Source of the DNA: Ochrobactrum teleogrylli
GTDB taxonomy: Bacteria > Pseudomonadota > Alphaproteobacteria > Rhizobiales > Rhizobiaceae
DNA length: 64,000 nucleotides
Reading direction: 5' to 3'
Assembly: GCF_006376685.1 (NCBI RefSeq)
Contig: NZ_VEWL01000009.1
Coordinates: 124,001-188,000 of the forward strand
Shown here piece by piece: positions 1-64,000 of the stretch (positions are counted from its first letter, which is position 1; each line of letters begins with the position of its first letter). A program made the position numbers and the translations under genes. The notes below the pieces were generated by a model. It was given only the letters and a program-made list of their open reading frames with translations. It was not told where the DNA came from and made no database searches.

Positions 1-1739
1 CGCTGCATCATGTCTTCGACACGCCGCATGACCGCATCATCTGGGATGTTGGCCATCAGGCCTATCCGCACAAGATCCTGACCGGTCGTCGCGACCGCAT
101 CCGCACGCTGCGGCAGGAAGGCGGCTTGTCCGGTTTCACCAAGCGTTCCGAGAGCGAATATGATCCATTCGGCGCGGCGCATTCCTCGACGTCGATTTCC
201 GCCGGTCTCGGCATGGCGGTGGCCAGCGATCTTTCCGGCGAAAAGCGCAATGTCATTGCCGTCATCGGCGACGGTTCCATGTCGGCGGGCATGGCCTATG
301 AAGCGATGAACAATGCCGGTGCGCTGGATGCGCGGCTGATCGTGATCCTCAACGACAACGACATGTCGATTGCGCCGCCGACCGGCGCGATGAGCGCCTA
401 TCTGGCGCGCCTCGTTTCGGGCCGCACCTATCGCAGCGTCCGCGAAGCCGCCAAGCAGGTAGCGCAGAAACTGCCGAAATTCCTTCAGGACAAGGCGCGC
501 AAGTCGGAAGAATATGCCCGCGCATTCTTCACCGGCGGCACGCTGTTCGAAGAGCTGGGCTTCTATTATGTCGGGCCTATCGACGGGCATAATCTCGACC
601 ATCTTCTGCCCGTGCTGAAAAATGTTCGTGACACGCAAAAAGGCCCGGTGCTGATCCATGTGGTGACGCAGAAGGGCAAGGGCTACGCGCCTGCGGAAGC
701 TGCTGCCGACAAATATCATGGCGTCAACAAGTTCGATGTCATCACCGGCAAGCAGGCGAAGCCGCCCGCAAATGCGCCGAGCTATACCAAGATTTTCGGC
801 ACCAGCCTGATCGAGGAAGCACGTCACGACGACAAGATCGTGGCCATCACCGCCGCCATGCCGACCGGCACCGGGCTTGACCTTTTCGGCGAAGTTTTTC
901 CGCAGCGCACCTTCGATGTGGGCATTGCCGAACAGCACGCGGTTACCTTTGCAGCGGGTCTCGCCAGCGAGGGCTTCAAGCCGTTCTGCGCCATTTATTC
1001 GACCTTTCTGCAGCGCGGCTACGATCAGGTCGTGCATGACGTGTCGATCCAGAACCTTCCGGTTCGCTTCCCCATCGATCGCGCCGGTCTGGTGGGTGCC
1101 GATGGCGCCACCCATGCAGGCTCCTTCGATACGGGTTTCCTCGCCGCTCTGCCGGGCTTTGTCGTCATGGCGGCTTCCGACGAGGCCGAACTGCGCCATA
1201 TGGTGCGCACTGCCGCCGAATATGACGAAAGCCCGATTTCCTTCCGCTATCCGCGCGGCGACGGCGTTGGCGTCGATCTGCCGGAGCGCGGCTCGGTGCT
1301 GGAAATCGGCAAGGGCCGCATCGTGCGCGAAGGCACCAAAGTAGCGCTGCTATCCTTCGGGACGCGGTTGCAGGAATGCCTTGCCGCCGCCGATGAACTG
1401 GGCGCTGCCGGACTTTCGACGACAGTTGCTGATGCGCGCTTTGCCAAGCCGCTCGATCACGATCTCATCCGTCGTCTCGCCCGTGAGCATGAAGTGCTGG
1501 TGACGGTCGAAGAGGGTGCGGTAGGCGGCTTTGCCTCGCATGTGCTGCAATTCCTCGCCACCGATGGTTTGCTGGATCGTGGCCTCAAGGTTCGTGCGCT
1601 GACGCTGCCCGATCTATATCAGGATCACGGCAAGCCGGATGCGATGTATGCCAGCGCCGGTCTCGACCGCGCCGGTATCGTGCACACGGTGTTTTCCGCG
1701 CTTGGTCGCGAAGATATCGCGACACCGTTCCGTGCCTGA
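1..1739 (+). CDS. dxs: 1-deoxy-D-xylulose-5-phosphate synthase (5' end cut by window)
   Basis: This enzyme condenses pyruvate and glyceraldehyde 3-phosphate to DXP, the first step of the MEP isoprenoid pathway and a precursor source for thiamine and pyridoxal. The frame is open from the first bases and already reads [20 protein letters not shown], so the true start lies before the window. Visible family signatures are the thiamine-diphosphate loop [18 protein letters not shown] and the catalytic-Glu segment [16 protein letters not shown]. About 580 residues are present of a usual 620-640. The stop (1737-1739) overlaps the GTG start of tlyA by 8 bases, suggesting co-transcription. A later MEP gene, ispH, lies about 42 kb downstream in the same window. 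Confidence 0.97.
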
Positions 1740-2481
1740 TTTCAGGGCGCGCCTTGACCAGTTGCTGGTGGAACGCGGATTGTTCGCCACGCGCTCGCGC
1801 GCTCGCGATGCGATCCAGCGCGGCACGGTCAAGGTGGATGGCAAAGCCGTCACCAAGCCGGGCCAGACCGTGGCGCACAACGCGGCAGTCGCGGTGGACG
1901 ATCCTGCCAGCGCCTATGTCTCCCGCGCCGCGTTGAAACTGATTGCGGCGCTTGATCATTTCGACCTCGTTGTGAAAGGGCGCACGGCGCTCGATATTGG
2001 CGCATCGACTGGTGGTTTTACACAGGTGCTTCTGGAACGCGGCGCAAGCCATGTCATCGCCATCGATGTCGGACACGACCAGTTGCACGAGCGCCTGCGT
2101 GGTAACGCCCAAGTCACCAACAGGGAAGGCGTTAACGCCCGCGCGCTGGAGCTTATCCATCTCGATGGACGCGACATCGACTGCGTCGTTTCGGATGTCA
2201 GTTTCATCTCGCTGAAGCTCGCTTTGCCCCCAGCATTGGCCTTTGCGCAAAAAGATGCTATCTGCGCGCTTCTCGTGAAGCCGCAATTCGAGGCAGGACG
2301 TGAAGCCATCGGCAAGGGCGGCATTTTGCGCGACACGGCAGACGGCGAACGCATCGCAGAAGAACTCAAACTTTGGCTTGAGACGCAGCCTGGCTGGCGC
2401 GCGCTCGGCCTTTGCCCGTCGCCCATCGAAGGTGGTGATGGCAATCGTGAATATCTCTTGGCAGGAAAGAAAGACCAATGA
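1732..2481 (+). CDS. tlyA: TlyA family rRNA (cytidine-2'-O)-methyltransferase
   Basis: Predicted 249-residue RNA methyltransferase of the TlyA/hemolysin A family, which 2'-O-methylates rRNA cytidines. The N-terminus is an S4 RNA-binding domain ([20 protein letters not shown], about residues 5-65), followed by a FtsJ-like Rossmann domain with the SAM loop [15 protein letters not shown] and the segment [16 protein letters not shown] chose the GTG at 1732 because the S4 domain begins right after it and it overlaps the dxs stop; the upstream in-frame ATG at 1639 would add residues that are a shadow of dxs. The gene ends in an ATGA overlap with the next gene, so the three probably form one operon. 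The 'hemolysin' label in databases is historical. Confidence 0.92.
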
Positions 2482-3719
2482 CGACGCCAGTAACGGGGCA
2501 AGTTAATATCCGCTCGATTGGTGCGGGCGGCGATGGCGTCGCCAATCTTCCCGATGGTCAGATTTATGTGCCTTTCACCCTGCCGGGCGAAGTGGCCAAT
2601 GTGGCGCGCGACAAGAACCGCGCGACACTGATGGCCTTGCTGGAAGCCTCGCCAGAACGGCAGGACCCGGCCTGCGAGCATTTCGAAGCCTGCGGCGGTT
2701 GTGCGCTGCAACACTGGCAGGACGAACCCTATCGCCTTTGGAAGCGCGAACTGGTGGTCTCGGCCCTGAAGGGCAGGGGCATCGACGTAGAGGTTGAACC
2801 GTTGGTGGCTTGCGCGCCGCATACGCGCCGCCGGGCCGTTTTTGCGGTGCGCAAGACCGAGAAGGGCGTTCTGCTCGGCTTCAATCGCCATCTCAGCCAC
2901 GAAATTATCGATATTGTCGAATGCCCGGTCACCGTGCCGGAAATCATCGCGCGCCTCGACGATTTGCGCGATGTCGGCGCTTTGCTGGCCCCCGGTTCCA
3001 AACCGTTCAAGCTGGCGGCAACACTGACGGCATCCGGCCTCGATCTGGCGGCAAGCGGCTGCGGTGTGCTGGATGACGACCAGCGCCGCGCCCTGACCGC
3101 GCTGGTCATCAAGAAAGGCTTTGCGCGTCTTTCCCACGAGGGCGAAATCATCGTCGAGCCGAAAAAGCCACTGATCCATTTCGGCAAGGTTCCGGTGCCG
3201 GTGCCGCCCGGCTGCTTTCTGCAAGCGACGGCTGAAGCCGAGGAAACCATGACGGCGCTGGTGCTGAACCATGTCGGCAAGGCGAAGCGCGTCGCTGATC
3301 TCTTCTGCGGCGTCGGCACGTTTGCACTCAGAATCGCAGAGAAAAGCGCTGTCCATGCGGTGGAAAGCGACGCGGCTGCTCTGGCGGCGCTCGATCGTGG
3401 CGTGCGCCATGTGCAGGGCTTGAAGCCTGTCTCGGTCGAGCGGCGCGACCTGTTCCGCCGTCCGCTGATGCCGAAGGAATTGCTGCCATACAACGCCGTG
3501 GTCTTCGATCCGCCGCGTGCGGGCGCCGAAGAACAGGCGCAGGAACTGGCTAAGTCCAAGGTGGAAAGGGTGGTTGCCGTGTCGTGTAACCCGGTGACGC
3601 TCGCCCGCGATCTCGCCATTCTGCTGAAGGGCGGCTATCGCATCCAGCGCGTCACGCCCATCGACCAGTTCCTGTGGTCGCCGCATGTGGAAGCGGTGGC
3701 GACGCTGGTGAAGAAATAA
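2478..3719 (+). CDS. TrmA/RumA-family class I SAM-dependent RNA (uracil-5-) methyltransferase
   Basis: A 413-residue member of the family that makes 5-methyluridine in tRNA or rRNA. Visible signatures are the iron-sulfur cysteines CEHFEACGGC (about residues 60-70), the SAM-binding stretch VADLFCGVGTFALRIA (about 270-285), the FDPPRAGAEEQAQ motif, and the catalytic-cysteine motif VAVSCNPVTLARDL near residue 365. An N-terminal TRAM-like segment (about residues 1-55) is present but short. The start overlaps the tlyA stop (ATGA), which implies translational coupling. Whether the target is tRNA U54 or a 23S position cannot be decided from the sequence, so no symbol is given. A strong hairpin terminator follows. 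Confidence 0.9.
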   Translation: MTTPVTGQVNIRSIGAGGDGVANLPDGQIYVPFTLPGEVANVARDKNRATLMALLEASPERQDPACEHFEACGGCALQHWQDEPYRLWKRELVVSALKGRGIDVEVEPLVACAPHTRRRAVFAVRKTEKGVLLGFNRHLSHEIIDIVECPVTVPEIIARLDDLRDVGALLAPGSKPFKLAATLTASGLDLAASGCGVLDDDQRRALTALVIKKGFARLSHEGEIIVEPKKPLIHFGKVPVPVPPGCFLQATAEAEETMTALVLNHVGKAKRVADLFCGVGTFALRIAEKSAVHAVESDAAALAALDRGVRHVQGLKPVSVERRDLFRRPLMPKELLPYNAVVFDPPRAGAEEQAQELAKSKVERVVAVSCNPVTLARDLAILLKGGYRIQRVTPIDQFLWSPHVEAVATLVKK

Positions 3720-3725
3720 TGCGAT

Positions 3726-3756
3726 AAATGCCGGGCAGAGCGCCCGGCATTTTTAT
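3726..3756. terminator. Bidirectional rho-independent terminator
   Basis: Stem ATGCCGGGC / GCCCGGCAT with loop AGAGC (3728-3750), preceded by A-rich and followed by T-rich sequence. It sits between the rightward RNA methyltransferase gene and the leftward SRPBCC gene and could serve both. Confidence 0.85.
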
Positions 3757-3770
3757 TTCGATCATCAGGG

Positions 3771-4199
3771 TCAGTTGGCTAGTCCGTCGAAATTCGTCAG
3801 AATGGTGGTCCAGCCTTTGATGTGGCCGTCGCGCGCTTCGGGGCTGCGGAATTTGACCTGCTTCAGCGTGATGTCCGTGGTGTTCGGGTCCACTTCCTTC
3901 AGGTCTATCGTCACGACGCTGTCGTCCAGCGAATGCGGCGAATTCCACGTGAACGCCAGATGCGCATGGGGGTCTATTTCCAGATAGGTGCCCGAATGCG
4001 GCACGTCGCGGTCGACCATGTGCATCAAAATGGAAAAGCGACCGCCTTTCACCGCATCCGTGCTGACATCGGACGGACCGGTGCTGTCGCTTGATGCGCG
4101 CATGAATTTCGCCAGCGTTGCGGGCGAGAGCCATGCATTGAAAACCTTCTCCCGGGGAGCGGCGATCCTGCGATTGACTGTCAGTTCAAGCTCACTCAT
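3771..4199 (-). CDS. SRPBCC/AHSA1 domain protein
   Basis: A 142-residue protein of the START/Bet v1-like superfamily (AHSA1-type ligand-binding fold), beginning MSELELTVNRRIAAPREKVF, the usual first strand and helix of this fold, and containing the typical GGRFSILMHMVDR and THSGTYLEIDPHAHLAFTW-like segments. The function of such stand-alone proteins is usually unknown. I chose the start at 4199 because AGGAA lies just upstream and the family alignment begins there; an ATG at 4226 would add nine residues inside the preceding ArsR gene. It overlaps the ArsR stop by 8 bases, so the two are co-expressed. Genes paired like this are common in proteobacteria, with the ArsR protein controlling its partner. 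Confidence 0.85.
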   Translation of the reverse strand: MSELELTVNRRIAAPREKVFNAWLSPATLAKFMRASSDSTGPSDVSTDAVKGGRFSILMHMVDRDVPHSGTYLEIDPHAHLAFTWNSPHSLDDSVVTIDLKEVDPNTTDITLKQVKFRSPEARDGHIKGWTTILTNFDGLAN

Positions 4200-4527
4200 T
4201 TTCCTGTTCCTTCGAAACGAGTACATCCTCCAGCGCCGTCAGGCGCAGTTCCCAGACAGACTTCAGTTCCGCAAACCAGTTTTCCACTTCCCGTACTGGT
4301 TCCAGTTCGGCGGCAATGAAATGCTCGCGGCCCAAAGTCTTGCGGGTGACCAATTCTGCCTCCTCCAGCACCTTGATGTGCTTGGAGACCGAGTTGAGCG
4401 ACATGTCGAAATGAGCGGCGAGCGCAGTCACTCTTGATGGCCCCTCCTGTACGAGCAGCGTCAAGATATGCCGTCGCGTAACGTCTCCGACGGCTTTGAG
4501 AATATGTGACAGAGCATCTTCGTTCAT
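4192..4527 (-). CDS. ArsR/SmtB-family transcriptional regulator (AHSA1-associated type)
   Basis: A 111-residue winged-helix regulator. The helix-turn-helix lies at about residues 30-65 (RVTALAAHFDMSLNSVSKHI), followed by the wing. It lacks the cysteine pairs of metal-sensing ArsR proteins, which fits the subgroup paired with AHSA1-domain genes. It overlaps that partner downstream. Two copies of an 18-base operator-like sequence in inverted orientation lie immediately upstream (4529-4546 and 4570-4587), so autoregulation of the pair is likely. The ligand is unknown. Confidence 0.88.
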   Translation of the reverse strand: MNEDALSHILKAVGDVTRRHILTLLVQEGPSRVTALAAHFDMSLNSVSKHIKVLEEAELVTRKTLGREHFIAAELEPVREVENWFAELKSVWELRLTALEDVLVSKEQENE

Positions 4528-4528
4528 T

Positions 4529-4587
4529 ATTCACCCGTAAGGTTGAATATACGTCATCCATGGAAATAGTCAACCATATGGGTGAAT
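4529..4587. promoter_or_regulatory. Pair of inverted operator-like sites for the ArsR/AHSA1 operon
   Basis: ATTCACCCGTAAGGTTGA (4529-4546) recurs as its near-exact reverse complement TCAACCATATGGGTGAAT (4570-4587), 16 of 18 positions agreeing. Each copy is itself an imperfect palindrome TTCAxCC-N4-GGxTGAA, and the centres are about 40 bases apart. The first site ends one base before the ArsR start codon, so binding would block translation initiation or promoter clearance. Seen directly; the role is inferred. Confidence 0.65.
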
Positions 4588-4618
4588 GTTTTTCAATGGG
4601 CCGTGGTGGCGGTTGCGT

Positions 4619-4716
4619 GCTTAGAGCGCCGATCTGAATGAATCAGATCGGCGCTCTAAGCTTCTATATTTCAAGCATAATCTTATCGATCCTCGTTTCA
4701 CTCCGGGCGGATTATG
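4619..4716. repeat. Compound palindromic intergenic repeat
   Basis: A perfect 19-base inverted repeat with a 5-base loop (arms 4619-4637 and 4643-4661, core AGAGCGCCGATCTGA) is followed by a second inverted repeat AGCATAATC...GATTATGCT (about 4675-4717) with a 27-base spacer. The combination resembles mobile palindromic units scattered in Brucella and rhizobial genomes. No coding potential was found. Confidence 0.6.
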
Positions 4717-4720
4717 CTTT

Positions 4721-4757
4721 AAAAACAAAACCATCTGTACGGGTGGTACAGATGGTT
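4721..4757 (-). terminator. Rho-independent terminator of the LOG-family gene
   Basis: A perfect 12-base stem, AACCATCTGTAC (4729-4740) with GTACAGATGGTT (4746-4757) and a 5-base loop. Read leftward it is followed by TTTTGTTTTT, so it terminates the leftward gene that ends at 4802. Confidence 0.8.
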
Positions 4758-4801
4758 CAATGCAAAACGAATAAGAAGGCCGCCCTTGCGAGGGGGAGGG
4801 C

Positions 4802-5404
4802 TCACATCTTTTCGATGATTTCGGGATCGCCTTCGCGCGGCTTACCATTGGCGGCGATGATGGCCGGCACAATGTCTTCCGCCCGGTCGATGACCAGCGG
4901 CTGTACCTGATGGGCGGTATGGAGAAACCCTTCTGCGCGCATATGGTCGAGCAGCGACAGCATGGGCTGCCAGAAATTGTTGATATTGGCGAAGACCATC
5001 GGCTTGCGATGCTTGCCGAGCTGTCCCCAAGTCATCATCTCGACGATTTCCTCGACCGTGCCGATGCCGCCGGGCAGTGTGACGAATGCATCCGACTTCT
5101 GGAACATCAGGTGCTTGCGCTCGTGCATATCGTCAACGACGATCAGTTCGGTCAGCTGTTCCGCCTTTTCGAGGCTTGCTTCCTTGTCGAGCAGGAAAGT
5201 CGGGATGATGCCGGTGACTTCGCCGCCAGCTTCCATCACGCCCTGCGACACCGCGCCCATGATGCCGCGTGTGCCGCCGCCATAGACAAGGCGCAGACCA
5301 TGCTCGGCAATCGAGCGGCCAAGCGCCAGTCCCGCTTCGCGATAGATGGGGTTCTGGCCCATGGAAGAGCCGCAATAAACGCAAATGGATCGAATCTCAG
5401 ACAT
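4802..5404 (-). CDS. LOG family protein (TIGR00730-type Rossmann fold, putative nucleotide phosphoribohydrolase)
   Basis: A 200-residue protein with the LOG-family start ICVYCGSSMG and the signature PGGIGTVEEIVEMMTWGQLG at about residues 112-130. Family members release nucleobases from nucleoside 5'-monophosphates (the cytokinin-activating reaction in plants); in bacteria the substrate is often AMP-like and the physiological role is unsettled. The length is typical. The gene stands alone between the repeat region at 4.6-4.7 kb and a divergent lysozyme-inhibitor-like gene. No strong Shine-Dalgarno is seen before the ATG. Confidence 0.88.
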   Translation of the reverse strand: MSEIRSICVYCGSSMGQNPIYREAGLALGRSIAEHGLRLVYGGGTRGIMGAVSQGVMEAGGEVTGIIPTFLLDKEASLEKAEQLTELIVVDDMHERKHLMFQKSDAFVTLPGGIGTVEEIVEMMTWGQLGKHRKPMVFANINNFWQPMLSLLDHMRAEGFLHTAHQVQPLVIDRAEDIVPAIIAANGKPREGDPEIIEKM

Positions 5405-5531
5405 AGTGCTTTTTTGGGCTTTTGCTGCGTAAGCGTCAAGTCGGGCGTCACGCCGCAGTGGCGTAAAATCCGTTCATGTCCTGTACATTGGCGGCGGCTA
5501 TCCTAACTCCTGTATTTCAAATCTAACCGGA

Positions 5532-5903
5532 GTGAATTTGAAAATGTTGTCACCCATGAAATTGTCCGTCGCACTTTTTGCACTGTCTCTGACCACCTCG
5601 GTGGCATCGGCTGCTGAAATTACCATCAAACTGCCGGACGATACGGCGGTGACGACCAATTCCGTCCTTTATAAATGCGGCGAAAAGGACGTGTCCGTTA
5701 CCTATTACAATGCTGGTGATATTTCGCTTGCCGAGCTTGAGCTGGATGATGAAACCGTCGTCGCTTCCAACGTCATTTCCGGCTCTGGCGCGAAATATGC
5801 CGGTGGCGTTTATGTCTGGTGGACCAAGGGCCCGGAGGCCAGTCTCTACAATCTTATGGACGACCCGGAGCAGGAAAAGCCTACAAGCTGTGCAGAACAA
5901 TAA
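5532..5903 (+). CDS. MliC/PliC-type lysozyme inhibitor-like secreted protein
   Basis: A 123-residue (or shorter) exported protein. A signal peptide (KLSVALFALSLTTSVASAAE) ends near residue 28. The mature part carries the MliC signature: YKCGEKDVSVTYYNAGD followed by SGSGAKYAGGVYVWWTKGPE, the loops that contact c-type lysozyme in known members, plus Cys at YKC and TSCAEQ that could form the family disulfide. It is periplasmic and soluble, since no lipobox is seen. It would protect peptidoglycan from host lysozyme. The start is uncertain: GTG 5532, ATG 5544 and ATG 5556 are in frame, and CCGGAG at 5527-5532 favours 5544. Confidence 0.8.
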   Translation: MNLKMLSPMKLSVALFALSLTTSVASAAEITIKLPDDTAVTTNSVLYKCGEKDVSVTYYNAGDISLAELELDDETVVASNVISGSGAKYAGGVYVWWTKGPEASLYNLMDDPEQEKPTSCAEQ

Positions 5904-5991
5904 GCAAGCTAAGAAAAACCCTCGTAGCTTTCGCTAATTCGGTGCAGATTTGTTGTGGGGGGAAGCCAAAAGCTATAAACCCGTTCTAGAG

Positions 5992-6097
5992 AGCATTTCC
6001 AGCAAAAGTGCGAAGCGGTTTTGCGTTGGATAATGCGACAGGGGAAGAAGTTAGCATTTCCAGCAAAACTGCGTAGCGGTTTGTGTTGGATGATGCG
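5992..6097 (+). repeat. Tandem pair of ~46-base hairpin repeats (copies 1 and 2)
   Basis: Copy 1 (5992-6037) and copy 2 (6053-6097) share AGCATTTCCAGCAAAA, then GCGAAGCGGTTTTGCGTTGGA-like sequence, ending AATGCG or GATGCG. Each can fold through GCATT/AATGC and CAAAA/TTTTG arms. The same unit recurs at 39152-39256 and 56397-56502. Copy 2 ends 84 bases before the LysM gene. Confidence 0.85.
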
Positions 6098-6181
6098 CAG
6101 AAAAAAAAATAGATAGCGCGGTTCCAAAGTCTCCGTTTTAACCGGAAACGCGCAAGTCTCTGGCGTGGGTTTCGAAACGAA

Positions 6182-7441
6182 ATGCAGAAGAACAGCTTTG
6201 GATTGCTCGGCGCTGGCGTGATGGCGGTTATTGTCGGGCTCGGTCTTTATTGGAACGCGAAAAAGACAGAGCCTGATACAACTAAGGCCGGCGTTTCTGC
6301 GCCCGCCGCTTCCGGCGGCGGACAACAGGCAGCACAGCCGCAAACGCCCCAGACGGAAACACCCCCAGCGCAATCCGCTGCGGCTGCGCCAAAGGCCGAT
6401 AAGCCGACCACCCCTGCCGAACAGGCTGCCGTTGAACCGGAACAGCAACACCAGACGCCGATCTTCGACGTCTTGCGCGTAGAACCGGACGGTTCCGTGG
6501 TGATTGCAGGCAAGGCCATGCCAAATTCGGATGTCGAAGTCGTGGCGGGCGCCAGTGTTCTCGGCAAGGCCAAGGCAGGCCCCAATGGCGATTTCGTCGT
6601 GGTGCTGGACGATCCTTTGAAGCCGGGCGATCATCAGCTGGTGCTGCGCGCCTCGGGGCAGGACAAGGTTGCCACTTCCGCCCAAACCGCCATTGTCTCC
6701 GTGCCGGATTCAAAAAGCGGACAGGTTCTGGCGCTGGTTGAAGAGCCGGGCGCAGCAAGCCGCCTGATCACCAAGCCCGAAGCGGCTCCCGCGCAGCCCG
6801 CCGACAGCGCTTCCGGTCCGTCGAATGGCGCGGCTACAGCGCCGACACCGGGCGAAAGTTCGCAGGCCAAGCCTGCGGAAGAACTTCCGATTGCCATCGA
6901 AGCGGTGGAAATCGAAGGAGACGCCATCTTCGTGGCAGGCAACGCCAAGGGCGGAAACCGCGTGATCGTCCATGCCAACGATATTCTGATCGGCTCCAGC
7001 GCCGTTTCGCCGGAAGGCCGTTTCCTCGTGCAGAGCACGCAGCCGCTGGCTGTTGCCGATTACATCATTCGCGCCGATCTTCTCGACAATGCCAATCGTA
7101 TCGTCGCAACTGCGCGTGTGCCGTTCCGTCGCGAGGCTGGCGCGAATATTTCGGCGGTCGCCCCCGCCGCCAGCGGCGCTGCGCCCGCGGAAGCCGGTGC
7201 CGAGGACAAGGCCGCGCTGCAAAAGGTCGATGGTTCGGTGATCATCCGCCGCGGCGATAATCTGTGGACGATTTCCAAGCGCGCTTATGGCAAGGGCACA
7301 CGCTACACGACGATCTATCTGGCCAATCGCGAGCAGATCAGGAATCCGGACCTCATCTGGCCGGGGCAGGTGTTCCACATGCCCAAAGAGCCACTGGGCG
7401 ATGAGGAAGTGAAGCGCCAGAGGCAAGAACGTCAAAACTGA
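6182..7441 (+). CDS. LysM-domain peptidoglycan-binding envelope protein
   Basis: A 419-residue protein. An N-terminal membrane anchor (FGLLGAGVMAVIVGLGLYW, about residues 5-23) is followed by a long Ala/Pro/Gln-rich low-complexity stretch (about 30-95), two Ig-like or bacterial-adhesion-like repeats (VLRVEPDGSVVIAGKAMPNS and IEAVEIEGDAIFVAGNAKGG), and a C-terminal LysM domain (GDNLWTISKRAYGKGTRYTT ... NPDLIWPGQVFHMP, about 355-402). The architecture suggests a periplasmic protein tethered to the inner membrane and bound to peptidoglycan. The precise role is not known. It is preceded by a tandem repeat pair and followed 14 bases after the stop by a large inverted-repeat element. Confidence 0.87.
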   Translation: MQKNSFGLLGAGVMAVIVGLGLYWNAKKTEPDTTKAGVSAPAASGGGQQAAQPQTPQTETPPAQSAAAAPKADKPTTPAEQAAVEPEQQHQTPIFDVLRVEPDGSVVIAGKAMPNSDVEVVAGASVLGKAKAGPNGDFVVVLDDPLKPGDHQLVLRASGQDKVATSAQTAIVSVPDSKSGQVLALVEEPGAASRLITKPEAAPAQPADSASGPSNGAATAPTPGESSQAKPAEELPIAIEAVEIEGDAIFVAGNAKGGNRVIVHANDILIGSSAVSPEGRFLVQSTQPLAVADYIIRADLLDNANRIVATARVPFRREAGANISAVAPAASGAAPAEAGAEDKAALQKVDGSVIIRRGDNLWTISKRAYGKGTRYTTIYLANREQIRNPDLIWPGQVFHMPKEPLGDEEVKRQRQERQN

Positions 7442-7455
7442 CCAGTCTTCGTTCT

Positions 7456-7602
7456 ACCACGACAGTTGCATTCTTCGTGATGCCGGTCTGCAACGAGCAA
7501 TTTCCTGTGCTCCGGTGCTCACGTACCCAAAAGTACGCTCCGCTCCGGTGCTCGAAAATCACTCGTTTCGCCACGGCCTGACGAATTTGCAACTGTCGTG
7601 CT
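7456..7602 (+). repeat. Large inverted-repeat element after the LysM gene (copy A)
   Basis: Perfect 13-base terminal arms, CACGACAGTTGCA (7458-7470) and TGCAACTGTCGTG (7588-7600), enclose a core with CCGGTGCTCACGTACCC...GTACGCTCCGCTCCGGTGCTCG (about 7511-7554). A related element lies after the ialB gene (35361-35505, opposite strand) with the same core order relative to its gene. It contains no credible ORF. Confidence 0.7.
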
Positions 7603-7680
7603 ACTTAACAATCACGATAGCTTGTTTTTACATTCACGGCGTTTTTTGGAAAAGACGCCGTGAAATCTTGTGCTTTAAGG

Positions 7681-7707
7681 TATAATCGTTTATCGTCGAT
7701 ATACGAT
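7681..7707 (+). promoter_or_regulatory. -10 box and ArsR operator
   Basis: A perfect TATAAT at 7681-7686 overlaps a 23-base palindrome ATCGTTTATCGTCGATATACGAT (7685-7707 with two-fold symmetry about 7696). This arrangement suits repression by the ArsR protein encoded immediately downstream. No convincing -35 hexamer was found at the right distance. Confidence 0.6.
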
Positions 7708-7717
7708 GAAGATTTCC

Positions 7718-8044
7718 ATGAATGATCAGCCCGCAGCCGATCTCGGCACGATGGCGAAAGGCGACGAGGATGCCGCGCGGATCTATGCCGCGCTGGGGCA
7801 TCCGGTGCGTATCGCCATCTTACGGCAGCTGATCCTTGAGGACGCCTGCTGCTGCAAGGACATTGTCGGCAGGCTGGATCTCGCCCAATCCACCGTTTCG
7901 CAGCATTTGAAGGTTCTCGTGACCGCAAGGCTGATCGACTATCGACCCGAACGCCAGTCTTCGCGCTACAGCGTCAACTGGCAGCAAATCAATGCCATTC
8001 GCACCCACCTTGCCGCATTCGCCGGTGGTTGTTGCACGTTATGA
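7718..8044 (+). CDS. ArsR-family metal/metalloid-type transcriptional regulator
   Basis: A 108-residue winged-helix repressor (112 if the ATG at 7706 is used). The DNA-binding helices are at about residues 45-75 ([20 protein letters not shown]). A cysteine cluster DACCCKDI precedes the recognition helix, as in ELCVCDL of arsenic-sensing ArsR, and the protein ends GGCC near its C-terminus, so thiol-based metal or metalloid sensing is plausible. I prefer the ATG at 7718 because the upstream ATG lies inside the operator palindrome and GAAG precedes 7718. It ends 21 bases before an Atm1/HMT1-type exporter that it probably regulates. Confidence 0.85.
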
Positions 8045-8065
8045 TCTGACCCGAAAGAACGCCTG

Positions 8066-9952
8066 ATGAGCTCCTCCAAAACGGTTTCTGCCGAATCCGG
8101 CGAAACATTCAAGACCCTGCGCAATCTCTGGCCCTATATGTGGCCCGAGGGCAGGCCGGACCTGCGGATGCGCGTGGTGTGGGCGACGTTCTATCTGGTC
8201 ATTTCGAAGATCGTACTCATTCTCGTTCCCTATTTCTTCAAATGGGCGACGAATGCGCTGAACGGGCAGCTGCAAGCGCCGGGCTATGTGCCGCTCTTCC
8301 TGACCGGTGCGGTCATGCTGGTGGTGGCCTATAACGGATCGAGGGTCGTGCAGGCCGGTCTCAACCAGCTGCGTGACGCGCTGTTTGCCAGTGTCGGCCA
8401 ATATGCGGTGCGTCAGCTCGCCTATCGGACGTTCGTGCACATGCACCAGCTTTCGCTGCGCTTTCATCTGGAGCGGCGCACGGGCGGCCTGTCACGCGTG
8501 ATCGAGCGCGGCACGAAGGGCATCGAAACCATCGTCCGCTTCACCATTCTCAACACTCTGCCGACCATTCTGGAATTTGCAATGACGGCGGTGATCTTCG
8601 CCGTCTCCTACGGCATTTCCTATCTGGTCGTCGTCGCGGCGACGGTGTGGCTCTATACGTGGTTCACCATCAAGGCGAGCGATTGGCGCATTAACATCCG
8701 TCGCGAGATGAATGATTCCGATACGGACGCCAACACCAAGGCTATCGACTCCCTGCTGAACTTCGAGACCGTGAAATATTTTGGCAATGAGGCGATGGAG
8801 GCCAAGCGTTTCGATAGCTCCATGGCGCGTTATGAAAAGGCTGCGACCCAGACCTGGACCTCACTCGGCTGGCTGAACTTCGGTCAGGCGGTGATCTTCG
8901 GTGTCGGCATGGCGATCGTCATGGTGATGTCGGCGCTGGAAGTGCGCGCCGGAACGCAATCCATCGGCGATTTCGTGTTCATCAATGCGCTGTTGATGCA
9001 GCTTTCCATTCCGCTCAACTTCATCGGCTTCATCTATCGCGAAATCCGTCAGGGTCTGACCGATATCGAACAGATGTTCGACCTGCTCGACGTAAAGCAG
9101 GAAGTGAGTGACAAGCCGGGCGCCAAGCCGCTGCAGGTTGACAAGGGCGCGATCCGCTTCGATGACGTGCATTTTGCCTATGATTCCAACCGTCCAATCC
9201 TCAAGGGCATCAGTTTTGAAGTTCCGGCAGGCAAGACGGTGGCGATTGTCGGGCCTTCGGGCGCGGGCAAGTCCACGATTTCGCGGCTGCTGTTCCGCTT
9301 CTACGATATCCAGTCGGGCTCGGTGACCATCGACGGGCAGGATGTCCGCGATGTGACGCAGGAAAGCCTGCGTAAGGTTATCGGCATGGTGCCGCAGGAT
9401 ACGGTGCTGTTCAACGACACCATCGCCTATAATATCCGCTATGGCCGCACCGATGCGACCGAGGAAGAGGTGGAGAAGGCAGCCGAAATGGCGCAGATCT
9501 CCCGTTTCATCCAGCATCTGCCGGACGGCTATAAGTCCATGGTGGGCGAGCGCGGCCTGAAGCTTTCAGGCGGCGAAAAGCAGCGCGTGGCGATTGCGCG
9601 CACGATCCTGAAAGCACCGCCGATCCTGATCCTCGATGAAGCGACCTCGGCGCTGGACACGGCGACCGAGCAGGAAATCCAGTCGGCGCTGGATATCGTC
9701 AGCCGTGGCCGCACGACGCTGGTTATCGCGCACCGGCTTTCGACGGTGATCGGCGCGGATGAAATCATCGTGTTGAAGGATGGCTTGATCGCCGAGCGCG
9801 GCACGCATCGCCAGCTTCTGAAGCACAAAGGCCTTTATGCTTCGATGTGGGATCGCCAGCGTGAGGCTGACGAGGCCGAAGAACGCCTGCGTCAGGTGCG
9901 CGAAAGCGACGATATGGGCGTGGTTGTGCGCGGAACGCCTGCGGCGGAGTGA
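8066..9952 (+). CDS. Atm1/HMT1-family ABC exporter (fused permease and ATPase)
   Basis: A 628-residue half-transporter. Six transmembrane helices span about residues 25-320 and an ABC domain about 360-600. Visible motifs are Walker [14 protein letters not shown], signature LSGGEKQRVAIART, Walker B ILILDEATSALD and the H-loop VIAHRLSTV. The start WPYMWPEGRPDLRMRVV is characteristic of the Atm1/HMT1 group, which exports glutathione-linked sulfur or metal compounds across the inner membrane. The preceding thiol-type ArsR gene strengthens the case for a heavy-metal or metalloid-conjugate role here. The substrate cannot be read from sequence. Confidence 0.9.
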   Translation: MSSSKTVSAESGETFKTLRNLWPYMWPEGRPDLRMRVVWATFYLVISKIVLILVPYFFKWATNALNGQLQAPGYVPLFLTGAVMLVVAYNGSRVVQAGLNQLRDALFASVGQYAVRQLAYRTFVHMHQLSLRFHLERRTGGLSRVIERGTKGIETIVRFTILNTLPTILEFAMTAVIFAVSYGISYLVVVAATVWLYTWFTIKASDWRINIRREMNDSDTDANTKAIDSLLNFETVKYFGNEAMEAKRFDSSMARYEKAATQTWTSLGWLNFGQAVIFGVGMAIVMVMSALEVRAGTQSIGDFVFINALLMQLSIPLNFIGFIYREIRQGLTDIEQMFDLLDVKQEVSDKPGAKPLQVDKGAIRFDDVHFAYDSNRPILKGISFEVPAGKTVAIVGPSGAGKSTISRLLFRFYDIQSGSVTIDGQDVRDVTQESLRKVIGMVPQDTVLFNDTIAYNIRYGRTDATEEEVEKAAEMAQISRFIQHLPDGYKSMVGERGLKLSGGEKQRVAIARTILKAPPILILDEATSALDTATEQEIQSALDIVSRGRTTLVIAHRLSTVIGADEIIVLKDGLIAERGTHRQLLKHKGLYASMWDRQREADEAEERLRQVRESDDMGVVVRGTPAAE

Positions 9953-10045
9953 TCACGCCACCTGACAGTCGTGCATAAATTGCGAAATGCATTTTGAGAT
10001 TCTGGAAGGGATGCGCTACATACGGCGAAACGCGAGGAACAAGCG

Positions 10046-10744
10046 ATGAGCCTGACTGACACTATCCGCAACACTTTTGTGCCGATTCACCGGGAAGGCT
10101 ATCCGTTCATAGCGGGCTTTTTCGTGGTTTCGCTGATCCTTGGCTGGTTGTGGGACCCGCTGTTCTGGATCGGCATGGTGCTGACGGTCTGGTGCATCTA
10201 TTTCTACCGTGATCCCGAGCGCGTGACGCCGATGGACGACGATCTCGTCATCAGCCCGGCTGACGGCAAGGTATCCTTTGTCGGCCCGGCCATTCCGCCT
10301 GCGGAGCTTGATCTCGGTTACGAGCCGCTGACGCGCGTTTCCGTGTTCATGAATGTTTTTTCCGTGCACATCAACCGCTCGCCGGTTCGTGGTCAGATCG
10401 TTAAGGTCGAGCATCGCCCGGGCAAGTTCCTCAATGCCGAACTCGACAAGGCCAGCACCGAAAACGAACGCAACAGCGTTCTGATCGAGAGCCCGCATGG
10501 CAAGGTCGGCGTGGTGCAGATCGCTGGTCTGGTGGCGCGCCGAATCGTGTGCTGGTCCAATCAGGATGACGATCTGTCGGTCGGAGAACGTTTTGGCCTT
10601 ATCCGCTTCGGTTCCCGCGTCGATGTCTATCTGCCCGCCGATGCGACTGTGCGCGTTGCCGTCGGTCAGACGGCGGTTGCCGGTGAAACGGTGCTTGCCG
10701 ATTATGGCAGCAACCGTAGCGAACCCGTCGTCCGGATTGCGTAG
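10046..10744 (+). CDS. psd: Phosphatidylserine decarboxylase proenzyme
   Basis: A 232-residue pyruvoyl enzyme that converts phosphatidylserine to phosphatidylethanolamine at the inner membrane. It is the short form of the family. The self-cleavage site is the Ser in [14 protein letters not shown] (near residue 190), giving a small alpha chain carrying the pyruvoyl group. A conserved [10 protein letters not shown] segment and an N-terminal membrane helix ([20 protein letters not shown]) are visible. AGGA precedes the ATG. It lies three bases before pssA, which supplies its substrate, so the two form a PE-synthesis operon. Confidence 0.95.
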
Positions 10745-10747
10745 CCG

Positions 10748-11611
10748 ATGGGAACACCTTTTCCGCCTTTTGAGCCCAATGGCCGCGTGGATTCATCCCG
10801 CGGCCCAAAGCTGTCGCAGATACCGCTGCGTATTGTTATTCCGAACCTCATTACGGTTCTGGCCATTTGCGCTGGTCTGACCGGGATTCGTCTTGCTTTC
10901 GAAAACCGCTTCGAGCTGGCCGTCGCTATGGTGCTGGTTGCGGCATTTCTCGACGGCATCGACGGACGTGTCGCGCGCATGATGAAAGGCTCGTCGAAAT
11001 TCGGCGAGCAGATGGATTCATTGGCCGATATCGTCAATTTCGGCGTTGCGCCCGCGCTGGTGCTTTATGCTTTCATGCTGGATCAGGCGCGTTCCTTCGG
11101 CTGGATCGCCGGTCTTCTCTATGCGATTGCCTGCTGCCTTCGTCTTGCGCGCTTCAATGTGATGCTGGAAGACCCGAACCGGCCTGCATGGCAGAGCAAT
11201 TATTTCATCGGCGTGCCTGCGCCCGCAGGGGCCATGCTGGTGCTGCTGCCGGTCTATCTCGGTTTTCTCGGCCTGACGCCCTCGCGCGGGCTGGCCTTCG
11301 GCGTCGCCATCTATACGGTAGCCATCGCGTTCCTGCTGGTGAGCCGCCTGCCAGTCTATAACGGCAAATCGGCGGGCAGCCTCGTGCGCCGCGATATCGT
11401 CATGCCGCTGATCCTCTGCGTGGTCGTCTACGTGGCGTTCCTGATGAGCTTCACATGGCAGACGCTGAGCCTGACGGCTTTGGCCTATCTGGCGTTTTTG
11501 CCGTTCAGCCTTGCCGCATGGAACCGCCGCGAGGCAGCGGATCGTGCAGCTGCAGCAGAAACCGCGACCGCGAACGAGGAAGAAAAGCCGTCAGCGTCAG
11601 AAGAAAACTGA
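10748..11611 (+). CDS. pssA: CDP-diacylglycerol--serine O-phosphatidyltransferase
   Basis: A 287-residue multi-span membrane enzyme making phosphatidylserine from CDP-diacylglycerol and serine. The CDP-alcohol phosphotransferase signature DG-x2-AR-x8-G-x3-D-x3-D is complete (DGRVARMM ... GEQMDSLAD, about residues 75-98). Roughly eight hydrophobic helices follow, then a charged Ala/Glu-rich cytosolic tail. It begins three bases after psd. The last 15 bases overlap the 3' end of the convergent ATPase gene. Confidence 0.95.
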   Translation: MGTPFPPFEPNGRVDSSRGPKLSQIPLRIVIPNLITVLAICAGLTGIRLAFENRFELAVAMVLVAAFLDGIDGRVARMMKGSSKFGEQMDSLADIVNFGVAPALVLYAFMLDQARSFGWIAGLLYAIACCLRLARFNVMLEDPNRPAWQSNYFIGVPAPAGAMLVLLPVYLGFLGLTPSRGLAFGVAIYTVAIAFLLVSRLPVYNGKSAGSLVRRDIVMPLILCVVVYVAFLMSFTWQTLSLTALAYLAFLPFSLAAWNRREAADRAAAAETATANEEEKPSASEEN

Positions 11612-12154
11612 CGGCAGCTTTTCCAGAATGAACGCAACGCGCTCCTCAACCGAAGTTTTCGGCAGGAGCGCGATTTCATATCCGAACCGGCGATAGGTTG
11701 TTTCCATCGCCGTGAAGGTGCACACAGCCTCGTCGAAATCCTGCTTGCGCTCGGCATCTTGCCCAAAAATATCCGGCCATGGCGGGGCGAGAAACACTGT
11801 TTTGTTATAACGAATCTGCTGTGCTGCCGCTTCCATATGCGGCGGTACGGGCAAGTTGCAAAGCGAAAGATAGCCGATCACATCCGGCACGCCGCGATCA
11901 AAGAAGACCGGCCCTGTTTGATCTTGCGCCAAGCGGTATGAGCGTATTTCCCACGATAACATGAGCTCGGCGAAGAGAGCGCGGTCGCCCCAGGGCAGGG
12001 CCGTGCCGCCAATGGCAACCTGATCCTGAATGATGGCGCGTCCGGCCTCCACGGTGCGGGCGTAGCCGTGCTGTTCGAGTGCGTCGATCAGCGTGCTCTT
12101 CCCCGATCCGGGTCCGCCGCTGATGACGATGAAGCGCGTAGTGGCGTCAGTCAT
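11597..12154 (-). CDS. P-loop AAA-type ATPase (AAA_28-like), function unknown
   Basis: A 185-residue protein with a Walker A motif VISGGPGSGKSTLIDALEQHG at the N-terminus (about residues 8-25), a DRGVPDVIGY segment typical of nucleotide-kinase-like P-loop proteins, and HMEAAAQQIRYNKTVFLAPPWPDIFGQD. It resembles the AAA_28 family of small putative kinases; the substrate is unknown. I chose the ATG at 12154 (GAGGA just upstream) over the ATG at 12187. It converges on pssA with a 15-base overlap and no terminator between. Confidence 0.82.
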   Translation of the reverse strand: MTDATTRFIVISGGPGSGKSTLIDALEQHGYARTVEAGRAIIQDQVAIGGTALPWGDRALFAELMLSWEIRSYRLAQDQTGPVFFDRGVPDVIGYLSLCNLPVPPHMEAAAQQIRYNKTVFLAPPWPDIFGQDAERKQDFDEAVCTFTAMETTYRRFGYEIALLPKTSVEERVAFILEKLPSVFF

Positions 12155-12350
12155 TTCGTCCTCATGTTGAAAAAGGCTATTCACCAACTGAAAATTGGTT
12201 CATCAATTCGGGATGGGGGCAAAAGCAGCAAGCGCCAAGCCAGCGGGCGCGTCGGGGAGGATGAGCCACCCCGACCCAGGCAGGGGCTTTGCTCTCCTTT
12301 TGGAGGTGAACTATGTGGCTGATACCCATCAGGTTCACGCTTAGGATAAA
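12155..12350. other. Non-coding interval with several hairpins; possible structured RNA
   Basis: No plausible gene was found. It holds the stem GTCGGGG/CCCCGAC (12251-12257 with 12269-12275), CTCC/GGAG around TTTT (about 12295-12305), and a nested stem GTGAAC (12306-12311)/GTTCAC (12333-12338) enclosing CTGAT/ATCAG with an ACCC loop. It lies between the ATPase start and the SDR terminator. A structured RNA is possible, but no known RNA family was recognised. Confidence 0.3.
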
Positions 12351-12386
12351 GAAAACCCGCACAGGCTGGCAAGCATATGTGCGGGT
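12342..12386 (-). terminator. Terminator downstream of the SDR gene
   Basis: The stem ACCCGCACA / TGTGCGGGT (arms near 12354-12362 and 12378-12386), read leftward, is followed by TTTTCTTTATCC. It lies about 80 bases downstream of the leftward SDR gene stop. A second stem GGCGGCTG/CAGCCGCC at about 12409-12436 lies between them without a T tract. Confidence 0.65.
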
Positions 12387-12467
12387 CATAATCTTAGCCT
12401 AAGTACGCGGCGGCTGGAGTTACAGCTTCAGCCGCCATTCCAAACATAACTATTTTGGATCAGATTT

Positions 12468-13208
12468 TCAATCCGGCATGTGATAGTCGAGGAAGCGGTC
12501 CTGCCGCACGTCGAACAGCTTGCCCGTGACATTGAGCGCCGGATCGGCAAGCTTCACGATTTTTTCGGCCACTTCCTGCGGTGTCGGCAGGGTGTCCGGG
12601 TCTTCGCCGGGCATCGCTTGCGCGCGCATGGCGGTGCGGGTTGCGCCGGGATTGACCGAGTTGATGTTCAGCGCCATCTGCCTGGTCTCTTCGGCCCAGC
12701 TGCGGGCCATGACCTCGACAGCCGCCTTGGAGGCCGCATAAGGCCCCCAGAAGGCGCGGCAGCTATGCGCAACGCCGGATGAAAGCAGAATAGCGCGCCC
12801 GGCATCGGAAAGACGCAGCAGCGGATCGGTAGAGCGGATCAGCCGCCAAACGCTCGTCACGTTGACATTCATGACCTTCTCGAAGGTCTTCGCTTCCACA
12901 TGGCCGATCGGCGAGATCGTGCCCAGCACGCCCGCATTGGCGACCATGATATCCAGTTTGCCCCAGCGCTCGTGGATCGAGCCGCCAAGGCGGTCGATGG
13001 CTTCCATGTCGGTGATGTCGAGCGGCACCAAAGTCGCGTTGCCGCCGAGCTTGCGAATGTCGTCGTCCAGCTCTTCAAGGCCGCCGACAGTGCGCGCCAC
13101 GGCGATCACATGCGCGCCGCGCTTTGCCAGTTCCAGCGAAAGAAAATAGCCAATGCCGCGCGATGCGCCCGTTACCAAGGCCAGCCGGCCCGTAAGGTCG
13201 ATTGTCAT
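12468..13208 (-). CDS. SDR-family NAD(P)-dependent oxidoreductase
   Basis: A 246-residue classical short-chain dehydrogenase/reductase: cofactor loop VTGASRGIGYFLS (about residues 11-23), NAG motif VANAGVLG, catalytic Ser in LLSSGVAHS and YxxxK in YAASKAAVEV, then the PG motif SVNPGATRTAM. The substrate is unknown. GGGGACGGA precedes the ATG. It lies 66 bases downstream of purF on the same strand and may be co-transcribed with it. Confidence 0.9.
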   Translation of the reverse strand: MTIDLTGRLALVTGASRGIGYFLSLELAKRGAHVIAVARTVGGLEELDDDIRKLGGNATLVPLDITDMEAIDRLGGSIHERWGKLDIMVANAGVLGTISPIGHVEAKTFEKVMNVNVTSVWRLIRSTDPLLRLSDAGRAILLSSGVAHSCRAFWGPYAASKAAVEVMARSWAEETRQMALNINSVNPGATRTAMRAQAMPGEDPDTLPTPQEVAEKIVKLADPALNVTGKLFDVRQDRFLDYHMPD

Positions 13209-13274
13209 TCCGTCCCCAATGACTTTTATGAAGAGATTGGAGCGGCCCGGAGGCCGCCCGTTCGCGAATATGCG

Positions 13275-14765
13275 TCAGCCGTTGCTCGCAAGCAGCGACA
13301 GCGTGTGGATGTTGCTTTCGCCTTCCTGATCGAGAAGGCGGGTCGGGTAGTCACCCGTGAAATAGTGATCGGTGAAGGCAGGTGCCTTCGGATCACGAAC
13401 CTTGCCGCCGACAGCCTTGTAGAGACCGTCGATGGACAGGAAGGCCAGCGAATCCGCACCGATGTAACGGCACATGGATTCCAGATCTTCATGCTGATTG
13501 GCCAGAAGCTTGTCGGCATGCGGTGTATCGATGCCGTAGAAATCCGGATGATAGATCATCGGGCTTGCCACGCGAATATGCACTTCCTTCGCACCCGCAT
13601 CGCGCATCATCTGCACGATCTTGACCGAAGTGGTGCCGCGCACGATGGAATCATCTACCAGCACAACACGCTTGCCTTCGATCATGGCGCGATTGGCCGA
13701 ATGCTTCAGCTTCACGCCCAGGGCGCGAATCTGCTGCGTCGGCTCAATGAAGGTACGGCCCACATAATGATTGCGGATGATGCCATATTCGAATGGAATG
13801 CCGCTTGCCTGCGCAAAGCCGAGCGCCGCAGGCGTACCGCCATCGGGCACCGGCACGATGACATCCGCTTCGACACCGGCTTCACCGGCAAGTTCGATGC
13901 CCATGTTCTTGCGCGCCACGTAGACGCTGCGTCCGCCGACGACCGAATCCGGGCGGGCGAAATAGACATATTCGAACAGGCACAGGCGTTCCGGCTGCGG
14001 GTTTTCCGCCTTGATGGACTGGGTGGTGATCGAGCCGTCCTGCTGGATTTCGCAGACGATCACTTCGCCATTTTCGACGTCGCGAATATATTTCGCGCCA
14101 ATGATGTCGAGGGCGCAGGTTTCCGAGCAGAAGATCGGCTTGCCGTCCAGTTCGCCCATGACGAGCGGACGAATGCCGATGCTGTCACGCGCAGCGATCA
14201 GCTTGGTGCGGGTCAGCGCCAGCATGGCGTAACCGCCCTCGACCTGACGGATCGCATCCACGAAACGGTCGGAAGACGAGGCGAAACGCGACCGGGCGAT
14301 CATATGCAAAACGACTTCCGTATCGGAAGTCGCCTGGAAGATCGCACCCGAGGCGATCAGCTGTTTGCGCAGCGAAATGCCGTTGGTGAAATTGCCGTTA
14401 TGGGCAATCGCAATGCCGCCGACTTCCAGTTCCGCGAAAAGCGGCTGCACATTGCGCAGGATCGTTTCGCCGGTGGTGGAATAGCGCACATGGCCGATGG
14501 CGCGGTCGCCGGGCAGGCGGTTCAGCGTGGCGGCGTCGGTGAAATGGTCCCCGACGAGGCCCATATGGCGTTCGGAGTGGAAGCGGCGATTGTGATAGGA
14601 CACAATACCGGCGGCTTCTTGCCCGCGATGTTGAAGGGCGTGCAGACCGAGCGCTGTCAGCGCTGCGGCGTCTTCATGACCCAAAATGCCGAATACACCA
14701 CACTCTTCATGCAGGGTGTCGTCATCCAGCATAAAGGAAGTCTCATCATGCGACTGTTGGAACAT
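13275..14765 (-). CDS. purF: Amidophosphoribosyltransferase (glutamine PRPP amidotransferase)
   Basis: It catalyses the first committed step of purine synthesis, PRPP plus glutamine to phosphoribosylamine. An N-terminal class II glutaminase begins at the Cys of EECGVFGILG after a short propeptide, and the phosphoribosyltransferase domain has the PRPP loop RVVLVDDSIVRGTTS (near residue 360). It is the B. subtilis-type enzyme with a cleavable leader. Length is 496 residues from the ATG at 14765, or 510 from 14807; AAAGG lies upstream of 14765 at slightly long spacing, so the start is not certain. It is followed by an SDR gene. Confidence 0.95.
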   Translation of the reverse strand: MFQQSHDETSFMLDDDTLHEECGVFGILGHEDAAALTALGLHALQHRGQEAAGIVSYHNRRFHSERHMGLVGDHFTDAATLNRLPGDRAIGHVRYSTTGETILRNVQPLFAELEVGGIAIAHNGNFTNGISLRKQLIASGAIFQATSDTEVVLHMIARSRFASSSDRFVDAIRQVEGGYAMLALTRTKLIAARDSIGIRPLVMGELDGKPIFCSETCALDIIGAKYIRDVENGEVIVCEIQQDGSITTQSIKAENPQPERLCLFEYVYFARPDSVVGGRSVYVARKNMGIELAGEAGVEADVIVPVPDGGTPAALGFAQASGIPFEYGIIRNHYVGRTFIEPTQQIRALGVKLKHSANRAMIEGKRVVLVDDSIVRGTTSVKIVQMMRDAGAKEVHIRVASPMIYHPDFYGIDTPHADKLLANQHEDLESMCRYIGADSLAFLSIDGLYKAVGGKVRDPKAPAFTDHYFTGDYPTRLLDQEGESNIHTLSLLASNG

Positions 14766-14884
14766 TGTCCGCAAGGCCTTTCGATTGCGGGTTGTTAAAA
14801 ACAACATTTACATGAAAGGACGCCGTTTTGAAAGCGATCCCTTGAACCCGCGTCAGTTAAGCTGATCATATAGGCCTTTATTGG

Positions 14885-14925
14885 GGCCAAAAACAGATGA
14901 AACCGGCACAAGCCGGTTTCAATTT
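14885..14925 (-). terminator. Terminator of the cvpA-family gene
   Basis: The 9-base stem GAAACCGGC (14899-14907)/GCCGGTTTC (14912-14920) with loop ACAA is flanked on the right by AATTTTTT and, read leftward, is followed by ATCTGTTTTTGG. It lies between cvpA and purF. Confidence 0.75.
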
Positions 14926-14942
14926 TTTAAGTCAGATTGTGA

Positions 14943-15521
14943 TTATTGCTGTGCAGGCGCGTCATCCGGGACAGGCGCTTCTTCCTGCTCGCCAGTGGCC
15001 GGAGCATTGTTCTGCTGCGGCTTGAACTTGTCGACCATCTTTTCCGGGTCAGCCGGCAGGAGATTGCGCAACTGTTCGCCGAAGGAATCGAGCATCGGCT
15101 TCGATTTGGCGTTGGTGATCCAGGCAGGCTGGTTATCCGGCACCGCCCAGTTGAAGAACAGCATGGCGACGACCATCAGAAGCACGCCGCGGGCCGCACC
15201 GAACAGGAAGCCCAGCGTGCGGTCGAGCGCGCCGATGCGGCTGTCGATGATGAAATCCGCGATCTTCATGGTGATCAGCGAAACGATGATCAGCACCACG
15301 AGGAAAACCGCAGCCATAGCGGCGATCATGGCCAGCGTGTCGTTATTGATATAGGGCTTTATGTAGGGCAGCACCGGCTTATAGAACAGGAATGCAGCAG
15401 CGGCGGCAGCGGCCCAGGATACCAGCGACAGCACTTCGCGGGAAAACCCGCGCACCATCGCCAGAACCGCTGATACCAGCGTTATTCCGAGTAGAATTCC
15501 ATCAAGTATGGTTATCGGCAT
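14943..15521 (-). CDS. cvpA: CvpA family inner-membrane protein
   Basis: A 192-residue membrane protein with about four hydrophobic helices (ILDGILLGITLVSAVLAMVRG at the N-terminus, then about residues 30-50, 65-85 and 100-125) and a Pro/Glu/Gln-rich cytosolic tail. CvpA proteins are needed for colicin V production in E. coli and for bile or envelope stress tolerance in some pathogens; the biochemical function is unresolved. It lies just upstream of purF, as in many proteobacteria where cvpA and purF are linked, but a terminator separates them here. Confidence 0.88.
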   Translation of the reverse strand: MPITILDGILLGITLVSAVLAMVRGFSREVLSLVSWAAAAAAAFLFYKPVLPYIKPYINNDTLAMIAAMAAVFLVVLIIVSLITMKIADFIIDSRIGALDRTLGFLFGAARGVLLMVVAMLFFNWAVPDNQPAWITNAKSKPMLDSFGEQLRNLLPADPEKMVDKFKPQQNNAPATGEQEEAPVPDDAPAQQ

Positions 15522-15635
15522 TCTGGCCTGTCCTCAGTGTTTCGCGCAAGCCGTTGGGTGCGCAGGGCAGTCAAAGACGCGGAAGCTTAACATCGGAAGG
15601 TTGACAGAATCTTCCCGCGTTAAGCCCCTGAATTA

Positions 15636-17027
15636 TTACTTCTTTCCGGCACCCGATGCTGCAATGCGCGCAACGAGGTCGGGCAGGGCGGCGGTTTCCA
15701 TGAGACGGAAGCTGCGATCTTTCCAAAGTTCGCCGCTGCCGCTTGGCACTTCCGCCTGCCGGAAGCCGAGTTTCTCCGCTTCCTTCAATCTCTGTACTGC
15801 ATGCGTCACCGCACGAACAGCACCGGAAAGGCTGATTTCGCCGAAATAAACACAATCTGGCGGAAGGGCAATACCGGCCATGGAGGAAACAAGCGCCGAG
15901 GCAACGGCAATATCGGCAGCCGGTTCGCTGATCCGATAGCCGCCCGCGACATTCAGATAGACGTCATGCTGGCCGAAGCGAACGCCGCAATGCGATTCGA
16001 GCACTGCGAGGATCATGGCGAGACGCCCGCCATCCCAGCCCACGACCGCGCGTCGCGGCGTGCCGAGCGAGGAGGGTGCGACAAGGGCCTGAATTTCCAC
16101 CAGAACCGGGCGCGTGCCTTCCATCCCGGCGAAAACCGCTGCCCCCGGCGCTTTTTCGTTGCGTTCGCCCAGAAAAAGCTCGGACGGATTGGACACTTCG
16201 CGCAAGCCGCCATCGGACATTTCAAAAACGCCGATTTCGTCGGTGGGGCCAAAGCGGTTTTTCACCGTGCGCAGGATGCGGTAATGATGCCCGCCTTCGC
16301 CTTCGAAATAGAGAACGCCATCGACCATGTGTTCGACCACGCGGGGACCGGCAATCTGGCCGTCCTTGGTGACATGGCCGACCAGAACAACCGCAGCGCC
16401 GGTCTGCTTGGCGTAACGGATCATGGCCTGTGCTGAGGAGCGCACCTGCGTCACCGTGCCGGGCGCGGAATCCGCCATGTCGGTCCAAAGCGTCTGGATC
16501 GAATCGATGATGACGAGATCGGGACGTTTGCCGTCGGAAATGGTAGCGATGATGTCTTCGACATTGGTTTCGGCGGCAAGTTCCACTGCCGATGTGGCGA
16601 CACCGAGACGCTGCGCGCGCAGGCGGATCTGCGCGACGGCTTCTTCGCCTGAAACATAGACGATGCGGTGGCCGCGATTGGCAAGGGCTGCTGCCGCCTG
16701 CGTCAAAAGCGTTGACTTGCCGATGCCGGGATCGCCGCCGATCAGCAGCGCCGACCCGCGCACGAAGCCGCCGCCGGTTACACGGTCGAGTTCGCTGATG
16801 CCGGAAATAATGCGCGGCGCATCTTCAATGTCGCCGGACAGCGAGGTCAGCGCCACGGCGCGGCCCTTGCGCTTCGACAACATGGCGCCCGGACCGGAAC
16901 CGATACCGCTATTGGTGCCTTCCTCGACAAGCGTGTTCCACTCGCCGCAGGAATCGCACTTGCCCGCCCAGCGCGTATGCACTGTGCCGCAATTTTGGCA
17001 GATGAACTGAATGCGCGCCTTGGCCAT
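15636..17027 (-). CDS. radA: DNA repair protein RadA/Sms
   Basis: A 463-residue branched-DNA helicase acting in recombination. An N-terminal C4 zinc finger (CQNCGTVHTRWAGKCDSCGEW, Cys about residues 10-30) precedes a RecA-like ATPase with Walker A GGDPGIGKSTLL (about 97-108), the RadA KNRFGPTDEIGVFEM signature (about 250) and a C-terminal Lon-protease-like domain with a non-peptidase LSGAVRAVTHAVQRL segment. Length is typical. It lies 27 bases from dnaB on the same strand. Confidence 0.96.
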   Translation of the reverse strand: MAKARIQFICQNCGTVHTRWAGKCDSCGEWNTLVEEGTNSGIGSGPGAMLSKRKGRAVALTSLSGDIEDAPRIISGISELDRVTGGGFVRGSALLIGGDPGIGKSTLLTQAAAALANRGHRIVYVSGEEAVAQIRLRAQRLGVATSAVELAAETNVEDIIATISDGKRPDLVIIDSIQTLWTDMADSAPGTVTQVRSSAQAMIRYAKQTGAAVVLVGHVTKDGQIAGPRVVEHMVDGVLYFEGEGGHHYRILRTVKNRFGPTDEIGVFEMSDGGLREVSNPSELFLGERNEKAPGAAVFAGMEGTRPVLVEIQALVAPSSLGTPRRAVVGWDGGRLAMILAVLESHCGVRFGQHDVYLNVAGGYRISEPAADIAVASALVSSMAGIALPPDCVYFGEISLSGAVRAVTHAVQRLKEAEKLGFRQAEVPSGSGELWKDRSFRLMETAALPDLVARIAASGAGKK

Positions 17028-17054
17028 CAGAGACGCGCCTTTTTCGAAGAGATA

Positions 17055-18557
17055 TTATTCATACTGTTCGGGAAGATAGGAACCCTCGGCCAGATCTGCA
17101 AATCGCGTGAATTCGGACTGGAAGGCGAGCTTGACCGTGCCGGTCGGTCCGTGGCGCTGCTTGGCGATGATGACATCGGCAGTGCCGCGCACTTTTTCAA
17201 AATGCTGCTTCCATTCTTCGTATTTCGGGTCGAACTCGTCGCGCGGTTCGAGGTTCTTGACGTAATATTCCTCGCGGAACACGAACAGCACCACGTCGGC
17301 GTCCTGCTCGATCGAGCCCGATTCACGAAGATCGGAGAGCTGCGGGCGCTTGTCGTCGCGGCTTTCCACCTGACGCGAGAGCTGGGAAAGCGCGATGATC
17401 GGAACGTTCAGTTCCTTGCCGAGCGCCTTCAGGCCGGTGGTGATTTCGGTGATTTCCTGCACGCGGTTCTGTGCCGAGGCCTTGGACGAGCCGGTCATCA
17501 GCTGCACGTAGTCGATGACCAGAACATCAAGGCCGCGCTGGCGCTTGAGGCGACGGGCGCGGGCGGCCAGCTGCGCGATGGAAATACCACCGGTCTGGTC
17601 GATATAAAGCGGGATTTTCTGCATCACCTGCGAGCAGGCGACCAGCTTTTCGAAATCGGTCTCGGTGATATCACCACGGCGGATTTTCGAGGACGACACT
17701 TCCGTCTGCTCGGAAATGATACGGGTGGCGAGCTGTTCCGCCGACATTTCGAGCGAGAAGAAGCCGACTACACCGCCATTCTTGGCTTTCACCGTTCCAT
17801 CGGCCTGCTGTTCGCCCTCATAGGCATTGGCGATGTTGAAGGCGATATTGGTGGCGAGCGAGGTTTTACCCATGCCCGGACGTCCGGCGAGAATGATCAA
17901 GTCGGACGGCTGCAAGCCGCCCATCTTGCCGTCGAGCGTGTGAATGCCGGTGGAGATACCCGACAGGTGGCCATCGCGCATGAAAGCGGCATTGGCCATG
18001 TCCACGGCGGTGGTCACGGCGTCCTTGAACGGCAGGAAGCCGCCATCGTAACGACCGGTTTCTGCCAGTTCGAACAGGCGGCGCTCGGCGTCCTCGATCT
18101 GCTCCTGCGGCGCGTTGTCGACCGGCGCATCATAGGCGAGATTGACCATGTCCTCACCGATCCCGATTAGCGCGCGGCGGGTCGCCAGATCGTAGATCGC
18201 GCGGCCATAATCGGCAGCATTGATGATGGTGACGGCCTCGGTGGCAAGGCGGGTGACATATTGGAAGATCGAAAGATCGCCGACCTTGCCCTCGGGCAGA
18301 AAGGTCTTCATCGTAACCGGATTGGCCATCTTACCGACGCGGATCAGATCGGTGGTGATTTCGTAGATACGGCGATGCAGCGGCTCAAAGAAATGGGTCG
18401 GCTTCAGGAAGTCCGATATGCGGTAAAAGGCATCGTTGTTGATCAGGATTGCGCCCAGCAATGCCTGTTCCGCTTCGATATTGTGTGGTGCTTCCCGATA
18501 GAGTGCGTCCTTCTGATCGCGCACATCCTCGAGTTTGCGTACCGCCGCTTCCGCCAT
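17055..18557 (-). CDS. dnaB: Replicative DNA helicase
   Basis: A 500-residue hexameric helicase that unwinds DNA at the replication fork. The N-terminal domain (PHNIEAEQALLGAILINNDA, about residues 20-40) binds primase, and the RecA-like C-terminal domain carries Walker A GRPGMGKTSLA (about 228-238) and Walker B VLVIDYVQLM. Length is typical and no intein is seen. AGGAT precedes the ATG. It probably starts the dnaB-radA transcription unit. Confidence 0.97.
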   Translation of the reverse strand: MAEAAVRKLEDVRDQKDALYREAPHNIEAEQALLGAILINNDAFYRISDFLKPTHFFEPLHRRIYEITTDLIRVGKMANPVTMKTFLPEGKVGDLSIFQYVTRLATEAVTIINAADYGRAIYDLATRRALIGIGEDMVNLAYDAPVDNAPQEQIEDAERRLFELAETGRYDGGFLPFKDAVTTAVDMANAAFMRDGHLSGISTGIHTLDGKMGGLQPSDLIILAGRPGMGKTSLATNIAFNIANAYEGEQQADGTVKAKNGGVVGFFSLEMSAEQLATRIISEQTEVSSSKIRRGDITETDFEKLVACSQVMQKIPLYIDQTGGISIAQLAARARRLKRQRGLDVLVIDYVQLMTGSSKASAQNRVQEITEITTGLKALGKELNVPIIALSQLSRQVESRDDKRPQLSDLRESGSIEQDADVVLFVFREEYYVKNLEPRDEFDPKYEEWKQHFEKVRGTADVIIAKQRHGPTGTVKLAFQSEFTRFADLAEGSYLPEQYE

Positions 18558-18822
18558 GATTCTTGATCCTGTCCCTGATGCTGCCAGCTAACCGTCATGT
18601 GATGCCAAACGCAACGCGGCTTCGGATGATTCCTGCTGGAAGGGATAAGCTATACCATGATTCACACTGATTCACAGTTTGCGCCTGTGCATGAGCGCTA
18701 TGTTCTTGACGGGCGTTGCCGCGAATAGCAGTGGATATTACTCTGCCTCCCGATCATCAAATTCACCCTGTCCACGGTCGTGCCAGATCCCGGTGACAGG
18801 TTCTTCATGCAAAGGTTCATTC

Positions 18823-19833
18823 ATGCGGCATCGTCTGATCGCAGCCGGGCTTTCCTGCCTTGCTTATCTCGCTTCGTTTACGGCACCGGCTACGGCTGCC
18901 GAGCCGATCAAGGTCAAGGTCTTCATCGCCGCCATGTTCGAAATCGGACAGAATAGCGGTGATCGCGCCGGTGAATTCCAGTGGTGGTATGACCGTTACT
19001 GGAAAGACGCAAAGCCCATCGAAGTGAAGGGCGCGCTGAAGCCGGTCTATTGCAACAATGACGGCGTTTGCGGCTCGGTGCTTGGCATGGGCAAGGTCAA
19101 TTCCTCCTCCAGCATGCAGGCTATTCTGCTCGATCCGGCCTTCGATTTCTCGAAGAGCTATTATATTCTGTCGGGCGTCGGTGGTACGCCGCCATCGCGC
19201 GGCACCATCGGCGATGTCAGCTGGGCGACATGGCTGGTCGATTACGATCTCGGCCATCGCTGGGCGCCGGAAGAAGGCAAGCCCGGCGAGCCGGTTTTCA
19301 TGCCGCGGAAGGGTTATGAGGATTACCGGGTCTTCAAGCTGAATCCAGATCTGATCGCCGCCGCGCTTCGCCTCGATTCGAAGGTCGAACTGCTTGATTC
19401 GCAGGACGCTCAGAACTATCGCATGCGTTATCCCGACAAGGCCGCACAGGCCAAGCCGTCGCTCAAGACAGGCACGCATATGACCGGCGATACGTTCTTC
19501 CACGGGCCCGGCCTGTCGAAAGAGGCGCAATATATCGCGCATCTCTACGGTGCGGACGATTATCTGGTGACGGAAATGGAAGCGGCTGCAATTACGCTCG
19601 TCATCAAGCGCCAGTTCGGCACGGATCGTATCGCCAGCCTGCGCGGCTCGGTGAACTTCGATCAGGGCAACCCGAACGAAACCACCTTGCAGCATCTTGA
19701 TCCAGCGCCGGGTCAGACGGCAGGCGGTTTTGCGGAGACGGTGCAGAACATCTATCTCGTCGGTTCGCCGCTGGTCGATGATATCGTTACCCATTGGGAC
19801 AAGTGGGAAACCGGAGTGCCGAAGGCCGACTAA
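18823..19833 (+). CDS. Purine nucleoside permease (NUP)-family exported protein
   Basis: A 336-residue protein with a signal peptide (HRLIAAGLSCLAYLASFTAPATAAEP, cleavage near residue 25), followed by a nucleoside-phosphorylase-like fold: KVFIAAMFEIG, YILSGVGGTPP, and EMEAAAITLVIKR near the C-terminus, which resembles the purine-binding strand of PNP enzymes. The family takes its name from a fungal nucleoside transporter, but an exported soluble bacterial version is more likely a periplasmic nucleoside-binding protein or enzyme. I chose the ATG at 18823 (AAAGG upstream, signal peptide begins there) over an ATG at 18679. Confidence 0.85.
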   Translation: MRHRLIAAGLSCLAYLASFTAPATAAEPIKVKVFIAAMFEIGQNSGDRAGEFQWWYDRYWKDAKPIEVKGALKPVYCNNDGVCGSVLGMGKVNSSSSMQAILLDPAFDFSKSYYILSGVGGTPPSRGTIGDVSWATWLVDYDLGHRWAPEEGKPGEPVFMPRKGYEDYRVFKLNPDLIAAALRLDSKVELLDSQDAQNYRMRYPDKAAQAKPSLKTGTHMTGDTFFHGPGLSKEAQYIAHLYGADDYLVTEMEAAAITLVIKRQFGTDRIASLRGSVNFDQGNPNETTLQHLDPAPGQTAGGFAETVQNIYLVGSPLVDDIVTHWDKWETGVPKAD

Positions 19834-19868
19834 AACAAGGATGAGTGCCGAAGGTCGAGTGAAAATGC

Positions 19869-19899
19869 AAAAGGGCTGCCGGAGACGGCAGCCCTTTTT
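19869..19899. terminator. Bidirectional rho-independent terminator
   Basis: The stem GGGCTGCC (19873-19880)/GGCAGCCC (19887-19894) with a 6-base loop is flanked by AAAA on the left and TTTTT on the right. It serves the rightward permease-family gene and the convergent cfa gene. Confidence 0.9.
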
Positions 19900-19919
19900 G
19901 TGAACCGGTGCTCGCCGGA

Positions 19920-21200
19920 TCAGGCGTTCGCGCTTTTCTTGACGGCGCGGGCCTCGCTATTGGCTCCCTTTGGCGCGCTGTCGAGCCGCTTGAGCCGCTT
20001 TTCTTCCGCTTCGATATAGTTGCGCGTCAGCGGAACGGATTCCTGCCGGTGCGCGATCTGGATGTGGAACACCATCATGTTCTGCCAGCGGAAGGCGCTT
20101 TCCGATGCGGCCAGATAAAACTCCCACATGCGGCAGAAGCGTTCGTCATAAAGCGCCTTGGCCCGTTCGCGATTGGCCATGAAGGCCTCACGCCAGGCTT
20201 TCAGCGTTTCCGCATAATGCAGCCGCAGGATTTCGATGTCGGTGACATAGAGCCCGGCCTTTTCGATATGCGGCAGCACTTCCGACAAAGCAGGAATGTA
20301 ACCGCCCGGGAAGATATATTTGCGGATGAACGGATTGGTCGCGCCCGGTCCATCGGCACGCCCGATGGCATGCAGCATGAACACACCATCCGGCTTCATC
20401 AGTCGCGCCACATGCTGGAAATATTCCGCGAAATGGCCGACACCGACATGCTCGAACATGCCGACCGAAACCAGCCGGTCGAACTTGTCTTCGATATTGC
20501 GATAGTCGGTCAGTTCAAACTTAGCGCGGTCCGAAAGCCCTTCATCGGCGGCGCGCTGGTTGGCGATGCCGTGCTGTTCTTCCGACAGGGTCACACCGGT
20601 CACATTGGCCTTGAGATGGCGGGCGAGATAAAGCCCCATGCCGCCCCAGCCGCAGCCGATATCGAGCACCTTGTCGCCTTCCTTCACCAGCATTTTTGCG
20701 GCGATATGGCGCTTTTTTGCAAGTTGCGCTTCGGCAAGCGTTGCATTCGGTGTTTCGAAATAGGCGCAGGAATACTGCTTGTCCGGGTCGAGAAACAGGT
20801 CGTAAAGCTCGCCCGAAAGGTCGTAGTGACTTTTGATATTGTCGGACGAGCGCGCAATCGTGTTCATCTGCTGGAAGCGGCGGAACAGGATGCGCAGTTT
20901 CGCCAGCGCCTTCATCCACGGTTCTGTCGCGGCGGTCGGCCCGGTGTTTTCGAACACGATTTGAAGCAGCGTGTAGATATCGCCGTCCAGAAAGTCGATC
21001 TCGCCGTCCATGAAACATTCGGCGAGCTTCAGTTCGGGGTCGAGCGCTACGGCGCGCTCGGCGTGCTTCGTCTTGAAGTGTATATGAACCGGCACCCCGG
21101 TCTTGTCGCCATACTGCGAACGCGCACCACTAGAATCGGTGACCGTCAGGTCTCCGGTTTTAATCATATGCGAAAGAACAGTACGCATCATTCCATACAT
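19920..21200 (-). CDS. cfa: Cyclopropane-fatty-acyl-phospholipid synthase
   Basis: A 426-residue SAM-dependent enzyme that adds a methylene bridge across the double bond of membrane phospholipid acyl chains. The SAM loop VLDIGCGWGGMGLYLA is at about residue 190, followed by the family segments NVTGVTLSEEQHGIA and PGGYIPALSEV. The N-terminal region (about 1-140) is the lipid-binding module. Two Met codons are close together: 21209 and 21200. AGGAG spacing favours 21200 (the longer form begins directly after AGGAG with no spacer). Confidence 0.94.
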   Translation of the reverse strand: MYGMMRTVLSHMIKTGDLTVTDSSGARSQYGDKTGVPVHIHFKTKHAERAVALDPELKLAECFMDGEIDFLDGDIYTLLQIVFENTGPTAATEPWMKALAKLRILFRRFQQMNTIARSSDNIKSHYDLSGELYDLFLDPDKQYSCAYFETPNATLAEAQLAKKRHIAAKMLVKEGDKVLDIGCGWGGMGLYLARHLKANVTGVTLSEEQHGIANQRAADEGLSDRAKFELTDYRNIEDKFDRLVSVGMFEHVGVGHFAEYFQHVARLMKPDGVFMLHAIGRADGPGATNPFIRKYIFPGGYIPALSEVLPHIEKAGLYVTDIEILRLHYAETLKAWREAFMANRERAKALYDERFCRMWEFYLAASESAFRWQNMMVFHIQIAHRQESVPLTRNYIEAEEKRLKRLDSAPKGANSEARAVKKSANA

Positions 21201-21209
21201 CGGCCCCAT

Positions 21210-21530
21210 CTCCTTTTATGGAGTGAGACAGGCGTAGCATCCATGCGGTTGCATGGCAGGCGGCTTGTGTATCCTCTTCTCGAGCCACACTGTCATCAGA
21301 TTTTCAGGCAGTTTCCGTAAGGTCTACCGGCCCTGGGAACGCTGTCTTAAGCAACGCGGACGTTTCCGTCTGCACCCTCTCCAATACATTACCATGGAGA
21401 AGAATAGGCAGTTTTCCCATTCTGGAAAGAGAAAATGCCCGGCGGAGGCCGCCGGGCATGATCATTTAAAGTTTACCACCATTGGAACGCCTGCTGACAA
21501 AGCTGGCTTTTCCGGAGGTAAGTGTAACAA
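21210..21530. other. Intergenic region between cfa and rplI
   Basis: It carries the cfa promoter region and, near rplI, the terminator described separately. No credible gene was found. A short palindromic stretch CCATGGAGAAGAATAGG near 21390 appears unremarkable. Confidence 0.5.
21423..21459 (-). terminator. Terminator of the rpsF-rplI operon
   Basis: A perfect 11-base stem ATGCCCGGCGG (21435-21445)/CCGCCGGGCAT (21449-21459) with loop AGG. Read leftward it is followed by TTTTCTCTTTCC, about 75 bases after the rplI stop. Confidence 0.85.
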
Positions 21531-22100
21531 TTAAGCCTGGTCTTCAGCTTCTTCGTCTTCGTCGAAGATTTCTTCCGAAAGCGGGGCTTCTTCGATGCCG
21601 TAGATGGCTTCGATCGAGGTGAGGTCTTCACCCTTTGCCTGACGTTCAGCTTCTTCGTTCGAACGAGCGATGTTGACGGTCACTTCAACCTGAACTTCCG
21701 GATGCAGCGAAATCGAAACTTCGTGCAGGCCGATGGTCTTGATCGGATGGTTCAGTTCAACCTGGTTGCGGTGCAGGGTGAAGCCGTTTGCGGTGATGAT
21801 GTCGGCGATGTCGCGGGTCGAAACCGAACCGTAGAGCTGACCGGTTTCACCAGCCGAACGCACAACGATAAAGCTCTGGCCATTCAGCTTTTCAGCAACG
21901 GCGCTTGCTTCGTTCTTGCGTTCCAGGTTCTGGGCTTCGAGCTGAGCGCGCTGGCCTTCGAACTTCTTCTTGTTGGCTTCGTTGGCACGAAGAGCCTTGC
22001 CCTGCGGGAGCAGGAAGTTACGGGCATAGCCGTCCTTGACCTTGACGGTTTCGCCCATCTGGCCGAGGCGGCCAATGCGTTCCAGAAGAATGACTTCCAT
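21531..22100 (-). CDS. rplI: 50S ribosomal protein bL9
   Basis: A 189-residue ribosomal protein. The N-terminal domain [32 protein letters not shown] is the L9 signature, followed by the long connecting helix and a C-terminal domain ([16 protein letters not shown]). An acidic tail (about residues 165-189, EDEEAEDQA) extends beyond the E. coli form, as is common in Hyphomicrobiales. AAGGAA precedes the ATG. It is the last gene of the rpsF operon. Confidence 0.97.
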
Positions 22101-22130
22101 TGGAGTTTCCTTTCGAGTGTTTAATCCGGG

Positions 22131-23090
22131 TTATTGTTTGTCATTGCCCGGAATTTTCGAGATCGGCGCGCCACGCGACGTATCGAAAAGTCCGAGAACC
22201 ATGAAGACGAAAAGCAGAAATGCGAAAAGAATGATCGCAAAATAGGCAAACCACAGCGCCACCGGGCGCCATACCTTGCCGCGTGTGCGCATATGCATGA
22301 TGGCAAGGCCCGCCATCATGAAGCCTGCGCCGAGCGAGCCGACCACGACGGTTGCCACCAGACCGGCGGCGCCCGACAGGAAAGCGACTGCAAGTGCTAC
22401 TGCGAAAACGATCAGCGCCGTGCGCGGCATGCGCAGCGTTGCGGGCCAGTCGTCACGCGGACGGCGCAGGCGGCCCGACATGGCAGTCAGGCGCAGCGCC
22501 AGATAGAGATTGCCGACCAGAATGGCAAGGCACGTGGCGGGCTGGATCGCCGGAAGGGCGAACATCAGCAGCGCCGACATGGTGTTGCGCATTTCATCGC
22601 TGGCGGTGAATTGCGGGTCGGCTTCGGCAACGCGGTCGATAACCGCATTGGCAAGTTCGCGCGCCATATCCGGGCCAAAACCCAGAACTGCGCCGATGAT
22701 GATGAAGGAAACCGCCACCATCAGGGCGAGGCGGAAAACGATATCCGACAGCGGATACCAGACCATCACGCCTTTCGGTCCGCCCAGTTCTTCGGCGGGG
22801 CGCGCAAGGCCGGACAGATATGCACCGATGGCCGCAGGAATATAGCTCGTCAGCGCCATCAGGAGGGCCGCCATCGGAACGGCGAATACGCCGACCGCGA
22901 CAGTTGCTACGGCTGCTGCGACAATACCGGCGGTGGAACCCCAGCCGAGTGCTGCAACGAAAATGGGAAGCGGTGTCAGGAAATACAGGACCATCGCCAT
23001 GCCCGACTGGACAATGACGCCGGACGACATCAATGCCGAGGCAAGCCCCGCCAATATGCCGACACCAAGTATGGTTCCGTTGAATTTCAT
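22131..23090 (-). CDS. DUF2232 multi-pass membrane protein of the rpsF operon
   Basis: A 319-residue protein with about eight hydrophobic helices (ILGVGILAGLASALMSSGVI, MVLYFLTPLPIFVAALGWGS, VAAAVATVAVGVFAVPMAAL and more). Genes of this DUF2232 type sit between rpsR and rplI in many alphaproteobacteria. Function is unknown; some relatives look like substrate-capture components of ECF-type transporters. I chose the ATG at 23090 (MKFNGTILG) because the upstream extension to 23210 is not conserved-looking and the family starts there. Confidence 0.85.
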   Translation of the reverse strand: MKFNGTILGVGILAGLASALMSSGVIVQSGMAMVLYFLTPLPIFVAALGWGSTAGIVAAAVATVAVGVFAVPMAALLMALTSYIPAAIGAYLSGLARPAEELGGPKGVMVWYPLSDIVFRLALMVAVSFIIIGAVLGFGPDMARELANAVIDRVAEADPQFTASDEMRNTMSALLMFALPAIQPATCLAILVGNLYLALRLTAMSGRLRRPRDDWPATLRMPRTALIVFAVALAVAFLSGAAGLVATVVVGSLGAGFMMAGLAIMHMRTRGKVWRPVALWFAYFAIILFAFLLFVFMVLGLFDTSRGAPISKIPGNDKQ

Positions 23091-23242
23091 CGGTTTCGCT
23101 GTCCTGCCCCGGTCTTGCCGGCTCGTGCAGTTAGAGGCAAATGCCCCAACTTGGGTTTTCAGTACGCTCCGTTGCGCCCATCGCAAGGGAGGAAAAGGTC
23201 CGGGAGGCAAACTCTGATGAGATGCCTCCCGAAAATCTTGTC

Positions 23243-23491
23243 TTACTTCACAACGTAAGGCAGCAGGCCGAGGAAACGGGCGCGCTTGATCGCCTTGGCG
23301 AGTTCACGCTGCTTCTTCTGGCTGACAGCCGTAATACGGGAAGGAACGATCTTGCCGCGTTCGGAAATGTAACGCTGCAGAAGCTTGATGTCCTTGTAGT
23401 CGATCTTCGGTGCGTTTGCGCCGGAGAACGGGCACGTCTTGCGACGGCGATGGAAAGGACGGCGGGTCGGGATCTGATTGATATCAACCAT
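23243..23491 (-). CDS. rpsR: 30S ribosomal protein bS18
   Basis: An 82-residue protein of the small-subunit platform. It contains the S18 core [20 protein letters not shown] and [27 protein letters not shown] lies upstream of the ATG. It starts two bases after the rpsF stop; bS6 and bS18 bind as a heterodimer on 16S rRNA. Confidence 0.98.
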
Positions 23492-23493
23492 GA

Positions 23494-23949
23494 TTATGCT
23501 CCTTCACCAGCTTCGTTGTCGCGCGGGCGACGTGGGCCGCGATCACCGCGATCGCCACGATCACCGCGGTCGAAACCACCTTCACGGCGGCGCGGACGGT
23601 CATCACCATCACGCTCGCGACGGTCGTCACGGCGGGTCAGCATAGCCGACTGGCCTTCTTCGTGTTCTTCAACGCGAATGGTCATGAAGCGCAGGACGTC
23701 TTCATTGATGCGCATCTGACGTTCCATTTCAGCAACGGCAGCAGCCGGAGCGTCGATGTTCAGAAGCGTATAATACGCCTTACGGTTTTTGTTGATACGG
23801 TAGGTGAGGGGACGCAGACCCCAAGCTTCAACCTTACCGACCTTGCCGCCATTAGCTTCGAGGACACCCTTGTACTGTTCGACGAGAGCGTCGACCTGCT
23901 GCTGGGAAATGTCCTGGCGGGCAAGAAGCACATGTTCATAAAGAGCCAT
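23494..23949 (-). CDS. rpsF: 30S ribosomal protein bS6 with Arg/Gly/Asp-repeat tail
   Basis: A 151-residue protein. The S6 fold occupies about residues 1-100 ([20 protein letters not shown] ... [20 protein letters not shown]). The C-terminal ~45 residues are a low-complexity basic tail with repeated RGD units ([20 protein letters not shown]) encoded by imperfect repeats near 23528-23590. It is first in the leftward rpsF-rpsR-DUF2232-rplI operon. AAAGG precedes the ATG. Confidence 0.97.
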
Positions 23950-24357
23950 TGGCTTTGCCTTTCTTCGTTATATCACGCCGACACCAGCGGCTAAGCCCCT
24001 GCGACTTCTCTTTTGCCGGAAACCGGTGAAGAAAGGACGCGTATTTGAGACGGTCGAGAGCGGAGACACGGGAGGCAGAAGCGCTTATGACTTCCAACGT
24101 GCTATCCTGCTTTTAACGGCAAGAAGACACGGCCCTCCGTTCAGCCCCCAGCTGGTGCCGAACAATGAACGGGCGGCTATTACGTGTTTTTCCCCTTGTT
24201 TGCAAGCGCGATATCCCCGAAAAACCGACAAATGCTTGACTTTTCGCCCAAGGCTAAGGCACATCGCGCCAAATTGTGCATTTCATTGCAGGCATGGCGG
24301 CGAAAACGGATACCGGTTTCACCTTTATCATATGCATAGAACCAGAACGAGGCATCA
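23950..24357. promoter_or_regulatory. Divergent control region of rpsF and fabD
   Basis: A 408-base interval with no credible gene, holding the leaders of leftward rpsF and rightward fabD. CTTGACT at 24235-24241 matches the alphaproteobacterial -35 consensus and could belong to fabD, but no good -10 lies at 17 bases. The rpsF leader might contain an S6:S18 autoregulatory element; I did not find a convincing one. Confidence 0.4.
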
Positions 24358-25299
24358 ATGGCGGTAGCATTTACCTTTCCCGGACAGGGCAGCCAGGCGG
24401 TAGGCATGGGCAAAGCCCTGGCCGAACAGTTCGCGGAAGCGCGCGCCGTCTTCGACGAAGTGGACGCAGCGCTTGGCGAAAAGCTGTCCGCCACCATGTT
24501 CGAAGGCCCGGAAGACGTTCTGACGCTTACCGCCAATGCCCAGCCCGCGCTGATGGCCGTGTCGATGGCCGTCCTGCGCGTCATGGAAGCGCGTGGCTTC
24601 TCGCTGAAGGAAAAGGTTTCCTATGTGGCCGGTCATTCGCTGGGCGAGTATTCCGCACTTTGCGCTGCTGGCACCTTCTCGCTTGCCGATACGGCGCGCC
24701 TCCTGCGCATTCGCGGCAATGCGATGCAGAAGGCTGTTCCGGTTGGCGAAGGCGCGATGGCTGCCATCATCGGTCTGGAACATGGCGATGTGGAAGCAAT
24801 CTGCACGGAAGCAAAGGCTTCCGGTTCTGTTCAGATCGCCAATGACAATGGCGGCGGCCAGCTGGTAATTTCCGGCTCCAAGGCTGCGGTCGAACTGGCG
24901 GCAAAGCTTGCTTCGGAAAAGGGCGCAAAGCGCGCCATCATGCTGCCGGTTTCCGCACCCTTCCATTCGACTCTGATGGCTCCGGCTGCTGAAGCAATGC
25001 GCGAAGCGCTGGCCAGTGTCGAGAAGCACAATCCGGTTGTCCCGCTCATCGCCAATGTGCGCGCCGCGCCGGTGACGGACGCCAGTGAAATCGCCGATCT
25101 GCTGGTTGAGCAGGTGACGGGTCAGGTGCGATGGCGCGAGACCGTGGAATGGTTTGCCGCCAATGGCGTGACCTCGCTTTATGAAGTAGGTTCGGGCAAG
25201 GTTCTGACCGGTCTGGCGCGCCGCATCTCCAAGGATGTGTCGGGCGCCGCTGTTGGTTCGGCTGAAGAAATCGAAGCAGCGCTTGCTGCTCTGGCATAA
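24358..25299 (+). CDS. fabD: Malonyl CoA-acyl carrier protein transacylase
   Basis: A 313-residue enzyme that moves malonyl groups from CoA to ACP, feeding type II fatty acid elongation. It starts AFTFPGQGSQAVGMGKAL; the nucleophile elbow GHSLGEYSAL (Ser near residue 92) and the HisPhe motif APFHSTLM (His near residue 201) are intact. GAGG precedes the ATG. It is followed 26 bases later by fabG on the same strand. Confidence 0.97.
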   Translation: MAVAFTFPGQGSQAVGMGKALAEQFAEARAVFDEVDAALGEKLSATMFEGPEDVLTLTANAQPALMAVSMAVLRVMEARGFSLKEKVSYVAGHSLGEYSALCAAGTFSLADTARLLRIRGNAMQKAVPVGEGAMAAIIGLEHGDVEAICTEAKASGSVQIANDNGGGQLVISGSKAAVELAAKLASEKGAKRAIMLPVSAPFHSTLMAPAAEAMREALASVEKHNPVVPLIANVRAAPVTDASEIADLLVEQVTGQVRWRETVEWFAANGVTSLYEVGSGKVLTGLARRISKDVSGAAVGSAEEIEAALAALA

Positions 25300-25325
25300 A
25301 AGCTCATTAGCTAAAAGGATCCGAT

Positions 25326-26063
25326 ATGTTTGATCTGACTGGCCGCAAGGCTCTCGTAACCGGTGCGACCGGCGGTCTGGGTGAAGCGATTGCTCGCGCT
25401 ATCCATGCACAGGGCGCTATTGTCGGCCTGCACGGTACGCGCGAAGAAAAGCTGAAGGAACTGGCCGCGGAACTCGGCGATCGTGTTTTCATCTTCCCGG
25501 CCAATCTGTCGGACCGCGAAGCCGTCAAGGCGCTCGGCCAGAAGGCGGAAGAAGAGCTGGGCGGCGTCGATATTCTGGTCAACAATGCCGGTATCACCCG
25601 TGACGGCCTGTTCGTGCGCATGAGCGATGAAGACTGGGATGCCGTTCTGAATGTCAATCTCACCTCGGTTTTCAACCTGACGCGTGAGCTGACCCATCCG
25701 ATGATGCGCCGCCGCAATGGCCGCATCATCAACATCACCTCCATCGTCGGCGTGACCGGCAATCCGGGGCAGGCGAATTATTGCGCGTCGAAGGCGGGCC
25801 TCATCGGCTTCTCCAAGTCGCTGGCGCAGGAAATCGCAAGCCGCAATGTGACGGTGAACTGCATTGCGCCGGGCTTTATCGAATCGGCCATGACCGACAA
25901 GCTGAACGACAAGCAAAAAGAAGCGATCATGGCCAATATTCCCATGAAGCGCATGGGTGTTGGCGCCGATATTGCCGCTGCCGTGGTCTATCTCGCCAGC
26001 GATCAGGCCGGCTACGTGACGGGTCAGACGCTGCACATCAATGGCGGCATGGCCATGATTTAA
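25326..26063 (+). CDS. fabG: 3-oxoacyl-[acyl-carrier-protein] reductase
   Basis: A 245-residue SDR enzyme that reduces beta-ketoacyl-ACP with NADPH in fatty acid elongation. Motifs seen: TGATGGLGEAIAR (cofactor), NNAGITRDGLFVRM, the Ser in INITSIVGVTG, YCASKAGLIGF (Tyr-x3-Lys) and IAPGFIESAMTDKL. AAAAGGA lies 6 bases before the ATG. Its position after fabD and before acpP and fabF supports the FabG assignment over a generic SDR. Confidence 0.96.
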   Translation: MFDLTGRKALVTGATGGLGEAIARAIHAQGAIVGLHGTREEKLKELAAELGDRVFIFPANLSDREAVKALGQKAEEELGGVDILVNNAGITRDGLFVRMSDEDWDAVLNVNLTSVFNLTRELTHPMMRRRNGRIINITSIVGVTGNPGQANYCASKAGLIGFSKSLAQEIASRNVTVNCIAPGFIESAMTDKLNDKQKEAIMANIPMKRMGVGADIAAAVVYLASDQAGYVTGQTLHINGGMAMI

Positions 26064-26338
26064 GCCCCTTCACGCCGCCAGTTTATGGTATAAAACACCT
26101 TAATACATGGGGCGTGACGGGAAAAGGCGCTTTGCCTTGCTCAAGAAGCATGGTAATGCGCCCATCGAGAGTTGTGGCATTTCGTAGAATTTGCCGCGAT
26201 CCTGTTCCGAAAGGAATATCCACAGGATGACTGTCCGAGCGGCTTCGCTCGAAACTGGCAGTCATCTTAGAACTTGATTACAATCCTGCATGCCGCTAAC
26301 CAAGGCAGAGCAACAAACAAACAGGTCGAGGTTCCGAC

Positions 26339-26575
26339 ATGAGCGATACCGCAGAGCGCGTCAAGAAAATCGTTGTTGAACATCTGGGCGTAGATGCCGA
26401 CAAGGTCACGGAAGGCGCAAGCTTCATTGATGATCTCGGCGCAGACAGCCTCGACACCGTCGAGCTGGTCATGGCTTTCGAAGAAGAATTCGGCGTTGAA
26501 ATTCCTGACGACGCTGCAGAAACGATCCTCACGGTCGGCGACGCTGTGAAGTTCATCGACAAGGCTTCGGCCTAA
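26339..26575 (+). CDS. acpP: Acyl carrier protein
   Basis: A 78-residue acidic four-helix carrier. The phosphopantetheine attachment Ser is in [12 protein letters not shown] (residue about 38). GAGG precedes the ATG. It is separated from fabG by 275 bases, which hold a short GACTG...CAGTC hairpin (about 26227-26262) but no gene, so acpP probably has its own promoter in addition to any read-through. Confidence 0.98.
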
Positions 26576-26929
26576 TCAGGACCAGAGCTGAGGGCTGGGC
26601 TCTTCGGAACCCGGCCCTGCCTGTATTCTGAGCTCTATTCCGACATTGCCGGATGCTGCGCCTTTGTAATGAAGGTTGCCTCGCATCCGGGAATGGTCGG
26701 GAATAAAGCGTGTAGAAAATACAGTGTACAGACATGTCTGTACGGGCCGTTTCGGCATCCAAGTGAATTTGCCGGCATGCCGGTGTCGGATCGTTTCGAC
26801 AGGCTCTTGCGGCAGACTCCGATTTAACGATTGGAGCATCATCCCTTTCAAAGTCAGGCCCGGACATTGCATCTGCCGGTGAAAGCCTGCGGGTAGATGC
26901 TCGTGACATAACAGTTTTAAGGGGTGGAT
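26576..26929. other. Structured intergenic region between acpP and fabF
   Basis: A 354-base interval with no credible gene. It contains GGGC...GCCC hairpins soon after acpP, an inverted repeat CCGGATGC (26649-26656)/GCATCCGG (26683-26690), the perfect 18-base palindrome at 26726-26743 and the 12-base palindrome CCGGCATGCCGG (26772-26783). The fabF promoter should lie here. Confidence 0.5.
26726..26743. promoter_or_regulatory. Perfect 18-base palindrome, possible operator
   Basis: GTACAGACATGTCTGTAC is perfectly self-complementary with no loop, the size and symmetry expected for a dimeric TetR-type or similar repressor. It lies about 190 bases before fabF. No regulator gene is adjacent. Palindrome seen directly; regulatory role inferred. 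Confidence 0.45.
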
Positions 26930-28189
26930 ATGAGGCGTGTCGTCATCACCGGTCTCGGTCTGGTGTCACCGCTTGCAAGCGGTGTGGAAGAGTCCTGGAA
27001 GCGGCTTCTGGCTGGCGAAAGCGGGGCTCGCCGCATCACGGAATTCGAGGTTGACGATCTGGCCTGCCAGATTGCCTGCCGCATTCCGGTTGGCGACGGC
27101 ACCAACGGCACGTTCAATGCCGATCTCCACATGGAGCCCAAGGAGCAGCGCAAGGTCGATCCGTTCATCGTCTATGCCGTCGGCGCGGCCGATCAGGCAC
27201 TGGATGACGCGAACTGGCATCCCGAAAGCGATGAAGATCAGGTGCGCACCGGCGTTCTGATCGGTTCCGGCATTGGCGGCATCGAAGGCATTGTCGAAGC
27301 GGGCTACACGCTGCGCGACAAGGGCCCGCGCCGCATTTCCCCGTTCTTCATTCCCGGCCGTCTGATCAACCTGGCTTCCGGCCATGTGTCGATCAAGCAC
27401 AATCTGCGTGGCCCGAACCATTCGGTCGTCACCGCCTGCGCAACAGGCACGCACGCCATTGGCGATGCCGCCCGCCTGATCGCTTTCGGCGACGCCGAGG
27501 TGATGGTTGCCGGTGGCACGGAATCGCCGGTCAGCCGCATTTCGCTGGCGGGCTTTGCCGCCTGCAAGGCGCTGTCCACCAAGCGCAACGACGATCCGAC
27601 CGCCGCATCGCGTCCTTATGACGATGACCGTGACGGCTTCGTCATGGGCGAAGGTGCAGGCGTTGTGGTTCTGGAAGAACTCGAACACGCGCTGGCGCGT
27701 GGCGCGAAGATCTATGCCGAAGTGATCGGCTACGGCCTTTCGGGCGATGCCTACCACATCACGGCTCCGACCGAGAGCGGCGAAGGTGCGGAGCGCTGCA
27801 TGGTTGCGGCTCTCAAGCGCGCTGAAATCACGCCGGACCAGATCGACTACATCAACGCCCATGGCACATCGACCATGGCCGATACGATCGAACTGGGCGC
27901 TGTCGAGCGCGTGGTCGGCGATGCGGCTTCGAAGATTTCCATGTCCTCGACCAAGTCGTCCATCGGCCATCTTCTGGGTGCCGCCGGTGCTGCCGAAGCG
28001 ATTTTCTCGACGCTGGCCATTCGCGACAATATCGCACCTGCGACGCTCAATCTCGACAATCCGGCTGTCTCGACCAAGATCGATCTGGTGCCGCACAAGG
28101 CGCGCGAACGCAAGATCGACGTGGCTCTTTCGAACTCCTTCGGATTCGGTGGAACCAACGCTTCGCTGGTGTTGCGTCGCTATTCCTGA
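26930..28189 (+). CDS. fabF: Beta-ketoacyl-ACP synthase II
   Basis: A 419-residue condensing enzyme that elongates acyl-ACP with malonyl-ACP. The Cys-His-His triad is visible: TACATGTHAIG (Cys about 168), NAHGTSTMAD (His about 308) and SSIGHLLGAAG (His about 345), with the C-terminal SNSFGFGGTNAS. I chose the ATG at 26930, five bases after AAGGGG; a GTG two codons earlier would be too close to that site. Chain-length specificity is not readable from sequence. A terminator follows. Confidence 0.96.
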   Translation: MRRVVITGLGLVSPLASGVEESWKRLLAGESGARRITEFEVDDLACQIACRIPVGDGTNGTFNADLHMEPKEQRKVDPFIVYAVGAADQALDDANWHPESDEDQVRTGVLIGSGIGGIEGIVEAGYTLRDKGPRRISPFFIPGRLINLASGHVSIKHNLRGPNHSVVTACATGTHAIGDAARLIAFGDAEVMVAGGTESPVSRISLAGFAACKALSTKRNDDPTAASRPYDDDRDGFVMGEGAGVVVLEELEHALARGAKIYAEVIGYGLSGDAYHITAPTESGEGAERCMVAALKRAEITPDQIDYINAHGTSTMADTIELGAVERVVGDAASKISMSSTKSSIGHLLGAAGAAEAIFSTLAIRDNIAPATLNLDNPAVSTKIDLVPHKARERKIDVALSNSFGFGGTNASLVLRRYS

Positions 28190-28232
28190 CCGGCATTTCT
28201 GGCCGGGCAGACCAAATCTGATAGGAATAAAT

Positions 28233-28260
28233 AAAAACGCGGGGATTTCTCCGCGTTTTT
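28233..28260 (+). terminator. Rho-independent terminator after fabF
   Basis: The 10-base stem AAAAACGCGG (28233-28242)/CCGCGTTTTT (28251-28260) with an 8-base loop ends in a T run. Confidence 0.85.
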
Positions 28261-28443
28261 GTCAAAATATAACCGGATGCGATATTTAAAATCGCTAATA
28301 GTGGTTAGGGTGAGCACGCTCGAATTGACGGAAGGCTTCGGCCTGAGCGGATTTGGGCATCAAGTGCGGAGAGCCGCTCGGGACAGGTCGTTGACGCCTC
28401 TTGGCGGCAAGGCTGGTCAAGGCTACAAGACCGAGGTGACGGA

Positions 28444-29676
28444 GTGAATTCAGAGGTACAGCCCGGGGCACAACCCGGAACCAACTCTGCTGAAGAGCAA
28501 GCCAAGGCTGGCAAGCCGGAGACGCCAACGGAAGCGCCGGCGGAAACGGCTGCGGCCACAAAGCCGTTTGTTCCCAAATCTGCGTCGGAAGCTCTGCGTC
28601 CTGAACCCGGCACGCCGCCGCCGCGCAAGCGTTCGCGCCATGCGCGTAGCCAGATCGTCGTCTTCATGAATTTCATGCTGTCGCTGGTCGTGCTCGCTTT
28701 GCTGGGCGCGTCGGCGCTGTTTTATTTCGGCAAGATGCAATTTGACGGGCAGGGCCCGCTGGCAAGCGAGACGACTTTCGTGGTCAAGCGCGGCGCGGGC
28801 ATTTCCGAAGTCGCCAACAGCCTCGAAGCACGCGATATCGTCAGCGATGGACGTATTTTCCGTTTCGGCATGCGCGCCTATGGTCACGAAAACGACCTCA
28901 AGGCCGGTGAATATGCCATTCCAGCGGGTGCAACCATGCGCGACGTGATGAATATTCTCATCAGCGGCAAGTCGATCATGTATCCGCTGACGGTGCCCGA
29001 AGGGCTGACGGTCAAGCAGATTTTCGATCGTATTTCGTCCGATCCGATTCTGGTCGGCGATATGCCGAAAGACATGCCGCCGGAAGGTTCGCTCTTCACC
29101 GACACGTTGCATTTCACGCGTGGCACCACGCGGACCGAAATCATCGACCGCATGATCGCTTCGCAAAAGAAGCTGGTTGACGATATCTGGGCGAAGCGCG
29201 GCCCCGACCTGCCGGTCAAGGACCGCAATGAATTCGTGACGCTCGCTTCCATCGTCGAGAAGGAAACGGGTATCGCGTCGGAGCGTCCGCATGTCGCTTC
29301 GGTTTTCGTCAATCGTCTGAACAAGGGCATGCGCCTGCAATCGGACCCGACGATCATCTATGGCTTGTTCGGTGGTGCGGGCAAACCGTCCGACCGTCCG
29401 ATCTTCAAGTCGGATATCGAAAAGCCGACGCCCTATAACACCTATGTCATCAACGGATTGCCACCGGCGCCGATTGCCAATCCGGGCAAGGCGGCACTGG
29501 AAGCGGTCGCCAATCCACTTGCGACCGAGGATTTGTATTTCGTTGCCGATGGCACCGGCGGGCATGTCTTCTCGAAGACCTTGCAGGAACACAATGCCAA
29601 TGTCCGCAAGTGGCGCAATGTCGAACAGCAGAACAGCGCCGGTGGCGCTGCTGGCAGCCAGAAGGTTGCGCAGTGA
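28444..29676 (+). CDS. mltG: Endolytic murein transglycosylase
   Basis: A 410-residue YceG-family enzyme that cleaves nascent glycan strands and helps set their length. A Pro/Glu-rich cytosolic N-terminus (about 1-65) is followed by one membrane helix (IVVFMNFMLSLVVLALLGAS, about 70-95), a LysM-like region (VKRGAGISEVANSLEARDIV) and the catalytic domain with the Glu of LASIVEKETGIASERP (about residue 270) and LQSDPTIIYGLFG. The start is GTG at 28444 with GAGG upstream at slightly long spacing. It is followed by yicC and gmk in the same direction. Confidence 0.94.
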   Translation: MNSEVQPGAQPGTNSAEEQAKAGKPETPTEAPAETAAATKPFVPKSASEALRPEPGTPPPRKRSRHARSQIVVFMNFMLSLVVLALLGASALFYFGKMQFDGQGPLASETTFVVKRGAGISEVANSLEARDIVSDGRIFRFGMRAYGHENDLKAGEYAIPAGATMRDVMNILISGKSIMYPLTVPEGLTVKQIFDRISSDPILVGDMPKDMPPEGSLFTDTLHFTRGTTRTEIIDRMIASQKKLVDDIWAKRGPDLPVKDRNEFVTLASIVEKETGIASERPHVASVFVNRLNKGMRLQSDPTIIYGLFGGAGKPSDRPIFKSDIEKPTPYNTYVINGLPPAPIANPGKAALEAVANPLATEDLYFVADGTGGHVFSKTLQEHNANVRKWRNVEQQNSAGGAAGSQKVAQ

Positions 29677-29846
29677 CCTGACTGCCAGACATATCTGTGT
29701 GTGATTCGACAGAGCCGGTTGCTGAAAAGCGCCGGCTCTGTATGTCTAAAGGAATGCAGCATTCCGCGTATTGGAGTGCATGATTGAGTTTCGGTGCACG
29801 GGCGGCGAACTATCGCTTCCGGGCTCAGGTTGAGGGGAAGGGACGC

Positions 29847-30746
29847 ATGGCGCTCCAGAGCATGACCGGATTTGCGCGCTATGCCGCGCAGCATGACGGC
29901 GCCAATGGCGAAGCGCGTATCGTTTGGGAAGTGCGCTCGGTCAATGGCAAGGGGCTTGATCTGCGCCTGCGTCTGCCGCAGGGGCTGGAAGCGGTCGAGC
30001 ATCCGGTGCGTTCCATGCTGGCGCGTCATTTTTCCCGCGGCAATTTTCAGGCGAGCCTGAGTGTCGAACGGACCGACGAGCAGGCCAATTTCGTCATCAA
30101 CCACGCCATGCTGTCCGAGGTGCTGAAACTCGGTGCCGAATTGCAGGAAAAGCACGGTCTGACACCTGCTAGCGTCGATGGTGTTCTGTCGCTGCGCGGC
30201 ATGATCGATCAGGCGCAGGTCTCGGAAGACGACGATGCCCGGGCAGGACTGGAAGCAGCCGTCGTGGCAGCCTTTGAAGGCGCGCTGAAGGCCATTGCCG
30301 AGGCGCGGGCGCAGGAAGGCAAGGCGCTGTTCACGATCCTGTCGGGTCATGTCGATACGATTGGCCGTCTCACCGAAGCGGCGCGGCAGGATCCGTCGCG
30401 AAGCACGGATGCCATCAAGGCGCGGCTCGCGACGCAGGTTGCGCTGCTGCTTGACGGCCCGCGTGAACTGGATGAGGCCCGGCTTTATCAGGAAGCGGCT
30501 TTCCTTGCGACCAAGGCGGATATTCAGGAAGAGCTGGACCGGCTCGACACCCATGTCGCCTCCGCCCATCAATTGCTTGCCGATGGCGGCCCGGTTGGGC
30601 GCAAGCTCGATTTTCTTTCACAGGAATTTAATCGTGAAGCGAATACACTGTGTTCCAAATCGAACGCGGCGTCGATCACGGCCATCGGGCTGGAACTGAA
30701 AGCGGTCGTCGATCAGTTTCGCGAACAAGTACAGAATCTGGAGTAA
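29847..30746 (+). CDS. YicC/YloC family endoribonuclease
   Basis: A 299-residue protein of the YicC family; E. coli YicC is an endoribonuclease involved in small-RNA turnover. It starts with the family hallmark MTGFARYAA six residues in, and ends in the DUF1732 domain ([20 protein letters not shown]). I chose the ATG at 29847 (GGGAAGGGA upstream) over one at 29784. It ends seven bases before gmk, and the yicC-gmk linkage is widely conserved. Confidence 0.92.
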
Positions 30747-30753
30747 GAGTAAC

Positions 30754-31416
30754 ATGGCCATCACTTCAGTTGAAAATGGCGTCGCGCGCAGAGGCTTGAT
30801 GGTGGTGATCTCGTCGCCATCGGGCGCTGGAAAATCCACGATTGCCCGGCTGTTGCTGGAAGACAAGAAGATGGACCTTTCGCTGTCGATCAGCGTGACG
30901 ACGCGCCAGCGCCGTCCGAGCGAGATCGAAGGGGTGCATTATCACTTCAAGACCATTCGCGAGTTCGAGCGTCTGCGCGACAATGACGAACTGATCGAAT
31001 GGGCGGAAGTGCACGGCAATTTTTACGGCACTCTGCGCGAAACCGCCGAGATTGCACTGGCCGATGGTCAGGATATGCTGTTCGATATCGACTGGCAGGG
31101 CGCGGACCAGCTTCAGGCCAAGATGCCCGCCGATGTGGTGTCGATCTTCATCCTGCCGCCAACGATGCGCGAATTGCAGCAACGCCTCAACCGCCGTGCG
31201 GAAGACACGCCGGAAGTCATCGAGACACGCTTGCAGAATGCTCGTTTTGAAATCCAGAAATGGGTGAAATACGACTATATTGTCATCAATGAAGATCTCG
31301 ACCGCTCCTTTGCGGCGATCAAGTCGATCATTGAGGCCGAGCGCCTGCGTCGTGACCGCCGCCCCGGTCTGTTCGATTTCGTGACCGGCCTGCTCGAAGA
31401 AGAGCCGGGCATCTGA
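30754..31416 (+). CDS. gmk: Guanylate kinase
   Basis: A 220-residue kinase converting GMP and ATP to GDP and ADP, essential for GTP and (p)ppGpp pools. The P-loop [16 protein letters not shown] is at about residues 18-33, then the GMP-binding [17 protein letters not shown] and [12 protein letters not shown] segments. Length is typical. A strong terminator follows. Confidence 0.97.
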
Positions 31417-31430
31417 GCATTCTGCTGAAC

Positions 31431-31465
31431 AATAAAACCGCCTTTTGAGGCGGTTTTATTTTTAT
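31431..31465 (+). terminator. Rho-independent terminator after gmk
   Basis: A perfect 12-base stem AATAAAACCGCC (31431-31442)/GGCGGTTTTATT (31449-31460) with a 6-base loop and a T run. It can work in both directions. Confidence 0.9.
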
Positions 31466-31546
31466 GGATGCCAGACTGAAAATTGTCAGGCGAGGGCACG
31501 CTTCGCGGCGTTTCCCACATCTTCACCGCAATGCGGGGCAATTCTT

Positions 31547-32425
31547 CTATGCGCGCATTTCGCGAGGCGGGGTGCCGTAGGCGCGGCGATAATCGCGGCT
31601 GAACTGCGTCGGGCTTTCATAGCCGACAGCAAAAGCAACCGATGAAACCGGCACGGCGGTCTCGCTCAGCTGGCGGCGCGCTTCCAGAAGCCGCAACGCC
31701 TTTTGATATTGCAGTGGCGTGGTGGCCATGACGGATTTGAAATGCTCGTGAAAGCTGGAAGGGCTCATTCCGGCAATATCCGCCAGCTCTTCCGTGCGGA
31801 TCGGATTGTTCCAGTGCTGCTTGATATGGGTGATTGCTTTAGCGATGCGGCTTGCCGGGCTGCCCGGCTGGGCAAGCTGACGCAACATCGCGCCGTTGCG
31901 GGTCAGAAGCACGCGGAAATGCAGTTCCTTGCGGATCATCGGCTCAAGAACGCGGCGTTCCAGCGGCTTGTCGCGCAGATCGAGCAAACGCGTCATGGCA
32001 TCGGTCACGCCTGCATCCGCCCTGCCGGTGGCCACGGCTTCGCTACGCGCCGCCGCGATCATCTCCGGCTCAATCTCGCCCTGAAGGGCGCGCAAAATCT
32101 CCAGATCGATCCGGCAAGCAAGGGCTATATAGGGATTATCGGGGCTGGCTTCGACAATGCGCGCACCTGTGATCAATTCGTGCGAGACGATCGCCGTCAT
32201 GCCCGCATCGAAACGAACGGCCCGTTCGCCATGCAGGATTTCTTTGGCGCCCTGGAGGACCAGGCAAATCATCGGCTGATACATATCGGGCCGAATGGCC
32301 GATATGGCCGGGGAGCAGACCACGGTTACGCCGTCGATGCCGGTCGGTGCAGGATAAGGCCCCACCCCAGTTTCGCGGACAATTTCGATGCAGCGGGCTG
32401 CGAGATTTGAAGCGTGTTCGGACAT
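31547..32425 (-). CDS. AraC-family transcriptional regulator (AraC_N type)
   Basis: A 292-residue activator-type regulator. The N-terminal AraC_N effector domain (DMYQPMICLVLQGAKEILHG, about residues 45-65) precedes two helix-turn-helix units: IRTEELADIAGMSPSSFHEH and SSVAFAVGYESPTQFSRDYR, with the typical end AYGTPPREMR. I chose the ATG at 32425; an ATG at 32491 is also in frame and neither has a strong Shine-Dalgarno. It is divergent from an SDR gene 150 bases away, which is the likely target. Confidence 0.88.
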   Translation of the reverse strand: MSEHASNLAARCIEIVRETGVGPYPAPTGIDGVTVVCSPAISAIRPDMYQPMICLVLQGAKEILHGERAVRFDAGMTAIVSHELITGARIVEASPDNPYIALACRIDLEILRALQGEIEPEMIAAARSEAVATGRADAGVTDAMTRLLDLRDKPLERRVLEPMIRKELHFRVLLTRNGAMLRQLAQPGSPASRIAKAITHIKQHWNNPIRTEELADIAGMSPSSFHEHFKSVMATTPLQYQKALRLLEARRQLSETAVPVSSVAFAVGYESPTQFSRDYRRAYGTPPREMRA

Positions 32426-32574
32426 GGGAAAAGCATAGCAAGCCTTTGTTTTCCGTGACACAGAAATCGGAGCCTTCGGAGGAATGGGCATGTTTCATGG
32501 AGAATGTGGCAGGCCGAACGAACGGGAAAGCGGCAATATAGAAACCAGAATTCGTTGAGCGAAAGGAAACTGAC

Positions 32575-33327
32575 ATGACGATTGCACTCATCACGGGCGG
32601 TAGCCGGGGCCTTGGCCGCAGCGCAGCGCTGCATCTGGCCAGACAGGGCGTCGGCATCGTCCTGACCTATCAGAGCAATGCGAAAGCCGCGGAAGAGGCG
32701 GTTTCTGAAATTGCAGCCGAGGGCGGCACCGCCATTGCCCTGCCGCTCGACACGGGGAAGGTGGCAAGTTTTGCTGCCTTTGCTGAAAAGTTGCAGCAGG
32801 CGCTTCAGGAAAAATGGGGCCGCACAACCTTCGACTATCTGGTGAACAATGCCGGTCATGGCGTTCACAAGCCATTTGCCGAAACCACGGAAGAAGATTT
32901 CGACGGTCTGGTGAATGTGCATCTGAAAGGCGTCTTCTTCCTGACGCAGTCCCTGCTGCCACTGATCAAGGATGGCGGCAAGATCTTGAACGTCTCGACC
33001 GGTCTCGCGCGTTTCGCGCTGCCGGGCTATTCGGCCTATGCCACCATGAAGGGCGGCATCGAGGTTCTGACCCGCTATCTCGCTCGCGAGCTTGGCCCGC
33101 GCGGCATTGCGGTGAACGCGATTGCGCCGGGCGCCATCGAAACGGATTTCGGCGGTGGCGTGGTGCGCGACATGCCGGAAGTCAACAAGATGGTGGCGAA
33201 CTCCACTGCCATGGGTCGCGTGGGACGTCCGAATGATATTGGCGGTGCAGTAGCGGCCATTCTGTCGGGCGGCACGGGCTGGATCACCGGCCAGCGCATC
33301 GAAGTGTCCGGCGGTCAGAATATCTGA
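32575..33327 (+). CDS. SDR-family oxidoreductase (AraC-linked)
   Basis: A 250-residue classical SDR: cofactor loop ITGGSRGLGRSAA (about residues 6-18), NNAGHGVHKPF, the catalytic Ser region LNVSTGLARFA, YSAYATMKGGIEVL (Tyr-x3-Lys) and IAPGAIETDFGGGVV. GAAAGGAA lies upstream of the ATG. It is divergent from the AraC_N regulator, a common pairing in which the regulator senses the substrate. The substrate is unknown. Confidence 0.9.
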   Translation: MTIALITGGSRGLGRSAALHLARQGVGIVLTYQSNAKAAEEAVSEIAAEGGTAIALPLDTGKVASFAAFAEKLQQALQEKWGRTTFDYLVNNAGHGVHKPFAETTEEDFDGLVNVHLKGVFFLTQSLLPLIKDGGKILNVSTGLARFALPGYSAYATMKGGIEVLTRYLARELGPRGIAVNAIAPGAIETDFGGGVVRDMPEVNKMVANSTAMGRVGRPNDIGGAVAAILSGGTGWITGQRIEVSGGQNI

Positions 33328-33331
33328 CGAT

Positions 33332-33622
33332 CTAGTTTAGCCTTATCGAAATGCGGCTGGTGTCATGCACCAGCCGTCTGAAGGCTTCCAGAAAAGGCTT
33401 GCCTCCGAGCGTGCGCAATTTGCTTAGCGCTTCTGTGTTTTTAAACACAAGCTCGCATTCGCCGGGCCAACCTGGCCCTTGCCATTGCACCGCATCCCAG
33501 AAAGAATCGAGCGTATAGCCGAAGGATTGCACATCCTGCGCCGGGACCGCGGCAAGGTAGCGTCGCCAGAGTTCGTCTGGCGTTGTCACACCTGCGCAGT
33601 CGATTTCGTAAACGGGCACCAT
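33332..33622 (-). CDS. Barstar-like (barnase inhibitor family) protein
   Basis: A 96-residue acidic protein resembling barstar: VYEIDCAGVTTPDELWRRYL, then FGYTLDSFWDAVQWQGPGWP (the 'G-x-NLDALWD'-like core) and a C-terminal helix plus strand. Barstar family members inhibit secreted ribonucleases by covering the active site. No ribonuclease toxin gene is present nearby, so its target is unknown. The ATG at 33622 overlaps by one base the stop of a 48-residue membrane protein gene (TGATG), implying translational coupling. It is separated by four bases from the convergent SDR gene end. Confidence 0.75.
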   Translation of the reverse strand: MVPVYEIDCAGVTTPDELWRRYLAAVPAQDVQSFGYTLDSFWDAVQWQGPGWPGECELVFKNTEALSKLRTLGGKPFLEAFRRLVHDTSRISIRLN

Positions 33623-33768
33623 CAACCCAGCAGGATCAAAAGTCCGTCCACCATGCCCAATAGCAGGATGAGCGCGCCCATCGTGATCGCCGTGATGATG
33701 AGCATGCGCTTTTGCCGGTTGCGCTTGTCGGGCTGCTTCCCTGTCCAGTCATATGAAGAACCAGGCAT
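33622..33768 (-). CDS. Small membrane protein (48 aa), function unknown
   Basis: This short gene encodes 48 residues: a polar, basic N-terminus (MPGSSYDWTGKQPDKRNRQK) and one long hydrophobic segment rich in Ile, Leu and Gly (about residues 22-48). Support for a real gene: GGAG lies six bases before the ATG, the start is 107 bases after tldD on the same strand, and its TGA overlaps the barstar ATG. The likely order is tldD, this protein, barstar. I do not recognise the family. Confidence 0.65.
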   Translation of the reverse strand: MPGSSYDWTGKQPDKRNRQKRMLIITAITMGALILLLGMVDGLLILLG

Positions 33769-33875
33769 ATGCATCTCCAGATCGGCCTATATTTTCTATA
33801 AGCCTTCAGAGAGCTTTATAAACGCCTTCTGTGCGGTTTATCAAATGCGCCGCGTTTCTGGCTAAACGACGGTCC

Positions 33876-35288
33876 TCAGACCGCCGTACCGCCGACGGTG
33901 ACCTGATCCATACGCAGATGCGGCTGGCCGACGCCAACAGGAACCCACTGGCCGCCCTTGCCGCAATTGCCGCTGCCGGTATCGAGCTTCATGTCGTTGC
34001 CGATCATCGAAATGCGCTGCATGGCATCCGGGCCGTTGCCGATCAGCATGGCGCCCTTGATTGGCGCGGCAATCTTGCCGTCCTCGATCATATAGGCTTC
34101 CGTGCAGCCGAACACGAACTTGCCGGAGGTGATGTCCACCTGTCCGCCGCCGAACGAAACAGCATAGATGCCTTTCTTCATGGAGGCGATGATCTCTTCC
34201 GGTGTCTTGTCGCCCGACAGCATATAGGTATTGGTCATGCGGGGCATCGGCGCATGGGCATAGGATTCACGGCGTCCGTTGCCGGTCGCCTCCATGCCCA
34301 TCAGGCGGGCGTTCTGGCGGTCCTGCATGTAATTGACCAGCTTGCCGTCGTCGATCAGCACCGTGCGATTGGTCGGCGTGCCTTCATCATCGATGGTCAG
34401 CGAACCGCGACGCTCGGCAATCGTTCCGTCATCCACGACGGTCACGCCCTTGGATGCCACTTGCTGGCCGAGCAGCCCGGCAAAGGCCGAGGTCTTCTTG
34501 CGGTTGAAGTCGCCTTCAAGCCCGTGACCAACCGCTTCGTGCAGCATGACGCCCGGCCAGCCATTGGCGAGTACAATGTCGAACGTGCCCGCCGGGGCAG
34601 GGATCGCTTCCAGATTGACCAGCGCCTGCCGCAGCGCCTCGTCGGCGGCATGCTGCCAGCTTTCAACGGTGATGAATTCGCCAAAACCCTTGCGCCCACC
34701 CAGCGTATGCGAGCCGGATTCCTGACGGTCGCCGTTGCCTGCCACGACCGAAACGGTGAGCCGCACCATGGGGCGGATATCGCGCACGAAATGGCCGTCG
34801 GCGCGCAGGATTTCAACCTGCTGCCATGAACCGGCCAGCGAGACGGAAACCTGACGAACTTTCGGGTCCTTGGCACGCAGATAGCCATCGATCTGCTGCA
34901 AAAGCTGCACTTTCGCATCGAAGGTCGGCGAGCCGATGGGATTTTCGTCGGTATAGAGATGGCGATTGGTGCCCGCCGGTGCGGCGGCATAGGAACCCCC
35001 ATAGCCCTTGATGGTCGCGGAAACCGCATCGGAGGCGCGCTTCAGCGCAGCCATCGAAAGGTCGCCCGCATGGGCATAGCCGATGGCTTCACCGGCAACC
35101 GAGCGCAGGCCAAAACCCTGATCCTGATTGAAGGAACCGGTCTTGAGGCGGCCATTGTCGAAAACGAGCGCTTCAGCTTCGCGATATTCGATGAAGAGTT
35201 CGCCGTCGTCGCTGCCCTTGAGGCTCGCGGCGATGAGGCGTTCGATATCGTCGCGTCCGGTATCGAAACTGTCGATCAGGCTTTTCAT
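33876..35288 (-). CDS. tldD: Metalloprotease TldD
   Basis: A 470-residue subunit of the TldD/TldE zinc protease, which trims peptides such as microcin B17 precursors and degrades CcdA in E. coli. The active-site motif HEAVGHGLEGDFNRK (His-Glu-x3-His, about residue 255) is intact, so this is the catalytic TldD rather than the inactive TldE (PmbA) partner, which is not in the window. I chose the ATG at 35288 (AGGA upstream; matches the usual 470-480-residue length) over the ATG at 35354. Confidence 0.93.
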   Translation of the reverse strand: MKSLIDSFDTGRDDIERLIAASLKGSDDGELFIEYREAEALVFDNGRLKTGSFNQDQGFGLRSVAGEAIGYAHAGDLSMAALKRASDAVSATIKGYGGSYAAAPAGTNRHLYTDENPIGSPTFDAKVQLLQQIDGYLRAKDPKVRQVSVSLAGSWQQVEILRADGHFVRDIRPMVRLTVSVVAGNGDRQESGSHTLGGRKGFGEFITVESWQHAADEALRQALVNLEAIPAPAGTFDIVLANGWPGVMLHEAVGHGLEGDFNRKKTSAFAGLLGQQVASKGVTVVDDGTIAERRGSLTIDDEGTPTNRTVLIDDGKLVNYMQDRQNARLMGMEATGNGRRESYAHAPMPRMTNTYMLSGDKTPEEIIASMKKGIYAVSFGGGQVDITSGKFVFGCTEAYMIEDGKIAAPIKGAMLIGNGPDAMQRISMIGNDMKLDTGSGNCGKGGQWVPVGVGQPHLRMDQVTVGGTAV

Positions 35289-35360
35289 AAAAACAAATCC
35301 TGCAGCATGGGTCTGCTGCAGGATGTAAGCCTTAAAACGGTTGAGAACAACCACGCGATG

Positions 35361-35505
35361 AAGAACTGTTGAGATTCTGGTGATGGTGAGGCGAAAACCG
35401 TAGGCCGCGAGAACCGGAGCGGAATGTACTTAAGGGTACATGAGCACCGGAAGCGCAGCGGGATGCGGTTTGCAGCCCGCCAGCGCCGGAATATCGATAG
35501 TTCTT
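35361..35505 (-). repeat. Large inverted-repeat element after ialB (copy B)
   Basis: Arms AAGAACTGTTGAGATTC (35361-35377) and GAATATCGATAGTTCTT (35489-35505) pair at 13 of 17 positions. The core (35408-35451), read leftward, is CCGGTGCTCATGTACCC...GTACATTCCGCTCCGGTTCTCG, nearly the same as the core at 7511-7554. It begins at the ialB stop codon, as copy A begins 14 bases after the LysM gene stop. Confidence 0.65.
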
Positions 35506-36118
35506 AGGGCAGGGCGTCGAAGCCCTCACCAAACCCCTTCAAATCCACGGGAATGCCGACGCCTTCTTCCGGTGTCTGGAAGACGATGAAGGTTGCGGCC
35601 TTGCCGGAACGCAGCGTCTTCAACAGCTCGTCTTCGAGAATGACTTCCGCATAGCAGCCGTCTTCGAAGCACCGCACGAAATAGGCGCGGCCAATATCCT
35701 TGCCGTCGACGTTGAGGCCGAGGCCGTTCGGCAGCAGAACGCCGAGCGGGGCCAGCACGCGCAGAATGCGCGCCTTGTTATCTGCGGTCTTCAGAACCAC
35801 GACCGAAAGGCCGAGTTCCGGACGCTTGGCGGCAACCACATTCTGGATTAGCGCGCATTGCTCGGTCTTGGCGCCAGCGGGCGTATCGCAAAGCACAGCC
35901 CAAGCGCCGTGCTGCGACTTCAGCTTGCCGCTTTGCTGCGGGTTGGACGGGGCCGCCTGCGACTGCGCAGCCGGGGCCTGATCCGGTGTCTGCAACGGCG
36001 CGGGCGTATTCTGCGCGGCGGACGGCAGGGTTGCGGCTGCGAGCGACAGGCTGACGCCAGCGGCAAGAGCCATCAGGCGCTGAAGAATCGGGCGGTTGGC
36101 AAGCATGCGGACAGTCAT
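35504..36118 (-). CDS. ialB: Invasion-associated locus B (IalB) family secreted protein
   Basis: A 204-residue exported protein. A signal peptide (RLMALAAGVSLSLAAATLPSAAQ, cleavage near residue 37) and a Pro/Gln/Ala-rich linker (about 38-65) precede the IalB domain (HGAWAVLCDTPAGAKTEQCA ... FVRCFEDGCYAEVILEDELL, with Cys pairs). Members occur in Bartonella and Brucella; Bartonella IalB contributes to erythrocyte invasion, while the Brucella role is not established. I chose the ATG at 36118 with GGAG five bases upstream. The repeat element described above abuts its stop. Confidence 0.85.
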   Translation of the reverse strand: MTVRMLANRPILQRLMALAAGVSLSLAAATLPSAAQNTPAPLQTPDQAPAAQSQAAPSNPQQSGKLKSQHGAWAVLCDTPAGAKTEQCALIQNVVAAKRPELGLSVVVLKTADNKARILRVLAPLGVLLPNGLGLNVDGKDIGRAYFVRCFEDGCYAEVILEDELLKTLRSGKAATFIVFQTPEEGVGIPVDLKGFGEGFDALP

Positions 36119-36555
36119 GAAATCTCCAGATCGAATCCCTGATCGAATCAGTGGGACGTTAACGCGCAGCATCAGCCATGAAAAGCAATCAGAGACGCGA
36201 TTATCAGTCATCGTCAATCATAGCTATCATTGCAACGGTGATATCGCCTGTTGGATCGATTGTCACGTAGCACGTGCGGCGAAACCTCTTTTCAAATCAT
36301 GGCTTCATTATGAGATTTACAGGTTTTTCCCAAGTTTTTGCCGGTTTACGGATGCGCAGGCATAAGGCTAGAAATCCGGGCGGAATTGGGAGTGGTTCCG
36401 TCGGCGGGCAAAAGCTGCGCGCAAAAATGCCGCACAGGAACATATTCGCCTTCCTTGCGGTGTGCGTTAAGGTGTGATTTGAACGCCGACGGGGGATGCG
36501 GCCGTCATTTGCGTCCGGCGTCCAGCCTGAAAGGGCGAAAAGGGAGAGAGTTCTG
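36119..36555. other. Divergent control region of ialB and ctaC
   Basis: A 437-base interval with no credible gene. It holds the promoters of leftward ialB and the rightward cytochrome oxidase cluster. Near-palindrome CACGTAGCACGTG lies near 36265-36277. I could not assign promoter boxes with confidence. Confidence 0.4.
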
Positions 36556-37440
36556 GTGGATAAGATTGTTGCCACAACGAAGGGCGCCGTCGTTGGTGCT
36601 CTTGCAGTGCTGTGGATGACCGGTGCCGCTTTTGCGGATCAGCCGCGTCCATGGGAATGGAGATTTCAGGACGCTGCAACGGGTATTGCCGAGCAGATTC
36701 ATTGGTTTGAGCGCTATACGCTCTGGTTCATTATTCCGGTTACGTTGCTGGTTCTGGCGTTGCTGGTTATCGTCGTGCTTCGCTTCCGGGCGAGCGTCAA
36801 TCCGGAACCATCGAAGACCAGCCACAATACGATGATCGAAGTGATCTGGACCGTCGGTCCCGTGATCATTCTTCTGTTCCTGGCTGTGCCGTCGTTCCAG
36901 CTTCTGACCGCGCAATATTCGCCGGAAGACCCGTCCCTGACGGTCAAGGCAACCGGCTACCAGTGGTATTGGGGCTATGAATATCAGGTCGACAATCCGG
37001 TCAGCTTTGACGCCCTTCTTCTGAAGGATGCCGATCGCGCCGCCGCGGGCAAAGAGGATAAGTCCCGCTATCCGCGCCTTCTGGCCGTCGACAATGAAGT
37101 GGTTGTTCCGGTCGGTGAAACCGTTCGCCTTCTGGTAACCGCCGCCGACGTGATCCATTCTTGGACCATTCCCGCCTTCGGCGTGAAGATGGATGCCGTT
37201 CCCGGCCGTATCAACGAAGCCTGGTTCAAGGCTGACAAGGAAGGCCTCTATTACGGTCAGTGCTCGGAGCTTTGCGGCAAGGATCATGGCTTCATGCCAA
37301 TCGCCGTGCGCGTTGTCTCGAAAGAGCAGTACCAGACATGGCTCGCCGCTGCGGGCTCGGATCTGAACGGCGCGAACAAGGCGCTGCAGGCTGCCGTCGA
37401 AGGTGGCGCAAACAATAAAGTGGCTGCGGCGGGTCTCTGA
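36556..37440 (+). CDS. coxB: Cytochrome c oxidase subunit II
   Basis: A 294-residue electron-entry subunit of aa3-type oxidase (also called ctaC). A signal peptide (TTKGAVVGALAVLWMTGAAFAD) precedes two membrane helices (TLWFIIPVTLLVLALLVIVV; IEVIWTVGPVIILLFLAVPS) and the periplasmic cupredoxin domain with the aromatic patch YQWYWGYEY and the Cu-A ligands in CSELCGKDHGFMP. I chose the GTG at 36556 (VDKIVATTKG, AGGGAG upstream) because the upstream in-frame ATG (36496) adds a non-conserved basic stretch before the signal. It is first in the cta operon. Confidence 0.95.
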   Translation: MDKIVATTKGAVVGALAVLWMTGAAFADQPRPWEWRFQDAATGIAEQIHWFERYTLWFIIPVTLLVLALLVIVVLRFRASVNPEPSKTSHNTMIEVIWTVGPVIILLFLAVPSFQLLTAQYSPEDPSLTVKATGYQWYWGYEYQVDNPVSFDALLLKDADRAAAGKEDKSRYPRLLAVDNEVVVPVGETVRLLVTAADVIHSWTIPAFGVKMDAVPGRINEAWFKADKEGLYYGQCSELCGKDHGFMPIAVRVVSKEQYQTWLAAAGSDLNGANKALQAAVEGGANNKVAAAGL

Positions 37441-37461
37441 TCCCGAACGCCAAACTGTTGA

Positions 37462-39135
<1,674 letters not shown>

Positions 39136-39151
39136 TCGCGCGAAGGGCATG

Positions 39152-39256
39152 AGCATTTCCAGCAAAAGTGCGAAGCGGTTTTGCGTAGGATAATGCGACA
39201 GGGAAAAGTGAGCATTTCCAGCAAAAGTGCGAAGCGGTTTTGCGTAGGATGATGCG
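39152..39256 (+). repeat. Tandem pair of ~46-base hairpin repeats (copies 3 and 4) in the coxA-ctaB gap
   Basis: Copies at 39152-39197 and 39211-39256 are nearly identical to each other and to copy 1 at 5992. The 361-base gap between coxA (39135) and ctaB (39497) holds these two units and about 240 further bases without a gene, where a ctaB promoter may lie. Confidence 0.85.
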
Positions 39257-39496
39257 ATGGGGAGGGGGAGGTCTGCAAAAGGCTTCGCCCTTTCCAACAA
39301 ATTGTGCTAAAGGCGGGCGACATTCTGTTCCGCCCATCGCGTTATGACCGTACTGGCAGGTTTGGCCTGCCGACAATTGCACGGCATTTCCGGCAGGAAC
39401 GGATGTTCTCCGGGAGGGACAAGTTGTGTTGGTTGTCGAACTGCATCGAACAAGATGCGGTGGTCGGACCGGTGAATTTGAGGTTGTTGAAGTCTA

Positions 39497-40453
39497 ATGT
39501 CGCTGGTGGAAAAAAACGTAAGCGTTTCAGGCCCGAATGACGCAGCCGCGTTCTCGGAAGCAACGGCGCGGGACTATCTGGTTCTGCTGAAGCCGCGTGT
39601 CATGTCGCTTGTGGTGTTCACGGGGCTGGTCGGCCTTGTCCTTGCTCCGGGCACGATGAACCCGGTTCTGGCTGCCATCAGCATTCTCTGCATCGCGGTT
39701 GGTGCGGGCGCATCCGGCGCGCTGAACATGTGGTACGACGCCGATATCGACGCGGTGATGAAGCGCACCCGCAGCCGCCCGATTCCAGCTGGTGTGATTG
39801 CACCCAATCAGGTTCTGGCTTTCGGTCTGACGCTGTCGGTCTTTTCGGTGCTGACGCTCGGCCTGATGGTCAATTGGCTGTCGGCAGCGCTTCTGGCCTT
39901 CACAATCTTCTTCTATGCCGTCATCTACACGATGTGGCTCAAGCGCTCGACGCCGCAGAATATCGTCATTGGCGGTGCTGCGGGCGCGTTCCCGCCGATG
40001 ATCGGGTGGGCTGCGGCAACGGGTGAGATCACCTGGGACAGCGTCGTGCTGTTCATGATCATTTTCCTCTGGACACCGCCGCATTTCTGGGCGCTGTCGC
40101 TGTTTTCGACCAATGATTACGAAGCCGCGCGCATTCCGATGATGCCGAATGTGAGGGGCGAGCTTTCGACCCGCCGTCAGGCGATGTTCTATACGCTGCT
40201 CATGGCGCCGGTCGGCGTGCTGCCATGGGTGATGGGCTTTGCAGGCCCGGTCTACGGTGCCGTATCGGTGCTGCTGGGCGGAGCCTTCATCTATTATGCC
40301 TGGCGCATGTGGATGGCCGCATCGCAGCCGGAAATGCTGATTGCCGCGCGCAAGCTGTTTCGCTTTTCGCTGGTGTATCTGTCCGGCCTGTTCGCGGTTA
40401 TGCTGGTCGAGGCGCTGACGTTGAAGGTGCTTCACGCCTTTGGAGTGTTGTAA
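39497..40453 (+). CDS. ctaB: Protoheme IX farnesyltransferase (haem O synthase)
   Basis: A 318-residue membrane prenyltransferase that adds a farnesyl group to haem b, making haem O for the aa3 oxidase. The UbiA-type motif [20 protein letters not shown] (Asp-rich) is at about residues 75-95; about nine membrane helices are predicted. Its stop shares one base with the ATG of the next gene. The product is used by subunit I and by haem A synthase elsewhere in the genome. Confidence 0.96.
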
Positions 40454-40638
40454 TGGATAAAACGGCAGAAAATCCGGTTCATGAGAAGCTGGAACTGGTC
40501 GTGCCGACCGAGCAGCAGAAGAAAGCCCAGCGCAACCGGTCCTGGGGACTGGCAATTGCCTTGGCGCTGTTCGTGCTGCTCGTCTATGTCGGCACGATAG
40601 CAAAACTGGGTGCCAATATTCTGGTGCGGCCGCTCTGA
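40453..40638 (+). CDS. CoxF-like small membrane protein of the cta operon
   Basis: A 61-residue protein: a charged N-terminus (PTEQQKKAQRNRSWGL) and a single membrane helix (AIALALFVLLVYVGTIAKLG, about residues 33-52). Its ATG overlaps the ctaB stop by one base (TAATG), and ctaG follows 48 bases later. Short single-helix genes in this position are often annotated coxF; the role is not known, probably oxidase assembly or stability. Confidence 0.8.
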   Translation: MDKTAENPVHEKLELVVPTEQQKKAQRNRSWGLAIALALFVLLVYVGTIAKLGANILVRPL

Positions 40639-40686
40639 CAAACAGTTCGGGTTAGGCTGTTTCGGGAGGGAAACTGGGAGGAGACC

Positions 40687-41313
40687 ATGGCAGATCAGCA
40701 GAACAAAGACGATAAGCTCAAGCGGCAGCAGCGTTCCAACCGGACGATTGCGATTGCCTGCGTGTCTTTCTTCGTCTGCATGATCGGTGCGGCCTATGCG
40801 TCCGTCCCGCTTTACACGCTGTTCTGTCAGGTCACGGGCTATGGCGGCACGACGCAGCGCGTTGAGCAATATTCCGATACGATTCTCGACAAGACCATCA
40901 AGGTGCGTTTCGACGCCAATACGGCTAATGGCCTGCCCTGGGATTTCAAGCCGGTGCAGCGCGAAGTGACGGTGCGTATCGGCGAAACCACCATGATCAA
41001 GTATGAAGCGCGCAACCTGTTCGATGAAGCGACCTTTGGTCGTGCGAGCTTCAATGTCTCGCCGGGCCGGGCAGGCGCCTATTTCAACAAGGTCCAGTGC
41101 TTCTGCTTCACGGATACAACGCTGAAGCCGGGCGAAGACATGGAAATGCCGGTGGTTTTCTTCGTCGATCCGGAGATCGTCAACGATCCCGATCTGAAGG
41201 ATGTGAAGACCATCACACTTTCCTACACATTTTTCCCGATCGACAAGCCGAAGCCGGTTGCCGATGCAAAGGCCGCAACGAAGCCGGATGATGCGGCGAG
41301 CAATGGGGGATAA
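40687..41313 (+). CDS. ctaG: Cytochrome c oxidase assembly protein CtaG (Cox11 type)
   Basis: A 208-residue copper chaperone that delivers copper to the Cu-B site of subunit I. One N-terminal membrane helix ([20 protein letters not shown], about residues 18-38) anchors a periplasmic Ig-like domain with the copper motif [16 protein letters not shown] (CFCF). GGGAGGAG lies before the ATG. It sits between CoxF-like and subunit III genes, as in related genomes. Confidence 0.95.
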
Positions 41314-41540
41314 CGGGACGCCAGTTCCGAGGCGGCACATAATGCCGCAAAGACAAATGCGAAGACTGGTTTTATTGTCGGAATCAAACCGTTGGTAAAA
41401 CCGCTTGAATATTGACGGTATGCGGCATCTGGTCAGGGAGCCATCTGACGCAAAACATAGTCGCGCTTGCTTGTGTCCCTTGGCGGATTTCAGCAGGCAG
41501 GCACGAGAGAGGAGCCCCTCAGGGGATTACGGGGAGAGAC

Positions 41541-42419
41541 ATGGCGGACGTACACGAGAAGAACCACGATTATCACATCATAGCGCCCAGCCCTTGGCCG
41601 TTCCTGAGCTCGATGGGCGCTTTTGTGCTCGCAATCGGCGGCATCGCCTGGATGCGTTACATCAATGCGGGTGAGGTGCCGTTCTTCGGCCTGAACCTCG
41701 TCACGCCGTGGATTTTCTTCATCGGCCTCGCAATCGTGCTGTACTGCATGTATGGCTGGTGGGCGGATACCATCAAGGAAGGCAAGGAAGGTCATCATAC
41801 CCGCGTCGTGTCGCTGCATCTGCGCTACGGCATGATCATGTTCATCGCTTCGGAAGTGATGTTCTTCGTGGCATGGTTCTGGGCCTTCTTCGATGCAAGC
41901 CTCTTCCCGAACGAAGTTCATCAGGTGGCGCGCGCCACGTTTACGGGCGGCGTCTGGCCTCCGAAGGGCATCGAGGTTCTCGACCCGCTGCACCTGCCGC
42001 TCTACAACACTGTCATTCTGCTCCTGTCGGGCACGACGCTCACCTGGTCGCACCACGCGCTGCTGCACAACGACCGCAAGGGCATGATCACCGGCCTCGC
42101 TATCACCGTGGTGCTGGGCATTATCTTCTCGTTCGTGCAGGCCTATGAATACATGCACGCTCCGTTCGCGTTCAAGGACTCGATCTACGGCGCGACCTTC
42201 TTCATGGCCACCGGTTTCCACGGTTTCCACGTGATCATCGGCACGATTTTCCTTCTGGTCTGCCTGTTCCGCGCAATCGGTGGTGATTTCACGCCAAAGC
42301 AGCATTTCGGCTTCGAAGCCGCCGCCTGGTACTGGCACTTCGTTGACGTGGTCTGGCTGTTCCTGTTCTTCGCCATCTATGTCTGGGGTGGTTGGGGCGC
42401 GCCGATGCACGCCGGCTGA
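41541..42419 (+). CDS. coxC: Cytochrome c oxidase subunit III
   Basis: A 292-residue subunit (also ctaE) with seven predicted membrane helices that stabilises subunit I. Recognised by [20 protein letters not shown] at the N-terminus and by [20 protein letters not shown] and VWGGWG near the C-terminus. I chose the ATG at 41541 (GGGGAGAGAC upstream); the in-frame extension to 41412 is not conserved-looking. A terminator follows. Confidence 0.96.
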
Positions 42420-42439
42420 TTGGCCGTAATCTGAGTTTC

Positions 42440-42474
42440 AAGGCGGCCCTGGCAACATGGCCGCCTTTTGTTTT
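42440..42474 (+). terminator. Rho-independent terminator after subunit III
   Basis: The 9-base stem AAGGCGGCC (42440-42448)/GGCCGCCTT (42459-42467) with a 10-base loop is followed by TTGTTTT. Transcription of the following DUF983 gene may therefore partly depend on read-through or a separate promoter. Confidence 0.75.
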
Positions 42475-42503
42475 GAAACACCGTCAAGATCTTGGAGCGC
42501 GCG

Positions 42504-42911
42504 ATGCCTGATGCCAATCTCTATCCGCCGGTCGATCCGATCAAAAGCGGTATCGCCGGGCGCTGCCCGCGCTGCGGCGAGGGCAAGCTGTTCAACGGCT
42601 TTCTGACGGTCGCGCCGCGTTGCAATGCCTGCGGGCTGGATTATGCGTTTGCGGATTCCGGCGACGGTCCCGCGGCCTTCGTGATCCTGATCATCGGCTT
42701 TATCGTCGTCGGGCTGGCGCTTTGGATGGAAGTCAATATCGGCCCGCCGCTCTGGGTGCATTTCATTCTTTGGGTGCCGCTGGCGATCATTCTCAGCCTC
42801 GTCGCGATGCGATGGATGAAGGGTATTCTCATCAATATGCAATATCGCAACAAGGCCGCGCCCGGCACGATACAAAGAGGTGCCGATAGCCATCCGGATA
42901 CCAAAGAATGA
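42504..42911 (+). CDS. DUF983 family zinc-ribbon membrane protein
   Basis: A 135-residue protein. An N-terminal zinc ribbon (GRCPRCGEGKLFNGF ... RCNACGLDY, four Cys) is followed by two membrane helices (AAFVILIIGFIVVGLALWME and HFILWVPLAIILSLVAMRWM). DUF983 genes are often found beside cytochrome oxidase and SURF1 genes, suggesting a link to oxidase biogenesis, but function is unknown. I chose the ATG at 42504 with GGAG six bases upstream. Its stop overlaps the SURF1 start (ATGA). Confidence 0.85.
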   Translation: MPDANLYPPVDPIKSGIAGRCPRCGEGKLFNGFLTVAPRCNACGLDYAFADSGDGPAAFVILIIGFIVVGLALWMEVNIGPPLWVHFILWVPLAIILSLVAMRWMKGILINMQYRNKAAPGTIQRGADSHPDTKE

Positions 42912-43654
42912 CTGAGCGTCACGCATCGCGCCGCTTTCCATGGGGCGTTCTCATCGCATCGGGTATCGCGCTCGTCATCCTTCTGGCGCTTGGCACCTGG
43001 CAGGTGGAGCGGCTCTATTGGAAGGAAGCGCTGATCGCTTCCACCAATGAGCGCATCAAGGAACCGCCTTTGCCGCTGGTGGAGATGGAAAAGCTCTATA
43101 AGGAAAAGGGCACGGTCGAATATCTGCCTATGACCGTTTCCGGCACCTTCATGCATCAGGGCGAACGGCATTTCCTGTCCACCTATGAAGGTGCGGCAGG
43201 CTATAATGTCTATACGCCGCTGATGCTGGAAGACGGACGCTTCGTGCTGGTCAATCGCGGCTTCGTTCCCTACGAGAAGAAGGACCCGGCCACCCGCGCC
43301 GATGGCCAGCTGGACGGGCCGGTGAGCATAACCGGGCTGGCGCGCGACCCGCTATCCGCAAAGCCCGGTTTCTTCCTGCCCGAAAACGATATCGCCAAAA
43401 ATATCTTCTACTGGAAAGACTGGGCGGCGATGGCCGAAAGCGCCGATCTGCCGGATCTCAATCAGGTGGTGCCTTTCTTCATCGATGCCGACAGCAAGCC
43501 CAATCCGGGCGGTCTACCCATCGGCGGCGTGACGATCATCGATTTTCCCAACAATCATCTGCAATATGCTGTGACGTGGTACGGCCTCGCTCTGGCGCTG
43601 ATGGGGGTTGTCGGAACGTGGCTCTGGCGCTATCGAAAATCGCCAAGGGGTTGA
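42908..43654 (+). CDS. SURF1 family cytochrome oxidase biogenesis protein
   Basis: A 248-residue assembly factor implicated in haem a insertion into subunit I. Two membrane helices flank a periplasmic domain: WGVLIASGIALVILLALGTW near the N-terminus and YAVTWYGLALALMGVVGTWL at the C-terminus. The SURF1 hallmark segments (VNRGFVPYEKKDP, PNNHLQYAVTWYGLA) are present. The four-base overlap with DUF983 implies coupling. Confidence 0.94.
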   Translation: MTERHASRRFPWGVLIASGIALVILLALGTWQVERLYWKEALIASTNERIKEPPLPLVEMEKLYKEKGTVEYLPMTVSGTFMHQGERHFLSTYEGAAGYNVYTPLMLEDGRFVLVNRGFVPYEKKDPATRADGQLDGPVSITGLARDPLSAKPGFFLPENDIAKNIFYWKDWAAMAESADLPDLNQVVPFFIDADSKPNPGGLPIGGVTIIDFPNNHLQYAVTWYGLALALMGVVGTWLWRYRKSPRG

Positions 43655-43730
43655 CATTGGCCGCGTTGCGGCCCAACTCGGAGGCTAAAGATCTTAAGTA
43701 TTTCGTCACGCCGAACCTGCGAGCTTCTTC

Positions 43731-44786
43731 ATGACCGATCAGCGCCCCCCATTGGAAATTCGCCTTTGCGGTCCGCGCGGCTTTTGCGCTGGTGTTGACC
43801 GGGCGATCCAGATCGTCGTGCTGGCGCTGAAGAAATACGGCGCGCCGGTCTATGTCCGCCATGAGATCGTGCATAACCGCTATGTGGTCGAAGGGCTGCA
43901 ATCGCGCGGCGCGATCTTTGTCGAAGAGCTTGATGAAATCCCGGCGGAGCATCGCGATCAGCCGGTGGTTTTCTCGGCCCATGGCGTTCCGAAATCCGTG
44001 CCTGCCGATGCGGAATCGAAGAACCTCTTCTATCTCGATGCGACATGCCCGCTGGTTTCCAAGGTGCACAAGCAGGCCATGCGCCATCAGCGGCTTGGAC
44101 GCCATGTCATCCTGATTGGCCACTCCGGCCATCCGGAAGTCATCGGCACGATGGGCCAGCTGCCGGAAGGCGCTGTCACGCTGATCGAAACGGTCGAGGA
44201 CGCCCGCAACTGCCATTTTGCTGATGAGGATAATCTCGGTTTCGTCACGCAGACGACGCTCTCGGTGGACGATACCGCAGGCATTATCGAGGAATTGCAG
44301 GCGCGCTTCCCCAATCTTTCGGCTCCGGCTGCGGAATCGATCTGCTATGCCACCACCAACCGTCAGGATGCGGTTCGCGCGGCAGCGCCCGGCTGCGACC
44401 TGTTCCTGATTGTCGGTGCGCCGAATTCGTCCAATTCGAAACGTCTGGTCGAAGTAGCGGAAAAGGCGGGCGCGCGCATGTCCATGCTGGTGCAACGCGC
44501 GGCTGATATCGAGTGGGACAAGATCGGCGATATTTCGGTCGTCGGTCTTTCGGCGGGTGCTTCCGCCCCGGAAATCATCGTTGACGAAATCATCGCATCG
44601 TTCCGCGACCGCTTCGATGTGCGCATCGAACTGGCGGAAACGGCAGTGGAAACGGAAAACTTCCTTGTGAATCGTGAAATTCGCGATGTGGAACTGACGG
44701 TGCAGGATATGGCATTCGTCAATGGCGAGAACAGGGTTGTCGGCATTCCGAAACTGGCGCCCAAAATAATGCCCAAGGTCATATAG
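43731..44786 (+). CDS. ispH: 4-hydroxy-3-methylbut-2-enyl diphosphate reductase
   Basis: A 351-residue iron-sulfur enzyme, the last step of the MEP pathway, making IPP and DMAPP. The three cluster cysteines are in [28 protein letters not shown] and [13 protein letters not shown]; the active-site Glu-containing [12 protein letters not shown] and [11 protein letters not shown] segments are present. Length is somewhat longer than E. coli IspH (316) because of a C-terminal extension, typical of this order. It is followed by thrB 14 bases later. Confidence 0.96.
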
Positions 44787-44800
44787 GGGAAATAAGCGGC

Positions 44801-45781
44801 ATGGCCGTCTATACTGATATCAACGAAATCGAACTTGGCGCATTCCTGCAGCAATACGATATCGGCACGCTGACGTCCTATAAGGGCATTGCCGAGGGCG
44901 TGGAGAATACCAATTATCTCCTGCACACGACCTCCGGTTCCTTCATTCTGACGCTTTATGAAAAGCGCACCAACCGCGAAGACTTGCCGTTCTTTCTGGG
45001 CCTGATGCAGCATCTGGCCCGGCATGGCGTGGATTGCCCGCAGCCGGTGATACGCAGCGACGGCGAAACGATCGGCGAACTGGCCGGGCGTCCGGCGGCC
45101 ATCGTCACCTTTCTGGAAGGCATGTGGATGCGCAAGCCGACCGTGGCGCATTGCGAGGCCGTGGGCGAGGGACTGGCGCGCATGCATCTGGCAGGCGAGG
45201 ATTTCGCCATGCGCCGCCGCAACGGTCTGACGCTGCCCGACTGGCGCCCGCTGTGGAACCTGTCGCGCGAACGCGCCGATACGGTCGAACCGGGGCTGGT
45301 CGAAGAAGCCGAAGCCGATCTCGACTTTCTGGAAAAGCATTGGCCTGCCGAACTGCCGCACGGTGTGATCCATGCCGACCTGTTCCCGGACAATGTCTTT
45401 TTCCTCGGCGACAAGCTGTCGGGCTTCATCGATTTCTATTTCGCCTGCACCGATATTCTGGCCTATGACGTTGCCGTCTGCCTGAATGCGTGGTGCTTCG
45501 AAAAAGACTTTTCCTATAATCGCACCAAGGGCGCAGCGCTGTTGCGTGGTTACACATCGATCCGTCCGCTTTCGACGGCGGAGGCCGATGCGCTGCCGGT
45601 CCTCTCGCGGGGGGCTGCGGTGCGCTTCATGCTGACACGGCTTTATGACTGGCTGACCGTTCCCGACGGCAGCTTCGTCATGAAGAAGGACCCGATGGAA
45701 TATGTGCGCAAGATGCGCTTCCACCGCCAAATCGTTTCGGCTGCCGAATATGGGCTGGAACCGCAGGGAGCGGCTGCGTGA
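44801..45781 (+). CDS. thrB: Homoserine kinase (ThrB, choline-kinase-fold type)
   Basis: A 326-residue kinase that phosphorylates homoserine on the way to threonine. It belongs to the aminoglycoside-phosphotransferase-like fold type (not the GHMP type): [20 protein letters not shown] at the N-terminus, then the catalytic [20 protein letters not shown] and metal-binding [22 protein letters not shown] precedes the ATG. The gene overlaps rnhA at its stop. The product feeds threonine synthase, thrC, encoded about 9 kb away on the other strand. Confidence 0.94.
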
Positions 45782-46242
45782 AGCGGATCGAAGCCTATAC
45801 GGACGGCGCTTGCTCCGGCAATCCCGGCCCCGGCGGCTGGGGGGCGGTGCTGCGCTGGAACGGCAATGAGAAAGAGCTGAAGGGCGGCGAGGCCGAGACC
45901 ACCAACAACCGCATGGAGTTGATGGCGGCAATTTCGGCACTGTCGGCGCTGAAGGAACCTTGCGAAGTCGATCTCTATACGGACTCGGTCTATGTGCGCG
46001 ACGGTATTTCCGGCTGGATTGAAGGCTGGAAGCGCAATGGCTGGAAAACAGCGGCCAAGAAACCGGTGAAGAACGCCGAGCTATGGCAATTGCTGGATGA
46101 GGCGCGCAAGCCGCACAAGGTCAACTGGCACTGGGTCAAGGGCCATGCCGGGCACCCGGAAAACGAACGGGCCGACGAACTGGCCCGCGCCGGTATGGAG
46201 CCGTTCAAATATGGCGGCCACAAATCCTTGAAGGTGCTTTAG
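45778..46242 (+). CDS. rnhA: Ribonuclease HI
   Basis: A 154-residue enzyme that cuts RNA in RNA:DNA hybrids. The DEDD active site is visible: Asp in [18 protein letters not shown], Glu in [11 protein letters not shown], Asp in [11 protein letters not shown] and Asp in [14 protein letters not shown], with the catalytic His in WHWVKGH. The GTG start overlaps the thrB stop (GTGA). A terminator follows. Confidence 0.97.
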
Positions 46243-46258
46243 ACATCATTCTGGATAC

Positions 46259-46288
46259 TAAAAAGGGCGGTTTTCACCGCCCTTTTTT
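46259..46288. terminator. Bidirectional rho-independent terminator
   Basis: The stem AAAAGGGCGG (46261-46270)/CCGCCCTTTT (46277-46286) with loop TTTTCA ends in T6. It lies between rnhA and the convergent peroxiredoxin gene. Confidence 0.9.
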
Positions 46289-46296
46289 GCATTGGA

Positions 46297-46782
46297 TCAA
46301 AGCTGTTCGAGAATTCCGGCAGCAGCGGAGGTCACGGCCTGACCGGCCTGTTCCTCGATATTGAGCGTCTTGACCACGCCATCTTCGACGATGGCCGAAT
46401 AGCGCTTGGAGCGAATGCCAAGGCCGCCCGCGGTGGCGTCGAGTTCAAGGCCTGCTGCCTTGGTGAAAGTGGCCGAACCGTCTGCGAGATAAAGAATCTT
46501 GCCTTCGCCGCCGGTGCTCTGCGCCCATGCGCCCATGACGAAGGCGTCATTGACGGCGACGACCGCGATCTGGTCCACGCCCTTGGCGAGAATTGCATCG
46601 CGATTGTCGAGATAGCCCGGCAGGTGGTTGAGGCTGCAGGTCGGCGTGAAAGCGCCCGGAACGGCAAAGAGGACGACCTTCTTGCCTTTGAAGACTTCGT
46701 CGGTCGTCACTTCCTTGACACCGTCCGCAGTCTTGACCTTGAAGGTTGCTGCGGGAAGCGTGTCGCCAACTTTGATCGTCAT
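46297..46782 (-). CDS. Prx5-type peroxiredoxin
   Basis: A 161-residue thiol peroxidase. It begins with the Prx5 start TIKVGDTLPAATFKV, and the peroxidatic Cys lies in VPGAFTPTCSLNHLPGY (about residue 50). No clear resolving Cys is seen, so it may work as a 1-Cys enzyme with glutathione or a glutaredoxin partner, as many bacterial Prx5 proteins do. I chose the ATG at 46782, which has TCAGGAGAG just upstream. Confidence 0.92.
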   Translation of the reverse strand: MTIKVGDTLPAATFKVKTADGVKEVTTDEVFKGKKVVLFAVPGAFTPTCSLNHLPGYLDNRDAILAKGVDQIAVVAVNDAFVMGAWAQSTGGEGKILYLADGSATFTKAAGLELDATAGGLGIRSKRYSAIVEDGVVKTLNIEEQAGQAVTSAAAGILEQL

Positions 46783-46954
46783 CTGTTCTCTCCTGAGGGA
46801 AGGGGATAAATCGCCGTCTGATCCGCTGCCTGATTTTAAAACTGTCATTGCCGCACCGCGAAGTGCAGGCAGCGACAGTTAAACCGATAACGGGGCGCTC
46901 GACAATTTCAAAACGTTGATATTGCCATCAAAAAGGGCGAGGGCGCACACGCCT

Positions 46955-47746
46955 TCAGTCGAGCGTGACCTGTCCCGATACAGCCTTGCCGTTCTGCACG
47001 ACGGTATAGTCGACTGTTGCATAGCGCGCATTGCCCTTGATCGTAACGGTGAAGTTGCGGTTGCCGGATGCAACCGGATCAGACAGGCGAAGCTTGTCGC
47101 TGGCGACGAAAAGCTCGGCAGGTGCTTTGGGATCAGGCACGGCCACGGTGAAGACGGCCGTGTCTTCATCGCGCTTCACAGCGCTGACGCCGAAAGTGGG
47201 GGAGGCCGTCGCCGGAAGCCGCCCGAAGGCCGTCTCCACAATGGTACGCGCGGCAATGGCCTGCGGCTCGGCGGATTCGGCATTTGCACTCACGGGGAAG
47301 TCGAATTCGGCTTGCACGGGGATGCAGATATGTTCGCAAACACCCAGAAAGGCATGGCCTTTGAGGCGTGTGTCATCGGGTTGCAGCTTGAAGATGATGG
47401 GGAGCGAAACCGGCTTCTTGTAGCCGATGCCGTCGTCATCTCCACCGAACCGCACTGGCGCGGGATAGTCGATCTGTGCGTTGGCGTTGCCATCAAGATT
47501 GATCTGTGGCGGCACACCGGCACTGCCCGGATTGCGCCAATAGGTTTTCCACCCCGGCTGCAACTCGATCTGCAACGCGCCGCGAATCTCGCGCTTTGGG
47601 CCCGCTTCAGCTGAAACCGCACCATCTTCGATGATGACGCGGACGCGCCCGCCGGGGGTTTCGGTCCAGGCGGAGGTTGAAGCGTGGGCGGGCAGGGCCG
47701 AGGTGGCCAGCAGGCCAAACGCAAGAATATTCAGACGTGTTTTCAT
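46955..47746 (-). CDS. Secreted DsbD-N/ScsB-like domain protein
   Basis: A 263-residue exported protein: signal peptide (LNILAFGLLATSALPAHAST, cleavage near 23) and a DsbD alpha/ScsB-type immunoglobulin-like domain (LQIELQPGWKTYWRNPGSAG ... GHAFLGVCEHICIPVQAEFD), with the Cys pair in VCEHICIP that could be redox-active. The membrane electron-transfer domain of DsbD is absent, so it would need a separate membrane partner. It is leftward and lies 170 bases from the peroxiredoxin start, in the same direction, which hints at a thiol-oxidation role. Confidence 0.82.
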   Translation of the reverse strand: MKTRLNILAFGLLATSALPAHASTSAWTETPGGRVRVIIEDGAVSAEAGPKREIRGALQIELQPGWKTYWRNPGSAGVPPQINLDGNANAQIDYPAPVRFGGDDDGIGYKKPVSLPIIFKLQPDDTRLKGHAFLGVCEHICIPVQAEFDFPVSANAESAEPQAIAARTIVETAFGRLPATASPTFGVSAVKRDEDTAVFTVAVPDPKAPAELFVASDKLRLSDPVASGNRNFTVTIKGNARYATVDYTVVQNGKAVSGQVTLD

Positions 47747-47878
47747 TGTTCAAAAATGAAATGAAATCATGGTTGCTTCAAGTCCAACATTGTTGGGAGC
47801 AATTATATTTTTGCGTCCGTCGAAGACAATTCTGCGACGCCCATTGTTATTTTCTGCAGGCTTGCTACCTTCATCACT

Positions 47879-48481
47879 ATGACCACGATGCGGAAGCCAA
47901 ACCACGAGCAGGGGTTCTTAAACGGGCAGTTCCTGCTGGCCATGCCCGGCATGAGCGACGAGCGTTTCGCCCGGTCGGTGGTCTATATCTGCGCCCATTC
48001 GGACGAGGGCGCGATGGGCTTCATCATCAATCAACTGCAGCCGATCGGCTTCCCGGATATATTGCGCCAGATCGGCGTGATCGAAGAGGATGAGCTGATC
48101 ATTTTGCCCGAGCGCACGCAGCATATGATGGTGCGCAATGGCGGGCCGGTAGATACCTCGCGCGGTTTTGTGCTGCATTCCGACGATTACATGGTCGATT
48201 CCACCATGCCAGTCTCCGAAGATGTCTGCCTGACCGCAACGGTTGATATTCTGCGCGCCATTTATGGCGGCAAGGGCCCGTCACAGGTTTTGATGGCGCT
48301 GGGCTATTCCGGCTGGGCGCCGGGGCAGCTGGAAGCAGAACTTGCCGACAATGGCTGGCTCTGTTGCGATGCGCCGCTCGACATGCTTTTCGACAGCGAC
48401 ATCGAAGGCAAATATTCCCGCCTCATGATGCATATGGGCATCGACATGTCGCGACTAGTTTCCGACGCGGGGCATGCGTGA
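47879..48481 (+). CDS. YqgE/AlgH family protein
   Basis: A 200-residue protein of the YqgE family: [20 protein letters not shown] at the start, then [17 protein letters not shown] and [20 protein letters not shown]. The fold is known; the function is not (AlgH was once proposed as an alginate regulator). The ATG at 47879 has no strong Shine-Dalgarno; ATG 47888 is an alternative. The AT-rich stretch downstream marks the edge of the islet. Confidence 0.9.
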
Positions 48482-48626
48482 GGCTTTATCCACATTGTCG
48501 TGCGATTTTAGCAGGTATAAGTGGGTATGTCAGCTCGTCGTAGCCGTGTAACTTTACTCAGGATTCGCCCAAAATCACGGTGCCTCAATTCCTGTATTAT
48601 CTAGATATTCAAATATCTTTATGGCC

Positions 48627-48648
48627 ACTGACAGTACCGTCAGTTTTC
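48627..48648 (+). terminator. Weak terminator-like hairpin after yqgE
   Basis: The 6-base stem ACTGAC (48627-48632)/GTCAGT (48639-48644) with loop AGTACC is followed by a short TTTTC. It may end yqgE transcription and insulate the AT-rich orphan. Confidence 0.4.
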
Positions 48649-48706
48649 TCATCGTCCAATAATAATATAATTAAATTGTAAATATGATAAATAACAGGAG
48701 ATTATC

Positions 48707-49666
48707 ATGGCTAATTTTCAATGGGATCCCGCCGGGGATAATGTTTTCGACGATTCTTATGGGGGCAGCGTAGAATTATATCCAGGTGAAAATTTTAGTT
48801 TAGACCTACTTCCGACCGGCTCATTACTTGTTGATTCTTCTGGAGAATTACACTTACAAGATGTCACATATAGTAGTGCTGGAATAAATGTACTTAAATG
48901 GAGGACAAAGTCAACAATAAGAATTGTACGAGGAACATTGCAAATAGGTGTTTTGTCAGATGGCGAGCATCATAATAATATTTTGCATTTTGATAGTGAG
49001 TTGATTGAAGATAATTGGTTTATAGAAAATAATGGTTTAGTGAGGATTTTTGTAGATCATTTTGTAGCTGATGGAAAAAATAGATTTTTAATTGGGAAAG
49101 GAAAAAGCACTTTTATAGTTCGTCCGGAGATAAGTGCAAAATTTGATGGATTATTATTTCAGTTAATAGAGAAATCATTTTTATTAGTTGATTTTCGTAA
49201 TGGTTTTTCTGAAGAAAGCGATTCTTTATTTGAAGGGAACGTAAATATTTCTGTTATAAACGATGCTAAATACGAAATACATGCAAATAATATTATTTTT
49301 AAAGGTAATAATAGTGAGTTTACCAGATTTTACATAGGGCCTTCTCCTCGCAATACAGAAATATATACTGACAATAATGTATGTGATGCGGCTGTTGTGA
49401 TTAATGCAATTAATGTATTCCCGATTAATTTTGCCGATGACGTCCCTCCTGCGGTGAAATTTATCTTTAGAACAAAAGATAATGAGGGGAACCCAATTCG
49501 TAATACTGGAAAGTTAGTAATGACCGGGATTGGAATGGGTATGGCGGCCTTTTTCAAGAAAGGCGGATATGTATATCTTGATGATGAGAAAATTAGCGAC
49601 GTTGGAACGGACAGCAGATTCAATTATATCTTGTTGCAGGGAACACTGACGCTGAAATTGAAGTAA
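48707..49666 (+). CDS. Orphan AT-rich gene of unknown function (319 aa)
   Basis: I do not recognise this protein. It is 319 residues with no signal peptide or membrane segment. The sequence is dominated by short beta-strand-like runs with turns (SLLVDSSGELHLQDVTYSSA, STIRIVRGTLQIGVLSDGEH, YEIHANNIIFKGNNSEFTRF), suggesting a beta-helix or beta-sandwich. It ends in a Gly/Met/Lys-rich segment GKLVMTGIGMGMAAFFKKGG and a final strand. CAGGAG lies seven bases before the ATG and TATAAT is at 48666-48671. Composition is strikingly unlike the neighbours: bases 49021-49080 contain 16 G or C of 60, while 48301-48360 in yqgE contain 40 of 60. Acquisition by transfer is likely; no transposase or repeat was seen at its edges. 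Confidence 0.8.
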   Translation: MANFQWDPAGDNVFDDSYGGSVELYPGENFSLDLLPTGSLLVDSSGELHLQDVTYSSAGINVLKWRTKSTIRIVRGTLQIGVLSDGEHHNNILHFDSELIEDNWFIENNGLVRIFVDHFVADGKNRFLIGKGKSTFIVRPEISAKFDGLLFQLIEKSFLLVDFRNGFSEESDSLFEGNVNISVINDAKYEIHANNIIFKGNNSEFTRFYIGPSPRNTEIYTDNNVCDAAVVINAINVFPINFADDVPPAVKFIFRTKDNEGNPIRNTGKLVMTGIGMGMAAFFKKGGYVYLDDEKISDVGTDSRFNYILLQGTLTLKLK

Positions 49667-49789
49667 ACTATCAATATTGTCAGGCGTTACAAGGCATATG
49701 ACTGGAAATTAACCGTTAAATAGTCTTCGTAAATCACGGTTACTGGTTGAAAACGCGCGCCTTTTCAAATCAAGAATGCTGGCGGGGTT

Positions 49790-52687
49790 TTACGCCGCCG
49801 CTGCTTCCAGCTGTTCCTTGATCATACGGGTGGCGTCTTCGCGGCTGGTCGGCTGGCCGAACATGAAGCTCTGCACATATTCGCAGCCCATCTGGCGCAG
49901 CTGGAGCGCGTCGCTTTCGCTCTCCACACCTTCCGTCACAACCGCCAGCCCCAGATCATGCGCCATGCTGACGATGGAACGCAGCAGGGTGGTCTTCTGC
50001 GGCTGGTCGCCCTTCACGAAGGAGCGGTCGATCTTGATGATGTCGAACGGGAAGCGCGTCAGATAGGCGAGCGACGAATAGCCGGTGCCGAAATCATCCA
50101 GCGACAGGCCGATCCCCATCGTCTTGAGCCGCGCCAGCACATGGGCCGACTGCTCGGGATTTTCCATGAGGACGGATTCGGTCAGCTCCAGCTTCAGGCT
50201 GCCCGGATTGAGGTGGATGCGCGACAGTACGGACCGGACATCGTTGATGAGGTCTTGCCGGATGAGTTGCGTGGATGACAGGTTGACCGAGACGAACAGG
50301 TCGAGTTTCGGGAATTGTTCCTGCCAGGCGAAGAGGTCTTCGGCGGCGCGCTGCATGGCGAAAAGGCCAAGCTGCACGATCAGGCCGGAGTTTTCGGCAA
50401 TCGGAATGAATTCCGACGGCGAGATTGCGCCACGGCGCGGATGTTCCCAGCGCATTAGCGCTTCGAAACCGGCGATGGTGCCTTCCTCCAGTTTGACGAT
50501 CGGCTGATAGGCCATGCTGATTTCGTCGCGTTCGAGCGCGCGGCGCAGATCGGATTCCAGCTGCAGCTTGTCGCTGCCGATGGCGCGGAACGCCGGGCGG
50601 AACGGCTCGATCCGGTCGCCGCCAAAGCGCTTGGCCTGATACATGGCCAGTTCCGCGTCCTTCACGAAATCTTCTGCCGTGGTGGCGGTTTTCGTCCATG
50701 TGATGAGGCCGACGGAGGCGGTCAGGACGATCTCGCGCTTGGCGTAGGCAATGGGCGCGCGGGTGGCCTGACGCAGCGCTTCCGCAAAGGCCGCGATACG
50801 GCCGGGGTCGCTCTCTGATGCAAGCAGCAGCCCGAACTGGTCGGAAGACAGGCGCGACAGCGTGTCCTGCGGCTTCATCAATCGCGCCAGACGGCGCGAA
50901 ATGGTCAAAAGGATTGTATCGCCCGCCGACATGCCCAGACTGTCATTGACCTGTTTGAAGCGGTCGATATCGATCATGAACACGGTCGGATGCAGATTGC
51001 TTTCGCCGCGCGCCATGTTCATCACATTGCTGAGCCGGTCGAGGAAAAGCTCACGGTTGGGCAAGCCGGTCAGATTGTCGTGCACCGCATCGTGCAGCAG
51101 GCGTTCCTCGGCCTTCTTCTGCTCGGTAACGTTGACGAGCGTGCCGACGCAACGCACGACTTCGCCGTCCGAGCCGATCACCGGGCGGGCGCGCAGCGCA
51201 TACCAGTGGTAATGGCCGTCATTGGCGCGCATACGGAAAATCTGGCCGATGCGTCCGCGGCGGTTTTCCAGAATGGCGTCCAGCGTCGAACGAAAACGGT
51301 CACGGTCGTCGGAATGCATGACGGGCAGCCAGTTGCGCACCGGTCCCTGCAAGCTGCTTGCCGAATTGCCGAGCTGGTTGGCGATATCGGGCGTCGTAAC
51401 CACGCGGTCGCGCGGCACATCCCAGTCCCAGACGATATCGCCCGCGCCGATGACGGCAAGCGCCTGGCGTTCCATGTCGGACAGGAGCCCTTGCTGCAGC
51501 GCACCGCCCGCAAAGGCGTGCTGCATGACGGTAAAGCCGATCAGAAGCACGATCAGCACGAGGCCGCCGCCCAGCGCTGGCTGGACAATATCGTTGTCGA
51601 GACGGCCCGTGACCGCCATCCATGCGCCGAGCAGCCATATCAAGGTGAGAAGCCAGGCGGGTATCAGCATGACCGCCCTGTCATAGCCCTTCACCGCGAG
51701 ATAGCCGATAATCGCCACGCCGGAAACGACGGTCAGTGCGAGCGAGATGCGGGCGATGCCCGAGGCAATCGGCGGATCGAAAACCGCAACGCCTGCAAGC
51801 GCCAGCAGGCCCAGAACCCAAGTCACCGCGCCATAGCTGAAATGGTCGTGCCAGCGGTTGAGATTGAGATAGGCGAACAGGAATATCACCAGCGAGGCGG
51901 CAAGCGCCACCTCTGTGCCCGCGCGCCATATCTGCTCATTGCCGGGTGTGATTTCCATCAGCTTGTTCCAGAAGCCGAAATCGACGCAGATATAGGCGAG
52001 AACCGCCCATGCAAGCGCCGCCGTGGCTGGAAACAGCGAGGTGCCCTTGACGACGAAGAGAATGGTCAGGAACAGCGCCAGCAGGCCTGAAATGCCAAGC
52101 AGAATACCGCGATAGAGCGTATAGGAATTGACCGTGTCCTTATAGGCTTCCGGTTCCCACAGATAAAGCTGCGGCAGATTATGCGAGGAAAGCTCGGCGA
52201 CGAAGGTGACCACGCTGCCCGGATTGAGCGTGATGCGGAACACATCCGCATCGGCGCTTGGCTGGCGGTCGAGCGCGAAGCCTTCGCTGGGGGTGATCGA
52301 CGCAATACGCGGCGAGCCGAGATCCGGCCAGATAATGCCTGAACCGACAAGACGGAAATGCGGCGCGACGATCAGGCGGTCGATCTGCTGGTCGGTCGGA
52401 TTGGCGATGGAGAAAGCGGCCCAGTCGCCGGAGGCATTGCTGTTCTGATCGGCCTGCACTTCGATGCGGCGCACAATGCCATCGGGGCCGGGCGCGGTAG
52501 AAACCTGAACGCTCTCGCCCTTGTTGCGCAGGAGTTCGACGGCGCGCGACAGATCGAGAGCGGTGTCGTCCTTGGAAATCTTGATCGGTTCGATGGCAGA
52601 TGCATGAACGGTCGAAAAGGCCAGAAAGACGATCAGCGCGAGAAACCGCGCGGCGTTCTGGAATAGCTTTTCAGAAAAACCGCTCAC
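49790..52687 (-). CDS. 7TMR-DISM/PAS/GGDEF/EAL protein, probable cyclic-di-GMP phosphodiesterase
   Basis: A 965-residue sensor. A signal-like N-terminus (FLALIVFLAFSTVHASAIEP) and a periplasmic sensor (about 30-170) are followed by about seven membrane helices (180-390), a PAS domain (DWDVPRDRVVTTPDIANQLG), GGDEF and EAL domains. The GGDEF signature is degenerate, reading RLSSDQF instead of RGGDEF, so cyclase activity is unlikely. The EAL domain has its key residues: EALMRW, NLSSTQL, LELTESV, LDDFGTGYSSLAYL, IKIDRSF and EGVESE. It should hydrolyse cyclic-di-GMP. The GTG start overlaps the GNAT gene stop by four bases, so the acetyltransferase is translated just before it. Confidence 0.9.
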   Translation of the reverse strand: MSGFSEKLFQNAARFLALIVFLAFSTVHASAIEPIKISKDDTALDLSRAVELLRNKGESVQVSTAPGPDGIVRRIEVQADQNSNASGDWAAFSIANPTDQQIDRLIVAPHFRLVGSGIIWPDLGSPRIASITPSEGFALDRQPSADADVFRITLNPGSVVTFVAELSSHNLPQLYLWEPEAYKDTVNSYTLYRGILLGISGLLALFLTILFVVKGTSLFPATAALAWAVLAYICVDFGFWNKLMEITPGNEQIWRAGTEVALAASLVIFLFAYLNLNRWHDHFSYGAVTWVLGLLALAGVAVFDPPIASGIARISLALTVVSGVAIIGYLAVKGYDRAVMLIPAWLLTLIWLLGAWMAVTGRLDNDIVQPALGGGLVLIVLLIGFTVMQHAFAGGALQQGLLSDMERQALAVIGAGDIVWDWDVPRDRVVTTPDIANQLGNSASSLQGPVRNWLPVMHSDDRDRFRSTLDAILENRRGRIGQIFRMRANDGHYHWYALRARPVIGSDGEVVRCVGTLVNVTEQKKAEERLLHDAVHDNLTGLPNRELFLDRLSNVMNMARGESNLHPTVFMIDIDRFKQVNDSLGMSAGDTILLTISRRLARLMKPQDTLSRLSSDQFGLLLASESDPGRIAAFAEALRQATRAPIAYAKREIVLTASVGLITWTKTATTAEDFVKDAELAMYQAKRFGGDRIEPFRPAFRAIGSDKLQLESDLRRALERDEISMAYQPIVKLEEGTIAGFEALMRWEHPRRGAISPSEFIPIAENSGLIVQLGLFAMQRAAEDLFAWQEQFPKLDLFVSVNLSSTQLIRQDLINDVRSVLSRIHLNPGSLKLELTESVLMENPEQSAHVLARLKTMGIGLSLDDFGTGYSSLAYLTRFPFDIIKIDRSFVKGDQPQKTTLLRSIVSMAHDLGLAVVTEGVESESDALQLRQMGCEYVQSFMFGQPTSREDATRMIKEQLEAAAA

Positions 52688-53304
52688 GAGCGTTCAACCT
52701 TGCCATTGATCATGCGGCCATCCAACATACGTTTGTCGCTTTCTATGAGGGCGAACAGCAGGTGGTCCTGCCAGAAGCCATTTATCTTGAGATAGGAGCG
52801 CAACAGTCCTTCTCTCTGAAATCCGGCTTTTTCGAGAAGCCGGACCGAACGTACATTATGGGGAATACAGGCAGCTTCAATCCGGTGCAACCGCAGTTGG
52901 TCGAATGCAAAGGGGATAACCAGAGAGAGCGCCTCGGTCATATAGCCTTTACCCGCGAAAGGAGCGCCGCTCCAATAGCCGATCATGCCGTTCTGTCCTA
53001 CGCCGCGCCGGATATTACCGAGTGTGATACCGCCGAGAATGCGATTATCGCTGTTGCGGAAAATGAAGAAAGGATAGCCGGTTCCGGCAGAAATTTCTTC
53101 CTGAAAACGCCGCATGCGATAGCGGAAGGCGCTTTTCGTCAGGTCATCGTCGGGCCAAGTCGGCTCCCACGGGGTTAGAAACGCCCGGCTTTGCTCACGC
53201 AGATTTGCCCAGCTCGCGAAATCACCCATCATGGGCTCGCGCAGATAAATGCGCTGTCCACGCAGGATCGTCGGGTTGTTGCGCCGAAACGACAGGCCGA
53301 TCAT
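52684..53304 (-). CDS. GNAT-family N-acetyltransferase (RimJ-like)
   Basis: A 206-residue acetyltransferase: LRGQRIYLREPMMGDFASWA at the start (RimJ/RimL type), the acetyl-CoA loop MIGYWSGAPFAGKGYMTEAL (about residues 125-145) and VRLLEKAGFQREGLLRSYLK near the C-terminus. Substrate unknown; relatives modify N-termini of ribosomal proteins or small amines. It overlaps the next gene (49790-52687) by four bases. Its 5' leader holds the G-rich inverted repeat described separately. Confidence 0.88.
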   Translation of the reverse strand: MIGLSFRRNNPTILRGQRIYLREPMMGDFASWANLREQSRAFLTPWEPTWPDDDLTKSAFRYRMRRFQEEISAGTGYPFFIFRNSDNRILGGITLGNIRRGVGQNGMIGYWSGAPFAGKGYMTEALSLVIPFAFDQLRLHRIEAACIPHNVRSVRLLEKAGFQREGLLRSYLKINGFWQDHLLFALIESDKRMLDGRMINGKVERS

Positions 53305-53307
53305 CGG

Positions 53308-53397
53308 AGTTAGGGGAGTAGGGGAATAGGTGAGTAGGGGAATAGGAAAAACGAAATCTTCACGGCCACATACTCCCCTATTCCCTTATTCCCCTAC
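53308..53397. repeat. G-rich imperfect inverted repeat in the leader of the acetyltransferase gene
   Basis: Arms 53318-53344 (repeats of GTAGGGGAATA) and 53371-53397 (TACTCCCCTATTCCCTTATT and CCCCTAC) can pair at about 22 of 27 positions with a 26-base loop. The left arm is a tandem of AGGGGA(A/G)TA units with several runs of four G. It fills most of the 97-base gap between the M16 peptidase stop (53402) and the acetyltransferase start (53304). Confidence 0.75.
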
Positions 53398-53401
53398 GGC
53401 C

Positions 53402-54694
53402 TTAAACAGCTATCTTTCTCGTATGCGCATTGGTCGACAGCGCATCGGTGAGGTCGCCGAAGCTCATCAGGCGGCCAACGGGGCCGACACCCGCGATGGT
53501 CGGCTTGCTGTCGAGGAACAGGCGACCTGCAAGGTCCGTCAGGCGTTCGGGCGTGATCAGGGAAAGGCGTTCCATCAATTCGTTATTGTCGACCGGGCGG
53601 CCATAGAGCAGGAACTGGCGGGCCAGCTGGCCTGCGCGGCTGGCTGCACTTTCCTGCGACATCAGAAGGCTGGCGCGATACTGCGCCCGGGCGCGATTGA
53701 CTTCCTCGATACTGATCGAATCCGCCGCCTTGTGCAGCTCGTCAATGATGACCGGAACAAGTTCCACCAGTTCATCGCGACCCGTGGCGGCATGGATGCC
53801 GAACAGGCCGGTATCCGAAAAGCCCCAATGGAAGGCATAGACCGAATAGCACAGGCCGCGCTTTTCGCGCACTTCCTGGAACAGGCGGGAAGACATGCCG
53901 CCGCCCAGCACCATGGACAGAAGCTGCGAGGCATAGAAGTCGCGCACATGATAGGCGCGGCCTTCAAAGCCGATCAGCACCTGCGCATCCATCAATTCGC
54001 GGTTTTCGCGGAAGTCGCCGCCAACATAGGTGGCGAGCTCAAGCGTCGGGGCCGTGTTATGGGCACGGAAACCGCCGAGACGCTTTTCGACTTCCTTGAC
54101 GAACGCATCGTGGTCCACGCCACCGGCAGCCGTTACGACCATGCGGTCGGCGCTGTATTGCTCGTCCATATATTGGCGCAGATCGGCGGAAGAGAAGGAC
54201 ATCACCGTATCCGGCTCGCCAAGAATGGCGCGGCCGATGGGCTGGTGACGATAGGCTGTTTCGGTGAAACGGTCGAAGACGATATCGTCCGGCGTGTCGT
54301 GCGCCGCGCCGATCTCCTGCATGATCACCTGCTTTTCGCGCTCCAGTTCGGCTTCGTCGAACTTCGATGCGGTCAGGATGTCGGAGAGGATATCAATGGC
54401 GAGAGGCATGTCATCGCGCATCACGCGCGCGTAATAGGATGTAGTCTCGACGCTGGTTGCGGCGTTGATCTCGCCGCCCACATCTTCGATATCCGAGGCG
54501 ATTTGCCAGGCAGAGCGGTTTTCCGTGCCCTTGAAGGCCATATGTTCGAGGAGATGGGCTATTCCGTGCCGGTTGGCGGCTTCGTTTCTCGCGCCGGCTT
54601 TAACCCAGATTCCAAGCGCCACGCTTTCCACATGCGGCATGGTATCGGTGGCTATCGTCAACCCGTTGGGAAGACGCGTTACTTCAACACCCAT
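53402..54694 (-). CDS. M16 family zinc metallopeptidase (mitochondrial processing peptidase-like)
   Basis: A 430-residue insulinase-type peptidase. The inverted zinc motif HLLEHMAFKGTENRSAWQIA (His-x2-Glu-His, about residue 45) is intact, with the distal Glu region further on (EVGGEINAATSVETTSYYAR). This single-gene alphaproteobacterial form is the relative from which mitochondrial processing peptidase is thought to descend. Substrate in bacteria is unknown. It lies 87 bases after thrC on the same strand, a widely seen order. Confidence 0.92.
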   Translation of the reverse strand: MGVEVTRLPNGLTIATDTMPHVESVALGIWVKAGARNEAANRHGIAHLLEHMAFKGTENRSAWQIASDIEDVGGEINAATSVETTSYYARVMRDDMPLAIDILSDILTASKFDEAELEREKQVIMQEIGAAHDTPDDIVFDRFTETAYRHQPIGRAILGEPDTVMSFSSADLRQYMDEQYSADRMVVTAAGGVDHDAFVKEVEKRLGGFRAHNTAPTLELATYVGGDFRENRELMDAQVLIGFEGRAYHVRDFYASQLLSMVLGGGMSSRLFQEVREKRGLCYSVYAFHWGFSDTGLFGIHAATGRDELVELVPVIIDELHKAADSISIEEVNRARAQYRASLLMSQESAASRAGQLARQFLLYGRPVDNNELMERLSLITPERLTDLAGRLFLDSKPTIAGVGPVGRLMSFGDLTDALSTNAHTRKIAV

Positions 54695-54781
54695 AAGCGA
54701 ACTGCTCCCTGCATTCCCCGCTCTGACTTTTCATGGGCCCGATCCGGTTCGGGGTCGGGCTCAAATTTCCTTTCCGGAGCC

Positions 54782-56179
54782 TCAGGCGTGGGCTCTGGAA
54801 TGGCGGCTTACATATTCTTCTACGATTTTCAGGTCGTTGTGAAGAACTGTGAAGCTTTCTTTTCGTTGCATCAAGTCCGACAGCCATGCCGGGAGCTGCG
54901 GTTCGACACCGCATGCAGCCTTTACGGCATCGGGGAATTTGGCCGGATGCGCGGTGGCGAGCGCCACCATCGGAGTAGTGCCGGACACATTTTCGCGAGC
55001 CACTTTTACGCCAATGGCCGAATGCGGATCGAGAAGATAACCGTCATCAGCCAGCACCGACTTGATCGTTTCCGCCGTTTCCGCAACCGTCGAGCGGCCT
55101 GCGGAGAATTCGGCGCGGATCGCCGAAAGCGGCTTTTCGGAAATGGTGAAGCCGCCCGATTGCTTCATGCTCTGCATGAGACCGCGCACGGCAGCATCAT
55201 CGCGGCCATGGGCCTCGAACAGCAGGCGTTCGAAATTGGACGAAATCTGGATATCCATCGACGGCGAGGTGGTCTGGGCCACACCGCGCATTTCATAAGC
55301 GCCGGTGTTGAGCGTGCGCGACAGAATGTCGTTGTCGTTGGTTGCGACGATCAGGCGTTCGATGGGCAGACCCATGCGCTTGGCCACATAGCCTGCGAAA
55401 ATATCGCCGAAATTGCCGGTTGGAACAGTGAAGGACACCGGACGGTCCGGCGCGCCGAGGCTCAAGGCGCTCGTGAAATAATAGACCACCTGCGGCATGA
55501 TACGCGCCCAGTTGATCGAATTCACGCCCGAAAGCGACAGCGCATCGCGGAAGGCGAGGTCGTTGAACATGCCTTTCACGAGGTTCTGGCAGTCGTCGAA
55601 ATTGCCTTCGATGGACAGCGCATGAACATTGGCGAAGCCCGACGAAGTCATCTGGCGCTGCTGCACCGGCGAGACGCGGCCATTCGGGAACAGGATGAAA
55701 ATATCGGTGTTGTCGCGACCGCCAAAGGCTTCGATTGCCGCGCCGCCGGTATCGCCAGAGGTCGCGCCGACGATGGTGGCGCGTTCGCCACGGCTTGCCA
55801 GCACATAATCCATCATGCGCGCCAGCAACTGCATGGCGACGTCCTTGAAGGCGAGCGTCGGGCCGTGGAAGAGTTCGAGCACGAATTCATTCGCGCCGGT
55901 CTGGACCAGCGGACACACGGCATCATGGCGGAAGGTGCCATAGGCTTCGCGCACCATGCGTTCGAAATCGGCCTGCGGAATTTCGCCACCGGTGAAGGGC
56001 GTCAGCACGGCCAGCGCAATATCGACATAGGATTTTCCGCGCAGGCTGCGGATTTGTTCTGGAGAAAACTGCGGATATTCCTGCGGCAGATAGAGGCCGC
56101 CATCGCGGGCAAGTCCGGCGAGCAATGCATCGCTAAAACCCAGGACCGGGGCTTCGCCGCGTGTGCTTACATATTTCAT
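54782..56179 (-). CDS. thrC: Threonine synthase
   Basis: A 465-residue PLP enzyme that converts O-phosphohomoserine to threonine, using the product of thrB encoded at 44801. The PLP lysine is in HGPTLAFKDVAMQLLARMMD (about residue 112); the phosphate-binding GATSGDTGGAAIEAF and the start KYVSTRGEAPVLGFSDALLAG match the family. GAAGG lies upstream of the ATG. It is followed on the same strand by the M16 peptidase gene. Confidence 0.96.
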   Translation of the reverse strand: MKYVSTRGEAPVLGFSDALLAGLARDGGLYLPQEYPQFSPEQIRSLRGKSYVDIALAVLTPFTGGEIPQADFERMVREAYGTFRHDAVCPLVQTGANEFVLELFHGPTLAFKDVAMQLLARMMDYVLASRGERATIVGATSGDTGGAAIEAFGGRDNTDIFILFPNGRVSPVQQRQMTSSGFANVHALSIEGNFDDCQNLVKGMFNDLAFRDALSLSGVNSINWARIMPQVVYYFTSALSLGAPDRPVSFTVPTGNFGDIFAGYVAKRMGLPIERLIVATNDNDILSRTLNTGAYEMRGVAQTTSPSMDIQISSNFERLLFEAHGRDDAAVRGLMQSMKQSGGFTISEKPLSAIRAEFSAGRSTVAETAETIKSVLADDGYLLDPHSAIGVKVARENVSGTTPMVALATAHPAKFPDAVKAACGVEPQLPAWLSDLMQRKESFTVLHNDLKIVEEYVSRHSRAHA

Positions 56180-56396
56180 TTCGTCAGGCCTTCATTCCAG
56201 ATATCTGCCCAGATCGGCTGCGCATGTCTCATTCGACGCGCATCTTATTGGGATGCGTTTCAAAGCTGTGCAAATGCAATAGGGCGTCCATAAAAAAGCC
56301 GCAAGAAATTAAAACATCCCGGAGGGGGTGGGGTTGCTCTTCGCGGCAAAAAACGGGAAAACGTCATCGCGCACTGTTTTGTGCGCAGTGGTATAA

Positions 56397-56502
56397 AGCA
56401 TTTCCAGCAAAAGTGCGAAGCGGTTTTGCGTTGGGAAATGCGATGGGAAAGAAGTTTCATTTCCAGCAAACGTGCGAAGCGGTCTTGCTGGTGGGAAATG
56501 TG
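56397..56502 (+). repeat. Tandem pair of ~46-base hairpin repeats (copies 5 and 6) in the thrC-lipoprotein gap
   Basis: Copy 5 (56397-56442) matches copies 1, 3 and 4 closely; copy 6 (56458-56502) is diverged, with GGTCTTGCTGGTGGGAAATG. A small hairpin GCGCAC/GTGCGC (56369-56386) lies just before. The 410-base gap 56180-56589 holds nothing else recognisable. Confidence 0.8.
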
Positions 56503-56589
56503 GCGGCGGAACAAATTGGGGTGGTCCGGCGGTTTCAATGAAATCGGCGCGCTCTCAAACAAACGAATTAATGCAGGGAAGCCCGGTTT

Positions 56590-57150
56590 ATGCAGAAAGC
56601 ATCACAGAATCGTTCATCGTTGTTTCCAGTCTTTGCAACGGTTTTGCTCGCAGCGCTTGCGGGTTGCACGACCAGTGGCAGCGAAAAGCCTGGCGATATG
56701 GCGGCTGAAGGTCCAAAGCGCATCAGCGCATCTGAGCTTCGCGCCTATTGCCCGACGGTGACGCTGCGTGACGGAACCGCCTTCTTCAGCACCTATGCCA
56801 AGGGCGGCGACAAGGACCCGGCACAGGTGGTCTATCAGGCATCGCTGACCGATGTGACGCGTTCGTGCCAGTATGGCGACGGCAACATTACCATCGATGT
56901 GGCTGCCGCTGGCAAGGTTGTGCCCGGTCCGAAATATAAGAGCGGCACCATCACCATGCCGGTGCGTGTGGCCGTGCGTCAGGGTGATCAGGTGGTCTAT
57001 TCCAAGCTGCACAAGCAGGCGGTCACCATCACCAACGGCGATACCGCGACCCAGTTCGTCTTCAACGACAAGGGCATTTCGCTGCCAATGCCGGACAAGC
57101 AGAATATCCAGATTTTCGTAGGCTTCGATGAAGGCCCGAATGCCAAGTAA
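56590..57150 (+). CDS. Predicted outer-membrane lipoprotein
   Basis: A 186-residue lipoprotein. The lipobox LAALAGC is at about residues 20-26 after a hydrophobic signal (FPVFATVLLAALAG). The mature part has a Gly/Asp-rich beta-like domain (YKSGTITMPVRVAVRQGDQV) ending in IQIFVGFDEGPNAK; I do not recognise the family. AGGGA precedes the ATG. It is followed by a terminator. Confidence 0.85.
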   Translation: MQKASQNRSSLFPVFATVLLAALAGCTTSGSEKPGDMAAEGPKRISASELRAYCPTVTLRDGTAFFSTYAKGGDKDPAQVVYQASLTDVTRSCQYGDGNITIDVAAAGKVVPGPKYKSGTITMPVRVAVRQGDQVVYSKLHKQAVTITNGDTATQFVFNDKGISLPMPDKQNIQIFVGFDEGPNAK

Positions 57151-57194
57151 TTTTCGCAGCGCCTGACAGGGCGGAGCGCTTATCGGAAAACCAG

Positions 57195-57223
57195 ATGCGC
57201 GGGGCAAAACCCGCGCATTTTTT
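57195..57223 (+). terminator. Rho-independent terminator after the lipoprotein gene
   Basis: The perfect 9-base stem ATGCGCGGG (57195-57203)/CCCGCGCAT (57210-57218) with a 6-base loop runs into T6. Confidence 0.9.
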
Positions 57224-57424
57224 GTTGTTCACGCCCGATATTGGAACAGTTACGGGTGTCGATATATTTGCGATATCTAATACAAAGACAAAAAACTGCC
57301 ACTAAATTAATATTGTTCCCAAAAGACGCGGTTCGTGTAATAGTCATATCGTTTTTATATGTTTATACTGATGCTGTGGGTCTGTGCTTATATTTGATAT
57401 AGCTGCTTATGCGGGATAAGCAGT

Positions 57425-59128
57425 ATGGTCCCCTGCCACAGATCGTTTGCGAGGTTTCAAGGGCGGATGGTGCGCAGGCGGAGCAGTGGCGGCAGCCTTT
57501 TCAATCCAGTTCCTCTTATCCTTCTCTTGCTGCTTCTCTGTGGAGCGGTCGCCGGGCATTGGGTTGGCGAAAAACTACGAAGAATGGGCGATGAGCGACA
57601 GGTGAATGCCTATATGGAGGCATTGCTTTCCTATGCGGGGCGGCTGATCGACTCGGCGCACAATACTCTCGATCAGGCGGAACAATCGCCCTACAGGGTT
57701 TGCTCCGCCGATGAGCGGGTCTATCTGCGCAGAATTCTCTTCAAAGCCTATCAGATCAAGGATATCGGCCGGCTGATCGATGGCCGGTTGAATTGTTCCA
57801 CGCTGCTGCCGGATCTGGCGCGGCAGGAACCGCGCTCCACGGCGGATGTGCTGCTGCCTGACGGAACCTACGTCTATGCCGACCGCCCGCTGGTTACGCC
57901 GGGAACCTATGGCCCGGTGATGGGCAAGGGCAATTCCAATGTCGTTCTAAGCCCGGCGGCCTTCGATTTCATGCATACGCCGGGCTATGCCTTCGCCCTG
58001 TTCATGAGCGACCAGTCGCGCGAGAATTTCGCCCGCTTCTATGAATATCCGGCCAATGCCGATCTGGAGCCGCTATCAGGCGGGCGTATCCGGGATTTTG
58101 TCGAAAAGCATGACCAGCTGAACGCCTATGCCTGCGAACCGGACAAGCTTATCTGTCTTGCACTGAGGACAGAGATCGACCGTACAAGCCTGCATGCGCG
58201 GCTGCGATCATTTCTGTCCATTGTGCTTGGCATGCTGGCGGCTGGCAGTCTTGGCCTTGGCTGGCGCGTCTATAATAATCGCGACCGTTCGCTGATGACG
58301 CTCCTGTCCAGAGCGCTCGCAAAAAAGGAACTGGAGGTTGTCTACCAGCCGGTTGTCAATGCTGTCAGTGGCGCGATTGTCGGTTTTGAGGCTCTGATAC
58401 GCTGGGAGATTCATAAGGGCGACTTTGTTCCGCCGGATGTTTTCATTACGCGGGCAGAGAAAAGCGGGCTGATCCATCGCATAACGCTTTATGTAATCGA
58501 CGCAGTGATCAGCGAAATGGGCGAACTGTTGCGCGCCAAGCCCGGCTTGCGCATCAATATCAACATAAGCGCCCGCGACCTGCATGACATGGAATTCGCC
58601 AACCGGCTGGAGGCGCGGCTGGTGAAAGCGTCCATCGACCCGCAGCAGATCGGTCTGGAGCTGACCGAGCGTACAGCGGTGGATTTTGCGAAGGCTTCCG
58701 GTGCGATCCATCATCTGCGCGAGAAGGGGCATCGCATCTATATCGATGATTTTGGAACAGGCTATTCCAGCCTGGCTTATCTCGGCGCGTTGAATGTGGA
58801 TGCGATCAAGATCGATAAGACGTTCACGCGGACCGTCGATAATGGCAGCACGGTTTCGATCGTTCCGCAGATATTGGCCATGGCGCGGCAGCATTGTCTG
58901 GACGTGGTTGTTGAAGGTGTGGAAACGGAGGCGCAGGCGCTCTATTTCGCCAGGGAAAGTGCGGGCGACAGCGCGCCGGTCAAGGCGCAGGGCTGGTATT
59001 TCGGCAAGCCGGTCTCTGCGATCATCGCGCGAACGCTGGTGGTTGCAAAACCCGCAAAACCCGTAAAACGCCAGAAGACGACCCGAAAAGGCTCGTTTCT
59101 GGGCATTGGCAGCGAGCCGCGTGGTTAG
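57425..59128 (+). CDS. CSS-motif sensor and EAL cyclic-di-GMP phosphodiesterase
   Basis: A 567-residue membrane protein. A first membrane helix (NPVPLILLLLLLCGAVAGHW) is followed by a periplasmic CSS domain (about residues 60-240, with the CSADE motif and further Cys in NCSTLLP, ACEPDK and ICLAL that probably form disulfides), a second helix (FLSIVLGMLAAGSLGLGWRV) and a cytosolic EAL domain. EAL residues are intact: FEALIRWEI, NINISARDL, LELTERT, IDDFGTGYSSLAYL, AIKIDKTF, EGVETE and GWYFGKP. It should degrade cyclic-di-GMP in response to redox or periplasmic disulfide state, as shown for CSS relatives. An alternative ATG is at 57467. Upstream of it (57230-57424) the DNA is AT-rich without genes. 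Confidence 0.9.
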   Translation: MVPCHRSFARFQGRMVRRRSSGGSLFNPVPLILLLLLLCGAVAGHWVGEKLRRMGDERQVNAYMEALLSYAGRLIDSAHNTLDQAEQSPYRVCSADERVYLRRILFKAYQIKDIGRLIDGRLNCSTLLPDLARQEPRSTADVLLPDGTYVYADRPLVTPGTYGPVMGKGNSNVVLSPAAFDFMHTPGYAFALFMSDQSRENFARFYEYPANADLEPLSGGRIRDFVEKHDQLNAYACEPDKLICLALRTEIDRTSLHARLRSFLSIVLGMLAAGSLGLGWRVYNNRDRSLMTLLSRALAKKELEVVYQPVVNAVSGAIVGFEALIRWEIHKGDFVPPDVFITRAEKSGLIHRITLYVIDAVISEMGELLRAKPGLRININISARDLHDMEFANRLEARLVKASIDPQQIGLELTERTAVDFAKASGAIHHLREKGHRIYIDDFGTGYSSLAYLGALNVDAIKIDKTFTRTVDNGSTVSIVPQILAMARQHCLDVVVEGVETEAQALYFARESAGDSAPVKAQGWYFGKPVSAIIARTLVVAKPAKPVKRQKTTRKGSFLGIGSEPRG

Positions 59129-59253
59129 ATAGACTGATGTCTTACCGCATTCTGTGAATATCCTAAAAGCAAAACGCGCTTTAGCTAAAATTCGAATTAA
59201 ATTCGACAGCGATGTTCAAACGAAAAGCAACGAGTCTGCGCTAGTCTGCACCC

Positions 59254-59439
59254 ATGACACAGAAATATGAACGTATTCTCGAACCGACGGATACCTGGGC
59301 GATCTTCGAGACGTCTACGGGTGAGCCTGTCATGATGGGGACCCGGCTGCTGATCGGTCTTGCCGAGCAGGAAGCCGAAGAGCTGCTGGCCATCCTCAAC
59401 GCGCCGCCGAAGGGGCGCAGCAAACGCACCGCAGCCTAA
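59254..59439 (+). CDS. Small conserved-looking protein (61 aa), function unknown
   Basis: A 61-residue protein beginning MTQKYERILEPTDTWAIFET with an amphipathic middle (LAEQEAEELLAILN) and a basic tail (KGRSKRTAA). No membrane segment or signal. The sequence looks protein-like rather than a random frame, and no competing gene lies opposite it, but no strong Shine-Dalgarno is seen. A perfect 26-base palindrome follows at 59458-59483. Confidence 0.55.
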   Translation: MTQKYERILEPTDTWAIFETSTGEPVMMGTRLLIGLAEQEAEELLAILNAPPKGRSKRTAA

Positions 59440-59457
59440 GTGTCTGCGCGGTGCGGA

Positions 59458-59483
59458 CGATAGCCCGAACGTTCGGGCTATCG
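59458..59483. repeat. Perfect 26-base palindrome between a small gene and the HAD gene
   Basis: The bases CGATAGCCCGAAC (59458-59470) are followed directly by their reverse complement (59471-59483). It could form a hairpin or cruciform, or be a protein-binding site; no T run follows on either strand. Confidence 0.6.
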
Positions 59484-59526
59484 CGATATTTGGATCAAAC
59501 CGGACAGCGTGCCGGAACCTTGTGTG

Positions 59527-60213
59527 TCAGGCGTCGGTCCAGATCGATAGCGCGTTGATGACGCTCGCCAGATCCTTGTGACGGTGGATCACCGTCTCGG
59601 CGCCTGCGTCGGTCAGACGGTCGGCATGGCCCGGATAGGTGTGCGCGCCACCCGTAAAGCCGATGACCCGCATACCGGCGGCACGTGCGCCATGGATGCC
59701 GTGCACGGAATCCTCGATCACAATCACATTGCTTGGATCGACATCGAATTGCTTGGCCGCATAAAGGAACACATCCGGCGCGGGCTTGGTCTTCTTGGTG
59801 CCGACTTCCTTTGCCGAAAAAATATTCGGTGCAAAGAGATCGTAAAGCTCAACGCGCTTCAGCATGGTTTCCAGCCGTGCGCTGGTCGAGTTGGAGCAGA
59901 TGCATTTCGGCAGCTTCAATGCCGAAACCACTTCCACAATATCATCGACAGCCTGCACCTCGTTCTTGAGGCGCTCATCGAGAATGCTTTCCGATTTATC
60001 GATCAGCGAAGCGGAAAGCGCTATGCCTGCCTCGCGCTCGACCGTCAGCAGGATGTCCTGCCAGGTGAGACCGGCGAAACGTTCGGCCAGTTCGTCGGCG
60101 GAAATCTGAAAACCGGCATCGGTCAGAAGCACGGATTCGACTTCCGCAGCGATGATTTCGGAATCCACCAAAACGCCATCGCAATCGAAAATGATGAGGG
60201 ACGGAGCCGCCAT
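59527..60213 (-). CDS. HAD-superfamily hydrolase (subfamily IA)
   Basis: A 228-residue phosphatase or mutase-like protein. The nucleophile motif LIIFDCDGVLVDSEII at the N-terminus (Asp about residue 9), motif II ICSNSTSARLETML and motif III-IV VIVIEDSVHGIHGARAAGMR are present. The substrate is unknown; the arrangement resembles beta-phosphoglucomutase/phosphoglycolate phosphatase relatives. I chose the ATG at 60213 (GAAGG upstream) over 60246. Confidence 0.88.
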   Translation of the reverse strand: MAAPSLIIFDCDGVLVDSEIIAAEVESVLLTDAGFQISADELAERFAGLTWQDILLTVEREAGIALSASLIDKSESILDERLKNEVQAVDDIVEVVSALKLPKCICSNSTSARLETMLKRVELYDLFAPNIFSAKEVGTKKTKPAPDVFLYAAKQFDVDPSNVIVIEDSVHGIHGARAAGMRVIGFTGGAHTYPGHADRLTDAGAETVIHRHKDLASVINALSIWTDA

Positions 60214-60308
60214 GTGGGTAGCCTTCTTATCGGGAGGAGGACGCATTCACACTTGCGGGAACGCATCGGGAATATTGAAGGATCAGCTACAACTTTATAG
60301 CCCTAGCG

Positions 60309-62102
60309 TCAAACTTCACCGGAGACTTCGCGCCGTCTGCGGTCCAGCTCTTCGCTATAGCGCCTGAGCGTATGCGCTTCACTCAACAAGCCCATGACCT
60401 TGCGTTCCTGCGCATTGTTGACCACGGCGAGCGCTTCGCTTTCGGAACGGTCAAACCGCACGACAGCTTCCTTTGCGTTCATTTGCGGCAACAGGAATTC
60501 ATCCTGATACTTCAAAAGCTCGCTGATGCTGTGGTTTTCCGAACTGTCGAAACTGTCGGCATAGACTTCCGGCACGGGGATCATGCCGACATAGCGTCCT
60601 TGCGCGTCCACCGCGATGACCCGCTGGGTGGAACCAAGCGGGAAATCGTGGCGGAAGGTTTCGATATCCGTGTCGATCAGCACGGTGCGCACATCGTGAC
60701 GCATCATGCGGCTGACGGTCAGATTGCGTATCCAGCCGATATCATGCGCCGAGCGGATGGCTTCGCCGCGCAGGTGGAAGCGCCAGGTGGCGAAGGAGTA
60801 GCCGAAGGTCTTGCGGACCATCAGCGAGGAGGACACGACAGCACCCAGCACCAGCATGGAAATCGGAAAATCGCCGGTCAGTTCCAGCGCGAGAAACGTC
60901 ATGGTCATGGGGCCGCCGACGATGGCGACGGCCAGTGATGACATGCCGATCACCGCATAGACTTCCGGCGCAAGCGTCAGGCTGGTTGGCAGCACCACGC
61001 CCGCGACCGCCGCGAAAAGCTTGCCGGTCAATGCGCCCAGAAACAGCGATGCGAAGAACAGACCGCCGCGAAAGCCGGAGCCGATGGAAATTGCCGAGGC
61101 CAGCGATTTCGTCAGGATCAGCAACAGCAGCGCCGAGATGGTAATATTCGCATTCAGATCGAGATGCAGCGCGCCATGGCCGGAGGCCAGCACCTGCGGC
61201 GAGAAGAAGGCGATCAGACCGACGATGGCCCCGCCGATAGCCGGTGTCAGGACATTGGGCAGAAAACTGCGCCGGGTGATTTGCTCGACGAATGTTACGC
61301 CGCGCATGATCAAAATGGCGATCCCTGCCGAAACAAAGCCCAGCAGCAATGCGGGCACGTAGTCACGTGGGGTGATGGCGTCGATGTTGCCGATATCGAT
61401 CAGAAAAGGTGTGCCCCCAATGGCCTGCGTCACCAAAGTGCCGACAATCGCCGCGACGACCACCGGGGCCAGTGTGGCGATGGAATAAACGCCAATGATA
61501 AGCTCGAATGCATAAAATGCGCCGGTGAGGGGCGCGTTGAACGCGCTGGCAATGGCCGCTGCCGCACCGCAGCCGACCAGCGTGCGCAAGTCGGCCCGGC
61601 GCAGTTTGAGCGCGCGCCCGATGCGCGATGCGAAACCGCTGGCAAGCTGTGTATAAGCGGCCTCCAGGCCAACCGAAGCGCCAAAGCCGTTGGAAATCAG
61701 GTTTTGCCCGACGAGAATAAAGCTATCGGTGAGTGACAGGCGACCGCCATGCAAGGCATTGGCTTCGATGGGATCGACGATGGGGCGCTTGCGCCAACGC
61801 GCCAGCACCCAGATGATAATCCCCATAAGAATGCCGCCAGCCAGCGGCGCGATGAAGGCGCTGGGATAAAGCTGCGCCGCAGAACTGAGCTTTTCGCCGG
61901 GTTCCAGCGCAAACAGCGCCTGATGCATCCATTGCGATATGCCGCCGATGGCCGCAACGGCAAGGCCGGAGATGATACCGATCACCACACCCGCGATGAC
62001 GAGACCGATTTCGCTGCCGCGCACAACGGCGCGCATGCGGAAGGGAACGAAGAACACCCTCAAATAACGGTTATGGCGCAGTTCTGCGAAATTCATATGC
62101 AA
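60309..62102 (-). CDS. ClC-type chloride channel/transporter with CBS domains
   Basis: A 597-residue membrane protein with about ten to twelve hydrophobic segments. ClC signatures: GASVGLEAAYTQLASG (gating-glutamate region, about residue 135) and GSGFRGGLFFASLFLGALTG. Two CBS domains occupy the C-terminal 150 residues (VSRMMRHDVRTVLIDTDIET and later). Bacterial ClC proteins exchange chloride or fluoride for protons and support acid tolerance; substrate is not decided by sequence. Two in-frame ATGs (62102 and 62096) are possible starts. Confidence 0.88.
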   Translation of the reverse strand: MHMNFAELRHNRYLRVFFVPFRMRAVVRGSEIGLVIAGVVIGIISGLAVAAIGGISQWMHQALFALEPGEKLSSAAQLYPSAFIAPLAGGILMGIIIWVLARWRKRPIVDPIEANALHGGRLSLTDSFILVGQNLISNGFGASVGLEAAYTQLASGFASRIGRALKLRRADLRTLVGCGAAAAIASAFNAPLTGAFYAFELIIGVYSIATLAPVVVAAIVGTLVTQAIGGTPFLIDIGNIDAITPRDYVPALLLGFVSAGIAILIMRGVTFVEQITRRSFLPNVLTPAIGGAIVGLIAFFSPQVLASGHGALHLDLNANITISALLLLILTKSLASAISIGSGFRGGLFFASLFLGALTGKLFAAVAGVVLPTSLTLAPEVYAVIGMSSLAVAIVGGPMTMTFLALELTGDFPISMLVLGAVVSSSLMVRKTFGYSFATWRFHLRGEAIRSAHDIGWIRNLTVSRMMRHDVRTVLIDTDIETFRHDFPLGSTQRVIAVDAQGRYVGMIPVPEVYADSFDSSENHSISELLKYQDEFLLPQMNAKEAVVRFDRSESEALAVVNNAQERKVMGLLSEAHTLRRYSEELDRRRREVSGEV

Positions 62103-63552
<1,450 letters not shown>

Positions 63553-63595
63553 GCATAATTCTCATCGGACGGCCTCCAGCAAAGTCTGATCATGG

Positions 63596-63632
63596 AGCGC
63601 CCGGAGCGAATGCTTCGGGCGCTTTCGCTTTT
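63596..63632 (+). terminator. Terminator after ccrM
   Basis: The stem AGCGCCCG (63596-63603)/CGGGCGCT (63616-63623) extends inward through AGC/GCT with one G-T mismatch and is followed by TTCGCTTTT. Confidence 0.7.
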
Positions 63633-63633
63633 A

Positions 63634-64000
63634 TCAGAACGTAAGGCCGAGGGACTTCAGGTCGACGGCGAGTTTAGGCGCACCGGTGAAATGAACGGCC
63701 TGCCAGCCGGCAGCCTTGGCGCCGTCAACATTGTGCAGCGAGTCATCGATGAACAACGTTGCCGCCGGGTCGAGGTCGAACGCCGCGACATGCGCGTCGT
63801 AGATTTCCCGGTCGGGTTTCAGCATCTTCACGTCGCCCGAAACGGTGACACCCCGGCTTTCCGTCAGAAAAGGAAACCGGGCCTGCGCTTCGCGGAAGGT
63901 GTCTGAGGCGAAATTGGTCAGCATGGTGACATCGTATCCCGAGGCGATCAGCCCGCGCAGAATGGCGACACTTTCATCATAGGCATGCGGCACCATGCGC
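63634..64000 (-). CDS. HAD-superfamily hydrolase (5' end cut by window)
   Basis: The C-terminal 122 residues of a HAD protein, continuing past the right window edge; a Met at 63996 is internal. Visible are motif II (YDVTMLTNFASDTFREAQ), the Lys-containing LKPDREIYDAHVAAFDLDPA and motif III-IV (TLFIDDSLHNVDGAKAAGWQ). This matches the HAD-IA group (2-haloacid dehalogenase-like). The nucleophile Asp motif lies outside the window. Confidence 0.88.
   Translation of the reverse strand, partial: RMVPHAYDESVAILRGLIASGYDVTMLTNFASDTFREAQARFPFLTESRGVTVSGDVKMLKPDREIYDAHVAAFDLDPAATLFIDDSLHNVDGAKAAGWQAVHFTGAPKLAVDLKSLGLTF

What the first reader, a model, noticed from the sequence alone, without database searches (positions are those of the whole stretch)
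48482..49789. AT-rich orphan islet between yqgE and the GGDEF-EAL gene
The 319-residue gene at 48707-49666 and its flanks are far lower in GC than everything else in the window: 16 of 60 bases at 49021-49080 are G or C, against 40 of 60 in yqgE at 48301-48360. The predicted protein has no signal peptide and is rich in short beta-strand-like runs, suggesting a beta-helix. It has a good Shine-Dalgarno (CAGGAG) and a TATAAT upstream, so it is probably expressed. No mobility gene is visible. I recognise no family, so this is the best candidate for something undescribed.
Basis: partly seen in the sequence, partly recalled or inferred. Interest (0 to 1): 0.72.

Follow-up and report, generated by a model that had tools for sequence, protein, structure and literature searches.

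The report
Rare swapped-in beta-helix gene islet
A single AT-rich gene of an undescribed protein family, probably a beta-helix, sits between two ordinary core genes in a few Ochrobactrum/Brucella-type bacteria and looks as if it was swapped in from relatives; what it does is not known.

Summary
A 319-codon gene (48707-49666, 34.5% GC) fills the spacer between yqgE and a convergent GGDEF-EAL gene; it is the lowest-GC stretch of the window. No Pfam, NCBIfam, PADLOC or PHROG family fits. Protein searches found three relatives: two from ENA/JGI sources, one truncated Ochrobactrum haematophilum entry. A full-length homologue (34-38% identical) lies at the SAME site in Brucella haematophila, whose flanking proteins are 97-99% identical. 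Of 35 same-genus genomes, 2 carry the islet, 32 have a short spacer, and in 1 yqgE was not found. The two carriers are not sisters in flank trees. In the window genome the whole spacer is replaced, stop codon to stop codon; in B. haematophila the islet follows leftover pieces of the EAL gene and of a second yqgE. This points to transfer by recombination in the flanks, with no mobility gene seen. The protein has conserved ends and a highly variable, AT-richer middle. AlphaFold2 of a relative gives a moderate-confidence beta-solenoid; the window protein's own model is poor. Best reading: a horizontally exchanged, lineage-restricted beta-helix binding protein. The function is inferred, not shown.

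The parts
47879..48481 (+). yqgE (AlgH-like, DUF179), left flank, core gene
   Evidence: Pfam PF02622 E 3.8e-47; found in 34 of 35 same-genus genomes (29, 5 more)
48482..49789 (.). AT-rich islet that replaces the whole yqgE/GGDEF-EAL spacer; in 32 same-genus genomes the spacer is 0 to about 230 bases
48627..48644 (+). terminator-like hairpin with T-rich tail between yqgE and the islet gene (weak)
   Evidence: 2 such sites found, 1.0 expected from shuffles; fold z -1.58, 15 of 200 shuffles fold as well
48666..48671 (+). TATAAT, possible -10 box without a recognised -35
48695..48700 (+). Shine-Dalgarno-like CAGGAG
48707..49666 (+). islet gene, 319 aa: conserved N-terminal motif, variable middle, conserved C-terminal third; predicted beta-solenoid family
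49790..52687 (-). 7TMR-DISM / PAS / GGDEF / EAL gene, right flank, convergent, core gene
   Evidence: 954 of 965 residues identical in B. haematophila

Best explanation
A one-gene accessory islet, exchanged between Ochrobactrum/Brucella-type strains by homologous (sometimes partly illegitimate) recombination in the conserved flanking genes yqgE and GGDEF-EAL; it needs no mobility gene. Its product is a lineage-restricted, non-Sec beta-solenoid protein. The ends (N-terminal motif and C-terminal third) are held constant and the central coils vary strongly, as expected of a scaffold whose middle binds a changing partner (surface glycan, phage or competitor component). SHOWN: composition, same-site homologue, patchy presence, divergence pattern, remnant pieces. 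INFERRED: transfer route, beta-solenoid fold for the window protein. GUESSED: binding role, partner and location.
Against: The window protein's own model is poor (pLDDT 51.7), and both models used only 4 sequences. Foldseek gives no match at E 0.001 or better in PDB or viral libraries; the best Z, 13.4, is about the level that the tool warns may mean only a common arrangement for repeats, and the list mixes adhesin, lyase and tailspike beta-helices. AGCGAC is in the native EAL gene and in 19 of 34 yqgE genes, but not in G016's own yqgE (AGTGAC), so the fragment's parent was not identified. One insertion in the group's ancestor followed by several losses is not excluded by the trees. The binding role has no direct evidence, and the front/back contrast could be recombination of the C-terminal part, not selection. 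No donor with both flanks was seen, and the contexts of P0003 and P0004 are unknown.
Confidence: 0.55

Rival explanations
1. A phage- or prophage-derived relic: a tail-fibre or tailspike-like beta-helix left after a phage or phage-like element was lost.
Against: No tblastn match in 50,697 phage records for P0001 or P0003; none confirmed in viral contigs (0 of 107 and 0 of 4 pattern stretches); no PHROG below E 0.08 for 4 members; no tRNA in the window; the four neighbours scanned are not phage families; no integrase recognised by eye among the listed ORFs beside either islet.
Confidence: 0.15
2. A surface or secreted beta-helix adhesin module of the autotransporter / two-partner (TPS) type, now separate from its translocator.
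For: Top Z matches include TPS secretion domains HMW1 (13.4), EtpA (13.2), HxuA (12.1); the best Foldseek row is the IgA1 protease autotransporter, E 8.7e-3.
Against: No N-terminal hydrophobic segment in 4 of 4, no second gene in the islet for a transporter, no Pfam haemagglutinin or autotransporter match; Z differences to lyases are small.
Confidence: 0.15
3. A decaying, functionless acquisition: the islet is junk DNA whose ORF has not yet broken.
For: Rare; eroded pieces beside it in B. haematophila; one O. haematophilum database protein (P0005) is truncated at both ends relative to P0002.
Against: Four members are full length with conserved start, end and C-terminal third; codon position 2 is the most conserved between two carriers. 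P0005's differences could be assembly error.
Confidence: 0.15

Closest known systems
Two-partner secretion (TPS) domains / filamentous-haemagglutinin-type beta-helix (HMW1, EtpA, HxuA)
   Same: Among the highest structural Z (13.4, 13.2, 12.1) over 202-213 residues for the relative P0003
   Different: No signal peptide by hydropathy, no partner gene in the islet, no sequence match; rmsd 3.6-4.1 at 9-12% identity
Pectate lyase / tailspike right-handed beta-helix proteins
   Different: No sequence family match; no catalytic motif was sought; shorter than the matched chains
Horizontally acquired AT-rich genes bound by MucR in Brucella (PMC10746212; abstract and section 7 read)
   Same: AT-rich foreign DNA in the same genus; the paper reports MucR ChIP peaks in 26 of 38 B. 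abortus genomic islands
   Different: The paper's islands are those of B. abortus 2308; MucR binding at this islet is untested

Membership tests
Right-handed beta-helix proteins (as a fold class) | Solenoid of short parallel beta strands | tested here: inconclusive
   Relative P0003: moderate-confidence mainly-beta model whose best matches are beta-helices; window protein model pLDDT 51.7
TPS exoproteins (TpsA) | N-terminal Sec signal peptide | tested here: not met
   No N-terminal hydrophobic stretch in 4 of 4 members by Kyte-Doolittle; no dedicated signal predictor was run
TPS exoproteins (TpsA) | Adjacent TpsB transporter | tested here: not met
   Single gene between core genes in both carriers; a transporter elsewhere in the genome was not sought
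TPS exoproteins (TpsA) | TPS secretion domain by sequence | tested here: not met
   No TPS model matched in Pfam or NCBIfam for 4 members
Phage tailspike / tail fibre | Sequence relationship to phage proteins or phage gene neighbourhood | tested here: not met
Integrative genomic island | Integrase/transposase, tRNA site or att repeats | tested here: not met
   Besides the gene the islet holds only a 97-aa antisense frame (frames of 50 aa or more that lie wholly inside it); no tRNA in the window; only a 10-base exact repeat pair of chance size spans the gene
Known anti-phage defence proteins | PADLOC model match | tested here: not met
   Only one weak DrmC match, E 0.009 in 1 of 4 members, taken as noise

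The most novel reading that the evidence does not exclude
A polymorphic recognition locus particular to Ochrobactrum/Brucella-type bacteria: one fixed chromosomal slot between yqgE and GGDEF-EAL that is empty in most species and in others holds highly divergent alleles of a previously undescribed beta-solenoid protein, with constant ends and diversifying middle coils, swapped by recombination in the flanks and used in contact with phages, competitors or hosts.
Probability: 0.22. Interest if true: 0.6.

Novelty: new member of a known kind. Interest (0 to 1): 0.36.

Why it matters
The family appears undescribed in the libraries searched (Pfam, NCBIfam, PADLOC, PHROGs), and only four full-length members were found. 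It is a compact case of a gene that differs far more than its neighbours while staying at one site, and the B. haematophila junction suggests how such a gene can move without any mobility gene. If the variable middle is a binding surface, it would be a small new recognition system in a genus that contains important pathogens. As it stands it is a lineage-restricted accessory gene of unknown role.

Tried and rejected
Mobile element: no integrase, transposase, tRNA or target repeats seen; the AAATCACGGT pair (48572, 49731) is 10 bases and of chance size. A 26-base piece of the 3' leader (49721-49746) is 96% matched in one other species (G005) and was not explained; the other leader matches (84% over 32 bases in 8 genomes, own included) were not followed. 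A core of the 26-base piece has no second copy within 3 mismatches in the window, and only three 3-mismatch copies elsewhere in the own genome, against 1 in the reversed control.

Weak hits read and dropped as noise: G009 (E 0.0097, three stops, on the other strand of a 426-aa frame), G647 (E 0.009; one search read the wrong strand, another the right one: a 442-aa frame that I recognise by eye as a subtilisin-like protease) and G013 (E 0.2, inside a frame that I recognise by eye as enolase). G001 (E 0.54) was not read. PDB sequence hits BaiE (E 0.04 and 0.18), eS19 (E 1.9) and ZapA (E 2.1) are not significant. Pfam B_lectin E 0.1 and Phage_T4_Gp30_7 E 0.11, each in 1 of 4 members, and three unnamed PHROGs at E 0.08-0.29, each in 1 of 4, were not followed.

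Plasmids: no match. Wider genomes: family 2 of 394 (the two carriers); phylum 2 of 398 (own genome plus the G647 noise); order 1 of 397 (own); class 1 of 190 (own); the sets overlap and are samples. Named genomes: first scan 0 relatives of 29 stretches, profile scan 1 of 114, B. haematophila CCUG 38531. Rfam: none in the window at gathering scores. Papers: four searches, on MucR, O. haematophilum, yqgE islands and beta-helix orphans, listed no paper on this gene as far as titles and abstract starts show; a fifth, on homology-facilitated illegitimate recombination, gave listings only.

Full report
WHAT IS THERE. The gene at 48707-49666 (319 aa) and its flanks fill the space between yqgE (AlgH-like DUF179) and a convergent 7TMR-DISM/PAS/GGDEF/EAL gene. 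The gene is 34.5% GC and the islet 35.6%, against 58.1% for the window; the lowest 960-base window is here, 33.2% against a mean of 58.0% (sd 3.7), the lowest elsewhere being 50.0%. Third codon positions are 27% GC against 76% and 78% in the two neighbours. An open frame of 319 codons is not chance: the longest stop-free run in 2000 shuffles was 171 codons. A TATAAT and a good ribosome site precede it, but the scan finds no promoter-like pair on the + strand of the leader, and there are no expression data.

RELATIVES. No family in Pfam, PHROGs, NCBIfam or PADLOC describes it (the best stray match is DrmC at E 0.009 in 1 of 4 members). A word-based search of about 5.8 billion proteins with the window protein found only itself. 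With a two-member profile it found three more: P0003 and P0004 (304 aa, ENA and JGI sources on short contigs, so probably metagenomic) and P0005, a truncated 176-aa Ochrobactrum haematophilum protein. A four-member profile added none. Samples of 394 family, 397 order, 190 class and 398 phylum genomes, which overlap, gave no further credible member. Phage, plasmid and viral collections gave nothing.

SAME SITE, DIFFERENT ALLELE. In B. haematophila the homologue lies at the same site, between yqgE and the GGDEF-EAL gene, in the same direction. The islet proteins are 34-38% identical by different aligners, while the yqgE proteins are 97% and the GGDEF-EAL proteins 954 of 965 identical. Of 35 same-genus genomes, 29 gave the yqgE end by DNA and 5 more by protein (a sixth hit there is from another genus). 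Together 2 are filled, 32 have a spacer of 0 to 227 bases by the script, and in 1 (G013, 72% complete) yqgE was not found. The script's 301 for G006, one of the 32, is too large, because yqgE is split into two pieces there. Trees of yqgE and of the EAL 3' end put the two carriers in one five-species group but not as sisters; in the EAL tree G016 pairs with an empty-site species (100/96), and no bootstrap tree of 200 unites the carriers. The label test itself is uninformative (500 of 500 shuffles as low), as it must be with two rows. One insertion in the group's ancestor with several losses is not excluded by either tree; the large difference between the two proteins argues against it.

HOW IT MOVED. 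In the window genome the islet starts directly after the yqgE stop and ends at the EAL stop, replacing the whole spacer. That is what homologous exchange in the two flanking genes would give, if the donor had the gene in the same slot. In B. haematophila the normal spacer, with its 8-base repeats, is kept; then come eroded pieces of a second EAL 3' end (95-96% identical to the native copy), then a degenerate yqgE fragment (about 69-74% identical to several species' yqgE, best E 2e-11), then the islet gene. In a separate search of 394 family genomes the fragment gave 11 weak matches outside G016 (E 0.002-0.01); two of them (G023, G015) lie inside yqgE, and the places of the others were not worked out. 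The EAL piece and the yqgE piece meet at AGCGAC, which is present in the native EAL gene and at the matching place in 19 of 34 yqgE genes, but reads AGTGAC in G016's own yqgE. This looks like homology-assisted, partly illegitimate recombination with DNA of another strain in which the islet also lay by yqgE. The term and its mechanism are recalled; one search gave listings only. The only DNA match between the two islets starts at the ribosome site, so the leaders do not match.

BEST READING. A lineage-restricted accessory gene, exchanged by recombination at a fixed slot, encoding a beta-solenoid with constant ends and a variable middle. The likeliest role is binding a variable partner; this is a guess from the shape of the variation. 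In this genus the H-NS-like MucR binds foreign DNA: the paper reports peaks in 26 of 38 B. abortus islands (PMC10746212; abstract and section 7 read). Silencing here is thus plausible but untested. Rivals are a phage relic, a stray adhesin module, and a decaying acquisition; each has some support and none is excluded.

NOVELTY. The protein family appears undescribed in the libraries searched, but rare, AT-rich, horizontally acquired single genes are a known kind. Hence a new member of a known kind, of moderate interest.

Noticed in passing
L016, L017, L019 (spacer after yqgE); window 53306-53346: The yqgE/EAL spacer holds two or more 8-base units of the type CCCTACTG or CCCTATTC in 6 of 32 empty-site genomes (up to 14 in G012) and 11 in B. 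haematophila, with inverted partners visible that could form a hairpin; a similar 8-base array lies at 53306-53346 of the window.
   Followed up: partly
L004:8917-9074 and L004:8831-8922: Eroded second copy of the EAL-gene 3' end and a degenerate yqgE fragment upstream of the B. haematophila islet gene.
   Followed up: yes
window 49721-49746 and G005:C146:23646-23671: A 26-base stretch of the islet's 3' leader is 96% matched in another species, after a regulator-like gene and before an amidohydrolase-like gene (both recognised by eye); meaning unknown.
   Followed up: partly
P0005 (Ochrobactrum haematophilum database protein): Truncated at both ends relative to P0002 although otherwise nearly the same; real frameshifts or assembly error could not be told apart.
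   Followed up: no
L021 (G006): yqgE is split into two overlapping pieces in this genome (69% complete), possibly a sequencing error.
   Followed up: no
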